A stretch of 64,000 nt of DNA from contig CAMASI010000010.1 of assembly GCA_945861065.1 (NCBI GenBank), positions 1-64,000 on the forward strand, read 5' to 3'. Position 1 is the stretch's first letter. Every line of letters starts with the position of its first letter. Positions 1 to 64,000 of this stretch are shown here, piece after piece. The notes beneath the pieces were generated by a model, which saw only the letters and a program-made list of their open reading frames with translations, did not search any database and was not told the DNA's origin. The position numbers and the translations under genes were made by a program. This DNA comes from Klebsiella pneumoniae (GTDB lineage Bacteria > Myxococcota_A > UBA796 > GCA-2862545).

Positions 1-2
1 GG

Positions 3-62
3 CGCATCAGCCACTTCGGTGAAGCGCTGGGTGGCAACAAGACCGGTCGCGTGGAGTCTTGA
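3..62 (+). CDS. 3' end of an unidentified gene (partial)
   Basis: The third frame is open from the window edge and reads 19 residues ending GNKTGRVES before a TGA. The other two forward frames are stopped early or look like random high-GC translation. This is probably the C-terminus of a gene that begins upstream of the window, but there is too little to identify the family. About 200 bases without a recognisable gene follow before the next gene, which points the other way. Confidence 0.4.
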   Translation, partial: RISHFGEALGGNKTGRVES

Positions 63-259
63 GCGCCGCGGCGTCCCGGCACGATGGCGGAACGCCCCGG
101 TGCGGCCGGCGCGAACACCCCATGGTAATGAATCAGATTTCGCCTTGGAGGTGGAATGATCGCGACCAGCCGGGCAAGGGAAGTGGGAGGCGTTGGCGCC
201 GTTTCCGCGGTCCGCGGAAGTCGCCCGGATGCTGCTGAACCCGTAGGCGCGAAGCGAAA

Positions 260-1189
260 CTACTGTGTGGGCGCGCAGGTCGAGACGCCCGCGCCTACGA
301 CGTCCCGGCCAGAGTCTGCCAGCGCGAACGTCATCTCGCCGTCTGCCGTGACCCGGTACACGTCCGTCGTCTTGCCCATGCCGTACTCGCGCACGAACAG
401 CCAGAACTCGCCTGCCCAGGTCGCGAACGCGAACGTGTCGATGTCACCGGCGTCGGGGAAGCCGTTCAGCCCGTACGAGACGATGGGCGGACCGCCGGCC
501 TTGTCCAGGTGGGTGAGTTCGGCTGGGCTTTCGAGCGGGAGAAAGGCCCACAGCTCGCCATCGGCGTCACCGCTCAACTCTGACTGGCTCGGGGTCGGAC
601 CGACCGGTTGGAGGGTCCACGTGGCTAGGTCGAGCGTGGCGAGGTCGGATTCGCTGGACAGGTACAGGGTGTCCTGCCAGCCGCCGGCGGCGTCGGTCGA
701 GAAGCCCATGCCGAAGTCCCCGAAGGATGCCCCTGCGTACGGTGTCTTCGAGCAGTCCATCGTGACCAGATCCACCGCAAACAGGTCGTTGTCCGAGTAG
801 CGTACGTAGGCGAATCCGTCGCGCGAGACCGCCATCGACGCAGGCGTCGCCTGGCCCGAGGAACAATCCAGCGAGCCGAGCGCCGTGAAGTCCAGCGTCA
901 ACGGGTCGAAGAGGTAGAGCTTCTGCAGCGCTCGGTCGATGACGTAGATCAGATCGGAGGTATCGGCGCAGTCGTCGGCTGGTGGCTCCTCCGCCGGGAT
1001 GGTGGGCTCGTCGGGCGGCTCCTCCGCGGGTGGTACGTCGACCGGCTCGGTGGGGTCCACGGGGTCTTCGACGGCGTCCGTGGGCGTGTCATCGACGCTC
1101 ACGCCATCGGGAGGCGCGGCGGAGCGGTCGAAGCCGTACTCGGAGCAGCCGACGGGGGTGACGAGCGCGAGGAGGACAAAGGCCTTCAT
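260..1189 (-). CDS. Putative lipoprotein, beta-propeller-like
   Basis: The product has 309 residues. It begins with a short lysine-containing signal peptide and a lipobox (TPVGC, Cys about residue 15), so it should be lipidated and exported. A Pro/Glu/Asp-rich linker (about residues 20-75) follows, which probably holds the domain away from the membrane. The rest contains repeated short beta-type segments such as LYLFDPLTLDF, LATLDLATWTL and LTHLDKAGG, the style of YncE/WD-like propellers. Paired cysteines suggest disulfides in the exported domain. No catalytic motif was recognised. The start is an ATG immediately before the signal peptide. Function is unknown. It stands alone, convergent with the partial gene at the window start. 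Confidence 0.75.
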   Translation of the reverse strand: MKAFVLLALVTPVGCSEYGFDRSAAPPDGVSVDDTPTDAVEDPVDPTEPVDVPPAEEPPDEPTIPAEEPPADDCADTSDLIYVIDRALQKLYLFDPLTLDFTALGSLDCSSGQATPASMAVSRDGFAYVRYSDNDLFAVDLVTMDCSKTPYAGASFGDFGMGFSTDAAGGWQDTLYLSSESDLATLDLATWTLQPVGPTPSQSELSGDADGELWAFLPLESPAELTHLDKAGGPPIVSYGLNGFPDAGDIDTFAFATWAGEFWLFVREYGMGKTTDVYRVTADGEMTFALADSGRDVVGAGVSTCAPTQ

Positions 1190-1261
1190 GGGAACCCCAG
1201 ACAGCCGGGACTCTATGGCAGGCTACACCGCAGAAAAAGCGAAATGTTCCGCACAGACTCG

Positions 1262-2161
1262 TCAGGAAGTTTGATGTAAGAGCGCCGCGAGCAGACGCCG
1301 GCCGGCGCGACCGGGCGGCGCGGACGCCCGGTAGAACAAGCGAGGATGGTAGACCCACGACGCGCGCCCGTCGACGGCGAAGGGGACGAGGTCGCCGCGC
1401 GCGAGGTCGTCCTCGATGAGGTGCCGCGGAATCCAACCGAAACCGGCGCCGTGGAGGAGGGCGAGGCGCTTGCCGTGGAAGTCGCCGACGTGAATGACGT
1501 GGCGGCTGCCGAGGAAGGACCCCTTGGGGACGCGGTTGTAGCGCGGTGACGAGTCTCGGACGACGAACTCGGGGACGTCGGCGAGGTCCGCCCGTGACGG
1601 TTGCTCTAGCCGGCTCAGGGTGTGATTCCGCGCCACGACGAGGTCGAAGGGCAGGTCCGGCAGGTCATGGACGACCAACGCGGTGGTGTCCTCTCCGGGG
1701 TCAAAGCCGAGGTGCAAGCCGAGTTGGGCGGCATCGGCCTCGAAGCGGTCCGTCACGCCCTCTTGGTACTCAACATCGAGCCGAAACTGCGTGGGCATCC
1801 CCTCGGCCATGATCGTTTGAAGCGCCCGCGTGACCGGCGTGAGCGGCAAGGCGCCATCGAGAACGATGTGGACGGTGGGCTCCCAGTCCTCGCGCAATTC
1901 GGCGGCGAGGTGGTCGAGCCCGCGGGCGCCTTCGAGCACGCGCCGCCCCGTCTGGAGCATACGTTGGCCTGCCGGGTTGAGTCGGACGTTGCGGCCCTCT
2001 CTATGGAACAGCGGGACGCCGACTGCGTCTTCGAGCCCTCGCATCGTGTAGCTGATGGCCGACGGGACGCGGTGGAGGTGGGAGGCGGCGGCTGCGAACG
2101 AGCCGAGGCGGGAGACGGCGTCGAGCACGAGGAGCTGATCGAGGGTGAATGGCGGGCGGAT
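1262..2161 (-). CDS. LysR-family transcriptional regulator, non-canonical start
   Basis: The N-terminal winged helix-turn-helix is clear: SFAAAASHLHRVPSAISYTM is the recognition region, followed by LEDAVGVPLFHREGR and RLNPAG. The remainder looks like the usual periplasmic-binding-protein-like effector domain. The first conventional codon is a GTG at 2128, but starting there removes the conserved first helix. The same frame continues upstream as PFTLDQLLVLDAV, exactly what the family has, and contains no ATG, GTG or TTG before the preceding stop. An ATC codon at 2161, three bases after GGGGAGGG, is the best available start, so 2161 is given here. Alternatives are the shorter GTG start, or a gene whose start was lost when the adjacent truncated gene was rearranged. 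The target is unknown; no typical divergent partner operon is visible. Confidence 0.75.
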   Translation of the reverse strand: MRPPFTLDQLLVLDAVSRLGSFAAAASHLHRVPSAISYTMRGLEDAVGVPLFHREGRNVRLNPAGQRMLQTGRRVLEGARGLDHLAAELREDWEPTVHIVLDGALPLTPVTRALQTIMAEGMPTQFRLDVEYQEGVTDRFEADAAQLGLHLGFDPGEDTTALVVHDLPDLPFDLVVARNHTLSRLEQPSRADLADVPEFVVRDSSPRYNRVPKGSFLGSRHVIHVGDFHGKRLALLHGAGFGWIPRHLIEDDLARGDLVPFAVDGRASWVYHPRLFYRASAPPGRAGRRLLAALLHQTS

Positions 2162-2218
2162 GGGCCCTCCCCGGAGCCCGGTACCTCGGCGTTCGCCGCG
2201 TCGCTGGTTCGGCTTGAT

Positions 2219-2458
2219 TCAGAAGAGGACCGTTGTACGAAACGTGCCGGAGATGGCGACCGCGTCGTAGGTCAGCACGTCGGTGAGCGTGGCGGTGAAC
2301 GTTGCTTCGACCGGGTCGCCGACGACGCCGGCGATGGCGTCGAACGACAACGCGCAGTCAGCGGCCCCGAATGAGTAGAAAAACTGAGCGCCGTCCTCGG
2401 TCCAGGACATCACGTTGGGTGGGGTGCAGTCCGCGCTGCCGCTGGGTGCGCGCTCCAA
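2219..2458 (-). pseudogene. C-terminal remnant of a secreted/lipoprotein gene
   Basis: About 79 residues ending with beta-strand-like segments (DPVEATFTATLTDVL, AISGTFRTTVLF) are open on the minus strand. They read like the C-terminal strand-rich domain of an exported protein, with two Cys residues that could form a disulfide. There is no signal peptide, and the frame is closed by a TGA just upstream of the first usable codon (a TTG at 2458). The upstream side runs directly into the sense strand of a different truncated gene. I therefore call it an amputated gene rather than a functional small one. The identity of the parent protein is unknown. Confidence 0.55.
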
Positions 2459-2460
2459 TC

Positions 2461-2742
2461 GGGGCCGTCACCCGCGAGCAGCTGCCGGACATCGTGCACT
2501 GGCTCGTGGTGGACGTCCATTTGGCGGCGCCCGTCGCGGTGGCCTCGGTACGGCGCCTCGTGCCTCGGTGGCGGAAGTTCTTGCGGGGCGTCGTCCTGAC
2601 CGCAAGACTCAATGACGACACCGTGCTGAGCAAGCTCGATTCGTTACGATCGGAGCTCACGCAATGGGGGTTTCCAACGGTTCGCGTGGTTCACCTGCCC
2701 GCGCATGGTCGGGAAGTTGCGATTGTAGCCTGGCCGAGGTGA
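2461..2742 (+). pseudogene. C-terminal remnant of a FtsJ/RlmM-like methyltransferase
   Basis: The in-frame text DIVHWLVVDVHLAAPVAVAS, then WRKFLRGVVLTARLNDD and REVAIVAWPR, reads like the last third of an FtsJ-fold 2'-O-ribose methyltransferase of the RlmM type: a WL(V/C)xD strand, a K-tetrad-like LKL/LTAR strand, and a final basic beta strand. The N-terminal two thirds, including the SAM-binding motif, are absent. Upstream in-frame residues are Arg-rich shadow translation of the opposite-strand remnant. The assignment is by remembered family pattern and is tentative. It abuts the neighbouring remnant head to head, as expected for a deletion or inversion junction. Confidence 0.5.
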
Positions 2743-2749
2743 CGAATTT

Positions 2750-3712
2750 GTGGGCCGACGGTGTCCGCGTGGGGTGGTAAGCGATGTGGGGGTGACGGTG
2801 CGCCTAGTTCTTGGGATGAGCGTTTTTGCGTTGATTGGCTGCTCCTCACCGGAGCCTGAGGACGGCGCAACCGACGAGCCCGAGCCGCCAGCACAGAGCG
2901 GGGCTGGCGGTGTCGGCGGAAGCGGCGGTACGGTCGGCTCGGGCGGGACGGGGGGCGCGGGCGGCCTGACCGGAACAGAGACCGGCTGTGGCTTGGGCGA
3001 GATGGACCTCGGTGCGGGTTGCGTCGCTGTGGACACGGTGCTCGGCACGTACCTGCACGCAAATTCGGCGGGCGGAGGCTTGTCTATATGGGCACAACTC
3101 TTACAGGGCCACCGTCTCGCCGCGGGATGGACACTGGCAGGTGGCTACGATGTCGCGTTGTCGGTCGGCGACTGCGTGATGCAAATCCCAGGCTACGGTG
3201 TGTCGCCCACGGGCCCGGCGGGCACCCTTGTGGTCGAGGGACCCATCGGCGGCCCTTTGATGACGTCGACCCTGGAACCCCAACAGACCATCGGCAACGA
3301 CCCGTTTCTAGTCCCTGGTGATCCGATGACAATGACGCTTTCTGCGCCGGATCTCGTCACGGCCGTTCTTGCGAGCGTCGCACCGGTCACCCCGATTCCG
3401 GACGAACTGGTTGTGTCACTGGTACCCGGCGAAGCGTGGGCCCTTGGCTGGACACCGGGCAATCGGGCAGATGTCGAACTGACCGTCACAGTCACGGGGG
3501 TGAGCGGCACCGATGTCGCCGTCATCGGCTGCAGCGTCGCCGACAGCGGGGCGACGGTGATTCCGGCGGCCTTGACCGAAAATATCGACTTCGAGGTCTC
3601 CTATACTGGCGTCATTGTGGCTTATTCGGACAGGCTCCATGTGGAGGATCCGGTCGCGCAACAGGTGGTCGAGTTGGTGATGACCTACGCCGGAGTCACG
3701 CAGACCTACTGA
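2750..3712 (+). CDS. Putative lipoprotein with Gly/Ser linker
   Basis: The product is about 320 residues. A signal sequence ends in the lipobox ALIGC followed by SSPEPEDG. A Gly/Ser/Thr-rich flexible linker comes next (GGVGGSGGTVGSGGTGG), then a roughly 240-residue strand-rich exported domain with Cys pairs (TGCGLGEMD...GCVAVD, VGDCVMQI, VIGCSVADSG). The GTG at 2750 has a well spaced GAGGTG upstream and gives a long n-region. GTG codons at 2786, 2792 and 2798 would give a more usual signal length, so the exact start is uncertain. No enzyme motif was recognised. Its stop lies two bases from the end of the facing ABC remnant. Confidence 0.75.
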   Translation: MGRRCPRGVVSDVGVTVRLVLGMSVFALIGCSSPEPEDGATDEPEPPAQSGAGGVGGSGGTVGSGGTGGAGGLTGTETGCGLGEMDLGAGCVAVDTVLGTYLHANSAGGGLSIWAQLLQGHRLAAGWTLAGGYDVALSVGDCVMQIPGYGVSPTGPAGTLVVEGPIGGPLMTSTLEPQQTIGNDPFLVPGDPMTMTLSAPDLVTAVLASVAPVTPIPDELVVSLVPGEAWALGWTPGNRADVELTVTVTGVSGTDVAVIGCSVADSGATVIPAALTENIDFEVSYTGVIVAYSDRLHVEDPVAQQVVELVMTYAGVTQTY

Positions 3713-3713
3713 A

Positions 3714-4205
3714 TCAGCTGATGCGACCGCGTACCAGGCGCACGACCCGATGAACGCCACCGATCATCGTCGGGTGTTGGGAGGCGACTACCAGCGCGGT
3801 GCCTCGCTGCTCGACCACGCGAAGCAGGACGGTGGCGAACGCCTCGGCCTCTGTCGCCGAGAGACCCCGAGTGGGGTCGTCCATCAATAGTGCGGCGGGC
3901 TTTGAGGCCAGTGCTCGGGCGACGGCGCGTTTTCGTCCGATGGCGACGCTGGACTCCGGAGCGCCCGTCTGAAACTCTTCCAACGCCGCGATTCCGTACG
4001 GCCCGAGCAGGTTGACATCCTGTGATTCGGTCAGGCCGGGTGCGGCTGTGGCGCCCGGGCGGACGTAGCCGACCGTTTTGCATCGGGAGGCGCGCCGTTC
4101 CTCAGGCGTGAGGCCGGCGACGGCCACGCCGTCCCAACACACCGTGCCCTCGTCGGGGCTGTCAAAGCCGGCTGTCCGTGGCCTACGAGTCCTTCTAGGC
4201 GCCAA
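3714..4205 (-). pseudogene. N-terminally truncated ABC transporter ATPase (LolD/MacB-like)
   Basis: The segment keeps the middle and end of an ABC ATPase: DSPDEGTVCWDG, a Q-loop area rewritten to VGYVRPGAT, a Walker B strand ALLMDDPTRGLS, a D-loop and a QH switch (VVASQHPT). The Walker A half is missing, because the open frame begins with Arg-rich non-homologous residues right before DSPDEG. The signature motif LSGGQ is degraded to ESSVAIGRKRAVARAL. The glutamate after Walker B is Asp-Pro rather than Glu-Pro. Lacking the P-loop, it should not hydrolyse ATP. It is most like lipoprotein-release ATPases. A further short minus-strand open end (about 4225-4305, ending EVKGDRIR) may be another scrap of the same decayed locus. 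Confidence 0.7.
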
Positions 4206-4300
4206 TCCCCGCTCAAGAACCGCCTCAGCGTATTCGGTCGCCCTTCACCTCGAGGTGCGCGAGGCCGTCCTCCTGCGCCTCGAACCGGCGCCGAACGCGC

Positions 4301-5461
4301 TCAGTCCAAGTTCGTGGCGTAGTCTAAGCGCTTGACATAGCGAACCAGCCCAGGCAACGCCGCCGCCACGCGACCCGCCACAAAGCCATCGCCATACAGC
4401 GTGCTCGGCGCGAAACGTCCGACTGCCCGATGGGCCGCCAGCGCCCCTAGAATCTCCGACCGCACACAGTCCACGCGGGTCACGTGTTTGTCCCACTCAC
4501 GGCCGTCCTGTCTTGCCCCCACCAATACCACCGGCGTCCCAAAAAAACTCGCATCCCGCACAAAACTAGAACTATTGCCAATCGCCACGGACGCAGCCCC
4601 CAACACCCGCAAGTAATCGTCCGGAGTAAAATTGGTCACCAGCCGAAGCCAATCGGGTTGTTCCCGATCTCGAAACTGGCGAATTACCTTCGACAAGGCG
4701 CTACTGCCGGCGTCGATATTCGGCCACATCAGCACGGTGGGGACAGCCTCTACGGACAACGCGTCCAACAGCGTCGTCATCTGTTCGCGCTCGCTGCCGT
4801 ACCCGGTCGTGTCGGGGTGAAATACCACCAAACGAAAGGGTTTGGCCGGATCAATGTGGGCCCCAGACCCGTGCCCGTTGAGCACTTCCGGCAACAACGC
4901 TCGGTCGATCAACCTGGCAAGGTCGCTGCTCGGGCACCCGACCGTCAGAATGCTGTCGCGACGCTCCCCCATTCGAACCAAGTACTCCGCCGAACGCATG
5001 GTGGCGGGCACATGCCAATGCGCAAATTTGGTGATGGCATGCCTCGCCGACTCGTCGACCGAACCGGACACCTCGCCGCCCTGCAGGTGAACGATACAAC
5101 AATTCATATACGCGGCGGCCAGCGTGGCGCCGAGTGCTTCGTAGCGGTCTCCGATGACGACAACGACATCTGGCGAGAGCCGACGCAATTCGTTCGCAAA
5201 CTCGAGAATCGACAGGCCGACCGACTTCGCCATCGTCACTGGCGTACTGCCGTCCAACTCGATGTACACCTCGCCAGCGACGTTGAAGCCGTCGTCTGTC
5301 ACGACCCGTACCGGTCGGTCAAATCGCTCGAGCACCATCGACCCGCCACAAACGACGAACTGTTCCAAATCGTCGCGCGCGCGAATCGCCTCCATCACAG
5401 GCTTGAGTCGCCCATAATTTGCCCGATCCACCAACAGCGTCGCCACCTTCGTCACAGCCAT
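4301..5461 (-). CDS. neuC: UDP-N-acetylglucosamine 2-epimerase (hydrolysing), NeuC type
   Basis: The product has 386 residues, the normal length for this family. It starts MAVTKVATLLVDRANYGRL and contains VVVIGDRYEALGATLAA, IVHLQGGEVSGSVDESARHAITK, the late phosphate-binding region FTPDDYLRVLGAASVAIGNSSS, and GTPVVLVGARQDGRE. These are hallmark positions of NeuC/NnaA-type GT-B-fold epimerases, which convert UDP-GlcNAc to ManNAc plus UDP for sialic or nonulosonic acid synthesis. The family assignment is strong; the exact sugar is inference. No synthase (NeuB) or CMP-transferase (NeuA) gene lies nearby, so this is an orphan in a zone of broken genes. The ATG at 5461 gives the canonical N-terminus. 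The frame stays open far upstream only as a shadow of the next gene. Confidence 0.9.
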   Translation of the reverse strand: MAVTKVATLLVDRANYGRLKPVMEAIRARDDLEQFVVCGGSMVLERFDRPVRVVTDDGFNVAGEVYIELDGSTPVTMAKSVGLSILEFANELRRLSPDVVVVIGDRYEALGATLAAAYMNCCIVHLQGGEVSGSVDESARHAITKFAHWHVPATMRSAEYLVRMGERRDSILTVGCPSSDLARLIDRALLPEVLNGHGSGAHIDPAKPFRLVVFHPDTTGYGSEREQMTTLLDALSVEAVPTVLMWPNIDAGSSALSKVIRQFRDREQPDWLRLVTNFTPDDYLRVLGAASVAIGNSSSFVRDASFFGTPVVLVGARQDGREWDKHVTRVDCVRSEILGALAAHRAVGRFAPSTLYGDGFVAGRVAAALPGLVRYVKRLDYATNLD

Positions 5462-5539
5462 GAACCGCCATCCCCGCGATTGTGTCGATAACAGCAACGG
5501 TGTCGTGCCCGCGCCGTGCCGACCGGCTACCCCGACGCC

Positions 5540-7822
5540 ATGTGGTTTGTAACCTTCGTGGCGTTTGCAGTTGCGGCAGACGACGCCGACTTTAGTTCTC
5601 TCCCAGAGTCGGCGACCGTCACGCCGATAGAACCCGACGGGAAACCTCACCCAGTCACAGCGCGTCTGCTCACCGACGTTTCTTCGCTCCAGCCCGGAAG
5701 CAGAGCCAGGATCGCGGTCAAGCTCGAGCAGGCGCCGGGTTGGCACACGTACTGGAAGTCGCCAGGCGGCATCGGACAGCCCACCGAAATCACGTGGACG
5801 CTGCCGGACCCGCTTTCGGCCCAACCCTACCAATACCCGACACCCGAACGTTTCGTGCAAGACGACATCGTGTCCTACGGCTACGAACACGGCGTCTTGT
5901 TGGTTTCGGACCTCATCGTGCCCGCCGACCTGACGGCGGGCAAGCTCACCCTCGCGGCCCACGTGCAATGGCTCGTGTGCAACACGACCTGTCGCCCTGG
6001 GGAAGCCGACCTCGTGCTGGCCATCGACGCAGGCCCATCCGCGCCAACACCCACGCCGTGGGCCCGTTTGTTCGACGAAGCCGCCGCCCAACAGCCTCTG
6101 GCAGCCGTACCCGGGCTGGAGGTGGAGACGGCGCTAAACGTTGCCGCTCTGACACCCGGGGCGCCCTTTCAGATGGCCATCCACCTTCGGTGGGCGGACG
6201 GCCACCCCATGCCCGCCCCTTCCGCGGAGGTCTGGCCGCAGTTCGCCCCGCTCGTGCTGTCCTACGACGCCGAAGTGGCGGAAACGCGACTTGTCGCGAC
6301 CCCCAACGGAGGCCTGCTAGCCATCCTGTCGGGAACGGCTTTCGAGCCAGATCCGTTGCCGACCACCGATCGACTTGGCGGCCTGTTCCAGGTCGAGGAT
6401 GGGGGGAAAACCATCGTCACGGAGATTAGCGCGCCCCTGCCGTGGCGCCCGGTCGGGACACCGTCGCAGGCGCCTCTCTCGCCGTTGTTTGCCCTGGCCG
6501 GCGCGACCCCCGGCGACGCCGCTAGCGGTGTGGCCTCCGTTCAGGTGCCCGAGGCCGCCCCGCTCTCCTTCGCCATGAATCTGCTTTGGGCCTTCATCGG
6601 CGGCCTGCTGCTCAACATCATGCCCTGTGTCTTGCCGGTTCTCACGCTCAAATTGTACGGGCTCATCGAGCAGTCCGACATCACGGTCGCTGACCAACGC
6701 CGCGCGGGCATTGCCTACACCAGCGGAATCGTGGCATCGTTTTGGCTGCTCGCGATTGCCGTCGTCCTCCTTCGTTCGATGCTCGGTGTTCAGGTAGACT
6801 GGGGCTTTCAATTCCAGTTCCCGCCCTACGTGGCTGCCCTCGCCACAGTGGTCTTTCTGTTCGGCCTGTCGCTGTTTGGGGTGTTCGAAATTCCCGCCTT
6901 TGGTGCATCGTCGGCGGGCGCCGCAACGGAAAAAGAAGGGGTGCTGGGCTATTTCTTCACTGGCGTGTTCGCGACGCTGCTGGCAACGCCCTGTTCCGCC
7001 CCATTTCTCGGGACCGCCGTCGCTTTCGCCTTCGCGAGCCCGGCATTCGAACTGGTGACTCTGTTTTCGTTCATTGGATTTGGCCTCGCAGCACCCTTTT
7101 TATTCGTCGCGTTCGTGCCCGCCGCTTACCGCCTGCTTCCGCGACCCGGCGCGTGGATGGAGGCATTCAAGCAGTTGCTGGGCTTCTCGCTCATCGCCAC
7201 CACAGTTTGGTTGGTGGACGTGCTAGGTGCTCAGGTCGGCGCCGACGGCACCACCGGTTTTCTCGGCTTCCTGATATTTGCCGGCATGGCAGCCTGGGGT
7301 TTCGGACGTTGGGGTGGCGTTGGGGCAACTGGCATGGAGCAGCTGCGGGCCTTCGTCGTCGCAGCGCTGGTGATGGCAGGCGGTGGCTGGTGGTTACTCG
7401 ACCTCGATCTCGCCCCCGCAGAGACCTGTGACAAACCCACCCAAACCGACGTGGATTGGTCCCAGGGTCATATTCCTTGGCAACCCTTTTCGGAGAAGGC
7501 GATCGTCGCCCTCGCGTCCAAACCGGTGTTCGTAGACTTTACGGCCGACTGGTGCCTCACCTGCAAGATCAACGAACGCGCGATCCTCGAAACGCAGACC
7601 GTTCGTGACAAGCTGGAAGCGTGCGGCGTGGTGCCGCTCAAGGCCGACTGGACACGTCGTGACGACGAAATCACGGCATGGCTTCATCGCTTCGGTCGTG
7701 CCGGTGTTCCATTCTACCTCGTAATTCCCGCAAATGGGGGTACGGCCATCCCGTTGCCTGAGGTGATTACACCGCTCCTGGTGACCGCAGCCATCGACCA
7801 GGCCTGCGTCGTCACCCCCTGA
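5540..7822 (+). CDS. DsbD/ScsB-like thiol:disulfide interchange protein
   Basis: The product is 760 residues and starts at an ATG followed by a signal peptide (MWFVTFVAFAVA). Residues about 20-330 form the periplasmic DsbD-N/ScsB-type beta domain, with WHTYWKSPGGIGQPTEI and VQWLVCNTTCRPG (a CxxxC pair). From about residue 345 a multi-pass membrane region carries the two paired cysteines of the transporter: MPCVLPVL (Cys 363) and ATPCSAPF (Cys 485). The C-terminal thioredoxin-like domain has DWCLTCK (Cys 672/675). All three modules for passing electrons from cytoplasmic thioredoxin to periplasmic substrates are present. Length and order fit ScsB/DsbD-family proteins. No cytochrome c maturation or other scs gene is adjacent. 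Confidence 0.92.
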   Translation: MWFVTFVAFAVAADDADFSSLPESATVTPIEPDGKPHPVTARLLTDVSSLQPGSRARIAVKLEQAPGWHTYWKSPGGIGQPTEITWTLPDPLSAQPYQYPTPERFVQDDIVSYGYEHGVLLVSDLIVPADLTAGKLTLAAHVQWLVCNTTCRPGEADLVLAIDAGPSAPTPTPWARLFDEAAAQQPLAAVPGLEVETALNVAALTPGAPFQMAIHLRWADGHPMPAPSAEVWPQFAPLVLSYDAEVAETRLVATPNGGLLAILSGTAFEPDPLPTTDRLGGLFQVEDGGKTIVTEISAPLPWRPVGTPSQAPLSPLFALAGATPGDAASGVASVQVPEAAPLSFAMNLLWAFIGGLLLNIMPCVLPVLTLKLYGLIEQSDITVADQRRAGIAYTSGIVASFWLLAIAVVLLRSMLGVQVDWGFQFQFPPYVAALATVVFLFGLSLFGVFEIPAFGASSAGAATEKEGVLGYFFTGVFATLLATPCSAPFLGTAVAFAFASPAFELVTLFSFIGFGLAAPFLFVAFVPAAYRLLPRPGAWMEAFKQLLGFSLIATTVWLVDVLGAQVGADGTTGFLGFLIFAGMAAWGFGRWGGVGATGMEQLRAFVVAALVMAGGGWWLLDLDLAPAETCDKPTQTDVDWSQGHIPWQPFSEKAIVALASKPVFVDFTADWCLTCKINERAILETQTVRDKLEACGVVPLKADWTRRDDEITAWLHRFGRAGVPFYLVIPANGGTAIPLPEVITPLLVTAAIDQACVVTP

Positions 7823-7877
7823 TTTCCGTTGACTGGGACCGATCCACGCGCTCCATTAGATGCGAGGATCCCCCACC

Positions 7878-8168
7878 ATGCGCAACACACCGAAAAACCT
7901 GCGCGCACCACGAACCGAACGGGGGGCGACCGCGATTGAGTATGCGCTCATCGCAGCCCTGATCGGCGTCGTCATTATCGGGGGCCTCACATCGTTGGGA
8001 ATCTCCATTTCTGCGACCTACAGCACCGTGACAAGCTCCATTCAGGTGCTGGGCTCCACGGCTGGCGGCGGCGTAGCCGGGGGCGGCGGCAGCAGCGTCG
8101 GGGGTGGCGGCCTCGGCGGAGCCGCCTCGGGCGGTTCAGGCATGGGCGGTTCGTTCTTCGGACCGTGA
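7878..8168 (+). CDS. Flp-family type IVb pilin with Gly-rich tail
   Basis: The product is about 96 residues from the ATG at 7878; an in-frame ATG at 7860 is less likely. RTERGATAIEYALIAALIGV is the classic Flp prepilin pattern: a basic leader, a Gly-Ala cleavage area, Glu at mature +5, Tyr at +6 and a hydrophobic helix. After about residue 60 the protein becomes a glycine/serine-rich tail (GGGVAGGGGSSVGGGG) of roughly 35 residues, longer than in typical Flp pilins. Known Flp pilins form Tad pili and need TadV/CpaA peptidase, TadA ATPase, RcpA and TadBC. None of these is in the window, so the assembly machinery must lie elsewhere or the gene is an orphan. Confidence 0.9.
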   Translation: MRNTPKNLRAPRTERGATAIEYALIAALIGVVIIGGLTSLGISISATYSTVTSSIQVLGSTAGGGVAGGGGSSVGGGGLGGAASGGSGMGGSFFGP

Positions 8169-8180
8169 GCGGTGTCCGGC

Positions 8181-9980
8181 TCAGGCCTGGTGTTGTGACA
8201 GCAGTAGGAGCAAGGACGCCGCCCACCGGCTGGCCCGCGTCGCGCCCATCCCACGCAACCCGGCAATACCCGCTTCATCGTTAGGTCGTTCCGCAACCAG
8301 GGCTTTGAGGACCGCGTCTGGGAAGATCTGGTAGGGTTTCCAACGTCGGCGTCGGGCCTCTGCGTGCCGCCACGCACGTAACGCCGCGCCAAGGCCCGTT
8401 TCGCGAGGTCGCACCCGCGGCGTGAGACTACGGACGCGTTTCTCCGCCAACCACACCGTGGGGTATTTCTTCCCCTTTTTCACCAACCGGCCGTCCACCA
8501 GCATAGCATCGATGCTTCGAAGAATGGCGACGGCCGGCACGCCCCGCAAGCCTCCAAATCCAGAATTCGCGCCCAATCCCCGTCGCCGAATGGTCTTCGC
8601 CTTGGACCCACGAAGGGCCTCGGCCACCGGTGTTCGACCCATAGGTCGTTTGAGCTCAGAAACGAAACGCAAGATCAGCGCCTCCTGTTCTGCGTCGAGC
8701 ACCACGCCCGCCGCCGACTCGCGCGCGCTCTCGCCCTTCTCGGCCTGACGACGCAGATGGGCACGACCGCTGGCGACCCCGGCCGCCACAGCGTCAGGGC
8801 CCACACAGACGTCACAGATTCCGCACGGACCCTCGTCCGCCATGCCGAACCAACGATCGGCCACTCTGGAACGGCAGGCCGGATCGAAAACCAAACATTG
8901 TAGCGCCTGGAACCCCGCCCGAAGGCTCGGTGAATCTCCAATGAGTCGGCGCAGCGCAACGGCGTCGCCCGCGCTCCACAACAGCACCGCTCTGGCCGGG
9001 TTGCCGTCCCGACCCGCACGGCCCGCCTGTTGCCACCACGCTTCTAGCGACGTCGGGGCACCCACGAAAACCACCAAGCGAATATCGGGCAGATCTACGC
9101 CCATTCCGAATGCACTCGTCGCCACGAGTACGCGCCCATCGCCCTCAACAAAACATTCTTCTGCCCGAGCGCGCGCGCCCATGGTGCGGCCTGCATGGGT
9201 AAACGTGACGGCGATTCCCCGTTCCCGAAACGCACCTGCCAACGCCTTCACCCGTGCCCGAGTCGGTGCGTACACAACTACGCGGCCCTGAAGCGTCGTT
9301 TCCACCAATGCCGCGGCTCGGGCCAGACGAGCGCCAGGGCCGGTGGGTTGCTCCACCGAAAGGGCGAGATTCCCCCTGCGGAGCGAACCAACAAGAAGTA
9401 CCGGATCGATCAATCCAAGGCTGGTGACGATGTCCGTGCGCACCCGCGCAGTCGCCGTCGCCGTCAACGCACACACAGGAATTCCTAGCTCGGTGCGCAA
9501 GAAACCGAGCGCTCGGTATTCGTCCCGAAAATCATGTCCCCACTCGCTGATACAATGCGCTTCGTCCACCGCCACCCGGGCAATGCGGTGCGTGTCCAAC
9601 CACGCTCGGAAGCCCCGGCTCGTCACCCGTTCGGGACTCACAAACAGAAGGTCCATGCCAGGTGCCGCCGCAAGATTCTCCCGTTGTTCCGAAAGCGACT
9701 GATCCGACGCCACATGGACGGCACGCAGGCCACGTGCCGTCGCTTGCCTGACTTGGTCCCGCATCAGCGCAAGCAACGGGCTGACGACGAGGGTGGGGCC
9801 TGCACCAGCACCCGCCAGCGCCATTGCCGGAAGTTGGTAGCACAATGACTTTCCACCGCCCGTAGGCATGACCACAAGCGCGTCACGGCCCATCAGGGCG
9901 GCGTCGATCGCCTCCGCTTGAAGCGGACGCAGGTGCACACCCGCTTCCTCAGCCAATCGTCGAGAATCTGGGTTGAGCAC
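8181..9980 (-). CDS. recQ: ATP-dependent DNA helicase RecQ
   Basis: The product is 599 residues from a GTG start (VLNPDSRRLAEEAG). The helicase core has Walker A PTGGGKS (39-45), motif Ia VVSPLLALMRDQ, DEAHCISEWGHDFR (from 139), motif III ALTATAT, and motif VI QQAGRAGRDG. The zinc-binding part follows, with CLVFDPACRS and GPCGICDVC. The C-terminal part has a winged-helix/HRDC-like basic region. RecQ unwinds DNA 3' to 5' in recombination repair. The frame stays open further upstream, but that is low-quality text overlapping the divergent gene. The GTG at 9980, preceded by AAGGGAG, matches the usual N-terminus. About 70 bases separate it from the divergent gene. Confidence 0.93.
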   Translation of the reverse strand: MLNPDSRRLAEEAGVHLRPLQAEAIDAALMGRDALVVMPTGGGKSLCYQLPAMALAGAGAGPTLVVSPLLALMRDQVRQATARGLRAVHVASDQSLSEQRENLAAAPGMDLLFVSPERVTSRGFRAWLDTHRIARVAVDEAHCISEWGHDFRDEYRALGFLRTELGIPVCALTATATARVRTDIVTSLGLIDPVLLVGSLRRGNLALSVEQPTGPGARLARAAALVETTLQGRVVVYAPTRARVKALAGAFRERGIAVTFTHAGRTMGARARAEECFVEGDGRVLVATSAFGMGVDLPDIRLVVFVGAPTSLEAWWQQAGRAGRDGNPARAVLLWSAGDAVALRRLIGDSPSLRAGFQALQCLVFDPACRSRVADRWFGMADEGPCGICDVCVGPDAVAAGVASGRAHLRRQAEKGESARESAAGVVLDAEQEALILRFVSELKRPMGRTPVAEALRGSKAKTIRRRGLGANSGFGGLRGVPAVAILRSIDAMLVDGRLVKKGKKYPTVWLAEKRVRSLTPRVRPRETGLGAALRAWRHAEARRRRWKPYQIFPDAVLKALVAERPNDEAGIAGLRGMGATRASRWAASLLLLLSQHQA

Positions 9981-10049
9981 GACGCGAACACTCCCTTCGC
10001 TTGACCGACCGGTCAGCCCGGGGGTAACGGGGCACCGGGGTGGGGCGAC

Positions 10050-10601
10050 ATGCTGTTGGTGGCGGCGGCGAAAGAGGAACTCGGCCCCCTGGTGGGCGAG
10101 GTGTTGGGCGTGGGCCCTGTGCACGCCGCTGTCCGGATGGCCACCCTCTTGGAACGGCATCGGCCCGATCGCGTCGTACTCATTGGGACAGCGGGTGCCT
10201 ACCCGGGCGGCCCTGCGATCGGCACGGCGGTTGTCGCACACCGGATGGGTTTGAGCTGGGGCATCGCCGCCCTCGGGCTCGGCTACGTGCCACGTGCCCC
10301 TCTCCCGATCGACGCGGACCCCACGTTGCTCTCGTTATTGACCTGTCCGCGGCACGCCGTGCTTACCGCAGGCGCGATCACCACCGATCCCGATCTCGCG
10401 CGCCGGTTGGCAGACGATTGGACGGTCGAACATTTGGAGGCCTTCGCGGCGGCACTCGCCTGCAAATCAGCCGGTGTACCGTTCGTCGCCGTGCTGGGAA
10501 TCGCAAACGGCGTGGGTCCGGATGCCCACGCCGAATGGCTCGCAAACCGGGACCAAGCACAAAGCGCAGCGCGAGCGGCGATCCTTCCGGTGCTGTCATG
10601 A
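10050..10601 (+). CDS. Futalosine hydrolase-like nucleoside phosphorylase superfamily protein
   Basis: The product has 183 residues. It contains AAKEELGPL, GVGPVHAAVRMATLLE, the strand-turn VVLIGTAGAYPGG, and GVPFVAVLGIANGVGPDAH near the end. This matches the order of the PNP/UDP phosphorylase superfamily and looks closest to futalosine hydrolase (MqnB), which releases hypoxanthine in the alternative menaquinone route. It is somewhat short for MqnB (normally a little over 200). The typical MEG.AVA substrate loop reads LEAFAAALA, so substrate assignment is uncertain; MTA/SAH-type nucleosidase is an alternative. Its TGA overlaps the ATG of the exonuclease (ATGA), implying translational coupling. 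No other mqn gene is visible. Confidence 0.65.
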   Translation: MLLVAAAKEELGPLVGEVLGVGPVHAAVRMATLLERHRPDRVVLIGTAGAYPGGPAIGTAVVAHRMGLSWGIAALGLGYVPRAPLPIDADPTLLSLLTCPRHAVLTAGAITTDPDLARRLADDWTVEHLEAFAAALACKSAGVPFVAVLGIANGVGPDAHAEWLANRDQAQSAARAAILPVLS

Positions 10602-11527
10602 GGTGGCGCGAACGCGCCATCGTCGCCTTCGATACAGAGACGACCGGCCTGCTGCCCTTCGGCGGCGACCGAATCATCGAGTTCGCCGCAGTGCGCATGT
10701 GGCTAGCGCCCGACGGATCGGTGGCCCGGACCGAGCCCTTCACGCGCTTGGTGAATCCGGGCATCCCCATCCCGCGCAAAGTGACCGAATTGACCGGGAT
10801 CTCAGACGCGACCGTCGCTGGCGCGCCTCCGTTTTCCACCATTGCGTCGGAGGTCCATACCCTTCTGTCCGACGCCGTGACCGTCGCCCACAACTACCCG
10901 TTTGACTTGGCTTTCCTCACAGGCGAGCTTCGCGCGGCTGGGCTGGGTTGGCCTGCGCCCCTCGCGGAAATCGACACCGTTGATTTGTCCATCGCCAAAT
11001 TCCCCGAGGAACGGACCCACAAACTCGGCGACTTGTGCGCGCGTCTCGGCATCCCGTTGGTGGGGGCCCATCGCGCCGAGGCCGATGCGGCCGCGACAGG
11101 GGCGTGCTTTGCGGCACTGGCACGCCGTCATGAAGTTGACGACGAATTGCAGACCCTGCTGGACTGGGCGCGCGCAATCGGTCGCCCACCCGACGACGGT
11201 GCGCTCGCCGTGGACACACGTTGCCGGGTCGTGTTCGCTGCCGGACGCCACCACGGTGCGCCCGTAGCAGACCACCCAGTGGAATTGGCGTGGATGGCCA
11301 CCGCAAAGGTTCTCGGCCCACAAGGGTGGGGTTGGCGCTTCTCAGACGCGACGCGCAGGTGGGCCCGGCGGTGGCTTGACGTACGGGGCGCCGGACGCTC
11401 GCCGACGTCACCCAAAGTGCCCCATGCCACCGACTGGGTGCTGGACTCGTGCGCTTTGCCGGACCGAGCACCAGAACGAGCGCCGTCTAGAGGTCGCGAC
11501 GATCTCCACCTGCGCACTGTGAATTGA
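10598..11527 (+). CDS. DnaQ-type 3'-5' exonuclease (DEDDh family)
   Basis: The product is 309 residues from the ATG overlapping the previous stop. The catalytic residues are visible: FDTETTGL (Asp 12, Glu 14), HNYPFDLAFL (third Asp) and HRAEADAAAT (His and final Asp), the DEDDh arrangement of DNA polymerase III epsilon and related proofreading nucleases. After about residue 180 comes an extra domain with no familiar motif (AVADHPVELAWMATAKVL, then a basic tail), so this is not a standard epsilon subunit. Upstream open text in the same frame is a shadow of the preceding gene. The cluster with an OmpA-like protein, a large unknown and a Bax1 nuclease is suggestive of a shared DNA-processing role, which is inference. 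Confidence 0.88.
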   Translation: MRWRERAIVAFDTETTGLLPFGGDRIIEFAAVRMWLAPDGSVARTEPFTRLVNPGIPIPRKVTELTGISDATVAGAPPFSTIASEVHTLLSDAVTVAHNYPFDLAFLTGELRAAGLGWPAPLAEIDTVDLSIAKFPEERTHKLGDLCARLGIPLVGAHRAEADAAATGACFAALARRHEVDDELQTLLDWARAIGRPPDDGALAVDTRCRVVFAAGRHHGAPVADHPVELAWMATAKVLGPQGWGWRFSDATRRWARRWLDVRGAGRSPTSPKVPHATDWVLDSCALPDRAPERAPSRGRDDLHLRTVN

Positions 11528-11529
11528 CC

Positions 11530-12114
11530 ATGTGGTGGTGGCCGGCGTGCGCCCCTCGGTCCGCGGACCTCACGAACCAACTGGAGCGCGAGCTCGTTGC
11601 GCTCAACCAGGTCAACAGCCGCTTGCGCACCGAGGTCCTGCATTGTGGCGCCAGCGCCCCGCCAGACAGCATCGCGCGGACGCTGAAACAGGTGCTGGCG
11701 GATACCGAGGCGGAAGTGTTCACAGTCGGGGCCGAGACCGTTGTTGTGTTGCCCGTGGGCTACATCTTTACGGACCCCTACATCCCCAATGTGCGAGAAG
11801 AAGCGCGTCCGGCCGTGGACCTATTGGCGAGCGTGCTTCGGGACCACGAAGGCTACACCGTCACCGTGGTGGGACATGCCAACCCAACGCTGCCCGCCGA
11901 CGTCGCCGTCTTGTATGCATCTCCCACAGACCTGTCTTTCCAGTATGCATGGGCCATGGTCGAAGCGCTGAGTTCTGACTACGGGGTTCCAGCTGACTTG
12001 TTTACCGTTTCCGCTCGTGGGCCTTGGGACCCCTTGGCTCCAGAGGACAGCGCCTCGGGCCCTTACCGCAACCGCCGCGTTGAGGTCGTCATCTACCCGC
12101 CTGGCCACCACTGA
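11530..12114 (+). CDS. OmpA/MotB-like C-terminal domain protein
   Basis: The product is 194 residues from the ATG at 11530, two bases after the previous stop. A short N-terminal stretch MWWWPACAP is followed by a predicted helix rich in Leu/Glu/Asn (LTNQLERELVALNQVNSRLR), probably a coiled coil. Residues about 85-190 follow the OmpA peptidoglycan-binding pattern: a strand with YIFTD, VTVVGHANP, a TDLSFQYAWAMVEAL helix, then SARGPWDP and the closing NRRVEVVI. The N-terminus could be a very short lipoprotein-like signal (WPAC) but lacks basic residues, so export is uncertain. It would anchor to the cell wall if exported. It is co-directional with the genes on both sides. Confidence 0.72.
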   Translation: MWWWPACAPRSADLTNQLERELVALNQVNSRLRTEVLHCGASAPPDSIARTLKQVLADTEAEVFTVGAETVVVLPVGYIFTDPYIPNVREEARPAVDLLASVLRDHEGYTVTVVGHANPTLPADVAVLYASPTDLSFQYAWAMVEALSSDYGVPADLFTVSARGPWDPLAPEDSASGPYRNRRVEVVIYPPGHH

Positions 12115-12128
12115 GGCACGTCACTGAG

Positions 12129-14483
12129 ATGATGTTGGACATTCCCCGAGTCCACATTCTCTTTCAAGGCGATTCGCCTCGCGCGCTTGCGAGTCGTCGC
12201 GACGCAGTGACGCCCGACGAATTGCGCATGCTCGTGCAGGTCGACCGCTCGACCGCGGAAATTGCCGACATGTCCGCCGACCGGTGTCTTCCACTCGCAG
12301 GTCGGCGATGGGCGGTGGGCCGTCGCAGTGCAAATCGCTCCGTGTGGCGCATCGTCGACGAACCCGCTCTGCACCGCATGGGACATCCGGCCTGGTTGTG
12401 GACGGCGGACAGCTGGTTCGGCCCCCGCAACGCAGACCAGCCCGATGGACCTCTGCCCACCACCCAGTCCTTGCGTCATCTGGTACGTCAAGCCGCATCG
12501 ATCGGCGGCTCGCGAAAGCAGTCGATCAAAGCCCTGGTGGCGTTGGTTGCGGCGCTGCGGGAGGGCAACCGGGGTTCGGCACTCGTGGTTTCCCGCGAAT
12601 CGCTGGTTTCGGCAAGCGCCCCTGCGAGGTGGCTGGCACTCGCCCTCCTGGCCACGCTCCCTCCGTCGATCCGCGAGACGCTGCGCATCGGGATCGGCGA
12701 AATCCGCCCGGATCCCAAGCAGTTCGACATCGTCATCGTGGACCCCGCGCCCGAGGGATTCCGCGTCCTACACGCCGACGACCCTCCCGACGAGGGTCGG
12801 GATTTGGTTGCCTATTACATCCGAAATCGACTGCATGGGAACGACCCAGAAGCCGTGGAATCCGCTGCTTTCTTGTATGATCGACCGGGCGAAGAGGACG
12901 GCTGGGGAGAGGGAATCCGCACCCTGATCCGGTCGGGTCTACCAGGCGTTTCTATCGTGACCGACGAGATGATCGAGCGGGACCCAGAAGGGTCGGTTCG
13001 CGCACTTCGAGCTCGCATTCGGGCGGGCGCCGCGCTGGACCCAGCGCTGCTCGCTTCCTTGGTCGAGGTCACCCTTCACACACGAGATCACCGGCCGTGG
13101 CGTCCGCTCGCGGTTCGGCCCGCCAGCGAACGCGCCGAGGCTGTGGCCGCCCTGCTGGAGCGCAGTTCTGAGTTGGAGCCCCGCCGGGAGTTGGTCGAAG
13201 TGCTCGGCGCGATTCAACCGCGAGGGGCGAATCTGGTCACGTGGTGTGCCACACTTCTCCGTTGGTTGCGCGCGCCCAGTTTGATCGACACCGTCTACGA
13301 ATTGTTGTACGAGACGCTGCTAGAATGGCCGTCATCGAGCACGCGCGCCTCGCGCACCAGCGTTTGGTCGGAGGCGTTGGCCGCTCTGATGGAAGAGGAA
13401 CGATTCGACCTTGCGAGCCGCGCCCTCGCCTCGCCGTTGGCCCGACAGATCTCCGACGAAGGCGGCGCCCGTGTCATCGTCGATGCCTGGCTCGGGATTC
13501 CCGGCGACCGCAGGCAAGAAGACGGCCTTACGACGCTGTTGGAAACGGTGCACAAGGCCCCGGACCGCGAACCCGCGTTGTCGATGTTGTACCGCGCCGT
13601 GTCCAACGATCCGCGTGAGGTGCGCGCGCTCGTCCGCTTGTGGCGCCCCTTCTCCGACGGCCCCGTCGAGTCCGACCCCCTGTACTTGGCGTTGTACCGA
13701 GGCGGGGTCGCACGGGAATGGATCCGCGCCGAGTTGGAGAGTGCGGGGCCCGAAAAGGTCGCGTCCGTCGTTTCCGCACTGACGTCGGACCCCAACAGCA
13801 CGCTTTGGGTCGAGGCCGAAGAGCTGCAATCCATCGCTTTGGGTGGGAGCGCGCGGGAACGCCTGCTGCGCCACGACGCCTTCCGCAACGGGCTGCGCGC
13901 TTTGGACCCATTGGCCGTATCGCTCGTCCCACACGCGATTTCCGAAACTGGATTCCCCGACCCGGAGGTATCCGCCGTCGCGACCCTGTTTGCCACCACG
14001 TCCGGCGCGTCACCCGTGTGGGGTTGGGTGGCGGTCGCCTCCGCGGAACCCGAGGCCTTCGACGATGAAACGATCGAGGCCACGGTCGTTGACGCAATTA
14101 CCCGCCTCGGCCGCGACGAAGACGCCCGACGGATTGCGCGCGCCGTGGCACGCTCACTCGGGCAAGGAACCGCCTGGTCGCCACTCGATCACGCGCGGTG
14201 GCTCGTGCGTTTGGTGCTCGTGGACGACGCTGAGCGTTTCGGCGAAGAGCTCGCCCTTGAAACGCTGCAAACGATTGCCCGCCGAAACGACGCCGTAGAG
14301 CGGATGGTGGAGATCACGCACGCATTTGGCGACCTGCAAGACGACCATCCAGCGTTGGAATCGTTCTCGGGCTACCTGCTGCCACAAGCCTGGCTCGGCG
14401 GCGTCCCAAAGGCGTTCACCGCAATGTTGGACCCGGGGCGGCTACCCGACGCTATCCGGACGGCACTTCGGATCCATACTTAG
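12129..14483 (+). CDS. Large protein of unknown function (784 residues)
   Basis: I do not recognise the family with confidence. The N-terminal third (to about residue 240) mixes strands and helices and includes TLPPSIRETLRIGIGEIRPD followed by FDIVIVDPAPEGFRVL. That faintly recalls the N-terminal domain of GTPase-associated (GAP1) proteins of conflict systems. The remaining two thirds are almost entirely helical, Leu/Ala/Arg/Glu-rich, with regular 30-40 residue spacing, consistent with an alpha-solenoid scaffold. No signal peptide, membrane segment or nucleotide-binding loop was found, so it is probably cytoplasmic. It sits between an OmpA-like gene (14 bases upstream) and the Bax1-like nuclease (3 bases downstream), so it is very likely co-transcribed with the nuclease. 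Confidence 0.85.
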   Translation: MMLDIPRVHILFQGDSPRALASRRDAVTPDELRMLVQVDRSTAEIADMSADRCLPLAGRRWAVGRRSANRSVWRIVDEPALHRMGHPAWLWTADSWFGPRNADQPDGPLPTTQSLRHLVRQAASIGGSRKQSIKALVALVAALREGNRGSALVVSRESLVSASAPARWLALALLATLPPSIRETLRIGIGEIRPDPKQFDIVIVDPAPEGFRVLHADDPPDEGRDLVAYYIRNRLHGNDPEAVESAAFLYDRPGEEDGWGEGIRTLIRSGLPGVSIVTDEMIERDPEGSVRALRARIRAGAALDPALLASLVEVTLHTRDHRPWRPLAVRPASERAEAVAALLERSSELEPRRELVEVLGAIQPRGANLVTWCATLLRWLRAPSLIDTVYELLYETLLEWPSSSTRASRTSVWSEALAALMEEERFDLASRALASPLARQISDEGGARVIVDAWLGIPGDRRQEDGLTTLLETVHKAPDREPALSMLYRAVSNDPREVRALVRLWRPFSDGPVESDPLYLALYRGGVAREWIRAELESAGPEKVASVVSALTSDPNSTLWVEAEELQSIALGGSARERLLRHDAFRNGLRALDPLAVSLVPHAISETGFPDPEVSAVATLFATTSGASPVWGWVAVASAEPEAFDDETIEATVVDAITRLGRDEDARRIARAVARSLGQGTAWSPLDHARWLVRLVLVDDAERFGEELALETLQTIARRNDAVERMVEITHAFGDLQDDHPALESFSGYLLPQAWLGGVPKAFTAMLDPGRLPDAIRTALRIHT

Positions 14484-14486
14484 CAA

Positions 14487-15722
14487 ATGATCCTCCCAGC
14501 GTCGCTTGCCCGCGCGCGTCGTCGTGGCGGGTTCCTGCGCCCTGCACGGGCCAACGTCGGAGACGAAGAGCTCCTCCTCACCGCCAGTGAACTGATTGAC
14601 CTGTTCGCCGAAGCCGCCGCTGGACGCTGGTCCCGCGGGCGGCTGGACGCGTCCGTTCTGGAACTCGCAAGCGAACAGGACCGCAAGGTTGTGTTGGGAA
14701 TCGCCCATGTGCTGTCGCAATCGATCGTCGAGGCGCCGGCCGTCGAGGGCGTGAACAGCGTCGCCTTCCGCAAAGAGGTCTTCGAAACGGCGTCTGCGTT
14801 TCGACCCATCGCGTTGGAACGAGGTCCCTTCGAGCGTACCGTCGCCGACGACGTGCTTGCCTCCGTCGGCGAGAAGTACGGCTTGGACGGACCCACGGCG
14901 AGGCACGCGCTGTATGCCGACCTTCCCTCCGAACACGTGGTTCATTCGTTCGAGGTGCCCGAGGTCGGTGTTGTCCTCAGCGCCTACGATCTGGCGCTGG
15001 CCCAAACGCCGCTCGTGCGGGCCACAAAGATGACCGTGACGCTGCAGTCCCCGTCGACCACGAGAATCCGGCAGCTCCTCAGACATGCGCGATTTCGTCA
15101 GCTGATCCACCAGGCGAAACGCGACGGGGAGCGGCTCATCATCGAATTCGACGGCCCCATGTCGCTGTTCGGGCAGACCACCCGCTACGGCGTTGCATTC
15201 GCCAATTTTCTGCCCGCGCTCTTTCTACAAACCGAAGCCTGGTCTTTGGAGGCCCAGGTTCGCTGGCCCCCCGGCACAGCCACGTTCCGGATTGACCACA
15301 CCGATGGTTTTGTGGCGCACCTCCCTGACCATGGCGCGTGGAAAACCCGTTTTCACACTTGGTTCGAGGAGCGGTGGGCGGCCAAGGACACAGGTCCGTG
15401 GCGTCTGAGCGAGCATACAACGCCGCTCAATCTCGCGGGTCTTGGGGTATTGCTGCCGGATTACGAAATCACCGATGGATCCCGAACCGCCCTGCTCGAA
15501 ATCTTGGGATATTGGAACAAAGACGCGCTGCTACGAAGGGTCGAAACCCTGCAACGGGCCGGGCCCGGAAATCTGATTCTTGCCGTGAGCCGGCGCTTGT
15601 GCACGTCAGAGAATGGCGTGGACGATTGGCCAGCTATCGTCGTGCCATTCTCTGAGGTGGTGTCAGTGTCGGCCGTACTCGCGGCTGTTGAACTCGCGGC
15701 GCGACCCGCCCCGAGCACGTAG
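14487..15722 (+). CDS. DUF790 / Bax1-family nuclease (XPB partner)
   Basis: The product has 411 residues. The characteristic DUF790 block is present: FDGPMSLFGQTTRYGVAFAN, FLPALF, then EAWSLEAQV. A C-terminal nuclease-like core has LLPDYEI about 16 residues before LLEILGYWNKDALLRR, like the PD-(D/E)xK-type active site of Bax1, and LILAVSRRL follows. In archaea Bax1 is a structure-specific nuclease that binds and stimulates the XPB helicase in nucleotide excision repair; bacterial XPB-Bax1 pairs are also known. An XPB-like helicase gene lies 1.7 kb downstream on the opposite strand, supporting the assignment. The gene begins 3 bases after the previous stop. Its last 60 bases overlap the end of the facing M23 gene. 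Confidence 0.85.
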   Translation: MILPASLARARRRGGFLRPARANVGDEELLLTASELIDLFAEAAAGRWSRGRLDASVLELASEQDRKVVLGIAHVLSQSIVEAPAVEGVNSVAFRKEVFETASAFRPIALERGPFERTVADDVLASVGEKYGLDGPTARHALYADLPSEHVVHSFEVPEVGVVLSAYDLALAQTPLVRATKMTVTLQSPSTTRIRQLLRHARFRQLIHQAKRDGERLIIEFDGPMSLFGQTTRYGVAFANFLPALFLQTEAWSLEAQVRWPPGTATFRIDHTDGFVAHLPDHGAWKTRFHTWFEERWAAKDTGPWRLSEHTTPLNLAGLGVLLPDYEITDGSRTALLEILGYWNKDALLRRVETLQRAGPGNLILAVSRRLCTSENGVDDWPAIVVPFSEVVSVSAVLAAVELAARPAPST

Positions 15723-16913
15723 CTTCAGCCGGACCCACCCGAGCGCAAACAACAGCCAGCCACTGTTGCCTGGCGCACTCGCACACCCCGTTGGCACCGG
15801 CGCCCTCGGCGAAGCGGAGAATAACACATCGGTTTCCAGAGGCTCTTCGCCCGTAGGCTCCTCGTCGGTCTGCGTGTCCGGCACGCCGGTATCGACGGGA
15901 GGACCCGTGGTTCCGGTCGGTGGCGGAACCGTGCCGGTGGTCGGGGGAGGCGGAGGCGGCGTGCATCCGACCGTGAGGGTGTAGCCACTGACGGCTCCCT
16001 CCCAACCATCGATCACCACCGTCGTATTGACCCCGGCGGTGGCGGCATAAGCTAACGATTCGTCCGAGGCATAGGGCTGGCCACTGCTCGCAAGGCAACC
16101 GGAACCATCGCAGGCCGGGCTTGACAGGGCGTACAGGTCGAGGTCGGCGCTCAGTCCCGTCAGCGAGAGTGTGACCGTTTCGGTGACCGTCGTCGTCAAG
16201 TTGAAAACCATTTCCGGGCCGCTATACACATATTCCGTACACCCATAATACGACGTCGCATTTTGGGAACCGGGATCGGCGTTCGTTCCCGTGCGCACCT
16301 CGCCGCAGGTCAACGTGGCCGCAGGCACGCAGTCGGGCGCGTCTTCACAGGTCAAGCCAGGCAGGCCAGCGTAAGCGCCTTGGTCCACCCAATAGATTGG
16401 TGGGGCAGAGCACGGTCCATCAAAGGGGTCCGACCCGTTGAGTCCCGGTTCGTCCACCTGAAAATGCAAATGCGGTCCGGTCGAATAGCCGGAAGAACCG
16501 ACCAGCCCCAGGTAGGTTCCACAGACCACCTGTTGACCCAAGGAAACAGAAACCGACCATTGTTTCATATGTCCATAAATCGTCGTTTTGCCATCCGCGT
16601 GGTCGATATACACATAGTTTCCGAATCCGCCACCGCCGTAACAATCGCCGGTTGTGCAACGGTCGAACTCACCATCATTGGTCGCGCTGACCGTGCCGGG
16701 CGCGGCCGCCAGTAGATCCCGGCCTTCGTCCATGCCGGGAAAACCGCCAACGCCAAAATCACTTCCATCATGACCCGGATAGGTGATTCCCCCGCAATTC
16801 CAATCGGCCCCGCCATGGTCTTTGTAGGCCGTGGGGTAAAACGTTCCGTAGTCTGCCGCGCTTGTCGGGAACGCATATTGTTGCGCGACAGCGAGGCGAA
16901 TCCACAGGATCAT
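15663..16913 (-). CDS. M23 (LytM) family peptidase with C-terminal sorting tail
   Basis: The product is 416 residues from the ATG that overlaps the upstream stop (ATGA). The N-terminus MILWIRLAVAQQ is a short signal sequence. The M23 domain lies at roughly residues 20-190, with zinc ligands in YPGHDGSDFG and HLHFQVD and the typical YGHMKQW loop, so it should be an active Gly/D-Ala endopeptidase on peptidoglycan or secreted bacteriolytic substrates. A beta domain with Cys pairs follows, resembling pre-peptidase C-terminal domains (LTGLSADLDLYALS). A Pro/Thr linker then leads to a C-terminal Cys-hydrophobic-Arg tail (GCASAPGNSGWLLFALGW, then RLKLRAR) resembling MYXO-CTERM. It is third in a run after the XPB helicase and a lipoprotein. 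Confidence 0.88.
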   Translation of the reverse strand: MILWIRLAVAQQYAFPTSAADYGTFYPTAYKDHGGADWNCGGITYPGHDGSDFGVGGFPGMDEGRDLLAAAPGTVSATNDGEFDRCTTGDCYGGGGFGNYVYIDHADGKTTIYGHMKQWSVSVSLGQQVVCGTYLGLVGSSGYSTGPHLHFQVDEPGLNGSDPFDGPCSAPPIYWVDQGAYAGLPGLTCEDAPDCVPAATLTCGEVRTGTNADPGSQNATSYYGCTEYVYSGPEMVFNLTTTVTETVTLSLTGLSADLDLYALSSPACDGSGCLASSGQPYASDESLAYAATAGVNTTVVIDGWEGAVSGYTLTVGCTPPPPPPTTGTVPPPTGTTGPPVDTGVPDTQTDEEPTGEEPLETDVLFSASPRAPVPTGCASAPGNSGWLLFALGWVRLKLRARGGSRREFNSREYGRH

Positions 16914-17395
16914 CGCCAATCCACGGGCAACTCGACGGAGCTTGGGCCCATCGCCGACGTCCACGACAACGCGTTCCCGTCAAAGCGCCAATCCGCGTTG
17001 TCCGGCGGCGGCACCCAACGTTCGGGACGCCCATTCCCGGCGCGTAGCCCTACATTGGTGAGCTGCAATCTCTCCTTCGTCGCCACACGAACAACCCACA
17101 CCGATGCTAAACCCGTCGCCGCCGAAACGTAGGCAACACGTCCGCCCTCAGGCGACAGGCCCGGACGATCAGGGTTGCCATCGTCATCGACGAGCACGCT
17201 GGGCTCGCCGCCCTCGTGGACCCACAGCACCGACGACCGGTCGCCGAGGCCGCGTTCGCTCCACACAGTCGTGCCCGCTTGGGACGCGGCCACCCCAATC
17301 CGGCCCGGTGCGAGGCGATCAGACGCGTCGTCCACCCCCGCACCACAACCTAGACCTGCGAAAAGCGCAAACCGCCACATGCGAAACCCTATCAT
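16910..17395 (-). CDS. Putative lipoprotein, WD/TolB-like fragment
   Basis: The product has 161 residues with a signal peptide and lipobox FAGLGC. The body contains GEPSVLVDDDGNPDRPGLSP and GGRVAYVSAATGLASVWVV, typical of TolB/WD40-like beta-propeller blades that read as 'the value shown, then the site checked'. It is short, with room for only two or three blades, so it probably pairs with itself or another protein. The ATG overlaps the XPB helicase stop (ATGA), and its own stop overlaps the M23 start in the same way, so these three genes are translationally coupled. A second ATG at 17380 would give a more compact signal. The link between this exported protein and the helicase is unexplained. 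Confidence 0.72.
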   Translation of the reverse strand: MIGFRMWRFALFAGLGCGAGVDDASDRLAPGRIGVAASQAGTTVWSERGLGDRSSVLWVHEGGEPSVLVDDDGNPDRPGLSPEGGRVAYVSAATGLASVWVVRVATKERLQLTNVGLRAGNGRPERWVPPPDNADWRFDGNALSWTSAMGPSSVELPVDWR

Positions 17396-18744
17396 CGGCG
17401 GTAGGCGTCGTGTTCCCTGCGGCGGGCACTCGTGGATTCCTCTGCCGAGTCAGCCACAACGAGTTCGTACAGCTGGGCCTGCTTCGCACCATGCCGGCGA
17501 AGGATCCGTCCCAAGCGCTGCACATGTTCCCGAACGGTGCCCGAACCCGACATCACGATGGCGACCTCGGCCTCCGGGACATCAACGCCTTCGTTGAGCA
17601 CCCGCGACGTGACCAGCACGCGCTGCGTGCCCTCCGAAAACGCCGCCAACCAGCGGCGACGCTCCGCTGCGTCGGTATGGTGCGTCAACGCAGGCACGAG
17701 AAATCGACGCGACACCTCAAATGCACTTGCGTTGTCGTTGGTGAACACGAGAATCCTTCGCCCAGCGTTCCGCCTTAACAATTCGTCCAGCGCAGCGAGC
17801 TTCCGCGGCGTCGTCTCCAAGATTCGCCTCGACACCCGCCAGGCACGCAGCGCCGATCGACCTGCCGCGCTGCCCATGCCATCGCGAAGGATCCGTGCCC
17901 ATGGCGCACCACGGAGACCGCGGCCGTCGACAAAGGCACGAAACTCGTCTCGCGCAGCCGTGTAGGCAGCCCGTTCGTCGGGGCCAAGCGCCACCCTGAC
18001 ACACTCGGTTTGATACTCGGCAAGCCAGTCGCCAGCGAGTTCCGGGATTTCCTTTCGGTAGACGACGGGTCCGACGAGCTCCACCAGACGATCATGTCCG
18101 CCGTCCGGCCGCTCCAGCGTCGCCGTCAAGCCCAGCCGAAAAGGCGCAAGTGACGCGATCGCAGCAACCGCGTACGACGGCCCCGCGAGGTGATGGACCT
18201 CGTCGAACACCAGCAGGCCAAACCGGTTTCCCAACCTCTCTGCCTGAATCCATGCCGAGTCATAGGTCGTCACGGTGATGTCGTGAATTGTCGAAGAGCC
18301 GCCCCCAAGTACACCGATCGGCTCCCCGAAGGCCCGCCCGAGTCGGTCGTACCACTGGGCCACCAACTCTAGCGTGGGCGCGACAAGCAGTGCGGGCCGA
18401 CGCGTTTGAGCGATCGCCGCCTCCGCCACCAACGACTTTCCGGAACCCGTAGGCAAAACGACCACGCCGCGGCGACCGCCCTCCTGCCAAGCCTCGACGG
18501 CCTCTCGTTGGTAGTCCCGCAGCGAATCCGCTCCGACCCACGGCCGGTTCATCTCGCCCCAACCACGCGCCTCGTCCACGTAGGCGGCACCGGATCGATG
18601 CAGCCACCGAAGCGTGTTGGCGTAGCAATTCGCAGGTGCGCGGGGCAGGCCGACGCGGGCATCAAGCTGGAACCCGTCAGGCCATAGGTCCCGCTCAACC
18701 CCTTCGAGCAACAGGGTTCCGCGGTCAAAACGGAGACGACGCAC
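17392..18744 (-). CDS. XPB-like DNA helicase (superfamily 2)
   Basis: The product is 450 residues from a GTG with GGGAGG four bases upstream; an ATG further upstream adds only Lys/Arg-rich text. Helicase motifs appear in order: LRDYQREAVEAW (Q-like), VVLPTGSGKS (Walker A), APTLELVAQWYDRL (Ia), LLVFDEVHHLAG (II), LGLTATLERPDG (III), VFTNDNASAFEVS (IV), TSRVLNEGVDVPEA (V) and RLGRILRRHG (VI), with LYELVVADSAEESTSARRR at the end. The DEVHH box and the closing Ser-Ala-Arg-Arg text are XPB-typical. The short N-terminal domain (about 80 residues) matches prokaryotic XPB. It is expected to unwind damaged DNA with the Bax1-family nuclease. It is first of three coupled genes and divergent from an ABC operon. 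Confidence 0.88.
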   Translation of the reverse strand: MRRLRFDRGTLLLEGVERDLWPDGFQLDARVGLPRAPANCYANTLRWLHRSGAAYVDEARGWGEMNRPWVGADSLRDYQREAVEAWQEGGRRGVVVLPTGSGKSLVAEAAIAQTRRPALLVAPTLELVAQWYDRLGRAFGEPIGVLGGGSSTIHDITVTTYDSAWIQAERLGNRFGLLVFDEVHHLAGPSYAVAAIASLAPFRLGLTATLERPDGGHDRLVELVGPVVYRKEIPELAGDWLAEYQTECVRVALGPDERAAYTAARDEFRAFVDGRGLRGAPWARILRDGMGSAAGRSALRAWRVSRRILETTPRKLAALDELLRRNAGRRILVFTNDNASAFEVSRRFLVPALTHHTDAAERRRWLAAFSEGTQRVLVTSRVLNEGVDVPEAEVAIVMSGSGTVREHVQRLGRILRRHGAKQAQLYELVVADSAEESTSARRREHDAYRR

Positions 18745-18756
18745 AGGGCCTCCCGC

Positions 18757-18785
18757 TTGACTTGACCCGAACCGATGTTTAGCGT
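18757..18785 (+). promoter_or_regulatory. Candidate sigma70-type promoter for the Gld-type ABC operon
   Basis: TTGACT and TAGCGT are separated by 17 bases, lying 24 bases before the TTG start of the ATPase gene in the 64-base gap between divergent genes. The -35 matches 5 of 6 consensus bases; the -10 keeps the T1, A2 and T6 positions only. This is a pattern match, not a demonstrated promoter. Confidence 0.25.
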
Positions 18786-18808
18786 GCGCCGCCCGCCTAG
18801 GAGGCGTC

Positions 18809-19735
18809 TTGATCGAGGTCAGCGGCCTCACCCGCTATTACGGAAAATTTCAAGCCTTGAGGGACGTGTCCTTTCGCATCGCGGAAGGCGAAATCGTCGG
18901 CCTCTTAGGCCTTAATGGCGCCGGAAAGTCCACGACGCTCAAGGTGCTCGCCGGGCTGATGGCTCCAAGCGAAGGCACCGTGCGTGTGCAAGGCGTAGAC
19001 CTGATGGCAGCGCCCGATGCCGCACGAGCGCGCATTGGCTACCTGCCAGAGGATCCGCCGCTCTACCTTGACATGACCGTGCGAGGCTTCCTCGAGTACA
19101 CGCTCAAGCTCAAGGGCTGCGCCGCCAACAGCCCCCGTCTCGACGAGGTCATTGAGACCTGCCAACTCACCGGACGAGACGAGCAGGTCATCCGCACGCT
19201 TTCGCATGGCTACCGCAAACGCGTCGGCATCGCCCAAGCCATCGTACACGACCCGAAGTTGGTCGTGCTGGACGAGCCAATCAGCGGTTTGGACCCACAA
19301 CAGATCGTGGAAATGCGCAAGGTGATTCGCGCCTTGGGCAAAGGCAGGGCCGTCATCCTGTCCTCCCACATTCTCGGCGAAATCAGCCAGACCTGCGATC
19401 GCATTCTCGTCGTGCACCGAGGACGGCTGGTCGCCCAGGGCACAGAAGCTGAACTCGCAGGCACCCAAATGGAGCGGATCGCGCTCACCGTTCGCGGTGA
19501 ACCGGCCGCTTTCGGAACCTGGCTTGCGTCCCAACCGGGCGTCGGCCAGGTACAGGCCCGCAGCGCCGCTGCCGGACTGGCCGCGGCCGAAGTCCAGCTC
19601 ACTTCCGACGTCCGGGAACAACTCGTCGCCGCCTGCTCCGCAGCGGGATTCGGGGTTCGCCTCGTCGAGTCGCCTCAAGACGAACTTGAGGAGATCTTCC
19701 TCGGACTCACGCAAGGCAAAGGAGCCGACGCATGA
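18809..19735 (+). CDS. ABC transporter ATP-binding protein (GldA-like)
   Basis: The product is 308 residues from a TTG with AGGAGG four bases upstream. ATPase motifs: GLNGAGKST (Walker A), GYLPEDPPLY (Q-loop replaced by Glu-Asp, as in GldA/NatA-type proteins), LSHGYRKRVGIAQA (signature), KLVVLDEPISGLDP (Walker B), and SSHIL (switch His). A roughly 90-residue C-terminal extension follows, typical of GldA/DrrA types. It should power an ABC-2 type exporter made with the next genes. Its stop overlaps the permease ATG. The four-gene order (ATPase, ABC-2 permease, GldG-like protein, DUF4340 protein) is a recurrent bacterial unit; in Bacteroidetes the homologous GldAFG set supports gliding motility. 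Confidence 0.93.
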   Translation: MIEVSGLTRYYGKFQALRDVSFRIAEGEIVGLLGLNGAGKSTTLKVLAGLMAPSEGTVRVQGVDLMAAPDAARARIGYLPEDPPLYLDMTVRGFLEYTLKLKGCAANSPRLDEVIETCQLTGRDEQVIRTLSHGYRKRVGIAQAIVHDPKLVVLDEPISGLDPQQIVEMRKVIRALGKGRAVILSSHILGEISQTCDRILVVHRGRLVAQGTEAELAGTQMERIALTVRGEPAAFGTWLASQPGVGQVQARSAAAGLAAAEVQLTSDVREQLVAACSAAGFGVRLVESPQDELEEIFLGLTQGKGADA

Positions 19736-20457
19736 ACGCGCTTGTCGTCGCCCGCCGCGACTTCGCGGCCTACGTCTACGGATGGTACGGCTACCTCATC
19801 TTTGCCTTGACTCTCGCGGTGCAAGGCCTGCTATTCCAGGCCTGGGTCCTCGGTTCCAAGGACGCCCGTTTCAGCCACGAGGTCATCGAAGACTTCTTTT
19901 ACGTGCACGGCGGCTTTGTGATGGTCGTCGCGGTGCTGCTCGCGATGCGGTCCTTCGCCGAGGAACGCGGGGACGGCACCTGGGTACTGCTCCAGACGTC
20001 CACCTTTCGTGACGGCCAAGTGGTGCTCGGAAAGTGGCTCGCCGGCATGGGCATGGTCGTCGCCTACAACGCCCTGACGCTGTACATGCCGATGCTCATC
20101 TTCGTCAACGGCAAGCTCAGTCCTGCCCACCTCGCCAGCGGCTACCTGGGTTCCGTGCTCTTGGGCGGGGCGTGTATGGCGATTGGTGTGTTCGGCTCAT
20201 CGTTGTTCCGTAGCCAGTTGCTTGCGGGCATCGTCTCGGGCATCATCGTTGTCGGCTTCCTGACCACGTGGATGCTCTCTGAGGTCGTCGAATCCCCCTT
20301 CAACGACGTGGCCGCCTACATGGCCCTCTTCCAGCAACACTTCATTCCGTTCTATGAGGGTCGCCTCGAGTTGAACGGCGTTGTGTACCTGGTTTCGATG
20401 ACTTGGCTCTTCCTTACGCTGACCACGCGGGTGCTGGTCGGCCGTCGGTGGGAATGA
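19732..20457 (+). CDS. ABC-2 type permease (GldF-like)
   Basis: The product is 241 residues with six hydrophobic segments, beginning MNALVVARRDFAAYVYGWYG, as in GldF/NosY-type permeases. The RSFAEERGDGTWVLLQTS segment is the amphipathic coupling helix region common to ABC-2 exporters. It overlaps the ATPase gene by 4 bases and the next gene by 4, so the subunits are probably made in fixed ratio. Substrate is unknown. Confidence 0.9.
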   Translation: MNALVVARRDFAAYVYGWYGYLIFALTLAVQGLLFQAWVLGSKDARFSHEVIEDFFYVHGGFVMVVAVLLAMRSFAEERGDGTWVLLQTSTFRDGQVVLGKWLAGMGMVVAYNALTLYMPMLIFVNGKLSPAHLASGYLGSVLLGGACMAIGVFGSSLFRSQLLAGIVSGIIVVGFLTTWMLSEVVESPFNDVAAYMALFQQHFIPFYEGRLELNGVVYLVSMTWLFLTLTTRVLVGRRWE

Positions 20458-22343
20458 TGTTCGAAAATACTGGTCTTCTGTTGCTCGGCGGCATCATCGC
20501 AGCACCGCTCTTGGCCTTGGTCGGGTCGGTGGCCTACGACGCCTGGACCCGCCGGACGGGCTCCTCCATCGTGCTCGGTGCCGCACTCGGTCTGCTGTTC
20601 GTCGGCGAACGGCTGTTCGGCGAAGGATCGTGGCGCCCCATGGTTTCGGGCCTCGGCCTGCTCGTGCTGGCCGCCGCGGTGCTTCTCCGAGTCCGAGCCT
20701 CAACCGGTGCCACCGGCACTGCCCAGACCGTGCACGGACGTGCGCTTACGGGCACGCTTCTCGTCGGCTTGGCCGTGGCTCTGTACGGGGTCAGCCTGCC
20801 GTCCGCGATGGACATGGCGGGCCTCGGTGAAGAAACCCTGCCACGAGCCAAGGCCACGCTGGCAACGCTGTGGCCCATTCTCGCATTGCTCGGTTTCTTG
20901 CCCACGGTGTGGCTGGATCGGGTCCTCGCCCTCCACCCCATCGCCGTGCCGGAGCGCGCTGCCGAAGTCGCTTGGCAGTCCGGTTTGATCGCCGCGTTGT
21001 CGATCTCATTGTTGTTCCCGTTGAACTACCTGGCCGACGCAAACAACGTGGAGAAGGACGTCGCGTACTTCCGTACCACCCGTCCCGGTACCGCCACCGC
21101 CACGATGATCACTACGCTCGCCGAACCGGTCGAGGCCTTGTTGTTCTTCCCGTCCGGAAACGACGTAGGGCGCGAGGTCAAAGCCTACTTCGATTCCCTC
21201 GCCCAGATCGCTGGCGACCGTCTCACCGTGCGTCTCGTCGATCAGGCCCTGGACCCCGCCACCGCCGAAAAACTCAAAGTGCGTGACAACGGCGACGTCG
21301 CCTTTGTTCTCGGCGAAAAGAACCAGCGCTTCAAGATCGGCTTGGAGCTAGGCAAGGCCCGCAAGGACCTCAAGCGCCTCGACAGTTTGGTCCAGACCAA
21401 TCTGCTCAAACTGACGAAGGCTCAGCGCACAGCCTACTTCCTCGCTGGACACGGCGAAGCGTCGAGTCGGGAGAAAGAAAACCCTCTCGAGAAATTGAAC
21501 ATCTTCAAGAAGTTCGTACTTGAGGCCCAGAACTTCAAGGTCACGAACCTTGGCGTCTCTGAGGGGTCGGCGGTGGCCGTTCCCGATGATGCCGCGCTGG
21601 TCGTTATCGCCGCGCCCAAGAAGCCCCTGCTTCCCGAGGAAGAAGCGGCGCTTGAGGCCTATTGGGACCGCGGTGGCCGCATCCTCGCGATGACCGAGCC
21701 CGGTGCGGACCCCATGACCCCGCTGATGGCAAAACTCGGCGTGACCGTGGGCACCGCGCCTTTGGCGAATGCAGAGAAATACATCCAACAAACGCGGGGT
21801 CCGGCGGATCGCGTGTTGTTGATGACGAACAAGTTCGGCAGCCACGAGTCGGTGAAGACGCTTTCGAAGAACAGCACCCAGTTCTACGTCGTCCTGCCCA
21901 CCGTCAGCTCGGTCACCAAAACCCCCGACACGACGAACAAAGTCACCACGATGTTGCGCAGCTTCCCAGACACCTGGGAAGACCTCGACGGTGACCGGAC
22001 CCTCGGCCCGAACGAGCACGGTAAGGTGCATGAATTCGGCCAGGCGATCAGCGCGGGCGACGACAAAACCGGTTCTCGCGCCGTCGTGTTTGGCGACGTC
22101 AACCTGATGTCGGATCCCTTGCTTGAGTCCTTACAAGGAAACCAACAACTCGCACTCGACGTCACGCGCTGGCTCGTCGGCGAAGACGAGGTTTCTGGCA
22201 CAACCGAGTCGGAAGAAGACGTGAAGGTGCAACACACCCGTGAGGAGGACCAATACTGGTTCTGGTTCACCACCGCGGCCATGCCCGGCATGATTCTGGC
22301 CTTGGGTGGGCTTGTGATGCGGTTCCGCGGGAGGCGCGCGTGA
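20454..22343 (+). CDS. GldG-like ABC-type transport auxiliary protein
   Basis: The product is 629 residues from ATGATG overlapping the permease stop. The N-terminus has about five membrane segments (LLLLGGIIAAPLLALVGS onward, to about residue 185). A large soluble domain follows: FRTTRPGTATATMITTLAEP, VRLVDQALDPATAEKLKV, then AYFLAGHGEAS and ALVVIAAPKKPLLPEEEAAL. One C-terminal membrane helix ends in an Arg-rich tail. This is the GldG / ABC_transp_aux architecture, in which the extracytoplasmic domain has a glutamine-amidotransferase-like fold. It is thought to assist the ABC-2 transporter; its exact role is not known. It overlaps the DUF4340 gene by 4 bases. Confidence 0.9.
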   Translation: MMFENTGLLLLGGIIAAPLLALVGSVAYDAWTRRTGSSIVLGAALGLLFVGERLFGEGSWRPMVSGLGLLVLAAAVLLRVRASTGATGTAQTVHGRALTGTLLVGLAVALYGVSLPSAMDMAGLGEETLPRAKATLATLWPILALLGFLPTVWLDRVLALHPIAVPERAAEVAWQSGLIAALSISLLFPLNYLADANNVEKDVAYFRTTRPGTATATMITTLAEPVEALLFFPSGNDVGREVKAYFDSLAQIAGDRLTVRLVDQALDPATAEKLKVRDNGDVAFVLGEKNQRFKIGLELGKARKDLKRLDSLVQTNLLKLTKAQRTAYFLAGHGEASSREKENPLEKLNIFKKFVLEAQNFKVTNLGVSEGSAVAVPDDAALVVIAAPKKPLLPEEEAALEAYWDRGGRILAMTEPGADPMTPLMAKLGVTVGTAPLANAEKYIQQTRGPADRVLLMTNKFGSHESVKTLSKNSTQFYVVLPTVSSVTKTPDTTNKVTTMLRSFPDTWEDLDGDRTLGPNEHGKVHEFGQAISAGDDKTGSRAVVFGDVNLMSDPLLESLQGNQQLALDVTRWLVGEDEVSGTTESEEDVKVQHTREEDQYWFWFTTAAMPGMILALGGLVMRFRGRRA

Positions 22344-23566
22344 AACAGGTAGTTGCTCTTGGGTTGGTGCTCGGCCTGTCGCTGGTGGGCGCCTACGTCA
22401 GTTGGTTCGAGCCGAAGGAAGACGTCGCAGCAAAGGGGGAGGCTGTCGAAGTTTACCCAGCCAGCGCAGGCGACGTTTCGCGCATCGCGTGGGAAAGCGA
22501 AAAACTCAGCGTCGTCGCCGAGCGGCGCACCGACGGAAAGGGTGAGTACACCTGGCTCAACACCACGGAACGCAAGACCAAGAAGGTCACGCCGCCCAAG
22601 GTGCCGGAAACACCATCGCCGGATCCCGCGGTTCCCCCAGTGACGCCTGACGCAGACCCTGCTGTGGCACCCGACGCAGACCCTGCTCTGGCACCCGACG
22701 CGCCAGGCGATGCGCCAGGGCCGGCCGCCGAGGCCCCACCGGAAGATGTCGAGATCAAGAAGCTCGAGTTCAATGGAAACGACACGGCGACCAAGCTGTG
22801 GGAGCAGTTCTCCCCGTTGATGGCGCTCCGAGAATTGGTACCTGGACCCGAAATCGACACCAAAGTATTCGGATTCGAAACGCCAGAAGGCACGCTCACC
22901 GTGACGCGCAAGGGCGGCGAGGTGACCGTCATTGTGGGCGGCGAAGCGTATGGCTCCAAGGACCGGTACATCAAGGTCGGCGAACGGATCTTCCTCGTCG
23001 ATGACAACACGCTCAGGCCGCTGCAGTTCGCCAACATGCGACTGCTAGAGCGCGGCCTTCAACCCCTGGTCGAAGAGAAGATCGAGACGGTCGAGATTCG
23101 AACTGCGGCGCAAGGTGCCCTGACCCTTACCCAGGTGAATCGCGATGACCGCGCCAAGGCCTTTTGGGCAAGAAGTACGGCGGCGGAAACGGAAGACACC
23201 AGTGCCGGCCTGTGGCTGGGCAAAGTGTTGCGGCTGCGCGGGTCCGAGTACGTCTTCGGAGACGCGCCTGCTGACCTGACCCCGGTCTTCACCTGGACCG
23301 TCACTGGCGACGGGAAAACCTGGGTCATCGAAATGCTGACCGCGACCGCCGAGGACAAAATCGACTGGTACGCGCGCTCCGACTACGATCGTGCCCTTCT
23401 CAAGCTGACCCGCTCCCTCGCAGGTGACGTCGGCGCCGACCTTGAAAGCGTGCTCGCCGGCACGGCCCAAATCGCGCCCTCCGAAGACGACGCGCCCGAG
23501 GACATCGCCCCCGCTCCAGGGTCCGAGCCAGCCAAGCCCCCTCATCCGCTGCCGTCGGCTCCGTAG
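22340..23566 (+). CDS. DUF4340 domain protein of the Gld-type ABC operon
   Basis: The product is 408 residues from a GTG overlapping the previous stop. One N-terminal membrane anchor (VVALGLVLGLSLVGAYVSWF) is followed by an extracytoplasmic region with short beta segments of the DUF4340 style (SRIAWESEKLSVVAER). Residues about 90-140 are a Pro/Asp/Ala-rich linker containing a 24-base direct repeat (two copies at 22646-22693, encoding PDADPA(V/L)AP) followed by a partial third. The C-terminus is Pro-rich. Members of this family usually follow GldG-like genes and probably bind the transporter from outside. The last 25 bases overlap the facing DUF6165 gene. Confidence 0.82.
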   Translation: MKQVVALGLVLGLSLVGAYVSWFEPKEDVAAKGEAVEVYPASAGDVSRIAWESEKLSVVAERRTDGKGEYTWLNTTERKTKKVTPPKVPETPSPDPAVPPVTPDADPAVAPDADPALAPDAPGDAPGPAAEAPPEDVEIKKLEFNGNDTATKLWEQFSPLMALRELVPGPEIDTKVFGFETPEGTLTVTRKGGEVTVIVGGEAYGSKDRYIKVGERIFLVDDNTLRPLQFANMRLLERGLQPLVEEKIETVEIRTAAQGALTLTQVNRDDRAKAFWARSTAAETEDTSAGLWLGKVLRLRGSEYVFGDAPADLTPVFTWTVTGDGKTWVIEMLTATAEDKIDWYARSDYDRALLKLTRSLAGDVGADLESVLAGTAQIAPSEDDAPEDIAPAPGSEPAKPPHPLPSAP

Positions 23567-23931
23567 AGTTTCACCTCGACGAACGGGCTGCCCAGCCTCT
23601 CGTTGAGCCTGCGTTTCCACAACGCACGTTCATCGTTCAGGCGGTACACAGCCCTCGCCGCCGCCACGAACTCTGCGCCAAATTCCCCGTCGGCCTCAAG
23701 CGCTCGCAACCGATCCTCAATGTCCCAAAGCGCGGCATTGACGCGCGTCAATTCTGCGACTTCGACGAGATCCGCCAGCGCCGGCAGGCGCTCCTCCGTC
23801 CACGCCAGCAACAAGGCCGTCAACTCCCGGTCGACGAACGCTCGCGCTGCCGGCTCGACCACCCGCTCGAGTTTGCGCCGCAAGATCGTGATCCGGTCGG
23901 CAACGTCCCCGATGGCTTGAGGCACACGCAT
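23542..23931 (-). CDS. DUF6165 family protein
   Basis: The product has 129 residues and is all-helical. The text RITILRRKLERV, then LTRVNAALWDIEDRLRALE and VYRLNDERALWKRRLNERLG, follows the pattern I associate with DUF6165. Members are small proteins often found near surface polysaccharide or glycosyltransferase genes; their role is unknown. No signal peptide. The ATG at 23931 gives the family-like N-terminus (MRVPQAIGDVADRITIL); an earlier start would only add Arg/Thr-rich text from the intergenic region. It is divergent from the metzincin gene by about 30 bases and convergent with the ABC operon. Confidence 0.72.
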   Translation of the reverse strand: MRVPQAIGDVADRITILRRKLERVVEPAARAFVDRELTALLLAWTEERLPALADLVEVAELTRVNAALWDIEDRLRALEADGEFGAEFVAAARAVYRLNDERALWKRRLNERLGSPFVEVKLYGADGSG

Positions 23932-23960
23932 GGTCGACCCTACCGTGGTACCCCAAGTGT

Positions 23961-25043
23961 ATGTGGGTCTTCGGCTCGCTGCTCGCATGTCATCCGTGGG
24001 ATGAGGCTGTCGTAGACGGCCTCCGCACGCTGGAGCGGTCGTTCCGCACGGACCACGCAGGGTTGGCTACGCTTCGGATCGACCTGGACGAGGGAGAGAC
24101 CGCCTTTCTTGTCACCACCCTTGTTCCTGACAACGCACGCGTCCGTGTCGACAGTCTCACGGACCCCGACGGCACCGAAGCCTTCAACGCCGACGTCGTG
24201 CTTCGGACGACCGAGGCAAAAACAAGCGCGGTCTGGTTGTCCACCGTGAATACGTTTGGGTGGCCCATTCAGCGAGGGGACCGAGAACCTGACGGTGACC
24301 GGTGGAATGTCGACCTCCTGACGACAGACAGCACAGGGGTCCCACTGGCCGCGGACTGCGTCAGTACGGTCCTCATCAAGACCGACGACAACTTCAGCCG
24401 GGGCACACTTCAGGTGGTTGTCGTCTACACCGACGGCGTGGACGACGAGGCCGATTGGGTGCTCGCTGTGGCGTCCGCGGTGGACGCCTGGGGGGCCCTC
24501 ATGGCTGAGAGAGGCGTGGACCTCGACGTCAGCTTCGCACAATGGTCCGGCGACCCAGTGGGCGCACCGGGCTTCTCAGACCCGTTGCCCTGGGAAGAAC
24601 TTTCAGCAGCCCAACCTCTCGGTTCGATCAAGGTCGTGCTCGCTCACGTGATCGCCGAATTTCCGGCTGCGCTCGGGATCACCGGCAACATCCCGGCGCC
24701 GCTGATCCCTTCCGGGCAATCGGGCGTGCTCGTCGGCCTGGACTATGCAGCCGGAATCGACGGCAGCTTCAGCGAGTTGGAGATCCAGCTCCTCGCCGAG
24801 ACGCTTGCCCACGAGTCCGCGCACGCCACTGGTGTCTTCCATCCCGTCGAAGTGGATTGGGACTTGTACGACGCGCTGCCAGACACCCCCACCTGTGTCA
24901 CGGAGCAATCCTGCGAGGCAGAATTCTCCTCGAACCTTATGTTTCCCTACCCGATCTGCACAAGCGCCTTCAGTTGTATCGCCCAGACCGATTTGACCGA
25001 CGACCAAGTGTCCATGGTCCAACGATTTGTTGCCACTCGCTGA
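23961..25043 (+). CDS. Putative lipidated metzincin-type metalloprotease
   Basis: The product has 360 residues. A very short signal MWVFGSLLAC is followed by HPWDEA, so Cys 10 is a likely lipidation site. The zinc motif HESAHATGVFH (residues 284-294) fits HExxHxxGxxH exactly, and SSNLMFPYP about 40 residues later supplies the methionine turn expected in metzincins. Upstream residues form a strand-rich region (about 20-150) and an alpha/beta region (VVVVYTDGVDDEADWVLAVA). Three Cys near the end (CVTEQSCEAEF, CTSAFSC) probably form disulfides. It does not closely match matrixins or astacins, so the subfamily is unclear. It should be a surface or periplasmic protease. Confidence 0.78.
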   Translation: MWVFGSLLACHPWDEAVVDGLRTLERSFRTDHAGLATLRIDLDEGETAFLVTTLVPDNARVRVDSLTDPDGTEAFNADVVLRTTEAKTSAVWLSTVNTFGWPIQRGDREPDGDRWNVDLLTTDSTGVPLAADCVSTVLIKTDDNFSRGTLQVVVVYTDGVDDEADWVLAVASAVDAWGALMAERGVDLDVSFAQWSGDPVGAPGFSDPLPWEELSAAQPLGSIKVVLAHVIAEFPAALGITGNIPAPLIPSGQSGVLVGLDYAAGIDGSFSELEIQLLAETLAHESAHATGVFHPVEVDWDLYDALPDTPTCVTEQSCEAEFSSNLMFPYPICTSAFSCIAQTDLTDDQVSMVQRFVATR

Positions 25044-25271
25044 CGTCAAACTGAAGATCCTGCTCCCCAGCAGGGGCCGCCGCCCTAACCTGCCTATGTT
25101 TGTTGTAGGTATGCGCATGTACGAGCGATCCAATGCACGCACGGGCCCCGTGCCCACCGAAGCGCCCAATCGCCCAGAACGGGCGGTTCGGCAGGACGGG
25201 CTTTCGATCACACCGCTCAGCCGCGTACGAGAATGGGCCTATGAACCAGTTCGCCCGCCCCCGAGGGAACG

Positions 25272-25793
25272 ATGACCGCCAATGACCTGATCTGGCTCTC
25301 CGTTGCAGCCGGAGCGATGCTCTGTGCCGCTCTGCTAGGCCTCTTGGTCGCCGTGGAGTTTCTCCCACGGCTGCTTGGTCGTGAGGAGTCGTTCGCCGAG
25401 CCACGTCGGGCAAAGCCACGCGTACCCGCCCAGAGTTCGCGTGCAGCCGAACCCTTGGTCAGCATTCCCGACCTCAAACCTCGGGGCATCCTCGCGATGA
25501 CGCCGAAGGCCGAGCCCGTGCGCCGCGCTCAGCCTCCGCCAGCGCCCTTGCTCCCTCCGAAAGCCGTGGTCACCAAACGGCCTGCACCGGGAATGGTGAT
25601 CGGGCCTGCAAAGGCCGCCGCGCCACAAAAACAGCCTGCCTACAACCTCAACTTCGATGAGGGGCGATTCGGCGGCGAAGCCGGCACCGACCTTTCCGAC
25701 GTGGATGAAGAAGCAGACCTTCCCACGGTTTCCATCGATCGGAGCCAGTTCGAGGCCGCGTACGGCGAGTTCGCACTCCAGGACCGGGACTAG
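25272..25793 (+). CDS. Small single-pass membrane protein, unknown
   Basis: The product is 173 residues. An N-terminal membrane helix (LIWLSVAAGAMLCAALLGLLV) is followed by a cytoplasmic-type region rich in Pro, Lys and Arg, then an acidic C-terminus with DLSDVDEEADLPTVSIDRSQF. No domain recognised. About 230 bases before it (25044-25271) contain no convincing gene; a frame open there translates to low-complexity Arg/Pro text, and I see no clear promoter or terminator. A tandem repeat follows the stop. Confidence 0.65.
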   Translation: MTANDLIWLSVAAGAMLCAALLGLLVAVEFLPRLLGREESFAEPRRAKPRVPAQSSRAAEPLVSIPDLKPRGILAMTPKAEPVRRAQPPPAPLLPPKAVVTKRPAPGMVIGPAKAAAPQKQPAYNLNFDEGRFGGEAGTDLSDVDEEADLPTVSIDRSQFEAAYGEFALQDRD

Positions 25794-25836
25794 CCGACAA
25801 GCGATCAGCCATTAGCGGTCAGCGGTTAGCCCGCAC

Positions 25837-25878
25837 TGATGGCTGATGGCTGATGGCTGATGGCTGATGGCTGATGGC
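25837..25878. repeat. Six perfect copies of a 7-base tandem repeat (TGATGGC)
   Basis: Six uninterrupted copies of TGATGGC lie between the ends of two convergent genes. Just upstream, 25804-25812 (ATCAGCCAT) is the reverse complement of ATGGCTGAT, which occurs inside the repeat, so the transcript can fold into alternative hairpins. There is no U-run, so it is not a standard terminator. Repeat number is a likely site of strand slippage. Confidence 0.95.
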
Positions 25879-25885
25879 TCACTCC

Positions 25886-27907
25886 CTACCAAATCTCGCA
25901 GACGTTCTCAGGTGCCATCGGCGTGCCCACCGGGCAGTTGAATGCCTCCCGGAAGTCCACCAAGTTCATGACAGGTCCAACGACCCGGAAACGAGCAGCC
26001 GCGTGCGGATCGGCGCGGACCTGCATTTGTCGGTAGCCGGGCGTGCTCACGGCGCACCAGGCTTGGGCCGCCCCCACAAACAGTTGCTGACGGCCGTCCA
26101 GGCCCGCGAACTCCGCTGAGGCCCCGTTCTCCGCCTCCCACGTCGCGAGCGCCGTCAGGGCGAGTCGATAGCCTCCGAGATCTGCAATGTTCTCGCCGAG
26201 CGTCAACTCACCGTTGACGTGAACCCCGGGGTCGACTTCGAAGCCCGAATATTCTTTGGCAAGACACTGTGCGCGCTCCTCGAAACGAGCCGACACGTCC
26301 GGCGCCCACCATTCCACAAGGCGTCCGTCTTTGTCGAACTTCCGGCCCTCGTCGTCGAAGCCATGGGTCAACTCATGCCCCATCACCATGCCAATCGCGC
26401 CTAGATTCACGGCCATCGGAAAGGAGGACGAAAAGAAGGGCGGTTGGAGAATCCCGGCCGGAAAGACGATTTCGTTTTCCGACGGGTTGTAATAGGCGTT
26501 GACTTGCTGCGGACTCATCATCCATTCCGTCGGATCGACGGGCCCACCCACACGGTCGAGCTGGCGACGGGCTTCGAAGGCCAACCCATGCGTCCAATTC
26601 CCAAAATGATCGTCTGGCGACAATGACAGCGCGCTGTAGTCAATCCAAACGCTTGGGTGACCGATCTTGTTGGTCACGGCGCGCGCCTTGTCCGCCGCGA
26701 CGGCCCGCGTGGCGTCGTCCATCCACGACAACGCCGGGAGACGCTCTTCGAACGCGGTTTCTATGCGTCGGATCAAGTCCAATGCGACGTCGCCGCTGTC
26801 GCCCGCAAAGGCCGCTTCGACGTAGAGCTGTCCAACGTCATTGGCCAATGCCGATTCGGTGGCGCTCAAGCAACGTTTCCACCTCGGCTGCATCACGGCC
26901 GTGCCTTGCAGCCGCGTCTGATGGAAGTCGAACACTTCTTTCTGGACCGCCCCCGACAAGCCCGGCGCGGCGTGGCGCAGGAGGCTGTAACGAAGCGCGA
27001 CCTTAAGCGTGTCCACAGGCGTGTCCTTCACCAACCCGTCGAGTGCCATGAAGAAAGACGGCGTCAGCACATTCAGCCGCACCATGGACGGGTAGCCGGC
27101 ACCTTCAAAGAACGAATCCAAGGGCAGGTTGGGCGCGATGGCCTGAAATCCCGCGCGATCTACCGGGTGGTTCTGTTTGTCGGTCTCCCGGAGTTCCTCT
27201 TTTGACCACTGGATTTGAGCCAGCGCGGCCTCGAACGCGACGAGCACCTTGGCGTTTTGGGCCGCTACCTCCTGGGACGTGCCCGCGAGGCCGAGCAGAC
27301 GGGCCACATGCGCCTCGTAGTCGGTCAGGAGCAGCTGACCGGCTTCGTCCGCTTTGAGGTAATAATCGCGGTCCGGTAAGCCCAGGCTCGCCTGCCCCAG
27401 GTGTCCCACATAAACGTCGGGGTTGCTGAGGTCGGCGAACGCTTGCAAGCCGAACAGCGCACCTCCGGGCTGCAACTGCGACCTCCCCACCACACGCATC
27501 ACGTCGGAGAGGTCGCGGATCGTTTCCACCTCTTGCAACATCGAGGCGATGGGGGCCAAACCCTTGGCGTCGATCGCCGTTTCGTCCATACACGCCCCAA
27601 AAAAACTGCCGATCCGCTGGCGACGAGGATCGTCGCCTGGCCTCTCTACCGCCGCGTCCACGATGTCGTGCAAGAGTTTTTGGTTCTGGTCGACGATGGT
27701 ATGAAAGCTTCGGAAATAGGCCGGCCGATCCGCTGGAAGCGGCGTCGAGGCGAGCCACCCCCCGCACGCATACGCGTAGAAATCCTGACACGGGTCCACC
27801 GCGAGGTCCATCGCAGCTTTGATGCCGACCGCTGGGTCTTCGGAGGGCGCTGCGGGCGGCGTCTTACAGGAAAGCAGCAGAACTGCGAACGGGATGACAT
27901 TGCGCAT
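25886..27907 (-). CDS. M13 family zinc metallopeptidase (neprilysin/PepO-like), lipidated
   Basis: The product has 673 residues, the normal M13 length. A signal with lipobox LLLSC (Cys 14) is followed by a Pro-rich spacer. The M13 N-terminal start DPCQDFYAYACGGW is present. The catalytic side has the substrate-binding NAYYNP, zinc motif VMGHELTHGFDD, the third ligand in GENIADLGG, the conserved histidine region RADPHAAARFR, and the closing CEIW. All required residues are present, so it should be an active oligopeptidase. Bacterial members are exported; the lipobox suggests outer-membrane or periplasmic anchoring. It stands alone on this strand and converges with the small membrane protein gene across the heptamer repeat. 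Confidence 0.95.
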   Translation of the reverse strand: MRNVIPFAVLLLSCKTPPAAPSEDPAVGIKAAMDLAVDPCQDFYAYACGGWLASTPLPADRPAYFRSFHTIVDQNQKLLHDIVDAAVERPGDDPRRQRIGSFFGACMDETAIDAKGLAPIASMLQEVETIRDLSDVMRVVGRSQLQPGGALFGLQAFADLSNPDVYVGHLGQASLGLPDRDYYLKADEAGQLLLTDYEAHVARLLGLAGTSQEVAAQNAKVLVAFEAALAQIQWSKEELRETDKQNHPVDRAGFQAIAPNLPLDSFFEGAGYPSMVRLNVLTPSFFMALDGLVKDTPVDTLKVALRYSLLRHAAPGLSGAVQKEVFDFHQTRLQGTAVMQPRWKRCLSATESALANDVGQLYVEAAFAGDSGDVALDLIRRIETAFEERLPALSWMDDATRAVAADKARAVTNKIGHPSVWIDYSALSLSPDDHFGNWTHGLAFEARRQLDRVGGPVDPTEWMMSPQQVNAYYNPSENEIVFPAGILQPPFFSSSFPMAVNLGAIGMVMGHELTHGFDDEGRKFDKDGRLVEWWAPDVSARFEERAQCLAKEYSGFEVDPGVHVNGELTLGENIADLGGYRLALTALATWEAENGASAEFAGLDGRQQLFVGAAQAWCAVSTPGYRQMQVRADPHAAARFRVVGPVMNLVDFREAFNCPVGTPMAPENVCEIW

Positions 27908-27998
27908 GGCCAGCGCGCTAACGCATCGTCTAAGCGATAAAGGCTAACAGGCTCGACTTCGCGGCTGTCCGCAGTATGTTGGCTTGTGGAGTAAACCC

Positions 27999-28994
27999 TT
28001 GGCGGCAAGAGGACATCGCGACGCTGGCGGTTCCCCGCCGGAACCCACTTCTCCTACGCCCGTTCCGTTGCCGGGCTCTGATCTCATGGATCACACCGAT
28101 ACGCCAACCGCAGAACCCGCGCCTACGAAGGTGGCGAGGCCAGACGCGCTGGTGGTGCCCCGCGAGGTCGCCGCCAATCCGGACTACGTCGAATGGGACG
28201 AGCCGCTACGAAGGCGCTTGGAGTCGGCAAAGGAAGTAGGCGTCCGACGCTCGCCCGCGCCCACCATTCCGCCGGAACAACCGCCCGAACCACCCGCAGC
28301 GAAGGCGGCGCCAGCACCCGGGGCTGCCCCCGATCCTGTGCCACCCGAGGCCTCTCCGCTCGTGGGCCCGCCGATGATGTTGGAGACGCCGCCGGGCGTG
28401 CAGCGTTCGGCGTTGTCGGAGCCGCCCAACATTCCAAATCCGCCGCAACCACTGTCGATCACACCGGCCCCCAGCGACCCGCCTAGCCCTGTGTTCAGGG
28501 CCACCGGTTCGAGTGGGCCTCCGAGCCATCAAGGCGTCGGGCGGGCACCGCCGCTCCGTTCCGACCCCCAACGTTCGGAGAGCCTCGGCGTGCGCGTCGT
28601 GGCCACACCGGAACCGCCCGCAGCACGGCCTCGTTCAAGCGCGCGACCGGATCGCATCAAGCCCGCTGAGTTCGGCGTTCTGCTCGTGTTTGTCCTGACG
28701 CTGCTCGCTGCAATTGCTGGCGTGTTGTGGTTCCGACAGGCCAGCTTGGTCGAGGCGCCTCCGTTGGGCGGAGCCGTAGGGGCACAAGTCCCTGCCGTGG
28801 CCCCGCCCCCCGCCCCTTCACTGGAATTGCCAGCCCCGGAGCCGCCCGCAGCACAGGTCCCGTCTGACGACCCGAATGCGGAGCACAAACCCAAGGTCCC
28901 CGTTCGCACCACGCTCAACAACGACCCGATCGAGATGCTGAAGGAGCGCGAACGCGCCCAGAAAGCCGCCAAGGCCACGCCGCCGCCCCCTTGA
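27999..28994 (+). CDS. Proline-rich single-pass membrane protein, unknown
   Basis: The product is about 331 residues from a TTG with GGAG seven bases upstream. An ATG at 28086 is an alternative and removes 29 residues of similar Pro-rich text. Residues 1-about 220 are highly Pro/Ala/Ser-rich with few predicted structures, except DALVVPREVAANPDYVEWDE, a possible short binding motif. One membrane helix follows (FGVLLVFVLTLLAAIAGVLW), then a Pro/Ala-rich outer part ending NDPIEMLKERERAQKAAK. This resembles disordered membrane tethers and may be a scaffold. Convergent with the NAD synthetase gene, with a 26-base gap. Confidence 0.68.
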   Translation: MAARGHRDAGGSPPEPTSPTPVPLPGSDLMDHTDTPTAEPAPTKVARPDALVVPREVAANPDYVEWDEPLRRRLESAKEVGVRRSPAPTIPPEQPPEPPAAKAAPAPGAAPDPVPPEASPLVGPPMMLETPPGVQRSALSEPPNIPNPPQPLSITPAPSDPPSPVFRATGSSGPPSHQGVGRAPPLRSDPQRSESLGVRVVATPEPPAARPRSSARPDRIKPAEFGVLLVFVLTLLAAIAGVLWFRQASLVEAPPLGGAVGAQVPAVAPPPAPSLELPAPEPPAAQVPSDDPNAEHKPKVPVRTTLNNDPIEMLKERERAQKAAKATPPPP

Positions 28995-29020
28995 CCAAAG
29001 CGCGCCCGAACGACCCTGCG

Positions 29021-31066
29021 CTACGGCAAGTCAAGCGCTTGCAGTTCCACCTCGAACGCTGCCTGCAACACCGGCCAACGCCAACCACCGCGTGGATCGA
29101 GGTCATAAGGCCCGACCCGAAACCCGGGAGCGAGCCGCTCGCGTTTCCATTGCGCAGCGCAAAAGCGCCGAACAAAGGTGCGCACGTCGCGCTTAAAGTG
29201 CTGCTTGTCCCCGCCATAAATGGCTGACAGCTCTGGCCAAAGTGTCTCCACAAGGTCGCGGGGCGTTTGTCCCTTTTCAACGAACCCGAATGTTAGCCTG
29301 TCGAGCACCACGTAGGGCATCAGGTCGGATTCATCGGTCTGACCGGCCCCTGGCGGACGAAGCTCGGCCGTGGCCGGAATCGCCAGCACCGCGTCGATCG
29401 CTGGCCAACCATGGAAACCCCTCGCCCACGTCAACCACACAGAAATCCACGTCTTCGGCAGGCCCGCCAGCGGGGCGATGACCCCCATCGAATCCCCATC
29501 GAGCGTGGTGTACCCGACGGCCGCTTCACTGAGATTGCCCGTCGTCAGGAGGGTGAACCCCCGTTGGTTCGCAACGGTCCACGCCACCGTTCCGCGGCAG
29601 CGAGCTTGTGCGTTCTGCAACACGATATCGTCGGCTGGGTCGTCCCAGCTCAGCGCGCGACCCGCATCGGCCTCCACCAGGCGGCGAACCTCGGCGAATA
29701 CGCCGGAGATGTCCACCACACGATGGTCCGTCCCCAAGGTCTTGGCGATCGCTTCCGCGGCCTGACAGGTAGGCTGGCCGGAATTTTCTGTGGGCTCCCA
29801 AATCGTTACGACCTGCCGTGCCACCTCCGCCCGCAAGGCGTCTCCGGACAGGTCGGGCCTGGTCCAAGCCACCCTTCTGACAGCAATGGCCGCGGTCATC
29901 GCAGAATCACGACCTCCCGAAAGCCCAATCACTACGCCACGGATTTCCGCGCGGCGCAGATACTCATGGAGCCCGTAGCACAAGCCCAATTCAAGTTCGA
30001 CGGACCCGCAGTTCTCATCCGTCAGCGCGAGGCCACGCGTGCCGATCCAGGCCAAACTTGGGTCCGCAGTTCGTCCGGTCGGCGCTAGCCACGGCAACGG
30101 CGTTGGCGCCCGCACGGCCCGGCTGTCGTACACACCCTCGATGGTCACGAGGCGCGGCTGTGGACCTCGGTCTCCCCGGCGCGTTGCCGCAACCCGTTCG
30201 CGCCACGACCCCTCCTCGACGCGGCTCTGCCGAAGCCCATCCAGGTCGACCTCGGCGTCCACCAGGTGAAAGTCACTGTCGAAGCAGAAACGGTCGCCCT
30301 CCGCCAATACGCGGCCGTCCCGCGCAATGAACACGGCCCCATCGAAAATCGTACGCGCATCGTCGCAGCCCATCAGCGACGCATACAGGTACGCCACATG
30401 GTCTTCGCGGCTCGTCTGTTCGACAAGACCGCGTCGCGTGGCCTGTTTCCCGACCATGAACCAGCTTGCGGACGGGTTGGCGACGAGGGTGGCGCCCGCG
30501 AGCGCAGCGGTTGAGCCCGGGCGATTCCCAAGCCAGCCGTCCTCGCACACCTCGACCGCGATTCGACCGAGGCCCGCGGCCTCGAACACCAGCGACCCCA
30601 GCGGAACCATCAAACCATCCGGAGCCGCGTACTCATCCACGTCGCCGCGCCGCCAGCCCGAGTACCACCGGTTCTCGTACAGCACGTCCCCGGTCGCCAG
30701 GTTCTCTTTGGCGACGAGCCCCGCTATTCGCCGATCTCCGATCACAGCGACCACGTTGTACAACACCTCCCGGTGGCGAATCGGCAAGCCGACCAGGACC
30801 ACGAGCCCTTCGGTGTGGGGCAGAACCGTCAACAACGCTTCCCACGAACGTTCCGCAGTTCCGCGCCGAACCACCCGGTCCCCGAGGCCATAGCCCGACA
30901 GGCAGAGCTCCGGAAGCACGAGGAGTTTGGCACCACGACGCCGCGCCTCGTCGATGGCGCGGACGATTCGGGCCACGTTGCCCGTCCAGTCCCCTACCAC
31001 TTGATTGAGCGAAGCTGCGGCCACATGGACCGCGGCGGGTCCGTCGCGCATGCGCCGCGCTAACAT
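29021..31066 (-). CDS. nadE: Glutamine-dependent NAD+ synthetase
   Basis: The product is 681 residues, the size of the two-domain glutamine-dependent class. The N-terminal nitrilase-like amidase has its triad: LVLPELCLSGYGL (Glu), GLVAKENLA (Lys) and VEVCEDGWLG (Cys). The C-terminal synthetase has the ATP-pyrophosphatase P-loop VIGLSGGRDSAMTAAIA, LLTTGNLSEAAVGY, and SDLMPYVVLDRL. It makes NAD from deamido-NAD, ATP and glutamine in the cytoplasm. The P-loop reads SGGRDS where SGGxDS is expected, so the Asp is retained. The start is the ATG at 31066; one at 31051 is also possible. Divergent from RNase Z by 33 bases. Confidence 0.95.
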   Translation of the reverse strand: MLARRMRDGPAAVHVAAASLNQVVGDWTGNVARIVRAIDEARRRGAKLLVLPELCLSGYGLGDRVVRRGTAERSWEALLTVLPHTEGLVVLVGLPIRHREVLYNVVAVIGDRRIAGLVAKENLATGDVLYENRWYSGWRRGDVDEYAAPDGLMVPLGSLVFEAAGLGRIAVEVCEDGWLGNRPGSTAALAGATLVANPSASWFMVGKQATRRGLVEQTSREDHVAYLYASLMGCDDARTIFDGAVFIARDGRVLAEGDRFCFDSDFHLVDAEVDLDGLRQSRVEEGSWRERVAATRRGDRGPQPRLVTIEGVYDSRAVRAPTPLPWLAPTGRTADPSLAWIGTRGLALTDENCGSVELELGLCYGLHEYLRRAEIRGVVIGLSGGRDSAMTAAIAVRRVAWTRPDLSGDALRAEVARQVVTIWEPTENSGQPTCQAAEAIAKTLGTDHRVVDISGVFAEVRRLVEADAGRALSWDDPADDIVLQNAQARCRGTVAWTVANQRGFTLLTTGNLSEAAVGYTTLDGDSMGVIAPLAGLPKTWISVWLTWARGFHGWPAIDAVLAIPATAELRPPGAGQTDESDLMPYVVLDRLTFGFVEKGQTPRDLVETLWPELSAIYGGDKQHFKRDVRTFVRRFCAAQWKRERLAPGFRVGPYDLDPRGGWRWPVLQAAFEVELQALDLP

Positions 31067-31099
31067 GGCCGGCAGGCAGCACAGAAAACTGGAGATCGT

Positions 31100-32083
31100 G
31101 TGTCATCCCGTTCCCTTGTCGTGCTCGGCACGGCCAGCCAAGTGCCCACGCGGCACCGCAACCACAACGGCTACTTCGTGTCGTGGGACGGGTTCGGCGT
31201 GCTCTTCGACCCCGGCGAAGGCACACAACGCCAAATGGAGCTGTACGGCGTCGCCTCCAGCGACATCCATCACGTCGCAGTCACCCACTTTCATGGCGAC
31301 CATTGCCTCGGGCTCCCCGGCCTGCTGCAACGCTTCCATGGCGACCGCGTCGCCCATTCCGTCACCGTGACGTACCCGGGAAGCGGCCAACGCTGGTTCG
31401 ACCACCTCGAAGACGCCTGCATCTACGAGCGGGTCGTGCAGGTGAACAACAATCCGCTCGTTGGCGAAGGCCCGATCACCTCCGACCTCAAACCCGGAAT
31501 GCGCCTCATCGCGCGACAGCTCGATCACCGCGTGGAAACCTGGGGCTACCGTCTACAAGAAGACGACGGCGTGCGTTTCGATCGCGAAGCCCTCGCTGCA
31601 GCGGGCGTCGCGGGAAAGGCCGTCGGCCAACTGTTGCGGGAAGGAGAGGTGACCGTCGGAGACCGTGTCGTGCGCTTAGAGGAGGTGTCGTCTCCCCACG
31701 CCGGGCAATCGTTCGCCTTTGTGATGGACACCCGGCCCTGCGCCGGAGCGCTGGCACTCGCGAAAGACGTCGACCTGCTCGTGATCGAGTCCACTTTTTT
31801 GGCCCCGGAAGCGGAATTGGCCCGCAAGTATGGCCATTTGACGGCGACCGAAGCGGCCCGAATCGCCGTCGAGGCTGGTGCCAAACGGGTCGTGCTCGCT
31901 CACTTTTCGCGGCGTTACGGCGACCCAACCGCATTCGCTCGGGAAGCAGGTGCCCTCCACCCTCACGTCCACGTGGCAAACGACGGCGACCGAATCGCCT
32001 TCGCAACGCAACGCTTGCCAACCGCGGATGTTGTGCTACAGTCTGGGGGTCTGGGTACGATAGAGACATCGCGGCGAACGTGA
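31100..32083 (+). CDS. rnz: Ribonuclease Z (tRNA 3' endonuclease)
   Basis: The product is 327 residues from a GTG with GGAG five bases upstream. The metallo-beta-lactamase core has VTHFHGDHCLGLPG (zinc-binding His 63, His 65, Asp 67, His 68), later histidines in SSPHAGQSFAF, MDTRPC and LLVIESTF, and the final KRVVLAHFSRRYGD. This is the short-form RNase Z arrangement: it cuts tRNA precursors after the discriminator base. The HLTATEAARIA helix is also typical. Both tRNA genes in this window encode their CCA end, so the enzyme's role here may lie in other RNAs. Confidence 0.93.
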   Translation: MSSRSLVVLGTASQVPTRHRNHNGYFVSWDGFGVLFDPGEGTQRQMELYGVASSDIHHVAVTHFHGDHCLGLPGLLQRFHGDRVAHSVTVTYPGSGQRWFDHLEDACIYERVVQVNNNPLVGEGPITSDLKPGMRLIARQLDHRVETWGYRLQEDDGVRFDREALAAAGVAGKAVGQLLREGEVTVGDRVVRLEEVSSPHAGQSFAFVMDTRPCAGALALAKDVDLLVIESTFLAPEAELARKYGHLTATEAARIAVEAGAKRVVLAHFSRRYGDPTAFAREAGALHPHVHVANDGDRIAFATQRLPTADVVLQSGGLGTIETSRRT

Positions 32084-32152
32084 ACCGTAAGGTGCCCGCT
32101 CGTCGAGATTTCGATCCAGAATCCCCCAAGTCGTACGAGGCACGAAAGACCC

Positions 32153-32452
32153 ATGCGTCTGTACACCGCCATCATCCTCGCAATCGCGTTCGCCTGCACC
32201 GCTACAGATGACAAGGCGACGGACTCCTCGACGCCTGGCGTCGTCACGGACCCCCTCCCTACGGACACCGATACGGACACCGATACGGACACCGATACGG
32301 ACACCGATACGGACAGCGATTCGGATAGCGATTCGGACAGCGATTCGGACACTGATTCCGACACGGACACGGACACGGACACGGACACGGACACGGACAC
32401 CGGCTGCGACAGCGGTGACACCGACTGCGAGCAGGGCGGAACAGGCACCTGA
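32153..32452 (+). CDS. Low-complexity Asp/Thr/Ser lipoprotein
   Basis: The product is 99 residues. A signal peptide with lipobox AIAFAC (Cys 15) is followed by a short spacer and about 50 residues of alternating Asp-Thr and Asp-Ser, then a Cys-containing tail (GCDSGDTDCEQ). It is very acidic and must be unfolded in the absence of counter-ions; repeats of this type could bind calcium or act as a spacer or stalk on the outer membrane. There is no catalytic domain. The tail cysteines could form a small loop. The gene is followed by a terminator-like hairpin. Confidence 0.8.
   Translation: MRLYTAIILAIAFACTATDDKATDSSTPGVVTDPLPTDTDTDTDTDTDTDTDTDSDSDSDSDSDSDTDSDTDTDTDTDTDTDTGCDSGDTDCEQGGTGT
32261..32400 (+). 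repeat. Coding minisatellite: 12-base units grading into 6-base units
   Basis: The sequence starts as perfect 12-base units (ACGGACACCGAT), changes to TCGGACAGCGAT variants, then becomes a run of GACACG hexamers. All units are multiples of 3, so length change keeps the reading frame of the acidic lipoprotein. Confidence 0.92.
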
Positions 32453-32496
32453 TCTCGGCGGTCGCCGGACCCGTAATTTCGGCGCTCGTCCGAAGT

Positions 32497-32523
32497 AAAA
32501 GCCACCGCATCCGGTGGCTTTTT
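32497..32523 (+). terminator. Rho-independent terminator-like hairpin
   Basis: The arms AAAAGCCACCG and CGGTGGCTTTT pair perfectly around a 4-base loop (CATC), and a run of T follows the right arm. It lies 45 bases after the stop of the acidic lipoprotein and would end its transcript. The A-run on the left side lets it work in the other direction as well. It also overlaps an in-frame signal-peptide-like text for the next gene (see findings). Confidence 0.6.
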
Positions 32524-32583
32524 GCGTTTCTGAGCAGCGGATGTGTTTTTTCGTCGCCACCCCCCGCCTCCGCCGACCGAGCG

Positions 32584-33258
32584 TTGTTGTGGATGGACCG
32601 CTGGGTCGGCGAACCCGCGTTTGACGGCCTCATCGGGACGAACGCGATTGTCGAAAGCCACCCCACGCCGGTCGCCAAACGCGTGCGCGATCGGATCTCG
32701 AGTCAGGTGGATCTCGACGGCGGGCATCCGCTTCGCCGTCTCGTAGACCCGACCTTTCCCATCCCAAGAGAAGTCGCCCATTCAGACGCCACCCGTCCCA
32801 CGATCAACCGTGTGCTGATCGAAGTAGCTGCCTGCAATGAGCACGGTCTTCGGCCCGTGACCGCGAGTTGGATCTGCGGCGCGATGCGAGACGATGGTGG
32901 TTATGGAACCACGCACGCCTTGTGGGCCGCGGTCATCGCCCGCAACAACGGGTGTGCGCCCGTGACGTGTTTGGACGACCTCGTCGCTGAGTTGGCTACC
33001 TCCCAACCGGCGGCACCCGGGCCCGCGACGCTGGAGGCCGACCTCTTCGCGGAGCGCATTTTGATGAGGCGACTTGCCGGCGCATTCGTGGCCGGCACGG
33101 AGTTCGAAGCCCTACGCCATGCCCAAACTGCGGAGGGCCGATTTGGCGTGTCCCCGGCCGGAGAACCGCCTTGGCACGCCTTCCACGCGGCAATGACCGC
33201 GACCTGGGCACTTCTGCTCGAATCAGAAACGAATCTCCCAGCCCAGGTCCGTCCATGA
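32584..33258 (+). CDS. Unknown protein, probably exported; start uncertain
   Basis: From the TTG at 32584 the product is 224 residues (MLWMDRWVGEPAFDG...). The family was not recognised. It is largely helical with ICGAMRDDGGYGTTHALWAA and a few Cys, which loosely recalls alpha/alpha-toroid repeats, but this is weak. Upstream in the same frame (about 32491-32583) the text reads RSKSHRIRWLFAFLSSGC followed by a Pro/Ser/Ala spacer, a convincing lipoprotein signal, yet no ATG, GTG or TTG precedes it after the last in-frame stop at 32416. The true start may therefore be a rare codon upstream. The last 36 bases overlap the end of the facing TamB gene. Confidence 0.62.
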   Translation: MLWMDRWVGEPAFDGLIGTNAIVESHPTPVAKRVRDRISSQVDLDGGHPLRRLVDPTFPIPREVAHSDATRPTINRVLIEVAACNEHGLRPVTASWICGAMRDDGGYGTTHALWAAVIARNNGCAPVTCLDDLVAELATSQPAAPGPATLEADLFAERILMRRLAGAFVAGTEFEALRHAQTAEGRFGVSPAGEPPWHAFHAAMTATWALLLESETNLPAQVRP

Positions 33259-36200
33259 ATTCGGATAGCCGAGACCGGTGGCCAACACGAGACGCTGTGT
33301 CAGCGCCCATTCCGCTTCCAGCGTGAGGCTGTTTTCGCCGAGGCCCGCATTGGGCGCGACGACCGACTGAACGTACAGCGACCGCGCGACCGGAAATCCG
33401 ACCCGTACCGTACCGTCCGCGTCCACCGACGCAGACCCGGCCGATGCCGCACCGACCACGCGGTCGAACAAGACGCCCGCGACCGCGCCAGCCGCAGCGG
33501 CCCCCTGATCCGTGCCCAGCGAGTCGGGACGAGTGCCGGTCAACACCATCGCCATGACCATCGCCGGATCCGCATACGCCTCACTGGTCAGTGAAAGATC
33601 TGGCGCGGAGGGCGTTCCCTGGATGGTGAGATCGACCGAAGCGCCTGTCAGGTCCATGCGAGCGGCAAGATCGAGGTCAGGCTCCCAGGGGTCCCCGCCC
33701 GCAAACGTGACGGTGCCTTCCGACAGCTCAAAACGGCTCCGCAGCAGACTTGCATGTCCACCCACAACGTCCACGACGCCCACCAGCACTGGCGTGCCAT
33801 CGTCCACGGTGAGCGCCACCTGCCCGCCCAGCCGCGCCGTGACGTCCATTCGGCCGACCGCGGCGCCCACATCTCCGCCGTCGTCCACAAACGGCATCCC
33901 GACCACCAACTGAAGATTTCGACCGAGGTCGAGGGCGAGGTCCACGTCCAGGTCTACCGGCGCGGCGACCGGGACGGATGGGCGAACCGTTTCAGGCGCG
34001 GCGCTGACCACATGCAACCGTGCGTCCAACTCTTTGGGTGCCGCCGCAGCATCCGCAGTATTCATCAAGACACGCCCTGAAACGACGACGACGTCGCCGC
34101 GAACCGTGACGGAGGGCCAGTTTCCGCTCACATCCGCGTTGCCATCCACCCGCAAAGCCAGGTCTGGACGCCCAGCCACCCAGGCATTGTCAAAACCGAG
34201 GTTGACGCCAAAAGCCAGCGTGCCGTCGTCCGCGCGTCGCACGCCACCGGCCGCCGTGATTCGACTGAGCGCAGTCGCGTCGGCGTCGCTCACCCGTCGC
34301 GCGGGCGCTGTGTTTGCGGTCATCCGCTCGATGCGGAGCCGACGTCGATCGACCTCCGCTTCTACCATCAGCCCGTCCACCGCGAGGCCCCACGGTGGGT
34401 ACGTCAACCGGCCATCCACCACCGCCAACACCAATTCGGGTTCCGGCAAAGCCAATGTGCCGCCGACCGTTCCGCTCAGGTTCACCACACCGCCTGCGGC
34501 ATGAATGGCACGGTCACCCAGTGCCAACAAACCCAGCGGAATCCCCGTTCCAGACACGTCGAGATCCACCGCCCCGCCCGTAAAAGGATCCGGTGAGGTC
34601 CCTGTGACGGAGAACGAACCACCGTCGGGAAACGCGGTCGCCAGCGCCAAGTCGTAGGCGCCGTCCGACCTCGGCTCGACCGCCAGCGTGGCGGCGTCTA
34701 CCGGCACGCCAGCGACCTCCCCATCCGTCCACCGAACAGAGGAACGCAAGCGAGGTGTGAACGCGGGCCCGGACCACGCCACATCGCCCGACAACGCACC
34801 CACGATGGGGAGGTCCAACGACGCCGCTGCGAGCAGGCCCTGGACGTCCACCTGCGCACCGCTCACCCGGCCGGCCACTTCGCCCAACCACGAGGACGAC
34901 TCCGGGAGCGCGAGGCCGCCGAGCGCGGCCGCAAAGACCTCCGACAGCCGGTCTTTGGCCGCAGCATCCACCGTGACGAACGACTCAAATCCACGACGGG
35001 CGTCCGCAAATCCACGAACGCCGTCCGCAGGGGTACGGGACCAGCGCCCCTCCACCCGGCCGGGTTCAGGCCACCCGGGAACCACGACTTCAGCAACCCA
35101 GCTGGTTTCCAACTCTGGGTCGCGCACGTTCCCACGCACCGCGACACGGGCCGATACCGAGCCTTCAGGCATCACGGGGAGCGAAGGCAACGCACGATTG
35201 AGCTGCTCAAAGCTCCCCGGAAACAAGTCAAACAAGACGGACGCGCGCCCTTCAGGGTCGATCGCTGTCGCGTCGATGGCGCCAACGACGGGAACCGCAC
35301 CGGACACGCGCCCCACAGGCGCGCCCGCGAAACCGATTTCGAGGTCAGGCGTCAACACACCGGCAGTACGACGAACGGTGCCAGACACGTCAAGCCATCG
35401 AACTGCGTCTGGAATCCACAGGCCGCCGATGTCGACCACCCCGACAACGTCGGGATCAGCGGCGTCGCCAGCCAGGGTCAGCTCGACATTGGCGACGCCG
35501 AACCACCCGTCAAACGACTCCGGCCACAACTCCGACAACACGTCCAGCTGTAGGTCGTGGGCGACAACGCGACCGTCGAGGCGTCCTAGCGTGCCAAGGT
35601 CGCCGTCGATCGTAATGTGCCCAAGCGCCCCTTCGAGGTCCACATGCGCGTCCGTCACGCCGCCGTCGGCCACGATGAGGCGGACGGGCATCGGAGCCTT
35701 CCACACAGCGCGAAGCGATGGCGCCAGCACCAACCCGTTCAATTCCAACGTCGAATCGGCGCCGTGCCATTGGGCAACGGTTTCGAACAACGGGTGGGAC
35801 TCAGCATTCAACGTGACCCGGGCGTTCACGTCGTTTCCCAGCGCTGCGATCTGGACAGAACCCGAATGCCCCTCGAATCCCGCAACGGTCAGGTGACCTA
35901 ACCGCGCGTCTGCATCCAGCTCCACGCCCCGCTCAGACGAGCGCGCCTCAAACTTCACGTAAACGGGGTCGACGGCGACCAACGGGCCCGCAACGAGGTC
36001 CACGAGGGTCATCGCGCCGCCGACGTCCACCTGACCGGCCGCAACCCGCAACCGCAACGGCGGACTCGTCACCCGGCCTACTTTCGCACCGCCCGCGACG
36101 ACCGCCCTCGCGTTTAGCCGGACTGTGCCCGTGACGGTGTTCTCGACGACCTCGACGTCAAACGCTGCGGAGGTAGCGCCGGCCAACAGGGTGGGAAGCT

Positions 36201-37425
36201 GTATCGTTGGCCACGAGGCCGCTCCGACCACGCGGATTTCGCCAGAGGCAGTGCGCTGGACGTCGCCGACACAGGTCCCGTCGGCGCCTACGTCGGGACC
36301 GCCCAGGCGAAGGAGCCGAGTTCGCTCCAGGGTGCACCGCGCGTGGACTGCGACCGACCCGTCGCCGTGCACACGTCCGGAGACTTGGAGATCGCCGACA
36401 AACCCACGCGCCGTCGCTTGCGTCAGGGTCAGCGCTCCGTTCGACCAAACCCCATCCGCTTTGATGCGCTCGACGGGTTCTCCGTCAATCTCAGCCGAAG
36501 CGCCTCGCAACTGAAGGTCCACGGCGCCGTCCTGCCCGGAGAGCCGCAGTTGCCCGGTCAACACCACGGCGGTCGTCAAGCGCGCCACGGACGAGACGTC
36601 AAACCGCTCCGTGGCGACGTCCGCCGACCAAGTCGCGGTCGAAGCATCGACACGCGCCTTCAAATCGGCCCGCCCAGCCGTGCCCGAAACGTGCCCACCG
36701 AGCACCACGTTCGTGAGCGGACCGGCCGCCGTCACTACCGCGGAAAAACCCCGCAGGTCCGCGGCCGCTGACGTCTCGATCAGCCTGGTCCCCGCTGGGT
36801 CCACGACGACGGCACCCGCCAAGGTCCAAGGCGCAATTTCAGGCGCTACAAGTCCGCCGGATACGCCATCCAATACGGCGACCACCGTCGCCCCAGCGCT
36901 ATAGAATCGGCCGTCCACGGACCCGTTTTCCACAACAATCGAAGGGCTCCCAACCACGGAGACCGCCACCTCACGTATCGCCACCTGATCGACACAAACG
37001 TCCACGCCCAGGCCCGCCCAGGGTTCGGCGTTTGGCGCTGACGCAGGGAGCAAGCTCGCAAGGTCAAGCTCACCACCAGGCCCGACCGTCGCCACCACGG
37101 TCAGCTTCTCCACCGTCAACGAACGAACGTGCAACCCTCGGTGCCACAGCGCGGCTGGGTCCAGATCGACGCTGACCCGGCCCGCAGAGATCACATCGCG
37201 ACCCGAGGCGTGCACGACGACATCGGACACCACGAGACGAAGAAAACCCTCGAAGGCCACCTGTCCGACGGTCACCTCACCCTGTGCGAGAAGCGCAGTC
37301 AGCCGCTCGCCGAGCTGTTCTGCGGCCCACTGATCCCACTTCGTACTGAACCAAACGCTCGCGACGACGCCCGACCCGAACACCAGCGCCGTTCCCGCAA
37401 GTACCCATCGCACCCTGCCCGTCAT
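33223..37425 (-). CDS. tamB: TamB-like translocation and assembly protein (DUF490)
   Basis: The product is 1,400 residues. The ATG overlaps the TamA-like stop (ATGA). One N-terminal membrane anchor (VRWVLAGTALVFGSGVVASV) is followed by over 1,200 residues of repeating short beta strands (LDLDVSGTGIPLGLLALG and many similar), as expected for the long hydrophobic-groove beta-taco that bridges the periplasm. The C-terminal DUF490 region is clear: DLTIQGTPSAPDLSLTSEAY, then LTQRLVLATGLGYP and the closing LGWEIRF. It should work with the preceding BamA-family protein to insert outer-membrane proteins or move lipids to the outer membrane. It is longer than E. coli TamB (about 1,260). Confidence 0.9.
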   Translation of the reverse strand: MTGRVRWVLAGTALVFGSGVVASVWFSTKWDQWAAEQLGERLTALLAQGEVTVGQVAFEGFLRLVVSDVVVHASGRDVISAGRVSVDLDPAALWHRGLHVRSLTVEKLTVVATVGPGGELDLASLLPASAPNAEPWAGLGVDVCVDQVAIREVAVSVVGSPSIVVENGSVDGRFYSAGATVVAVLDGVSGGLVAPEIAPWTLAGAVVVDPAGTRLIETSAAADLRGFSAVVTAAGPLTNVVLGGHVSGTAGRADLKARVDASTATWSADVATERFDVSSVARLTTAVVLTGQLRLSGQDGAVDLQLRGASAEIDGEPVERIKADGVWSNGALTLTQATARGFVGDLQVSGRVHGDGSVAVHARCTLERTRLLRLGGPDVGADGTCVGDVQRTASGEIRVVGAASWPTIQLPTLLAGATSAAFDVEVVENTVTGTVRLNARAVVAGGAKVGRVTSPPLRLRVAAGQVDVGGAMTLVDLVAGPLVAVDPVYVKFEARSSERGVELDADARLGHLTVAGFEGHSGSVQIAALGNDVNARVTLNAESHPLFETVAQWHGADSTLELNGLVLAPSLRAVWKAPMPVRLIVADGGVTDAHVDLEGALGHITIDGDLGTLGRLDGRVVAHDLQLDVLSELWPESFDGWFGVANVELTLAGDAADPDVVGVVDIGGLWIPDAVRWLDVSGTVRRTAGVLTPDLEIGFAGAPVGRVSGAVPVVGAIDATAIDPEGRASVLFDLFPGSFEQLNRALPSLPVMPEGSVSARVAVRGNVRDPELETSWVAEVVVPGWPEPGRVEGRWSRTPADGVRGFADARRGFESFVTVDAAAKDRLSEVFAAALGGLALPESSSWLGEVAGRVSGAQVDVQGLLAAASLDLPIVGALSGDVAWSGPAFTPRLRSSVRWTDGEVAGVPVDAATLAVEPRSDGAYDLALATAFPDGGSFSVTGTSPDPFTGGAVDLDVSGTGIPLGLLALGDRAIHAAGGVVNLSGTVGGTLALPEPELVLAVVDGRLTYPPWGLAVDGLMVEAEVDRRRLRIERMTANTAPARRVSDADATALSRITAAGGVRRADDGTLAFGVNLGFDNAWVAGRPDLALRVDGNADVSGNWPSVTVRGDVVVVSGRVLMNTADAAAAPKELDARLHVVSAAPETVRPSVPVAAPVDLDVDLALDLGRNLQLVVGMPFVDDGGDVGAAVGRMDVTARLGGQVALTVDDGTPVLVGVVDVVGGHASLLRSRFELSEGTVTFAGGDPWEPDLDLAARMDLTGASVDLTIQGTPSAPDLSLTSEAYADPAMVMAMVLTGTRPDSLGTDQGAAAAGAVAGVLFDRVVGAASAGSASVDADGTVRVGFPVARSLYVQSVVAPNAGLGENSLTLEAEWALTQRLVLATGLGYPNSWTDLGWEIRF

Positions 37426-39509
37426 CGGGCTTCCCCAATCACCAGGTAGAACACCATCGCGAAGGGCGGGTGAGACTCGGTGGCTCGCCACGCCGGAAAC
37501 GCCGAGAAAAAATCCGAAACGCGGGCGTTTGCCTCTCCCACCACACAATCGATGACGTCCGCCGGGCCTTGGTCTTCTGGGTACAGCGGGCGGAACGACA
37601 AATCGAATCGGATGGGCCCAACTGCCGTGTCGTAGCGTGTGCCTACGCCGGCAGAAGCGCGCAGCAGGTCTGCAGACAACGCGCCACCCTGTGGCGCCAA
37701 CATGCCCGCGTCTACAAACGTGGCGAGCCGCAGACCCGAACGCAGGTCGTATCGAAACTCCGCGCTCGCCAACCACGCCGAAGTCCCGCCACGGGGCAAA
37801 TACAGGTGGTCGCCTTCCCCGAGCAACGCGAACGGATCTTCGGAGCAGAGCGTCTCGTAAGGACCGACCTGATCGGTCCGAAAGCCCCGCAGGTCCGAGG
37901 CCCCACCGAGAAAAATCTGCTCTGGATAGGGGATGCCCTGGTCGTTGAGCGGCTCGACCCATTCCGCCTTCGCGGTCAGCACCGCCACGAGGGGAAAGCC
38001 TCGGTATCCCAACCGAATCGGGATGTAGCCCCGCATTTCCGCCGTCGCACCGAAGAAGGCGTAGTCGCCCGAGCCCAGTGGGATCGCCTCGCGAAACGAC
38101 AGGGCGCTGTAGGTGCCGCGCCGGCCATGGGTGCGGTCATCTCGCCGATCCAGCGCCAACCCCTGGTCCAAATACGCAAGCTGGTACGGGTTCTGGAAGT
38201 CAGCGCCGAACGAAGACCGCGCTGCTTGGCGCTGCGGGACGGAATCCAACAAGTAGTCGTACTGGGTGAACCCAGGGCCAAAACTGGCCGACAAGTTGCG
38301 CGTAGGCTCGGCCCGAAGGGTGATCGAGGCCGACGGCTGCCGATACCCAAACAGGCCCGACTGTACGTCTTGAACCACGCCACCCTTGGTTTCGAGCCAC
38401 AACTCCTTGCCGCCCAGCCGAGGCCAGCGGAAGGCCAGCTCCGCGCTGTAGGTAGGAAAGAGTGCTTCTGCGCCTGTCGCATCGAAGGACGTCGTTGCCC
38501 CCACCGACGTGGTCAGGTCCATCCGGATGACCCGACGCCCAACGTTGGCGTGCCGAAAAGCCGCCGTCAGCCGCGGTGCAAATTGGGCGCCGTCAAACTC
38601 GACGCCGCCACTGACCCGCAGACGCCGGAAACGACCCTCGGCCAGCCGCACTTCAACGGGCACCTCCGTACGCTCGGGATCCGACAAGTTCGCTTGTACG
38701 GCCGAGACCGAGAACACACCCAGGTCCGACAAACGGCGCCGCGTCTCCGCCAACCTGGTCTGTTTCCAGTTGTCGCCGGTGTCGAAGGGCAGCGCGCTGC
38801 GAACAGCGCCTTCTGGCACCCGAAGCAACCCGCTAACGGTGACCGGCCCCACAGTGGCCAACTTGCCCGGCTCCACGGTCACGAGCAAGTCAACAGCTCG
38901 CTCGTCCTGGTACACCTCCGCGGAGAAATCGCCGACTGCGTAGGGGTAGCCGCTGTCCTTCAGCCGGCTCACCAACAAGTCACGCATCGCAGCCGCGCCC
39001 TCGAGCGAGAACGGATCGCCTTCTCGGACGGGGCCGGTTCGCAAGACCACATCGCCGAAAATTCCGGTCGCTGGGCCCAATCCAGAAATCGTGACGGAAC
39101 GGACTTTCGTCGCCGGACCCGGCACGACGCGACCCACGAGATCGACGACCCCAGCGCGCCGAACCGAAGCCTCCCGGCGACGGACCAATTCCCAGTCGAC
39201 GAACGCGGATTCAAACCATCCCCGATGCGCATAAAACGTGCGGATCCGCTCCTTGTCGGCGTCCAACGCAACGGGGTCGAGCACGTGGGGGCGATGGGTG
39301 AAGGTCAATGGCCACAACAACAGGCCGAACTGCGTGCCCTTCTGCGCCATGGAGGACCGCAGGTCCCAGTCGCTATGGCCCGAGGCCGGCCCGCCGTTTC
39401 CGTCGAAACGAATTCGCCGCACGACGTCTTCACCGGGCGCCCATCGGCGCGCGGGCGTGCAAGCGACGGCCCAAAGGGCCAACAGTCCGAGCAGGAGGCG
39501 CATGACCAT
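37422..39509 (-). CDS. TamA/TamL-like BamA-family outer-membrane protein, possibly lipidated
   Basis: The product is about 695 residues from an ATG with GAGG seven bases upstream. The signal LLLGLLALWAVAC ends in a Cys (residue 19) followed by TPARRW, so lipidation is plausible. Three POTRA-like modules follow (VRRIRFDGNGG, VRSVTISGLGPATG, VGPVTVSGLLRVPEG), then about 380 residues of amphipathic strands forming the barrel. The barrel has the loop-6 motif FLGGASDLRGF of the Omp85 family, and the C-terminus holds VGPIRFDLSF. Coupling to tamB identifies the pair. In Bacteroidetes the TamA counterpart TamL is a lipoprotein, and this gene resembles that state. Confidence 0.9.
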   Translation of the reverse strand: MVMRLLLGLLALWAVACTPARRWAPGEDVVRRIRFDGNGGPASGHSDWDLRSSMAQKGTQFGLLLWPLTFTHRPHVLDPVALDADKERIRTFYAHRGWFESAFVDWELVRRREASVRRAGVVDLVGRVVPGPATKVRSVTISGLGPATGIFGDVVLRTGPVREGDPFSLEGAAAMRDLLVSRLKDSGYPYAVGDFSAEVYQDERAVDLLVTVEPGKLATVGPVTVSGLLRVPEGAVRSALPFDTGDNWKQTRLAETRRRLSDLGVFSVSAVQANLSDPERTEVPVEVRLAEGRFRRLRVSGGVEFDGAQFAPRLTAAFRHANVGRRVIRMDLTTSVGATTSFDATGAEALFPTYSAELAFRWPRLGGKELWLETKGGVVQDVQSGLFGYRQPSASITLRAEPTRNLSASFGPGFTQYDYLLDSVPQRQAARSSFGADFQNPYQLAYLDQGLALDRRDDRTHGRRGTYSALSFREAIPLGSGDYAFFGATAEMRGYIPIRLGYRGFPLVAVLTAKAEWVEPLNDQGIPYPEQIFLGGASDLRGFRTDQVGPYETLCSEDPFALLGEGDHLYLPRGGTSAWLASAEFRYDLRSGLRLATFVDAGMLAPQGGALSADLLRASAGVGTRYDTAVGPIRFDLSFRPLYPEDQGPADVIDCVVGEANARVSDFFSAFPAWRATESHPPFAMVFYLVIGEAR

Positions 39510-39640
39510 CCGGCGGCCTCGGAAACAGCTCCGAGGTACGTCGCGCAGAAGCGTTAGCACGCCTCCTCGGAGTCCCCATTCCCCCCGACATTCGCGCGCT
39601 GCTGCTTCACGCTTCCGCACTCGTCGCAGCTGCCGTTGGG

Positions 39641-40162
39641 GTGGTGCTCCTCACGTCTGGCCTGCTCAGCCAATGGGATGGCCGTCTCACGCACCGACTT
39701 CCGGGCGAGGTCGACGCGCCTGTCCTCGGCGTGGTTTTGCTCGAACCCGACGGCGACTCCCGCGTGTTGTGGTGGCCGTCTTGGGTCGTACAAAGCCTGG
39801 ACCTCAAGGTCGAAAAGTCTAGTTTCGCAGCGCCCCGTGTGAACGGAACGAGGCCGGAGACACACAAATCCCGGTGGAGCCTGTCCTACGGCGTACGAAA
39901 GACGCCGGAAGCGCCCGACATCGACGTGTCCACCCTTTCGTCGCGCACAATGGGATTGGGCGGGTTGTTTTTCTTGGTCGGCCTCGCACTGCGCAACATG
40001 TGGTGGTCCGGTGCGCCGTGGCGAATCGACGCACGCGACGTCGTGCTGCCCGCTGCCCTCGCGAAACCCGGACAACCCATCGTTCCACCCACGGCACCGC
40101 CGCCGCCGCCCAAGCCGGGACCACCACCCCCACGACGTCGCACTGGCCGCGGCAGGCGCTGA
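39641..40162 (+). CDS. Unknown membrane protein with Pro/Arg-rich tail
   Basis: The product is 173 residues from a GTG at 39641. The family was not recognised. A membrane segment lies at the very start (VVLLTSGLLSQW), and the same frame upstream reads as more of a hydrophobic helix (LLLHASALVAAAVG), so the gene may begin earlier, although no ATG, GTG or TTG is there before the in-frame stop near 39503. A soluble, strand-rich region follows, then a second membrane helix (GLGGLFFLVGLALRNMWW) and a cytoplasmic tail with eight or more prolines and RRRTGRGRR. It is divergent from the TamA-like gene and sits 3 bases before the asparagine-synthetase-like gene, so co-expression with that gene is likely. 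Confidence 0.62.
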   Translation: MVLLTSGLLSQWDGRLTHRLPGEVDAPVLGVVLLEPDGDSRVLWWPSWVVQSLDLKVEKSSFAAPRVNGTRPETHKSRWSLSYGVRKTPEAPDIDVSTLSSRTMGLGGLFFLVGLALRNMWWSGAPWRIDARDVVLPAALAKPGQPIVPPTAPPPPPKPGPPPPRRRTGRGRR

Positions 40163-40165
40163 GTC

Positions 40166-42013
40166 ATGGGCGCCATCGTTGGTGTGATTGACTTCGACAT
40201 CGCCGACCCCGCGGACGTGCCCCGTATGGGCGCGGCTATCGCCACACGGGCGTCCGGCGACCTGAGCCGATGGCACGACGGACCCGCGGCACTTGGATTT
40301 CGCCCACGGAGGGCGGGGACCACCCCCCGTCAACCGGTCGTCTCCGGCGACCTGGTCGTCGTGCTCGACGGCTGGGTGTATGAGCACGAGGACCTCGCGC
40401 GCACGGCCGGCGCCGAACCCGGCCTCAGTGACACAGAAAGCGTGGCGAGCGCCTGGTTTCGGTGGGGACCGACCACCCCAGAACGCATGGAGGGCGACTT
40501 CGCCATCGTGGTGTGGAACCGCGCCACCCAACGCCTACACCTCGTACGCGACCCCTTGGGCGTTCGCCCCTTGTATTGGACGGCCAAGGGCCGAAAATTT
40601 GCCTTCGCGAGCGACCCAGAGGCCTTGTTCGCGCTTCCCTGGGTACAACGGTCCGTCGCGTGGAACACGGTGAGCGAGTACCTCGCCTTTCAGGTCGTTC
40701 ATGCGCCGCGAACCCTGTTGGAAGGCATCTTCCAGCTGGAGCCGGGCCATATGATGGAGGTCGGCGACGGTATCCGTCGGTCCGTCCCCTGGTGGACGCC
40801 GTACCACGCGCGGCCGAGCGCCCAACGACCCCGCGAACGAGACCTGGTCGAGGCGCTCAACGACGCTGTGATCGGCGCAGTTCGCCGACGAATTCCGAAG
40901 GGGCGGCCTACCGGCTTGTACCTGTCTGGCGGCCTTGGAAGCACGGCCATTGCCGTGGCTGCTCGCAGCCAGAACTTGGCCCTCCCCGCGTTTACCGTCG
41001 CCCTGGACGACGAAGCGCATCCCGAGAGTCCGTTCGCCGGACGTGTGGCGCGCCTGCTCGGCCTGCCCGAACACCACGAAATTCGCGTGGGGTCTGCCGA
41101 TGTCGCCTCCACGTTCGACGAAGCCGTAAGCGCGCTCGGTCACCCCGTCGGCCAGCCTTCCGCAACGCTGCAACTGCTGCTGGGACGGCGGGCGTCGGCC
41201 TCCGTCGAAGTCGCCCTGTCGGGAGACGGCGGCGACGAACTTTTTGGCGGGCGAATGCTGGCGGGCCTGTCGCGACGCCTCGCGTTCGGCCAGATGCTCG
41301 AACGTGTTCCTGCGCCCGCCCGACGCCTGTGGGCCTCGGTCCTCATCGGCGCACCCTCGGCCCGCAAGGCACTCACCGATCCCCAAGGATGGCCCCTCAC
41401 CCGAGGCCTCGGCGGCCGGGATTTGTTCAGCGACGCCGACCGCCAGTCCTTGTTCCGCGACCCCGAGTTGGTGCGACCCGGGCTTCGTCAGGAAATCCTC
41501 CACCCGTTTTACGACGCGCTGGTCGCGGACCCGATCAACACCGTGTTGTGGGGCTGGCTTCGGTCGTGGCTGGCGGAAGGTGCCTTGCCGCTCGCAGAAC
41601 GTACCGCGGCTGCCGCAGGGCTCGACCTTCGGTTTCCTCTGCTCGACCGCGCCGTGCTCAGCGCCGCGTTCGCGCTACCGGGCACGTCAAAAGTCGGCCG
41701 CATGGGTGGCTCGCTCCACACCCGCTGGCCGCTGCGCGCGTTGTTGACAGGCGCGTTGCCCCCAGCCCTCATCGACCGACCCAAGCGCGGCCTTCCGGTT
41801 CTGCCAGCGTGGCTGGCTCGGTCCGGACGGTTGTTCTTCGAGGCTCGTTTTGCGCGCCTGCGATCAGACCCGAGCGGACCCTTCAACCCCGCCGCGTTGG
41901 ACCTCCTCCGGGCGCGCCTTCCCATGGACCCGGAGGCCGGCACCCGCCTGTGGTCGCTTTTCATCCTCGACGCGTGGCTCAGAAATACCTCGCGCGGAAA
42001 CGAGCGCAGTTAG
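40166..42013 (+). CDS. Asparagine synthetase-like protein lacking the catalytic Cys and the P-loop Asp
   Basis: The product is 615 residues with the two domains of glutamine-dependent asparagine synthetase. The N-terminal amidotransferase half starts MGAIVGVIDF where active enzymes have Met-Cys-Gly-Ile. The nucleophile Cys 2 is therefore Gly, so glutamine hydrolysis is not expected. It still has the fold text VVVLDGWVYEHEDL, EGDFAIVVW and RDPLGVRPLYW. The C-terminal half has the pyrophosphatase loop as LSGGLGSTAIA, with Gly 258 where SGGxDS enzymes have Asp, while GDGGDELFGG and a late FPLLDR are intact. It could be a degenerate regulator, a synthetase with another amine, or related to beta-lactam synthetase-like proteins. 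Its stop is 9 bases before dnaX. Confidence 0.88.
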   Translation: MGAIVGVIDFDIADPADVPRMGAAIATRASGDLSRWHDGPAALGFRPRRAGTTPRQPVVSGDLVVVLDGWVYEHEDLARTAGAEPGLSDTESVASAWFRWGPTTPERMEGDFAIVVWNRATQRLHLVRDPLGVRPLYWTAKGRKFAFASDPEALFALPWVQRSVAWNTVSEYLAFQVVHAPRTLLEGIFQLEPGHMMEVGDGIRRSVPWWTPYHARPSAQRPRERDLVEALNDAVIGAVRRRIPKGRPTGLYLSGGLGSTAIAVAARSQNLALPAFTVALDDEAHPESPFAGRVARLLGLPEHHEIRVGSADVASTFDEAVSALGHPVGQPSATLQLLLGRRASASVEVALSGDGGDELFGGRMLAGLSRRLAFGQMLERVPAPARRLWASVLIGAPSARKALTDPQGWPLTRGLGGRDLFSDADRQSLFRDPELVRPGLRQEILHPFYDALVADPINTVLWGWLRSWLAEGALPLAERTAAAAGLDLRFPLLDRAVLSAAFALPGTSKVGRMGGSLHTRWPLRALLTGALPPALIDRPKRGLPVLPAWLARSGRLFFEARFARLRSDPSGPFNPAALDLLRARLPMDPEAGTRLWSLFILDAWLRNTSRGNERS

Positions 42014-42021
42014 CCAACCGC

Positions 42022-43679
<1,658 letters not shown>

Positions 43680-43683
<4 letters not shown>

Positions 43684-44276
43684 CCGACGACCCCATCCGG
43701 GCGGCAATAGGCCAGCTTCGACGATTTCCCGGCGTCGGAGAAAAGTCAGCAACGCGCCTCGTGTACTGGTTGTTGCGCGCCCCATCGGGCACTGCAGGCG
43801 ACATCGCGCGCGCACTCGACGGCCTCGCCGACAGCGTACGAGAATGCGCGATCTGTTGCGACTTCACTGCACGCGATCCGTGCAACATTTGCAGATCCGA
43901 ACGCCGTGCCGACCAACTGTGTGTCGTCGAGACGCCGGTAGAAGTGTTGGCGATCGAACGTTCCGGCGAGTTCCGCGGTCGGTACCACGTGCTCCATGGC
44001 GCATTGTCACCGCTCGACGGCGTAGGACCTGAATCGCTGAGGGTGCGCCCGCTGTTGGAGCGCTTGCGGACGGGCTCTGTTCGAGAAGTCATCCTGGCCA
44101 CGAACCCCACCGTCGAAGGCGACGCCACCGCCCTGTACCTTGCCCGATTGCTTGAACCGCTGGGGGTGCGCGTCACTCGCCTCGCCCACGGTTTGTCGGT
44201 GGGTTCCGCGATCGAACATGCCGACTCGGTCAGCCTCGCGCGCGCCCTGCACAACCGGCGCGAAGTCGGAACATGA
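43680..44276 (+). CDS. recR: Recombination mediator RecR
   Basis: The product is 198 residues from a GTG overlapping the dnaX stop (GTGA). It has a helix-hairpin-helix (RFPGVGEKSATRLVYWLL), the zinc finger CAICCDFTARDPCNIC and the Toprim segment LCVVETPVEVLAIERSG, ending ARALHNRREVG. It loads RecA at gaps together with RecO/RecF. In most bacteria ybaB (ebfC) lies between dnaX and recR; here it is absent and the genes are fused by a 4-base overlap. Confidence 0.95.
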
Positions 44277-44473
44277 CGCTGCGCCTGAACGGCAATCCAA
44301 TCGCCCTTCAAGAAGGTGCGACAGTCGCAGAACTGCTGAGCAGCAGGGGCATTCCAAGCGATGGCGTCGCGGTCGCCGTCAACCGCACCATTGTGCCCAA
44401 ACGAACGCACGGAACCCACCGCCTTGAGGCAGGCGACGACGTTGAGGTGGTGCGCGCTGTGGGGGGTGGTTGA
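44273..44473 (+). CDS. thiS: ThiS-like sulfur carrier protein
   Basis: The product is 66 residues and has a beta-grasp fold pattern: MTLRLNGNPIALQEGATVAE, LLSSRGI, VAVAVNRTIVPKR, and the end DVEVVRAVGGG. The C-terminal Gly-Gly-Gly is compatible with thiocarboxylation in thiamine thiazole synthesis, where ThiS ends in Gly-Gly. No thiG, thiF or thiH is nearby. It overlaps recR by 4 bases and the next gene by 4, so it is made with them. Confidence 0.82.
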   Translation: MTLRLNGNPIALQEGATVAELLSSRGIPSDGVAVAVNRTIVPKRTHGTHRLEAGDDVEVVRAVGGG

Positions 44474-45066
44474 CCGTCGTATGGCAAGGGCATGGGGTTG
44501 TGGCCATCGACAAGCCGTTTGGCCTTCCGACGCAACGTGGCCCACGCGACACCGACTCCGTGTTGGACCGAGTCAGTGCACAGTTTGGCGCTGCTTTCCC
44601 AGTGCACCGCCTCGATCAAGTCGCGTCGGGCTTGGTGATTGTGGCGGTCACGCGGGAAGCCGCGCGCCGGTGGTCGGAGCTGCTGCAAGTTGGGCGCCTG
44701 CACCGCGGCTACGAAGCCGTCGTGATGGGAGAAACAACGACGTGCATCTGGGACAAGTTCGTCGACGGCAAGGCCGCTCGAACACGGGTGGTCGCCAGCC
44801 CATCACGCGCGGGCATGACCCACGTTTCGGTCAGCCTGGAAACCGGGAGATTCCACCAAATTCGACAGCACGCTGCGCTGGCGGGAACGCCAATCGTCGG
44901 GGACCGTCGCTATGGCATGGAGATCGGTCGACGGTGGCCAAGGCTCGCACTGCATGCGGCGACGCTGATCCTGGACGACGCAACAGACCCGTTGGCCCTG
45001 ACCAGCCCAATTCCAGCCGATCTCGCAGCGTTGTGGTGTTCGGCGGGTCATCCGCCCACCGGTTGA
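44470..45066 (+). CDS. RluA-family pseudouridine synthase
   Basis: The product is 198 residues from a TTG overlapping thiS. The catalytic motif HRLDQVASGLVI has the aspartate of the family, VVAIDKPFGLPTQ is the usual start of the fold, and LETGRFHQIRQHAALAGTPIVGD is the conserved back half. It is short, lacking an S4 domain and the C-terminal extension, like the smaller RluA/TruC types. It converts a uridine in rRNA or tRNA to pseudouridine; the target position is unknown. Its last 12 bases lie opposite the 3' end of the SRP RNA. Confidence 0.9.
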   Translation: MTVVWQGHGVVAIDKPFGLPTQRGPRDTDSVLDRVSAQFGAAFPVHRLDQVASGLVIVAVTREAARRWSELLQVGRLHRGYEAVVMGETTTCIWDKFVDGKAARTRVVASPSRAGMTHVSVSLETGRFHQIRQHAALAGTPIVGDRRYGMEIGRRWPRLALHAATLILDDATDPLALTSPIPADLAALWCSAGHPPTG

Positions 45067-45173
45067 GGACCGGGGCAACCGGAGCCCCGTGGAGGCTGCT
45101 GCCGTTGCTTCCTCTCGGACCTGGCGGGGTTCACAGCGCGCGGTCGCCGGACCCCGGCCCTCAACCGGTGGGG
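45055..45173 (-). ncRNA. ffs: 4.5S signal recognition particle RNA (small bacterial SRP)
   Basis: On the minus strand the RNA reads GCCAGGTCCGAGAGGAAGCA in its centre. This matches the SRP domain IV pattern GUCAGGUCCGGAAGGAAGCA with only a few changes and retains a GNRA tetraloop (GAGA instead of GGAA). The 5' end (CCCACCGGTTGAG...) and the 3' end (...CTCAACCGGTGGG) pair over about 19 bases, forming the long closed rod expected of 4.5S RNA. The length of about 119 nt is normal. It begins 12 bases after the encoded CCA of the upstream tRNA-Ser. It binds Ffh in protein targeting to the membrane. Confidence 0.9.
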
Positions 45174-45185
45174 GATGAATTCAGA

Positions 45186-45273
45186 TGGCGGAGAGAGAGG
45201 GATTCGAACCCTCGGTAGGTTGCCCTACACACGATTTCCAGTCGTGCACCTTCGGCCACTCGGTCATCCCTCC
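45186..45273 (-). tRNA. tRNA-Ser (anticodon GGA)
   Basis: Read on the minus strand: acceptor GGAGGGA pairs with TCTCTCC, followed by G and an encoded CCA. The anticodon arm CACGA-CTGGAAA-TCGTG carries GGA, reading UCC and UCU. The long variable arm GTAGG-GCAA-CCTAC is diagnostic of class II tRNA-Ser, and the T arm GAGGG-TTCGAAT-CCCTC is normal. It is 11 bases from the neighbouring tRNA-Ser. Confidence 0.97.
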
Positions 45274-45284
45274 TCATTACAAAC

Positions 45285-45373
45285 TGGCGGAGAGACAGGG
45301 ATTCGAACCCTGGGTACCCAACGGGTACAGTAGATTTCGAATCTACCGCCTTCGTCCACTCGGCCATCTCTCC
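45285..45373 (-). tRNA. tRNA-Ser (anticodon CGA)
   Basis: Read on the minus strand: acceptor GGAGAGA pairs with TCTCTCC, then G and an encoded CCA. The anticodon arm GTAGA-TTCGAAA-TCTAC carries CGA, reading UCG. The variable arm GTACCC-GTT-GGGTAC and the T arm CAGGG-TTCGAAT-CCCTG are standard. Its 5' end is only 10 bases after the tadA stop codon. Confidence 0.97.
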
Positions 45374-45383
45374 AAATCGCCAA

Positions 45384-45848
45384 TCAAGTCGCGCGGAGCG
45401 CCCGGAAGAAAACCCGCAACTGCTCCGCACATTCGGCACCTAGCGCGTCGGGCACGACATCGAATCGGTGATTGAGCATGGCATGGTTCGACAGGTCACC
45501 CACCGTTCCACACATGCCCCCTTTTGGATCTCGGGCGCCATACACCACGCGGTCTACACGGGCGAGAACCGCCGCACCCGCACACATCGCGCAGGGCTCG
45601 AGCGTCACGATCAACGTGGCACCTGTGAGCCGCCAATGGCCGCCCGCCGCCGCAGCCTGACGCAAGGCCAGAATCTCGGCGTGTGCAGTCGGATCCTGAT
45701 CCACCTCCCGGCGGTTCCATCCTCGACCTACCACCAACCCGTCCTTCACCACGACCGCGCCGACCGGCACATCTCCATGCGCCGCCGCCACCGAGGCGAG
45801 TTCCATCGCCTCACGCATGAAATGCTCCGCCTGTGCGGGCTCCCACAC
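45384..45848 (-). CDS. tadA: tRNA-specific adenosine deaminase TadA
   Basis: The product is 154 residues from a GTG with GGAGG five bases upstream; another in-frame GTG six bases earlier would sit on the ribosome-binding site. Zinc ligands are in TAHAEILAL (His 56, with proton-shuttle Glu 58) and EPCAMCAGA (Cys 86, Cys 89), and RVDRVVYGARDPKGG follows, as in TadA. It converts A34 to inosine in tRNA-Arg(ACG). It is the first gene of a compact unit with two tRNA-Ser genes and the SRP RNA. Confidence 0.93.
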   Translation of the reverse strand: MWEPAQAEHFMREAMELASVAAAHGDVPVGAVVVKDGLVVGRGWNRREVDQDPTAHAEILALRQAAAAGGHWRLTGATLIVTLEPCAMCAGAAVLARVDRVVYGARDPKGGMCGTVGDLSNHAMLNHRFDVVPDALGAECAEQLRVFFRALRAT

Positions 45849-45971
45849 ACTCACCTCCGGGACTGAGCCCGGGCTAATCCCCAATGCTGCCAAAGATCGG
45901 GGCCGACGCCCAGCCCGCCGCCTGTTACCCGAGGGAACCCCGGTGTCAACGCGTCCGGGAGGGGGTAGCGG

Positions 45972-46733
45972 ATGCTCAGCTTCTTGCTCTGGGGCGCGAC
46001 CGCCTCTGCAGCACCCGTCCTGCTCGACGCCTCGGACGGCGTACACCTGAAGGGCGACGTGTGGGGCAAAGGCACCCAGGGCGTGGTGCTGATCCATGGC
46101 GACGGCCGAACCCGCGCCGACTGGAGTGCCTGGGGTCCACGCCTCGCGGAACAAGGCATGCTCGTGCTCGCCATCGACCTGCGCGGTCACGGGGAGTCTT
46201 CGCTCGGTCGGCCGATGGCAGACGCGGACTGGCAAGCGGCCGCCCGAGACGTCAGCGCCGCCGTGGCGTGGATGCGCCGAAAAAGCGTTTCCGTCGTGTC
46301 CGTCGTCGCCGTGGATTCGGGCGGCAATGCTGCCATGGCCGCCGCCGCTGTGGACCCGGGCATTCACGACCTGACCTGGTTGTCCCCGCGACCCACCGCA
46401 CATGGCATGACTGCCCGCTTACAGCTCGCAAGTTGGGCCGGGCCCACGTTCTTTGTGGCTTCCGACGCCGACACCTTGTCTGCAAAAACGGCGACCCTAC
46501 TGGCGGAGTCCGCAAAAGGACCCCACCACGTAGTGACCGTTGCCGAAAGCGCCGCGGGGGTCAACCTGCTGGACGTGGACCCAGGAATTGGTTCCACGTT
46601 TATCTCCTGGCTCAACGGCAGCCTGATGGCCCAGGTCGAAGCCGCGGCCCGCGGTGCGGCGCAACCGCCGAAACTCGACGACATTCACGCGAGCGGCACG
46701 GCCATCGAAGACAAACAATCGCCCGTCCCGTAA
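45972..46733 (+). CDS. Alpha/beta hydrolase, exported; possible Asp nucleophile
   Basis: The product is 253 residues from an ATG with GGGAGGGG upstream. A signal sequence MLSFLLWGATASA precedes the hydrolase fold, which has VVLIHGDGRTRADWS (oxyanion HG), LVLAIDLRGHGES, and VSVVAVDSGGNAAM. The usual G-x-S-x-G elbow aligns as A-V-D-S-G, so the nucleophile position is Asp, or Ser shifted by one. The catalytic His region is not obvious at the C-terminus. Substrate is unknown. It lies 12 bases before cca, so co-transcription is likely. Confidence 0.78.
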   Translation: MLSFLLWGATASAAPVLLDASDGVHLKGDVWGKGTQGVVLIHGDGRTRADWSAWGPRLAEQGMLVLAIDLRGHGESSLGRPMADADWQAAARDVSAAVAWMRRKSVSVVSVVAVDSGGNAAMAAAAVDPGIHDLTWLSPRPTAHGMTARLQLASWAGPTFFVASDADTLSAKTATLLAESAKGPHHVVTVAESAAGVNLLDVDPGIGSTFISWLNGSLMAQVEAAARGAAQPPKLDDIHASGTAIEDKQSPVP

Positions 46734-46745
46734 CGAGAGAGAACC

Positions 46746-47984
46746 TTGGGCCCTTTGAGCCTGCCCGGCGCCGTGCAGCGGGTTGTAGACGCCATCGTGG
46801 CGGCAGGCGGACGCCCCTGGCTTGTCGGCGGCTGTGTGCGCGACCTGCTCACCGACCTGCCACTCGTGGACTGGGATATCGAGGTCTACCGTCTTGACGT
46901 AGACGATCTCGTGGCGGCCCTACGAAGCGTCGGACGCGTCGATGCCGTTGGCCGGGCATTCGGCGTGTTGAAGTGCCGACCCAAGGGTTGGATGGGGCCA
47001 GACATCGACGTGTCGATTCCACGACGCGACAGCAAGGTGGGCCCCGGCCATCGCGGAATTTCCGTCCAGGGGGACCCCGACATGACGCCGGTGGAGGCCG
47101 CCCGCCGTCGGGACCTCACCGTCAACGCCATGGGCCTCGACCTCGTGACTGGCGAGTTGCACGACGCGTTTGGTGGCCAAGACGACTTGAAGCGCCGCCG
47201 GCTGCGGGCCGTAGACGCCACGACCTTTCTGGAGGACCCCCTGCGAGCGCTTCGGGTCGCTCAGTTCGCCGCGCGCCTCGATTTCGACGTGGACCCACTG
47301 TTGGTGGCCTTGTGCCGCGACGCCGCCCTCGACGAGCTCCCCGCCGAACGCGTCGGGAAGGAGTGGGAAAAGTTGTGGCTAAAGGGGGTCAAACCCTCAC
47401 GCGGACTCCAGCTCGCCCGCGATGCCGGGATCGACGCGCGGCTCTTTCCGCATCGCACCGATCACGCTTCCCTCTGGGCCGCTGCTGACGTCTTCGCGAC
47501 GGTGCGGTCCGAGTTGCCAGGACAACGCGCTTGGTGCGGCGCCCTTGCCCTCTGGCTCCACCACACGGTCGAACCGGCCGTCGAAGGAATTCTCGACCGC
47601 CTCGCCGTGTTCACTGCGAACGGTTGGCCGGTTCGTCGCGCCGTGATCGACCTACTCCGGGTTCGGCACGTGGCACCCCGTGAGGACACCCCGCTGCGTC
47701 GCGTCGCCGCAGTCGCCGACCTGCGCGTCGCGCTCACCGTCCGCCACTGCCATGAGCCCGAGGCGGGTTGGGCGTCGTCGATCTTCCACGCCAACTTCCT
47801 GGGCATCGCAGACGCAGCGCCCGTCCCCCTCGTCCGCGGCCGGGACCTCGCCCGCTTAGGCTGGTCACCCGGTCCCGAAATGGGAGCGGAATTGGGCGCA
47901 GTCTACGGGGCGCAACTCGACGGCATCGTCACCACAGCCGACGAGGCCCTCGACTGGGTCAGATCCCGCCGCCCTCAGGCGTGA
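46746..47984 (+). CDS. cca: CCA-adding / poly(A) polymerase family nucleotidyltransferase
   Basis: The product is 412 residues from a TTG preceded by GAGAGAG. The N-terminal class II nucleotidyltransferase head has PWLVGGCVRDLL, the metal-binding DWDIEV, and RRRDLTVNAMGLDLV and DPLRALRVAQFAARL, which are the standard tRNA-binding and neck motifs. The C-terminal half is helical. Either CCA addition or polyadenylation is possible; sequence alone does not decide. The last 26 bases overlap the facing lipoprotein gene. Confidence 0.9.
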   Translation: MGPLSLPGAVQRVVDAIVAAGGRPWLVGGCVRDLLTDLPLVDWDIEVYRLDVDDLVAALRSVGRVDAVGRAFGVLKCRPKGWMGPDIDVSIPRRDSKVGPGHRGISVQGDPDMTPVEAARRRDLTVNAMGLDLVTGELHDAFGGQDDLKRRRLRAVDATTFLEDPLRALRVAQFAARLDFDVDPLLVALCRDAALDELPAERVGKEWEKLWLKGVKPSRGLQLARDAGIDARLFPHRTDHASLWAAADVFATVRSELPGQRAWCGALALWLHHTVEPAVEGILDRLAVFTANGWPVRRAVIDLLRVRHVAPREDTPLRRVAAVADLRVALTVRHCHEPEAGWASSIFHANFLGIADAAPVPLVRGRDLARLGWSPGPEMGAELGAVYGAQLDGIVTTADEALDWVRSRRPQA

Positions 47985-48942
47985 GCTGGGGATCGCCACA
48001 GAAGCAGTGGCTATCGGGATCGTCCACGTTGTCCCACACGCACTCACGGTCGGCGTCTGCCAGCGCCTGGACTTCGTCATTGCAGAAGCCCCTCATGTTC
48101 ACGTTGAGGTCGCAGTAAGCGTCCTCCAACTCAAACACGCCCGGCCAACTGAGGCCTTCGACCTCATTCAATCCGTACCAAGGCCCTGGGGCCTGCACCT
48201 GGCCGGCGGCGATACTTTCCTGCCGGATCAAACACTCCTCTTGGGCTGGGGTGCCCACGTCTCCGGTGTTGATCAGCGACGCACACGTGCCATCTGTCAG
48301 CAGGAATCCGAAGGACAGGCGGTCGTCGTCCAAGGGCGTCGAGAACGTGCGCATCAGGATCGTGTACGACACACCAGGCAGCGTACTGTTAATCGTGCAG
48401 TATTCAGGGGTTCCGCGGCCACCACTGCCAAATGGATCTCCGTAGTAGTCCGTCTGCACACACTCTTGCAACGAGATGGTGATCGGATTGCCGAGTTGGT
48501 CGTCGTAATTGACCTTGAAATCGCCGATTTCGACGCCAGGCGACCCCGTGTAAAACAGCGACTGACCGACCGTGAGGTCAATGTCGCCGTCATCAAACAG
48601 GTTGTCAGGGTAGTCGTACTTTTTCGACGAGTCTGTCGGCTTCGCGGCAACGGCTTGGGTCCAGTAGACCGTCTCCGGATCCACCCAAACGCAAACGGAA
48701 TTGCCCGTGCCGCGGAAGGTTGCGGTGACACCACCGCCGGCCGTCGATGTAGAAGCGCTGACCTCTGCGTACACCACGTTCGCCGCGATGTCCTCGACTA
48801 CCTGAATATCCACCGGCACGAATTCTGCGCTGCCGTCGGGCGCGAGGAGCTCGTAGACGTCGTCTACGCCCTCCACGCCGGCGGCGAACAGCCAATCGCC
48901 CGTGTAGTCACAACCCACGAGAGCGAGGAGCGTCAGCATCAC
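47959..48942 (-). CDS. Putative lipoprotein, partner of the TonB receptor
   Basis: The product is about 327 residues with a minimal signal and lipobox LALVGC (Cys 11). The domain is strand-rich with many Cys (GNSVCVWVDPE, SLQECVQTDYYGD, TPEYCTINST, DGTCASLI, EECLIRQES, YCDLNVNMRGFCNDE, HCFCGDPQ), suggesting a disulfide-stabilised exported domain. It contains GDIDLTVGQSLFY and similar beta-sandwich text. No family recognised. It starts at a GTG or ATG overlapping the upstream stop, so it is coupled to the preceding lipoprotein gene and downstream of the receptor. A role in substrate capture at the cell surface is inference. Confidence 0.78.
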   Translation of the reverse strand: MMLTLLALVGCDYTGDWLFAAGVEGVDDVYELLAPDGSAEFVPVDIQVVEDIAANVVYAEVSASTSTAGGGVTATFRGTGNSVCVWVDPETVYWTQAVAAKPTDSSKKYDYPDNLFDDGDIDLTVGQSLFYTGSPGVEIGDFKVNYDDQLGNPITISLQECVQTDYYGDPFGSGGRGTPEYCTINSTLPGVSYTILMRTFSTPLDDDRLSFGFLLTDGTCASLINTGDVGTPAQEECLIRQESIAAGQVQAPGPWYGLNEVEGLSWPGVFELEDAYCDLNVNMRGFCNDEVQALADADRECVWDNVDDPDSHCFCGDPQLTPEGGGI

Positions 48943-49856
48943 AGCACCTCAAAATCGAGAAGCACCGCGGGGCGGTCCTCCCAGTTTGACCACTCAAAGC
49001 CTTCGGTCGCCACCCAGTCGTGATCCCCGGACACGATGTACTGGGACGGCAGGTTCAGCGTGTTCGTCTGAACGACACCACCGTAAAATTCCATGTTGTA
49101 CTCGCCGATGAACAACCCAGCCGAGTCGCCATTACACGTCGCAAAGGTGTAGCTATTGGACGAAGGACCATCCATGAAGCCCCACAACTGCATCCCAGCC
49201 GGATCCGCGCCCGAATCGTCGATGTCGTAGAACATCTCCTGCTGCCAGATCGTGAAGTCAGCCTCGAAGTCGCCATCGGCGTTTTCAACGAAGTCGAGGT
49301 CCATCGCGTCGATCTTTTCGTCCCCATTCGTGTCCTCAAACGCGGTGATGCGAACCTCTTCCGTCGTGACCACTTCCAACAGGTCAAAACAGGTCTGTTC
49401 CAAGAACTCGCCGGTCGTCACCGGGTCCGCCTTCGCGTCCACCACGGGGTCGCCGACCGTGTCATTGAACCAACTCAGAATCGAGTCGTAGTCCACGAAG
49501 CGACCTGACGTGAGCTTACACACCAGCGACTCAAAACAAGGGAAGCGGAAGTCGCCAACGGTCGTTCCCCCGTAGGGGTACGTGTCGCCCGGCGTGTCCG
49601 CCAAGTATTGTGGCCCGACCGCCGGGTGCGGGTACGAGGTGAACTCGTTTTCCCCCAACATGCCGGGGAACAGCCCAAGGTACACGGGACCGATCAGTCG
49701 AACGTCGGTCACGGAGACCAAGGCACCCGATTCATCTGGAATGTCGCGTGTCGCGGCGGCCCGAGGAACCACGACCGTGCCTTGAAGGTTGCGAATCTCC
49801 AGACCCTCGTCGTAGGTACAACCGAGGAGCTGCAGAAGTAGCGGAAGGGTTTGCAT
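48939..49856 (-). CDS. Putative lipoprotein with EF-hand-like loop
   Basis: The product has 305 residues, with lipobox LQLLGC (Cys 13) in a short signal. The ribosome-binding site GAGGAGG overlaps the receptor stop region seven bases before the ATG. A sequence FEDTNGDEKIDAMDLDFVEN forms a 12-residue D-x-N-x-D loop of the EF-hand/dockerin kind, and DGDFEADF and DIDDSGADPAG follow, so calcium binding is likely. Aromatic residues and paired Cys (PCFESLVC, TCFDLL, ATCNGDSAG) are common. Family unknown. It is middle gene of a three-gene unit with the receptor and another lipoprotein. Confidence 0.78.
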   Translation of the reverse strand: MQTLPLLLQLLGCTYDEGLEIRNLQGTVVVPRAAATRDIPDESGALVSVTDVRLIGPVYLGLFPGMLGENEFTSYPHPAVGPQYLADTPGDTYPYGGTTVGDFRFPCFESLVCKLTSGRFVDYDSILSWFNDTVGDPVVDAKADPVTTGEFLEQTCFDLLEVVTTEEVRITAFEDTNGDEKIDAMDLDFVENADGDFEADFTIWQQEMFYDIDDSGADPAGMQLWGFMDGPSSNSYTFATCNGDSAGLFIGEYNMEFYGGVVQTNTLNLPSQYIVSGDHDWVATEGFEWSNWEDRPAVLLDFEVL

Positions 49857-49868
49857 GTACGTGCCTCC

Positions 49869-52631
49869 TCAGTACTGGTACCGGAGCCCAAGTGTGAGCT
49901 CCAGTGGTTGTTGACGCGAGGTCGTGACTAGACGGTTCTGCGCGTCAACCAGACCAAAATCAATGCCATAAGGCGCCTGGTTATTCGTGATGTTCGCAAC
50001 TTCCACTTCGGCAACCAGCTTGCCCTTGCGGACGTCGATGTCCTGCGAGAACTTGGCACCCAAGCGCCAAAAGTCGCCGAAGGTCAGGTAGGTGCCACGC
50101 GGCTGGATCCGCAAGCCGTACCCGATCGCCCCGTTGCCTTCGCTGATGTAGAGCCGTTCCTCGGGAATCCCGCTGTAGTACTCGAACAACGCGCCAACTG
50201 ACTGCTTCCACGGGTCCGTCGGCAGGTCCCAATAGGCCCAACTCTTCACCACATGGCTGATGTCGGTATTCAGGGGCCCGTAGTTGTACTGAGTCTGAGC
50301 GTCGTTGATGAACGACCCAGAAATCGCGCTCGTCGATGAACCTAACGATTGCGTGTAGGTGTAGGTGGCCTGCGCGGCCCAGCGCCTGGACTGCACCTTG
50401 GTCGCCCCGAGGTCCCACTGGAAGTAGTCCCGTTTGGCGAGCAAAGGCGTACGAAGCCGGAAGTGGTACTCGTCTGGGTTGGACAACCGAGACCCGATGA
50501 CTGCAGACCCGTCACTGTCGTAGATGAGATTGGTCTCATCTGGCTCGTACATGAAACGGCTGAACTTTCCCGCCATGCGAGAGAACAGGGCCACGTCGTC
50601 AACGATCTCACGCTCAAGCTGCAGCGTGATTTCGTCTACGCGTGGTGTGCGAAGTTGGTCGTGCGCGATGTTCAGGTTTTCGGCCTGTGTCACCGACACG
50701 ACGTTGGAGGCCGATGACAAGAAGCCCTGCCCGGCCCCATCATCAAAGTATTCGCCGAGGTACAGCTTTGACCCGTACGCCGCTGCAGACGTAAAGTCCG
50801 CGACACCCAGGCGACTTGTGTCGTTGAAACGACCCCAACCCGTAGCGATCTTGGTCTTGGCGTCCCCAAACGGGTCCCAGGCACCGTACAGGCGGGGCCC
50901 GAGCAGGTTGCCGCCGAGTACGGGCTCGCCGAGGTCGTTGCGCATCACAAAGTTGTCGAACCGAGTGCCATAGTTGATGGTCAGGTTCGAGACGGGCTTC
51001 CACGAGTCCTGCGCGAATGCCGAGTACGTTGACCCCGTCGTACGGAACTTGATGGGCCCGGTGATCTCGAACCAGTAGTAGTTGAGGAAGGTTTGGGGAT
51101 CAAAGGCGATCTGATTGATGTCAAAGTACTCGAGGTTACCCGAGTAGCCCTGAATCTGGTCCCACACGACCTGATCGCCTTCGAGGCCGAACTTGAAGTC
51201 ATGTGAGCCGCCAAAGGGATCCTTGACCGAGGTCAACGACAACTTGGTAGACGCTTGGTAGCGGAACCGGTCGTCAAAGTAGAAGTAGCCCCAGTTCACC
51301 GAGTCATAGGCGCCGCCAAGACCGATACGCCCGGGCGTCTCCCAGTCGGTGGTGTTCTCAGCCTCGTCTGGCGCACACGGGTGGTAGCCGAGGTCGATGT
51401 CGTGCGTGCACGGGACCGGCGTCACCTCGATGAAGGTCTTTTGCACCACGAACTGGGTGTCCGTGTTGACCTTCGGAGCGAGGAACCACTGCCAGCGCGT
51501 CTGGCTCACATATCCGCCCTGCGCCTGACGCCCCTGCGCTTCGGGCTTTTGGTAGGGGTCAGACTGGTTGATATTGTCGATCGTGGTGGGATCGAGTTGG
51601 ATGAAGGCCGTAAGGCGATGTTCACTCGTCGGTGCGACCGTGAGCTTCGCCAGCATGTAGTGACCTTCGTAGTCGCGCGGCTGAGGAATGCCGGTGGCCG
51701 CGATGATGCTCCGCTCCATCTGGTAGCTGATGATGAAGAAGGCCTTGTCACGCACGAGCGGTCCTGCCACCTTGGTGGCAAGCGCAATCGTTTCAAAGGC
51801 GCTGTCGAACCCAGTGGGCGCGAGTTGGTACGCATCTGGGGTGAACCGTGCGTCTTTTTTCGGCGACCAATTCGCGTTCGAGTAGAACACCGACGTATCG
51901 AACAAGAACGTGTTCGTTCCGGACTCGGTCACCAAGTTGACGACACCGCCAACCGACACACCGTACTCCGGCATGTAGCCGCCGAGCAGCACTTCGATTT
52001 GCTGGATCGCGTCGAAGTTGAAGTTGACGGAGAACGTGCCGGTAACGGGGTCGGTGATGTTGGCGCCGTCCAACATATACGTGTTCTCATTGGTCGCGCC
52101 GCCGCCGAGATTCTTGTTGCCACCTTCACCGGTGACGCCCACCGCGCCTGAAAGCGCCTGTTGATACGAGCGGCCCGCTGGCACCTTCTGGAGGTAGGCC
52201 TTGTCCAACACCTGGCCGCGTGTCGTGCTCTCCGTATCGACCGCTTTGGCCTGGTAGACGATCACGTCGTCTAGCGCACCCTGAGGCTTCAACGTCACGG
52301 GCTGAACCGATGTCCGGCCGACGTCCACCTTGATCTGTTCAATGCGGGCGCCTGCGAGCGTCGAAAATGTGACGTCCGCCTCATAGGTCCCGGGCACCAA
52401 CTCGACGAAAAGCACCTCACCCGACGCGTCGGTCAGCTTCAACTGGTTGCCGCCCGCCAAGCCTACGCCTGACAACTCAACCGATGCACCAGGCACCGGA
52501 AGTTGTTCAGAGTCACTGACGATGACCCGCAAGGACCCAGTGGTGACCGCCCATGCGGGCGTTGCAAAGAGCACGAGAAGCAGCGCAAACAGCGCTGCGA
52601 TTTCACGTACCGAACCTCGGAAGCGCAACAT
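49869..52631 (-). CDS. TonB-dependent receptor with carboxypeptidase-like N-terminal domain (Oar-like)
   Basis: The product is 920 residues. The signal peptide ends near ATPAWA. Residues about 25-115 form a carboxypeptidase-regulatory-like beta domain (GSLRVIVSDSEQLPVPGASV, then TDASGEVLFVELVPGTYEAD). The plug domain follows: QKVPAGRSYQQALSGAVGVT, the TYMLDGANITDPVTG motif and VLLGGYMPEYGVSVGG. The rest is a long series of barrel strands ending in LELTLGLRYQY, with a final aromatic residue. This is the Oar/SusC-like outline of receptors in Myxococcota and Bacteroidetes; substrate may be peptides or glycans. There is a TonB-box candidate around DDVIVYQAKA. First of three genes. Confidence 0.92.
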   Translation of the reverse strand: MLRFRGSVREIAALFALLLVLFATPAWAVTTGSLRVIVSDSEQLPVPGASVELSGVGLAGGNQLKLTDASGEVLFVELVPGTYEADVTFSTLAGARIEQIKVDVGRTSVQPVTLKPQGALDDVIVYQAKAVDTESTTRGQVLDKAYLQKVPAGRSYQQALSGAVGVTGEGGNKNLGGGATNENTYMLDGANITDPVTGTFSVNFNFDAIQQIEVLLGGYMPEYGVSVGGVVNLVTESGTNTFLFDTSVFYSNANWSPKKDARFTPDAYQLAPTGFDSAFETIALATKVAGPLVRDKAFFIISYQMERSIIAATGIPQPRDYEGHYMLAKLTVAPTSEHRLTAFIQLDPTTIDNINQSDPYQKPEAQGRQAQGGYVSQTRWQWFLAPKVNTDTQFVVQKTFIEVTPVPCTHDIDLGYHPCAPDEAENTTDWETPGRIGLGGAYDSVNWGYFYFDDRFRYQASTKLSLTSVKDPFGGSHDFKFGLEGDQVVWDQIQGYSGNLEYFDINQIAFDPQTFLNYYWFEITGPIKFRTTGSTYSAFAQDSWKPVSNLTINYGTRFDNFVMRNDLGEPVLGGNLLGPRLYGAWDPFGDAKTKIATGWGRFNDTSRLGVADFTSAAAYGSKLYLGEYFDDGAGQGFLSSASNVVSVTQAENLNIAHDQLRTPRVDEITLQLEREIVDDVALFSRMAGKFSRFMYEPDETNLIYDSDGSAVIGSRLSNPDEYHFRLRTPLLAKRDYFQWDLGATKVQSRRWAAQATYTYTQSLGSSTSAISGSFINDAQTQYNYGPLNTDISHVVKSWAYWDLPTDPWKQSVGALFEYYSGIPEERLYISEGNGAIGYGLRIQPRGTYLTFGDFWRLGAKFSQDIDVRKGKLVAEVEVANITNNQAPYGIDFGLVDAQNRLVTTSRQQPLELTLGLRYQY

Positions 52632-52647
52632 GCCTCACCCGACCTTC

Positions 52648-52664
52648 GGACCGTAAGTCGGTCC
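52648..52664. promoter_or_regulatory. Inverted repeat in the leader of the TonB receptor gene
   Basis: GGACCG and CGGTCC are perfect inverted copies separated by five bases, 17 bases upstream of the receptor ATG. It could be an operator or a leader hairpin. The position so close to the ribosome-binding site (GGGTGAGG) suggests a translational effect. Candidate only. Confidence 0.3.
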
Positions 52665-52839
52665 ATTGGCACCCACCCGGTGGCCGGGCGGCCGCGCTTG
52701 CTAACCCCATACGTTCGACGGGCAACGCCTGAGGGCAACGACACTGGCCAGCATGAACACATCTGGGATGCCGGTCACTCTCGGTGTTGAGCGCCCGGGC
52801 CGAACAGGCTAGCGGGGGCCCCATCCCACCGGAGGCGTC

Positions 52840-53484
52840 GTGCGGTCTTTCTTCAATCACGTCCTGGGTGCGTTCGCGCTCGTTGGGGCGCTAACGCAGG
52901 CGGCACCTGCTTCGGCCACGACGTTAGAGCCGCTCACCGTCGAACAATTCACTGACGCGTCGACTTGGGTCATTCGAGGAACGGTCCGCGAGGTGTGGAC
53001 CGACCTGGATGCGAAAGGCGACGTGTGGACCCACGCTCGGGTCAGCGTCACCGAAACGTTCAAGGGATTTGATGCGCCGGCCGAGGTCATCATCGACCAA
53101 GCCGGCGGGACCGTCGGCGCGTACTCGGTCTACGTGTCCGGCAGCGCAGGCTTCAGCGTAGACGAAGACATTCTCGCCTTCCTCTATCAGGTGCCCAGCA
53201 ACGGCCGTGTGGTTCTCGTCTCGAAATACAGAGGGAAGCTCGCGATTCGTCGCGCCCCCGGAGATTCCGAGTCGTATGTTCGCCGCAGCGAGGCCCGACC
53301 CAACGACCACTTCGACGGTCGGTTCCTGTCTCATCCCCCGGCCGAATCAAGGACGTACCTGGCGGACATGCTGGACCAAGTTCGTACCCACTTGTTGGTC
53401 GGTTGGCAGGGGCAGCCCATTTCGGGCCTGTCCGCCGCCGAACTCGCTCGGCTCAACACGCCCGACCGTAGGATCGCCCGATGA
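52840..53484 (+). CDS. Exported protein of unknown function, coupled to the matrixin
   Basis: The product is 214 residues from a GTG with GGAGG four bases upstream. A signal peptide ends near APASA. The mature part has LTVEQFTDASTWVIRGTVRE and VTETFKGFDAPAEVIIDQAG, a short beta-domain style seen next to metalloproteases in related bacteria. DILAFLYQVPSNGRVVLVSK follows, and the C-terminal third is polar and helical. Family unknown. Its stop overlaps the matrixin ATG, so the two are made together; a chaperone, inhibitor or targeting role is conceivable. Confidence 0.75.
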   Translation: MRSFFNHVLGAFALVGALTQAAPASATTLEPLTVEQFTDASTWVIRGTVREVWTDLDAKGDVWTHARVSVTETFKGFDAPAEVIIDQAGGTVGAYSVYVSGSAGFSVDEDILAFLYQVPSNGRVVLVSKYRGKLAIRRAPGDSESYVRRSEARPNDHFDGRFLSHPPAESRTYLADMLDQVRTHLLVGWQGQPISGLSAAELARLNTPDRRIAR

Positions 53485-54830
53485 ACCGCGCCGCAACCCT
53501 TTCCCTTCTCGCGCTTCTCGTTCCAGCCCGGTCGCTGGCATTCACGTTCACCGAGCACATTTGGCTGCCAGAGGACTTTCCGTTGGCCTACTGGGTCGCG
53601 GATGACGGCACGCCCGAATCGGCCTGCGAAGAGACCCTGGAGTTGCCCGGCGCCTGTGTGGCGATGGCCGACTGGGGCTACGACCAGTGGGAATCCGTCT
53701 CCTGTGCCGAGATCACCTCCGTCAACATGGGCCTCTGCGAAAACACAGGGTATAATCTAGGTGATCTTGAGAATCACATTACCTTCAACGACCCAGACGA
53801 ACAAATCTCTGAGTCGGGAACGTTGGCGGTCACCTTCACGCAGTCGCTCATCGTCGCCAAAATCGTAGATGGCGTGAGCTTCAGACACGCAACAGACTCC
53901 GACATCGTCTTCAACGAAGATGTCGTTTTCGATACACACGAGGACGTCGCGAGCGGAGCCGACAACGGGGGCGTGGACATTAACGGTGTAGGCACGCACG
54001 AAATCGGGCATACCCTCGGACTCGACCACTCCTGTCAGGAGGACGAGACCTGCACCGACCCGCTCCTGCTCGAAGCCACGATGTATTGGAGCGCAGGCGC
54101 AGGCGACCCAGAGCCCGCCACGATCGCCTCCGACGATATCGACGGCATCACCGCGTTGTACGGCCCGTATGCCACATTCACCTGCAGCCACGAGCTCGAC
54201 GACAACTTGGCGATCGGTGTCGTTCCGATGAACCTGAAGTGCATCGTCGAGTCTGAAACGCTCAGCGAAGTCGACAGCGCCGATTGGTCGTTCGGTGATG
54301 GCGGAACTGCGTCAGACCTCGCGCCCGTGCACGAGTACACTGTACCGGGCAACTACACGATCCAGATGACCGTGCACGGAAACCGCGAAGCCTGCGGCGT
54401 GGACGGCTGGGAATACGAATACCGCAAGGTCGGATACGTGCGGGCCTGTGGCTATCCAATCCCGGCGTTCCAGGCCGAACACGTGGAGGGCCTGGAGTAC
54501 CGCATGCTCAACGACACCGATGTGTCGGTGTATGGATGCATGCAGGACATTCAGTGGACGGTGCATGAAGGCGCTGGCACCAGCGGCCCAATCGTCGTGG
54601 ACGCCGTGAAAGCCTGGGAGCCTCTGTTCGAACTTCCTGCCGCCGGAACCTACACGATCGTCCTCAACGTCGGGGGCTACGCTGGTACCTCCGCCGCCAG
54701 CCTGGTCATCGAAGCCACCACCCGGGGCGGCACCAAGTCCACCTGCGACAACGGGTCGGCCGGCGGATCTGCTTGGCTCGGAATGATCATGGGGCTGGCG
54801 CTGCTACACCGGCGTCGTCAAGACGACTGA
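53481..54830 (+). CDS. Matrixin-type (M10) metalloprotease with PKD-like domain and MYXO-CTERM-like tail
   Basis: The product is 449 residues. The signal peptide ends near RSLA. The catalytic domain has zinc motif HEIGHTLGLDH (residues 173-183) and a Met turn in ATMYWS, preceded by FNEDVVFDTHEDV and the strand-loop text expected of matrixins. The domain ends in IDGITALYGPY, the standard M10 ending. Residues about 245-310 form a PKD-like domain (WSFGDGGTAS, VHEYTVPGNYTIQMTV), and a second Ig-like region follows. The C-terminus is CDNGSAGGSAWLGMIMGLAL plus an Arg-rich end, a MYXO-CTERM-like anchor. No propeptide cysteine switch was evident. The gene overlaps the facing RsmB gene by 44 bases. 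Confidence 0.9.
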   Translation: MNRAATLSLLALLVPARSLAFTFTEHIWLPEDFPLAYWVADDGTPESACEETLELPGACVAMADWGYDQWESVSCAEITSVNMGLCENTGYNLGDLENHITFNDPDEQISESGTLAVTFTQSLIVAKIVDGVSFRHATDSDIVFNEDVVFDTHEDVASGADNGGVDINGVGTHEIGHTLGLDHSCQEDETCTDPLLLEATMYWSAGAGDPEPATIASDDIDGITALYGPYATFTCSHELDDNLAIGVVPMNLKCIVESETLSEVDSADWSFGDGGTASDLAPVHEYTVPGNYTIQMTVHGNREACGVDGWEYEYRKVGYVRACGYPIPAFQAEHVEGLEYRMLNDTDVSVYGCMQDIQWTVHEGAGTSGPIVVDAVKAWEPLFELPAAGTYTIVLNVGGYAGTSAASLVIEATTRGGTKSTCDNGSAGGSAWLGMIMGLALLHRRRQDD

Positions 54831-56013
54831 ACACGCCCCAGCAGAATCCGTCCGTGCTGTGATGAGCTGGGTCCATGCGGGTCCAGTTGCCGGTCCACGT
54901 GGGCGCTTCCTCGGTCCACACCGCCTCGTTTTCCTCGACCAACAATGAGCAGGTCGCCCACACGACGACGTCGGCAGAAACGCGCTTGAGCGCATCTCGC
55001 AGCAGACGGCGCTGCTGTGATGCATGGCGGGGGATCGTTTGGTCGTCCCAGGAAAGGCGCAACTCTGGGTGACGGCGTAGCGTCCCCATTCCCGTGCACG
55101 GTGCGTCGATCAACAGCACATCGACGTGCCTCGGAAGGCCGTCCAGGGCCACCACCTCGATGGCGAGACCCGCGCGCTGGGCGCGACGCTGAAGTTCGCG
55201 CAGCGCCATAGGGCGGCTGTCGCTTGCGATCACCCGGTCGCCTCTGGCCGCCAACGCCAACGACTTCCCGCCTCCACCCGCGCACAAATCTAGAACCGTT
55301 CCGCGAGGCGTGGCGTCCACGACGCACTGACTCGCCGCATCCTGAACCTCGATCCAGCCGGATTTCCACGTTTGCGTCTGCTCGATCGCCGATCGCCCTA
55401 CCACGATCAGCGACATCGGCGACCACGCACCCTCAACCGTGTCCACACCCTCCGAGGCGAGCCTCTGAGCGGCTTCGTTTCGCTGCGCGAGCCGGGCGTT
55501 CACCCGCAAGCAGACCGGCGCGCGTCCTTGCAGACCTAGGAGAACCGCTGCCGTCTCGTGCCCGTACACCCGGCCGACTGCGGCCACCATAGACGGCGGT
55601 AAGTTGGCAAATCGAGCTGCCGACGTTTCGAAGTCTGGCAACGCCGCGGCGACCGGCCGATCTGTTTCGATCGCCTCCGCGCCCTTCGCTACCAACCACC
55701 TGCGAAAACGGGCCTCGTCTGCGCCCGGGTCTTCGACAAGGGCATCCAGAAGACTCTCCCACCGCAAGATGTCGCGCACCGCGTCACTGGCGAAGCGACG
55801 TTCGGCGGAATGCAACCAAGTGGCTGCGCGGAAGTGGTCTTGCAACACGGCGCCCGCGCGGTGGGGGTTCGCCCGCACCGCCCCCAACCCGACGAGCACA
55901 GCATCACGCACCCTGCCCTGCTTTCCGGCCCGTTCCAACAATCTCGGGTCCGAAGCCTCAAGGACGGGAATCGCGTTCAGATCCGGCGCGATCAACTCCC
56001 CCAGCGCCACCAT
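54787..56013 (-). CDS. RsmB/NOP2-family 16S rRNA (cytosine-C5) methyltransferase
   Basis: The product is about 408 residues from the ATG at 56013. The N-terminal part matches a NusB-like RNA-binding domain (VRDAVLVGLGAVRANPH, FRRWLVAKGAEA). The methyltransferase half has SAM-binding motif VLDLCAGGGGKSLALA, VIASDSRPMALRELQRR, the catalytic DAPCTGMGTLRRHPELR and the second Cys in VWATCSLLVEENE. Both catalytic cysteines are present, so it should be active, probably forming m5C967 in 16S rRNA, although other RNA targets are possible. It overlaps the upstream gene by 22 bases, so they are likely co-transcribed. Confidence 0.88.
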   Translation of the reverse strand: MVALGELIAPDLNAIPVLEASDPRLLERAGKQGRVRDAVLVGLGAVRANPHRAGAVLQDHFRAATWLHSAERRFASDAVRDILRWESLLDALVEDPGADEARFRRWLVAKGAEAIETDRPVAAALPDFETSAARFANLPPSMVAAVGRVYGHETAAVLLGLQGRAPVCLRVNARLAQRNEAAQRLASEGVDTVEGAWSPMSLIVVGRSAIEQTQTWKSGWIEVQDAASQCVVDATPRGTVLDLCAGGGGKSLALAARGDRVIASDSRPMALRELQRRAQRAGLAIEVVALDGLPRHVDVLLIDAPCTGMGTLRRHPELRLSWDDQTIPRHASQQRRLLRDALKRVSADVVVWATCSLLVEENEAVWTEEAPTWTGNWTRMDPAHHSTDGFCWGVFSRLDDAGVAAPAP

Positions 56014-56975
56014 CCTTCCTTCTTGTCTCCTTCCTCCGCGACCTTGATTCGTACGTAAATCTCGAGGTCCGGGTTGAGCGCTTTGGCCTTTTTCAGCCAC
56101 TTCTTTGCATCCGCGAAGTCCGCAGCGTCACCCGAGATTCGTGCGCGGTGCGCCATCAACCGTGCAGACTTTTCCCATTGTTCGCGGCATGCGTCCAAAA
56201 TGCGGTTCAACTCGTCTTCCCGGTGCTTCGATTCGTGAAGATCGCAAAGATCCTCAAGCACACCGATCCCGATCCCCACGTTGGCGTCGTCGGCTTTGAG
56301 CTCGATCAACTTGATCGCCTCATCCGCCGCTTGTCCCTCCCTTCGCAAGTCCACCAACAAACGGGCGCGTTTTGCCCGAAGCGTGTGCTGCTTCTCGTCC
56401 TTCTTGAGCGCTTGCCCAAAAGCATCTGCCGCGGCCCCCTTGTTGTCGTCCTGCAGGAGCTGTTGCCCGTAGATGGCCCACGCCAACCCTGGGGGGTCAG
56501 GCGTCGTTTCTACCCACGCCCGTGCGTCCTGCAGCGCATCCTGTGCGCGACCTAGACCTTGAAGCAGCCAGATACGCATGGCGCGGCACTGTGATCCGCG
56601 CCCGCCATCGTTGCTTGCGGCGCCCGCAGTGGCCAGTTTGAGCGCCAAAACTTTGCGCCCGATGCGTGCGGCCTCTTTGGCAGCATCGTGGAAGCCGAGT
56701 TTCGGGTCCACCAAGTCGCGAAGCTCTTGGTGAACCTGAACAACCTCTTTGCGGGTCAATTCACAGTTGTCGCAGGTCTGCATTTCAAATCGGCTTCCAC
56801 AGTTGGTGCACCGACCCGGCACCATCGGCGCCACAGGCGCAACCCAGTCCTCCGTGTCTGCGACCGCAGAACAGTCCAGGCACTGTAGGACGTCCGCTGG
56901 CACGTGACCCTTGGTGGTCGTCCAGCCCAGACGGGCCCCGCCGCAGCGCGGACATTTTTGAACGAGTTGCCCCAA
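55992..56975 (-). CDS. Zinc-ribbon and TPR repeat protein, unknown
   Basis: The product is 327 residues from a TTG with a weak upstream GGCAAGG. The N-terminus has two zinc ribbons: CPRCGG with CLDC (first), and CTNCGS with CDNC (second), at roughly residues 8-70. After about residue 95 come helical pairs of the tetratricopeptide kind (AWAIYGQQLLQDDNKGAAAD, AFGQALKKDE). No enzyme motif. Possible roles are protein-protein or protein-RNA adaptor. It overlaps the RsmB-like gene and faces the kinase gene with about 90 bases between them. Confidence 0.75.
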   Translation of the reverse strand: MGQLVQKCPRCGGARLGWTTTKGHVPADVLQCLDCSAVADTEDWVAPVAPMVPGRCTNCGSRFEMQTCDNCELTRKEVVQVHQELRDLVDPKLGFHDAAKEAARIGRKVLALKLATAGAASNDGGRGSQCRAMRIWLLQGLGRAQDALQDARAWVETTPDPPGLAWAIYGQQLLQDDNKGAAADAFGQALKKDEKQHTLRAKRARLLVDLRREGQAADEAIKLIELKADDANVGIGIGVLEDLCDLHESKHREDELNRILDACREQWEKSARLMAHRARISGDAADFADAKKWLKKAKALNPDLEIYVRIKVAEEGDKKEGWWRWGS

Positions 56976-57068
56976 ACCTTGCCCCGTTTCCCTTTAGCCA
57001 CTTGCGCCCCCGCTGGCGCCTTTCAGTAGATTAGGCGGACTCGCCCTCGGGGCAAGGGGGCCGCGGCA

Positions 57069-58217
57069 ATGGCTGACGAATTGCCGCGCGTAGTTGCCCG
57101 GCGCTTCACCATCCAGGCCTGCCTCGGACGAGGCGGCTTCGGCGAAGTCTACCGGGCTCGAATGCGCGCACCTTCCGGCATCGAATCCATCATCGCACTG
57201 AAGGTGCTGCGTTCCGACCTGGGTCACGACCCCTCGGCACTGGGCCGCCTACGCGACGAAGCACGCCTTTTGGCCAGCCTCGACCACCCTTCCATCCTCA
57301 AGGTGCACGACCTGGTACGGCTCGCGGGCCTGACTGCACTCGTTGCCGAGTACGTCGACGGAGACGACTGGAGCACCCTGATCCGAAGCGGGGATCGGGT
57401 ACCCATTCGTGTCCACCTCGAGATCGCTGCGAGGGTAGCCGACGCCCTGCATGCCGCCTGGACCGCAAGGAACGAGCACGGCCCGCTGAGACTCGTGCAC
57501 CGCGACGTCAAACCCGCCAACATTCGTGTCGGTCGCAGCGGTCAAGTCAAGTTGCTCGACTTCGGCGTCGCCCAGTTCGAAAGCAGCATCCGCGAGGCAC
57601 GCACATCCTCAGACGAGATCGTCGGCAGCCTCCCGTACGTCGCGCCGGAACGTTTTCGAACGCGAACCGTCTCCGGCGCGGTGGACGTGTACTCGCTGGG
57701 CTGCATCCTGTTTCACATCCTCGCCGGCATGCCACTGCACCCACGTGCCAACGCGCGTACCATCAGCGGCCTGGCCCTTGACGAGGCGGAATGGACCCGA
57801 TTCCTCAAGGACCGAATCGCGACGTTGCCCGATCGCCGTTTCGCAGACTTGTTGACCGCGGCACTTTCGCACGACCCCGAGCGGAGGCCGACAGGCGACG
57901 AGTTCGCCAGCTCGCTCGACGTGCTCGCAAACCAGCGCCCGGAATTGGACCTGCGCGCCTGGGCCGCCCAGGTGACCCGCCTCGAACCTGCGAAAATCGA
58001 CGGCGCCCTTGTTGGGCGGATTCTCGTCGAAGAAGGTACCGTCGCGACTGCCACGCCTTCACTCGCGCCAGCTGCCGCCCACCCAGCGCTACCGATCGCC
58101 CGAACGCCCATAAGCCACGATCGGTTCTACAACAGTGGGATTAGCTGCGGCTTACTCGTCACGGCAATTGGACTCGTTGTGGTCAGCGTGGCGTTGGCAT
58201 GGCGCGTGATGAGGTAA
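57069..58217 (+). CDS. Membrane-anchored Hanks-type Ser/Thr protein kinase
   Basis: The product is 382 residues. The kinase domain (about 10-270) has the Gly loop GRGGFGEVYRAR, the ATP-binding Lys in IIALKVL, the catalytic loop LVHRDVKPANIRVG, and DFG. VGSLPYVAPERF serves as the activation segment end, and SGAVDVYSLGCILFHILAG is intact. All catalytic residues are present, so it should be active. A linker (about 320-350) leads to one C-terminal membrane helix (GLLVTAIGLVVVSVALAWRV) with almost no extracellular part, so it probably senses through the cytoplasm. The target is unknown. It lies 205 bases before prkA. Confidence 0.9.
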   Translation: MADELPRVVARRFTIQACLGRGGFGEVYRARMRAPSGIESIIALKVLRSDLGHDPSALGRLRDEARLLASLDHPSILKVHDLVRLAGLTALVAEYVDGDDWSTLIRSGDRVPIRVHLEIAARVADALHAAWTARNEHGPLRLVHRDVKPANIRVGRSGQVKLLDFGVAQFESSIREARTSSDEIVGSLPYVAPERFRTRTVSGAVDVYSLGCILFHILAGMPLHPRANARTISGLALDEAEWTRFLKDRIATLPDRRFADLLTAALSHDPERRPTGDEFASSLDVLANQRPELDLRAWAAQVTRLEPAKIDGALVGRILVEEGTVATATPSLAPAAAHPALPIARTPISHDRFYNSGISCGLLVTAIGLVVVSVALAWRVMR

Positions 58218-58422
58218 AGGAGGGAAGTTTCCTGACAGCCATGTGTCTTCAGATCGACCGTTGCGCGTTTTGACAACAATCCTCTCAACCGTCAGACACT
58301 ATGTTCGTAGAGCGACCATCGCTCAGACCACCTGCACATCGATCTCCGCATCGCTGCCGACCAAGAAGGCCCACAGGGCGGCGACTGCGTTCCGATGATC
58401 CTTGTGGACCAGGAGGATGGAG

Positions 58423-60459
58423 ATGAGTTCCACCAGCAACACGTTGCTCGGAATCGTAGCCGCCACCCAAGACACCGCGGTGTACCGAAACCTCCTTTGG
58501 GAGGGTTCTTTCGCCGACTACCTCAATCTGGTCGACGCGGACCCGACCGTGTGCCGCAACGCCTACCAGCGGCTCTACGACCTGATCGAGTCCTACGGAT
58601 CGACGGAATACACCGAATATAAGAAGGTAATTCGGCGCTACGGGTTCTTCGACGACCCGTTCGATGCGGGCGCCGACGCTGTGTTCGGGGTGGACGTTCA
58701 CCTCATGAAACTCGTCCGTGTGCTGCATGCCGCTTCGCTCGGCTATGGCCCGGAGCGCCGCGTCCTTCTCCTGCATGGTCCCGTGGGTTCCGCAAAATCC
58801 ACCATCGCGCGCCTGCTAAAGAAAGGTACCGAGCAATACTCGCGCACGGACGCCGGTCGGCTGTACACGTTTTCGTGGAAGACGCCGGACGGAACAGTGA
58901 AGTGCCCAATGCACGAAGACCCCATTCGACTCCTCCCCGAAGCCGCGCGCGCCGCGGTCCTGGGCGCACTCTCCGCGAAGAGCCCAAAGTACCCGGTGCG
59001 GATCGAAGGTGACCTGTGCCCGGTGTGCCGATTCCTGTACAGTCAGGTCATGAAGGAAGTGGACGGCGACTTCCTGGCACTGGCAGACCGAATCGTCGTT
59101 CGGCGTCTGCTGCTGTCGGAGCGCGACCGCATCGGCATCGGTACCTTCCAGCCCAAGGACGAGAAAAACCAGGACAGCACCGAGCTGACGGGCGACATCA
59201 ACTACCGGCTGATCGCGGAGTACGGCTCCGACAGCGACCCTCGGGCATTCAACTTTGACGGCGAATTCAACGTCGCCAACAGGGGAATCATCGAATTTGT
59301 CGAGCTGCTGAAACTCGACGTCGCATTTCTCTACGACCTGCTCGGCGCAAGCCAGGAGCATCGAATCAAGCCCAAGAAATTTGCTCAAACGTCCATCGAC
59401 GAGGTCATTCTCGGCCACACCAACGAGCCAGAATTCAAACGGCTTCAGAACAACGAGTACATGGAAGCGCTACGCGACCGGACGATCAAGGTGGACGTTC
59501 CGTACATCACCCGGCCGTCTCAGGAAGCGCGGATCTACCAGAAAGACTTCAACCGGCGCAAGGTGTCCGCCCATATCGCCCCGCACACCGTGGAAATGGC
59601 GGCCTTGTGGGCGGTTCTCACGCGACTCGAAGACCCAAACAACCCGAAACTCACGTTGGTCCAGAAGGCACGCCTCTACGACGGGCGTTCCATCCCCAGT
59701 TTCACCGAAGACCACGTGAAAGAACTGCGGAAAGCCTCACGAAGGGAGGGCCTCGAAGGCATCAGCCCCCGTTACGTGCAGGACAAACTCAGCAACGCGC
59801 TGGTCCGAGACCCGCTCATCGCCTGCCTCAACCCGTTCATGGTGCTCAATGAATTGGAATCGGGCCTGCAGCACCACAGCCTCATCACGAACGAAACCGA
59901 GCGGGATCGCTACAAAGAACTCTTGGGTGTCGTCAAGCTCGAGTACGACAACATCGTCAAAAACGAAGTGCAAAAGGCAATCTCGGCAGACGATGGCGCA
60001 CTCCGCCGACTGAGCGGCAACTACATCGACAACCTGCGGGCCTATGTGCTTCGCGAAAAAGTACGGAACGCGTTCACAGGCGCGCAGGAAGAGCCGAACG
60101 AACGGCTCATGCGGTCGATCGAAGAGAAAATCGACATTCCAGACGCGCGAAAGGACGATTTCCGCCGCGAGTTGATGAACTACATCGGCGGGTTGGCGCT
60201 CGACGGGAAAACCTTCGACTTCACGCTCAACGAACGGTTGCACCGCGCATTGGAGCTCAAGCTGTTCGAAGACAGTAAAGACAGCATCAAGCTGACGAGC
60301 CTCGTGTCGCAGTCCATGGACGCCGAAACGCAGGCCAAAATCGACATCGTCAAGACCCGACTCATTGACCAACACGGGTATTGCCAGACGTGCGCGTCGG
60401 ACGTGCTCCAGTACGTAGCGTCGATTTTCGCTCGTGGTGACGCAACCAAACCGAGGTGA
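58423..60459 (+). CDS. prkA: PrkA family serine protein kinase / AAA+ protein
   Basis: The product is 678 residues from an ATG with AGGAGG six bases upstream; an earlier in-frame ATG at 58402 lacks such a site. The N-terminal part has [15 protein letters not shown] and a P-loop GPVGSAKS (119-126), then the large AAA+ core with [12 protein letters not shown] and [15 protein letters not shown] long C-terminal region follows, including [20 protein letters not shown] and [16 protein letters not shown]. PrkA (YeaG) is a stress-linked AAA+ protein. Its coupling with YeaH and SpoVR is a conserved stationary-phase or sporulation module in many bacteria. Confidence 0.95.
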
Positions 60460-60461
60460 CC

Positions 60462-61526
60462 ATGCTTCCGATCGATCGGGACCTTGGGCGGTTCCGCGAC
60501 ATCGTCAAAGGGAGGGTCCGCCGCGAGCTGCGACGGTACATGTCTTCGTCGGAAATGCTGGGGCGAAAAGGCAAGGACTTCGTGTCCATCCCCATCCCGC
60601 ACATTGGAATCCCCCGCCTCAAACACGGGTCCAACGAAGACTCCGGCGTCGGCCAGGGCGAAGGCGGCCAAGGTAAACCTGGAGAGGATGCGGCAGAACA
60701 CGAGATTGAGGCCGAGTTGAGTCTGGAGGAATTGGCACAGATTCTCGGCTCAGAGCTCGAGTTGCCCCGAATTCAACCACGAGGCGACAAAGACGCCCGC
60801 ACGGTGCGTCATCGCTACAAGGGCGTGGCCCGTGTCGGCCCCCAAGCGTTGCGCCACGCCAAGCGGACCTGGCGCGAAGCCTTGAAGCGGCAGGTGTCCG
60901 CAGGCGAATTCAACCCGAAACGCCCCGTCCTGGTACCGATCAAGGAGGACAACCGGTTTCGGACATTTGTGGCCGAAAAACAACCACGGTCTGCGGCCGC
61001 AATTCTGTACCTGATGGACGTGTCCGGCTCCATGGGCAAGGAGCAGAAAGAAATCGTGCGGAGCGAAGCGTTCTGGATCGACACGTGGCTCACCCACAAC
61101 TACGATCACGTAGAAACACGCTTTATCGTGCACGACGCGGCGGCTCGGGAGGTGGACCGAGACACGTTCTTCCGGACACGCGAGTCCGGCGGCACGCTCA
61201 TCAGCAGCGCTTACAAACTGGCGCTCGACCTAGCGGAGAAACACTTTCCCGTCAACGACTGGAACCTCTACATTTTCCATTTCTCAGACGGGGACAATTG
61301 GTCCACGGCAGACACGAAGATCTGCGTGGATTTGATGCGCGGCCGCCTGCTTCCGCTGTGCAACCAGTTCGCCTACGCACAGGTCGACAGCCCTTATGGC
61401 TCCGGCCAGTTCATTAAGGACCTGCGCGAAGCGTTTCCTGAGGACGACCGGGTGGCGCTTTCACGCGTCGCCTCGCGCGACGCCATTTTCGACTCCATCC
61501 GCGAATTGCTCGGGAAGGGGCGCTAA
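60462..61526 (+). CDS. yeaH: YeaH/YhbH (DUF444) protein with VWA-like domain
   Basis: The product is 354 residues from an ATG with GAGGTGA upstream. The N-terminal part has basic text (RFRDIVKGRVRRELRRYMSS) and a Gly-rich acidic stretch at about 62-80. The VWA-like domain has the metal site LMDVSGSMGKEQ, ARRTREEGGTLISSAYKLAL-like text (TRESGGTLISSAYKLALDLA) and FSDGDNWSTADT. This is the partner of PrkA in the three-gene module. Its stop lies two bases before spoVR. Confidence 0.95.
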   Translation: MLPIDRDLGRFRDIVKGRVRRELRRYMSSSEMLGRKGKDFVSIPIPHIGIPRLKHGSNEDSGVGQGEGGQGKPGEDAAEHEIEAELSLEELAQILGSELELPRIQPRGDKDARTVRHRYKGVARVGPQALRHAKRTWREALKRQVSAGEFNPKRPVLVPIKEDNRFRTFVAEKQPRSAAAILYLMDVSGSMGKEQKEIVRSEAFWIDTWLTHNYDHVETRFIVHDAAAREVDRDTFFRTRESGGTLISSAYKLALDLAEKHFPVNDWNLYIFHFSDGDNWSTADTKICVDLMRGRLLPLCNQFAYAQVDSPYGSGQFIKDLREAFPEDDRVALSRVASRDAIFDSIRELLGKGR

Positions 61527-61528
61527 CG

Positions 61529-63061
61529 ATGGCACGAATCACAACCCGGTTTCTCCGCGAAGGTCGCGGTCTTCCCCCAGAGCTGGTCGATGAACGCGAC
61601 CGCATCGAGGCCATTGCGAAATCCTACGGGCTCGATTTCTTCGAAACGATCTTCGAAATGTGTTCGTACGAAGAGATCAACATGGTGGCTGCGTACGGGG
61701 GGTTTCCGACAAGGTATCCGCATTGGCGTTTCGGAATGGACTTCCTACAAACAAACAAATCCTACGAGTACGGCCTGTCCAAAATCTATGAAATGGTGAT
61801 CAACAACGACCCTTCGTATGCGTACCTCATGGATTGCAATCTCATGGTGGATCAGAAACTCGTCATGGCCCATGTGTTTGGGCATGTCGACTTCTTCAAG
61901 AACAACGCCTGGTTTGCGCATACGAACCGAAAGATGCTGGACGACATGGCGAACCACGCGACGCGCATTCGTGCCATGATCGAACGGCATGGCGAGGCTG
62001 AAGTCGAGCAGTTTATCGATCGGGCGCTATCGATCGACAACCTGATCGACCCGTTCCTCCCCCATATCCAGAGAAGTCGGGAATTCAACGAGGCCGATAT
62101 AGAGGCGGCAGAAGACGAGAGTACCGTCCATCGGATCCCGACGCGCCCCTACATGGACCGCCACATCAATCCGCCGGACTTCCTCGCGGACCAGCGCAAG
62201 CGAAAGGACGAAGACGTACAGCGGATGCGCGCATTTCCAGAATCACCAGTCCGCGACGTCCTGGGCTTCGTGGCGCGTCACGCAACTATGCCACGTTGGC
62301 AACAAGAGATTCTGGAAATAATCCGTGACGAGGCGATGTATTTTGCGCCCCAGGCCCAAACGAAAATCATGAACGAGGGGTGGGCGACCTATTGGCATAC
62401 CCATCTCATGACGCGCCACATCCTTTCTGACCACGAGGTGGTCGACTATTGCGACCATCATAGCGGCACGGTTGCACAACAACCCGGTCGGCTCAATCCA
62501 TACAAACTCGGCGTCGAGTTGTGGCGCCACATCGAGCGGCGATGGGACAAAGGCCAACACGGAAAAGCCTGGACAGAAACCGAAGATCCGGCCGCACGCC
62601 GCGCGTGGGACACCAGCGCTGGCGACGGGCGCGCGAAATTATTCGAGGTCCGTCGTACCCACAACGACATCACCTTCCTCGATACCTTTCTCAGCGAAGA
62701 CTTCTGTCGTGAACAGGGTTTCTTCACCACCCGTCGGGATTCAAAGACCAACGAATGGGTGATCGACAGCACCGAGTTTGCCGACGTCAAGAAGGGCCTG
62801 TTGGCGCAACTCGCGAGTCGCGGAACGCCGAGGGTATTTGTCGTGGACGCCAACGCCAACAACCGTGGCGAACTGCGCCTCTGGCACGACTTTGAAGGCC
62901 ACGATCTGCAGCTGGACGTCAGCAGCGACACGCTTCTGAACCTCGCCGCGTTGTGGGGTCGACCCGTTCACGTCGATACCCACCTGGACGGAAAACCAAT
63001 TCGGCTCACCCATGACGGCCTTTCGCTCACACGCGCCGAACGCGCGGAGGACCCCACGTGA
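61529..63061 (+). CDS. spoVR: SpoVR family protein
   Basis: The product is 510 residues. It has conserved family text, including YGLDFFETIFEMCSYEEINM, AAYGGFPTRYPHWRFGM, NDPSYAYLMDCNLMVDQKL, HVFGHVDFFKNNAWF and NEGWATYWHTHLMTRH. The last motif, together with HDFEGHDLQL in the C-terminal part, carries His/Asp residues suitable for metal binding. SpoVR is required for spore cortex formation in Bacillus but is widespread with PrkA and YeaH in non-sporulating bacteria. Its stop overlaps the GTG of the next gene by 4 bases. Confidence 0.95.
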   Translation: MARITTRFLREGRGLPPELVDERDRIEAIAKSYGLDFFETIFEMCSYEEINMVAAYGGFPTRYPHWRFGMDFLQTNKSYEYGLSKIYEMVINNDPSYAYLMDCNLMVDQKLVMAHVFGHVDFFKNNAWFAHTNRKMLDDMANHATRIRAMIERHGEAEVEQFIDRALSIDNLIDPFLPHIQRSREFNEADIEAAEDESTVHRIPTRPYMDRHINPPDFLADQRKRKDEDVQRMRAFPESPVRDVLGFVARHATMPRWQQEILEIIRDEAMYFAPQAQTKIMNEGWATYWHTHLMTRHILSDHEVVDYCDHHSGTVAQQPGRLNPYKLGVELWRHIERRWDKGQHGKAWTETEDPAARRAWDTSAGDGRAKLFEVRRTHNDITFLDTFLSEDFCREQGFFTTRRDSKTNEWVIDSTEFADVKKGLLAQLASRGTPRVFVVDANANNRGELRLWHDFEGHDLQLDVSSDTLLNLAALWGRPVHVDTHLDGKPIRLTHDGLSLTRAERAEDPT

Positions 63062-63498
63062 CCCCTCTCGACCAAGCCCTCGATGCCCTTCCTCGCGGCG
63101 AAGGGTCCGTCGTGCTGCCTGTTCCCGGCGGGGTGGCGACGCTTGACGTTCTGCAAGCCGATCGACTCGGTGTTCGGCTGCGCTCCCTTCGGGTGACCGG
63201 GACCGAAGTGGCCGCCGCGCACGAAATCGAGCGGCTCGCCAATCGCCGAGGGCTACCGGAATTGCGCCCCACAGAGATTGAGCCTCGCCTAGGCGGCGGC
63301 AGTCTACGCTCGGTGGTGGACGAGGAAGGGTTTTTCGAAGCCACCGTTCGCCCAGATGCAACGGAAATCGGACGCTTCCGAGTCACCCCGGAGGGTCGCG
63401 AACCTACCGACTGGACGTTGACGCGGCGCGACCTCAACCGGTGGGTCGACGCGCTCCAACGACCGGCACCTACCCCACCGAGTAGACCCGGCAGTTAG
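63058..63498 (+). CDS. Unknown protein coupled to spoVR
   Basis: The product is 146 residues from a GTG overlapping the spoVR stop. It has a beta-rich N-terminal half (VVLPVPGGVATLDVLQADRL, GVRLRSLRVTGTEV) and a helical C-terminal end (LTRRDLNRWVDALQR). No signal, membrane helix or Cys pairs. Family not recognised. The tight coupling to a prkA-yeaH-spoVR module suggests a role with that complex. Confidence 0.75.
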   Translation: MTPLDQALDALPRGEGSVVLPVPGGVATLDVLQADRLGVRLRSLRVTGTEVAAAHEIERLANRRGLPELRPTEIEPRLGGGSLRSVVDEEGFFEATVRPDATEIGRFRVTPEGREPTDWTLTRRDLNRWVDALQRPAPTPPSRPGS

Positions 63499-63506
63499 CA
63501 GCAGGC

Positions 63507-64000
63507 ATGAACGCAGACGCCCTGAGAACCGAACTCGTCTGGCTCGGGTTCGACGTGAGAAACTGGCGCGCGCTCGCGTTGTTGCCCCTCGTCGACGTCG
63601 CCTGGGCAGACGGTGCCGTACAACCCGAGGAACGGGTCGTGATCCAAGCGGTCGCCAAAGACCGGTACCGCCTTGAACCCGAGGGCATGTCCTTGCTCGC
63701 CGGTTGGCTGACCCACCGCCCATCGCCGGACTACACCCACCGCGGCCGCCGCGCACTCATGGCGCTCGCACAAACGTCGTCGCCCCTCACGGTGGCCACG
63801 CCTGCGGACGTGCTCGCGCTGTGCGAACAAGTGGCGAATGCCGCTGGCGGCGTGTTCGGTTTCCGCAAAATCGAGGCGGCAGAACGCGCAGCACTGGTCG
63901 CTATCGCCGAAGGCATGTGCATCGAGAATGCCACCGCTTGGGACGCCGTGTTTTCCGACACCGACGAAGACACCGCCGTCGTAGATCGAAGTGTGCTACT
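63507..64000 (+). CDS. TerB-like protein (partial, cut by window end)
   Basis: The frame is open from the ATG at 63507 to the window end (164 residues visible). LLPLVDVAWADGAVQPEERV matches the TerB-type metal-binding repeat (DGxxxxEE). CEQVANAAGGVFGFRKIEAA followed by ERAALVAIA matches the second half of the same fold. TerB-family proteins bind metal at the membrane and are linked to stress and phage defence. It lies 8 bases after the unknown gene, so it is in the same unit. Confidence 0.75.
   Translation, partial: MNADALRTELVWLGFDVRNWRALALLPLVDVAWADGAVQPEERVVIQAVAKDRYRLEPEGMSLLAGWLTHRPSPDYTHRGRRALMALAQTSSPLTVATPADVLALCEQVANAAGGVFGFRKIEAAERAALVAIAEGMCIENATAWDAVFSDTDEDTAVVDRSVL

Follow-up and report, generated by a model that had tools for sequence, protein, structure and literature searches.

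An AsnB-like protein lacking both key catalytic residues: a candidate pseudo-synthetase retained under selection

Can a protein with the two domains of an asparagine synthetase, but with neither of the residues on which its two active sites depend, still be an enzyme? This question is raised by an AsnB-like gene, here named asnL, found in the window, i.e. the whole 64,000-nucleotide stretch of DNA that was analysed (Table 1). The original prediction was that Gly2 replaces the glutaminase Cys and Gly258 the PP-loop Asp, while the rest of both domains is intact, and that such a double change points to a pseudoenzyme or to a new chemistry. The 615-aa product starts with MGAIVGVID and matches the Pfam models GATase_7 (6.5e-22) and Asn_synthase (1e-55), both above cut-off; its domain content and fold are those of the asparagine synthase superfamily (PF00733 plus GATase_7). 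However, it scores 226.1 bits against the NCBIfam asparagine synthase model TIGR01536, whose equivalog cut-off is 267.1, and 168.7 bits against the lasso peptide cyclase model NF033535, with a cut-off of 525; all specialised NCBIfam subfamilies were missed by a wide margin. An AlphaFold model built with 40 orthologues has a confident AsnB fold (mean pLDDT 92, pTM 0.92), and Foldseek aligned it over its full length with TsnB9, E. coli AsnB, beta-lactam synthetase, human ASNS and carbapenam synthetase, with E values down to 2e-28.

Table 1. Positions in the window of asnL, of its diagnostic residues and of the neighbouring genes
Feature	Position	Strand	Basis
tamA-like gene for outer membrane assembly, transcribed divergently to the small membrane protein gene; remains adjacent to asnL across f1	37422..39620	-	name by inspection
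Upstream small membrane protein gene	39641..40162	+	GTG start at 39641; ends 3 bases before the asnL ATG
asnL (AsnB-like gene, name given here), proposed pseudo-synthetase	40166..42013	+	615 aa; ORF and homologue matches
Class II glutaminase (Ntn, GATase_7) domain at the N-terminus (residues 1-155), nucleophile missing	40166..40630	+	Pfam GATase_7, residues 55-155; AlphaFold model; Cys2, Arg50 and Asn75 equivalents absent
Gly2 codon (GGC) replacing the glutaminase Cys	40169..40171	+	Cys in 0/52 orthologues, 19/19 paralogues, 20/20 phylum AsnB-like genes
Asn_synthase (PP-loop ATP pyrophosphatase) domain	40856..41983	+	Pfam PF00733, E 1e-55, residues 231-606
PP-loop SGGLGS; Gly258 codon GGA at 40937-40939 replacing Asp	40925..40942	+	alignment
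GDGGDELFGG motif; D357 (41234-41236) corresponds to Asp352 of E. coli AsnB (Met counted), the second Asp of the active site	41222..41251	+	alignment
Arg520 codon; every comparator outside f1 has Lys here	41723..41725	+	alignment
Lys540 codon (RPKR); corresponds to Lys450 of E. coli AsnB (Met counted) and to human Lys466; essential in AS-B	41783..41785	+	alignment; role from PMC6748925
dnaX-like gene (DNA polymerase III gamma/tau); begins with a GTG 8 bases beyond asnL and follows it in most of f1	42022..43683	+	frame and motif by inspection
recR-like gene, overlapping with the end of dnaX	43680..44276	+	name by inspection

In the following, f1 is the family of the window genome (G000) and f2-f6 are other families of the same order. 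Matches to asnL were found in 54 of 58 relatives, and 52 orthologues were taken (20 from f1, three from f5 and 29 from f2, f3, f4 and f6); for comparison, E. coli AsnB was used together with 19 paralogues of AsnB type found in this order and its class, and the 20 AsnB-like genes scoring best in the rest of the phylum were read separately. With an f1 profile, members of the order scored at least 672 bits, except for one split copy at 486, while the best gene outside the order reached 406; in a plasmid search the best matches were AsnB-like proteins with only 25-31% identity. Homologues at the same locus carry the same residues as the window protein, and none with a normal Cys and Asp was found there.

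The absence of the glutaminase nucleophile was borne out. Cys2 is missing from all orthologues, as opposed to its presence in 39/39 AsnB-type comparators (the paralogues and the same-phylum genes) and in E. coli AsnB; the residue is mostly Gly, but two sequences are truncated and show a gap there, and the start is uncertain in two or three. The two residues that bind Gln in E. coli AsnB are also replaced in the window protein (Arg50 by Pro47, Asn75 by Asp68), with Asp99 kept as Asp89. Since both are lost or degenerate across the orthologues, besides Cys2, the glutaminase site is very probably dead throughout the order-wide family and, as read from this alignment, the loss of the Cys is an old event, ancestral to that family.

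The PP-loop substitution is equally real and has a different history. The position is Gly in 20/20 f1 sequences and Ala in 3/3 from f5, while Asp is found in 29/29 orthologues from f2, f3, f4 and f6 and in 39/39 comparators. On a quick maximum-likelihood tree, computed after removing the four trait columns, f1 forms one clade (99) and the residue changes twice, from Asp to Gly in f1 and from Asp to Ala in f5; the deeper nodes, which separate the families, have only moderate support (87-93). Thus, by its distribution in the alignment, the loss of the PP-loop Asp is specific to f1 and fixed there, with a second, convergent loss in f5, and what had been taken for one double change consists of two independent events, an order-wide loss of Cys and an f1-specific loss of Asp. 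In the three f5 sequences (L024, L025 and L050) the loop reads SGGTAS or SGGGAS, and both the Lys and the Asp of GGDE/GADE are retained.

The claim that the rest of both domains is intact stands only in part. The GDGGDELFGG motif is indeed complete, but several further catalytic positions have changed: in the synthetase half Tyr358, Arg388 and Lys430 of E. coli AsnB correspond to Arg363, Leu476 and Arg520. In the human enzyme the pyrophosphate has been placed on the SGGxD loop, with Lys466, whose equivalent is essential in AS-B, touching the adenylate phosphate and Asp367 the amino group of the aspartyl-AMP intermediate (PMC6748925); through our E. coli AsnB alignment these elements were matched to SGGLGS, Lys540 and Asp357 of the window protein. 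This Asp of the GxGxDE motif and this essential Lys (E. coli 352 and 450) are both present in the window protein and vary across f1, the former being Glu in ten, Asp in nine and Val in one sequence, the latter Lys in 15, Asp in four and Gln in one; outside f1 all sequences have Asp and Lys. The change of the essential Lys to Asp (RPDR) is found in one f1 sub-clade, L020, L021, L022 and L023 (genomes G016, G002, G004 and G006). Position 520 (E. coli Lys430, Met counted) is Arg in 20/20 f1 sequences and Lys in 29/29 from f2, f3, f4 and f6, in 3/3 from f5 and in 19/19 paralogues. Over the 31 positions conserved in both Asp-retaining orthologues and paralogues, retention in f1 is lowest for D258 (0%), K520 (0%), D357 (45%), K540 (75%) and L595 (75%), and is 100% for S254, G255, G256 and S259 of the PP-loop; glycines and structural residues are 95-100% conserved. 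About 20 f1-specific positions are fixed or nearly fixed, e.g. Asp62 in 19/20.

The gene itself is maintained. A full-length intact ORF is present in 20/21 f1 genomes, with 44-57% identity to the window protein. The dN/dS ratio (NG86) is 0.02 for G004/G016, the sole close and unsaturated f1 pair, and 0.2-0.35 for diverged pairs, where it is rough because between-species dS is near saturation; asnL is under purifying selection in f1.

The usual gene order in f1 is tamA on the opposite strand, a small membrane protein, asnL, dnaX, a small ORF at the ybaB position and recR (names by inspection); the recR-like gene probably shares an operon with the dnaX-like one. A scan of 39400-44500 for promoters and terminators gave nothing clear above chance. 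The proposed link with the membrane protein gene holds as far as the 3-base spacing and the presence of a divergent homologue upstream of asnL in about half of f1 are concerned; however, this protein is not an obligatory partner, as in G004 and G016 only about 90 bases separate tamA and asnL and therefore no membrane ORF is found there. It evolves fast and has no Pfam match, and its homologues, as a rule, combine two TM segments with a basic, Pro-rich tail. In the window its frame (39530-40162) continues open upstream of the first GTG through a hydrophobic segment, without ATG, GTG or TTG, where it overlaps with the beginning of the tamA-like gene, which runs the other way; for this reason the true start may lie upstream of 39641. 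As to dnaX, its linkage is weakened as a functional clue, since in G020 it lies on another contig while the membrane ORF and tamA stay with asnL, since G011 has dnaX and no asnL, and since in some f2 and f5 relatives the orthologue sits beside isc or pilus genes. In L039 and L047 (f2) and L050 (f5) it lies just upstream of an isc-like operon, with genes for a MerR-family regulator and IscS-, IscU-, IscA-, HscB- and HscA-like proteins.

Several explanations may be considered for this protein. An error of sequencing or assembly, or a real Cys masked by a wrongly called start, would be conceivable in a draft genome of 147 contigs, but it has next to no probability: the PP-loop residue is the same in 20 independent genomes, position 2 of the orthologues lines up exactly with the MCGI of AsnB, and the GGA codon of Gly258 is two base changes away from either Asp codon (GAT/GAC), so that a single-base error cannot explain it; conservation across the 20 genomes led us to reject a recent mutation as well. 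A decaying gene heading for loss would agree with the erosion of several catalytic positions in f1 and with the lack of an orthologue in G011, a 97% complete f1 genome whose genus-mate G020 has one; it is nonetheless improbable in view of the intact ORFs, of dN/dS values well below 1 and of the conservation of glycines and structural residues. Greater weight, although still that of an unlikely alternative, is given to an active Cys-less amide ligase with altered metal binding, which would adenylate a carboxylate and couple it to ammonia or an amine, as beta-lactam synthetase and lasso cyclases do, with another residue or water in place of the PP-loop Asp. Other chemistries are known among AS-family ligases (PMC13060819), the remainder of SGGxGS does not vary, most f1 members retain Lys540, and Gly258 and Arg520 are fixed rather than drifting; the perfect conservation of this Gly, together with the (nearly) fixed f1-specific residues such as Asp62, could point to an altered but active site. 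Against it, the PP-loop Asp is invariant in 39 AsnB comparators and in the 29 orthologues that retain it, one f1 sub-clade has Asp for the essential Lys, and the second Asp is Glu or Val in half of f1; moreover, no biosynthetic cluster was seen next to asnL in the f1 and relatives' neighbourhoods examined, its neighbours being tamA-, dnaX- and recR-like genes, or isc genes in other families.

A further possibility is that the asnL product is the ammonia-dependent asparagine synthetase of the organism, since it is the only protein with a full Asn_synthase domain in G000. Indeed, this genome (91% complete) has AsnRS, while AsnA, GatB and a second full Asn_synthase protein were not found in it, and similar patterns occur in several relatives; the search for another complete AsnB that the original prediction had suggested thus gave none, two weak extra hits being, by inspection, other PP-loop proteins, a LarE-like one of 266 aa and an MnmA-like one of 352 aa. 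Such a role is nevertheless very improbable: the PP-loop Asp is lost, the Tyr358 and Arg388 positions are replaced, some f1 members (G004, G006, G008 and G009) have a separate AsnB-like gene, and auxotrophy can explain the absence of Asn routes. In a joint E. coli query, the IlvC, HisD and TrpB parts had no match in G000, and LeuA and ArgH gave weak matches only (27-32%). Because enzymes for His, Trp and Ile/Val are lacking too, the missing routes are most simply accounted for by asparagine auxotrophy, although incompleteness of the draft may contribute; these data suggest a broadly auxotrophic, perhaps predatory or scavenging, bacterium. Some residual synthetase role keeps a little weight, as G000 shows no other Asn-forming enzyme. 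AsnRS is present in all f1 genomes and GatB is absent from most of them; within the order, AsnRS falls into two score classes, about 545-630 and about 385-457 bits, which suggests that it was replaced or transferred.

The explanation that we consider reasonably probable, and prefer, is that the asnL product is an order-specific, Cys-less AsnB paralogue that turned into a pseudo-synthetase in f1 and is kept there for a non-catalytic role, since both substitutions are fixed in f1, other catalytic positions are eroding and purifying selection persists. Catalytic residues have disappeared from a protein whose gene and fold selection maintains, as expected of a pseudoenzyme, and we infer from the changed residues that the window protein is devoid of adenylation activity; on the other side, it retains Lys540, Asp357 and Glu358. 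Of the two options originally put forward, pseudoenzyme is therefore the better supported and new chemistry the less likely. According to the proposed scenario, an AsnB paralogue, inherited vertically and restricted to the order, would have lost its glutaminase in the order-level ancestor (Cys2 replaced by Gly, and the Arg and Asn that bind Gln also gone), and would at most have remained an ATP-dependent carboxylate ligase using ammonia or amines. The f1 ancestor would then have lost the PP-loop Asp to Gly, with Lys520 changing to Arg, and sub-lineages of f1 the GGDE Asp and the essential Lys as well, while the fold and the SGGxGS phosphate-loop skeleton were apparently retained and the protein kept intact by selection. 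Its working mode would most likely be non-catalytic, that of a folded pseudo-synthetase serving as scaffold or sensor; speculatively, it may still bind a nucleotide or an adenylate-like ligand, and the adjacent small membrane protein is one candidate partner. More tentatively, and with clearly less confidence, we put forward a regulatory or structural pseudo-synthetase derived from AsnB and conserved across f1, in an order with two independent losses of the PP-loop Asp, or else a rearranged ATP chemistry, not known for PP-loop enzymes, supported by SGGxGS.

In the literature searched, which was not exhaustive, we found no paper describing an asparagine synthetase as a pseudoenzyme, nor one in which the PP-loop Asp of AsnB was mutated. 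Among AsnB relatives without the Cys, other chemistries are already known; a lineage of the AsnB family in which both active sites were dismantled stepwise, with intermediates alive in sister families, appears to be undescribed in the same literature. It offers a natural series, from Cys-less proteins with an intact PP-loop to those without the Asp and finally without the Lys, along which one may ask what the fold does without catalysis. Moreover, if such genes were automatically labelled "asparagine synthase", these bacteria would be wrongly taken to make asparagine.

Compared with known systems, the asnL product resembles AsnB (PDB 1CT9; human ASNS 6GQ3) in its two-domain architecture, predicted fold (TM 0.74-0.75 by target), SGG.S and GDGGDE motifs and RPK Lys; it differs from it in lacking the nucleophile Cys and the Gln-binding Arg and Asn, in having Gly for the PP-loop Asp and Arg for the active-site Tyr, and in falling below the TIGR01536 cut-off. 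Beta-lactam and carbapenam synthetases also lack the glutaminase Cys, and their glutaminase half is dead; their PP-loop Asp is intact and used, and they belong to antibiotic clusters. These enzymes (1JGT, 1MB9, 1Q15) share the AsnB fold with the asnL product, as judged by Foldseek, whereas the latter has lost the PP-loop Asp and its gene is flanked by housekeeping genes. More generally, the missing Cys is shared with Cys-less AS-like amide ligases; their intact ATP/Mg site is not found in the window protein or in any f1 member, all with Gly, and is intact only in the f2, f3, f4 and f6 relatives. Lasso peptide cyclases and the peptide-amidating AS-like enzymes TsrC, ScdTA and PesC are PF00733 members catalyzing reactions other than asparagine synthesis (PMC13060819); unlike them, asnL has no precursor-peptide cluster in sight, and the ATP-site residues that they conserve are changed. 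Finally, the best match among solved structures, in both sequence and fold, is the hydroxyamidotransferase TsnB9 (7YLZ), from which the asnL product differs by an identity of only about 20% and by SGGLGS in place of SGGLDS.
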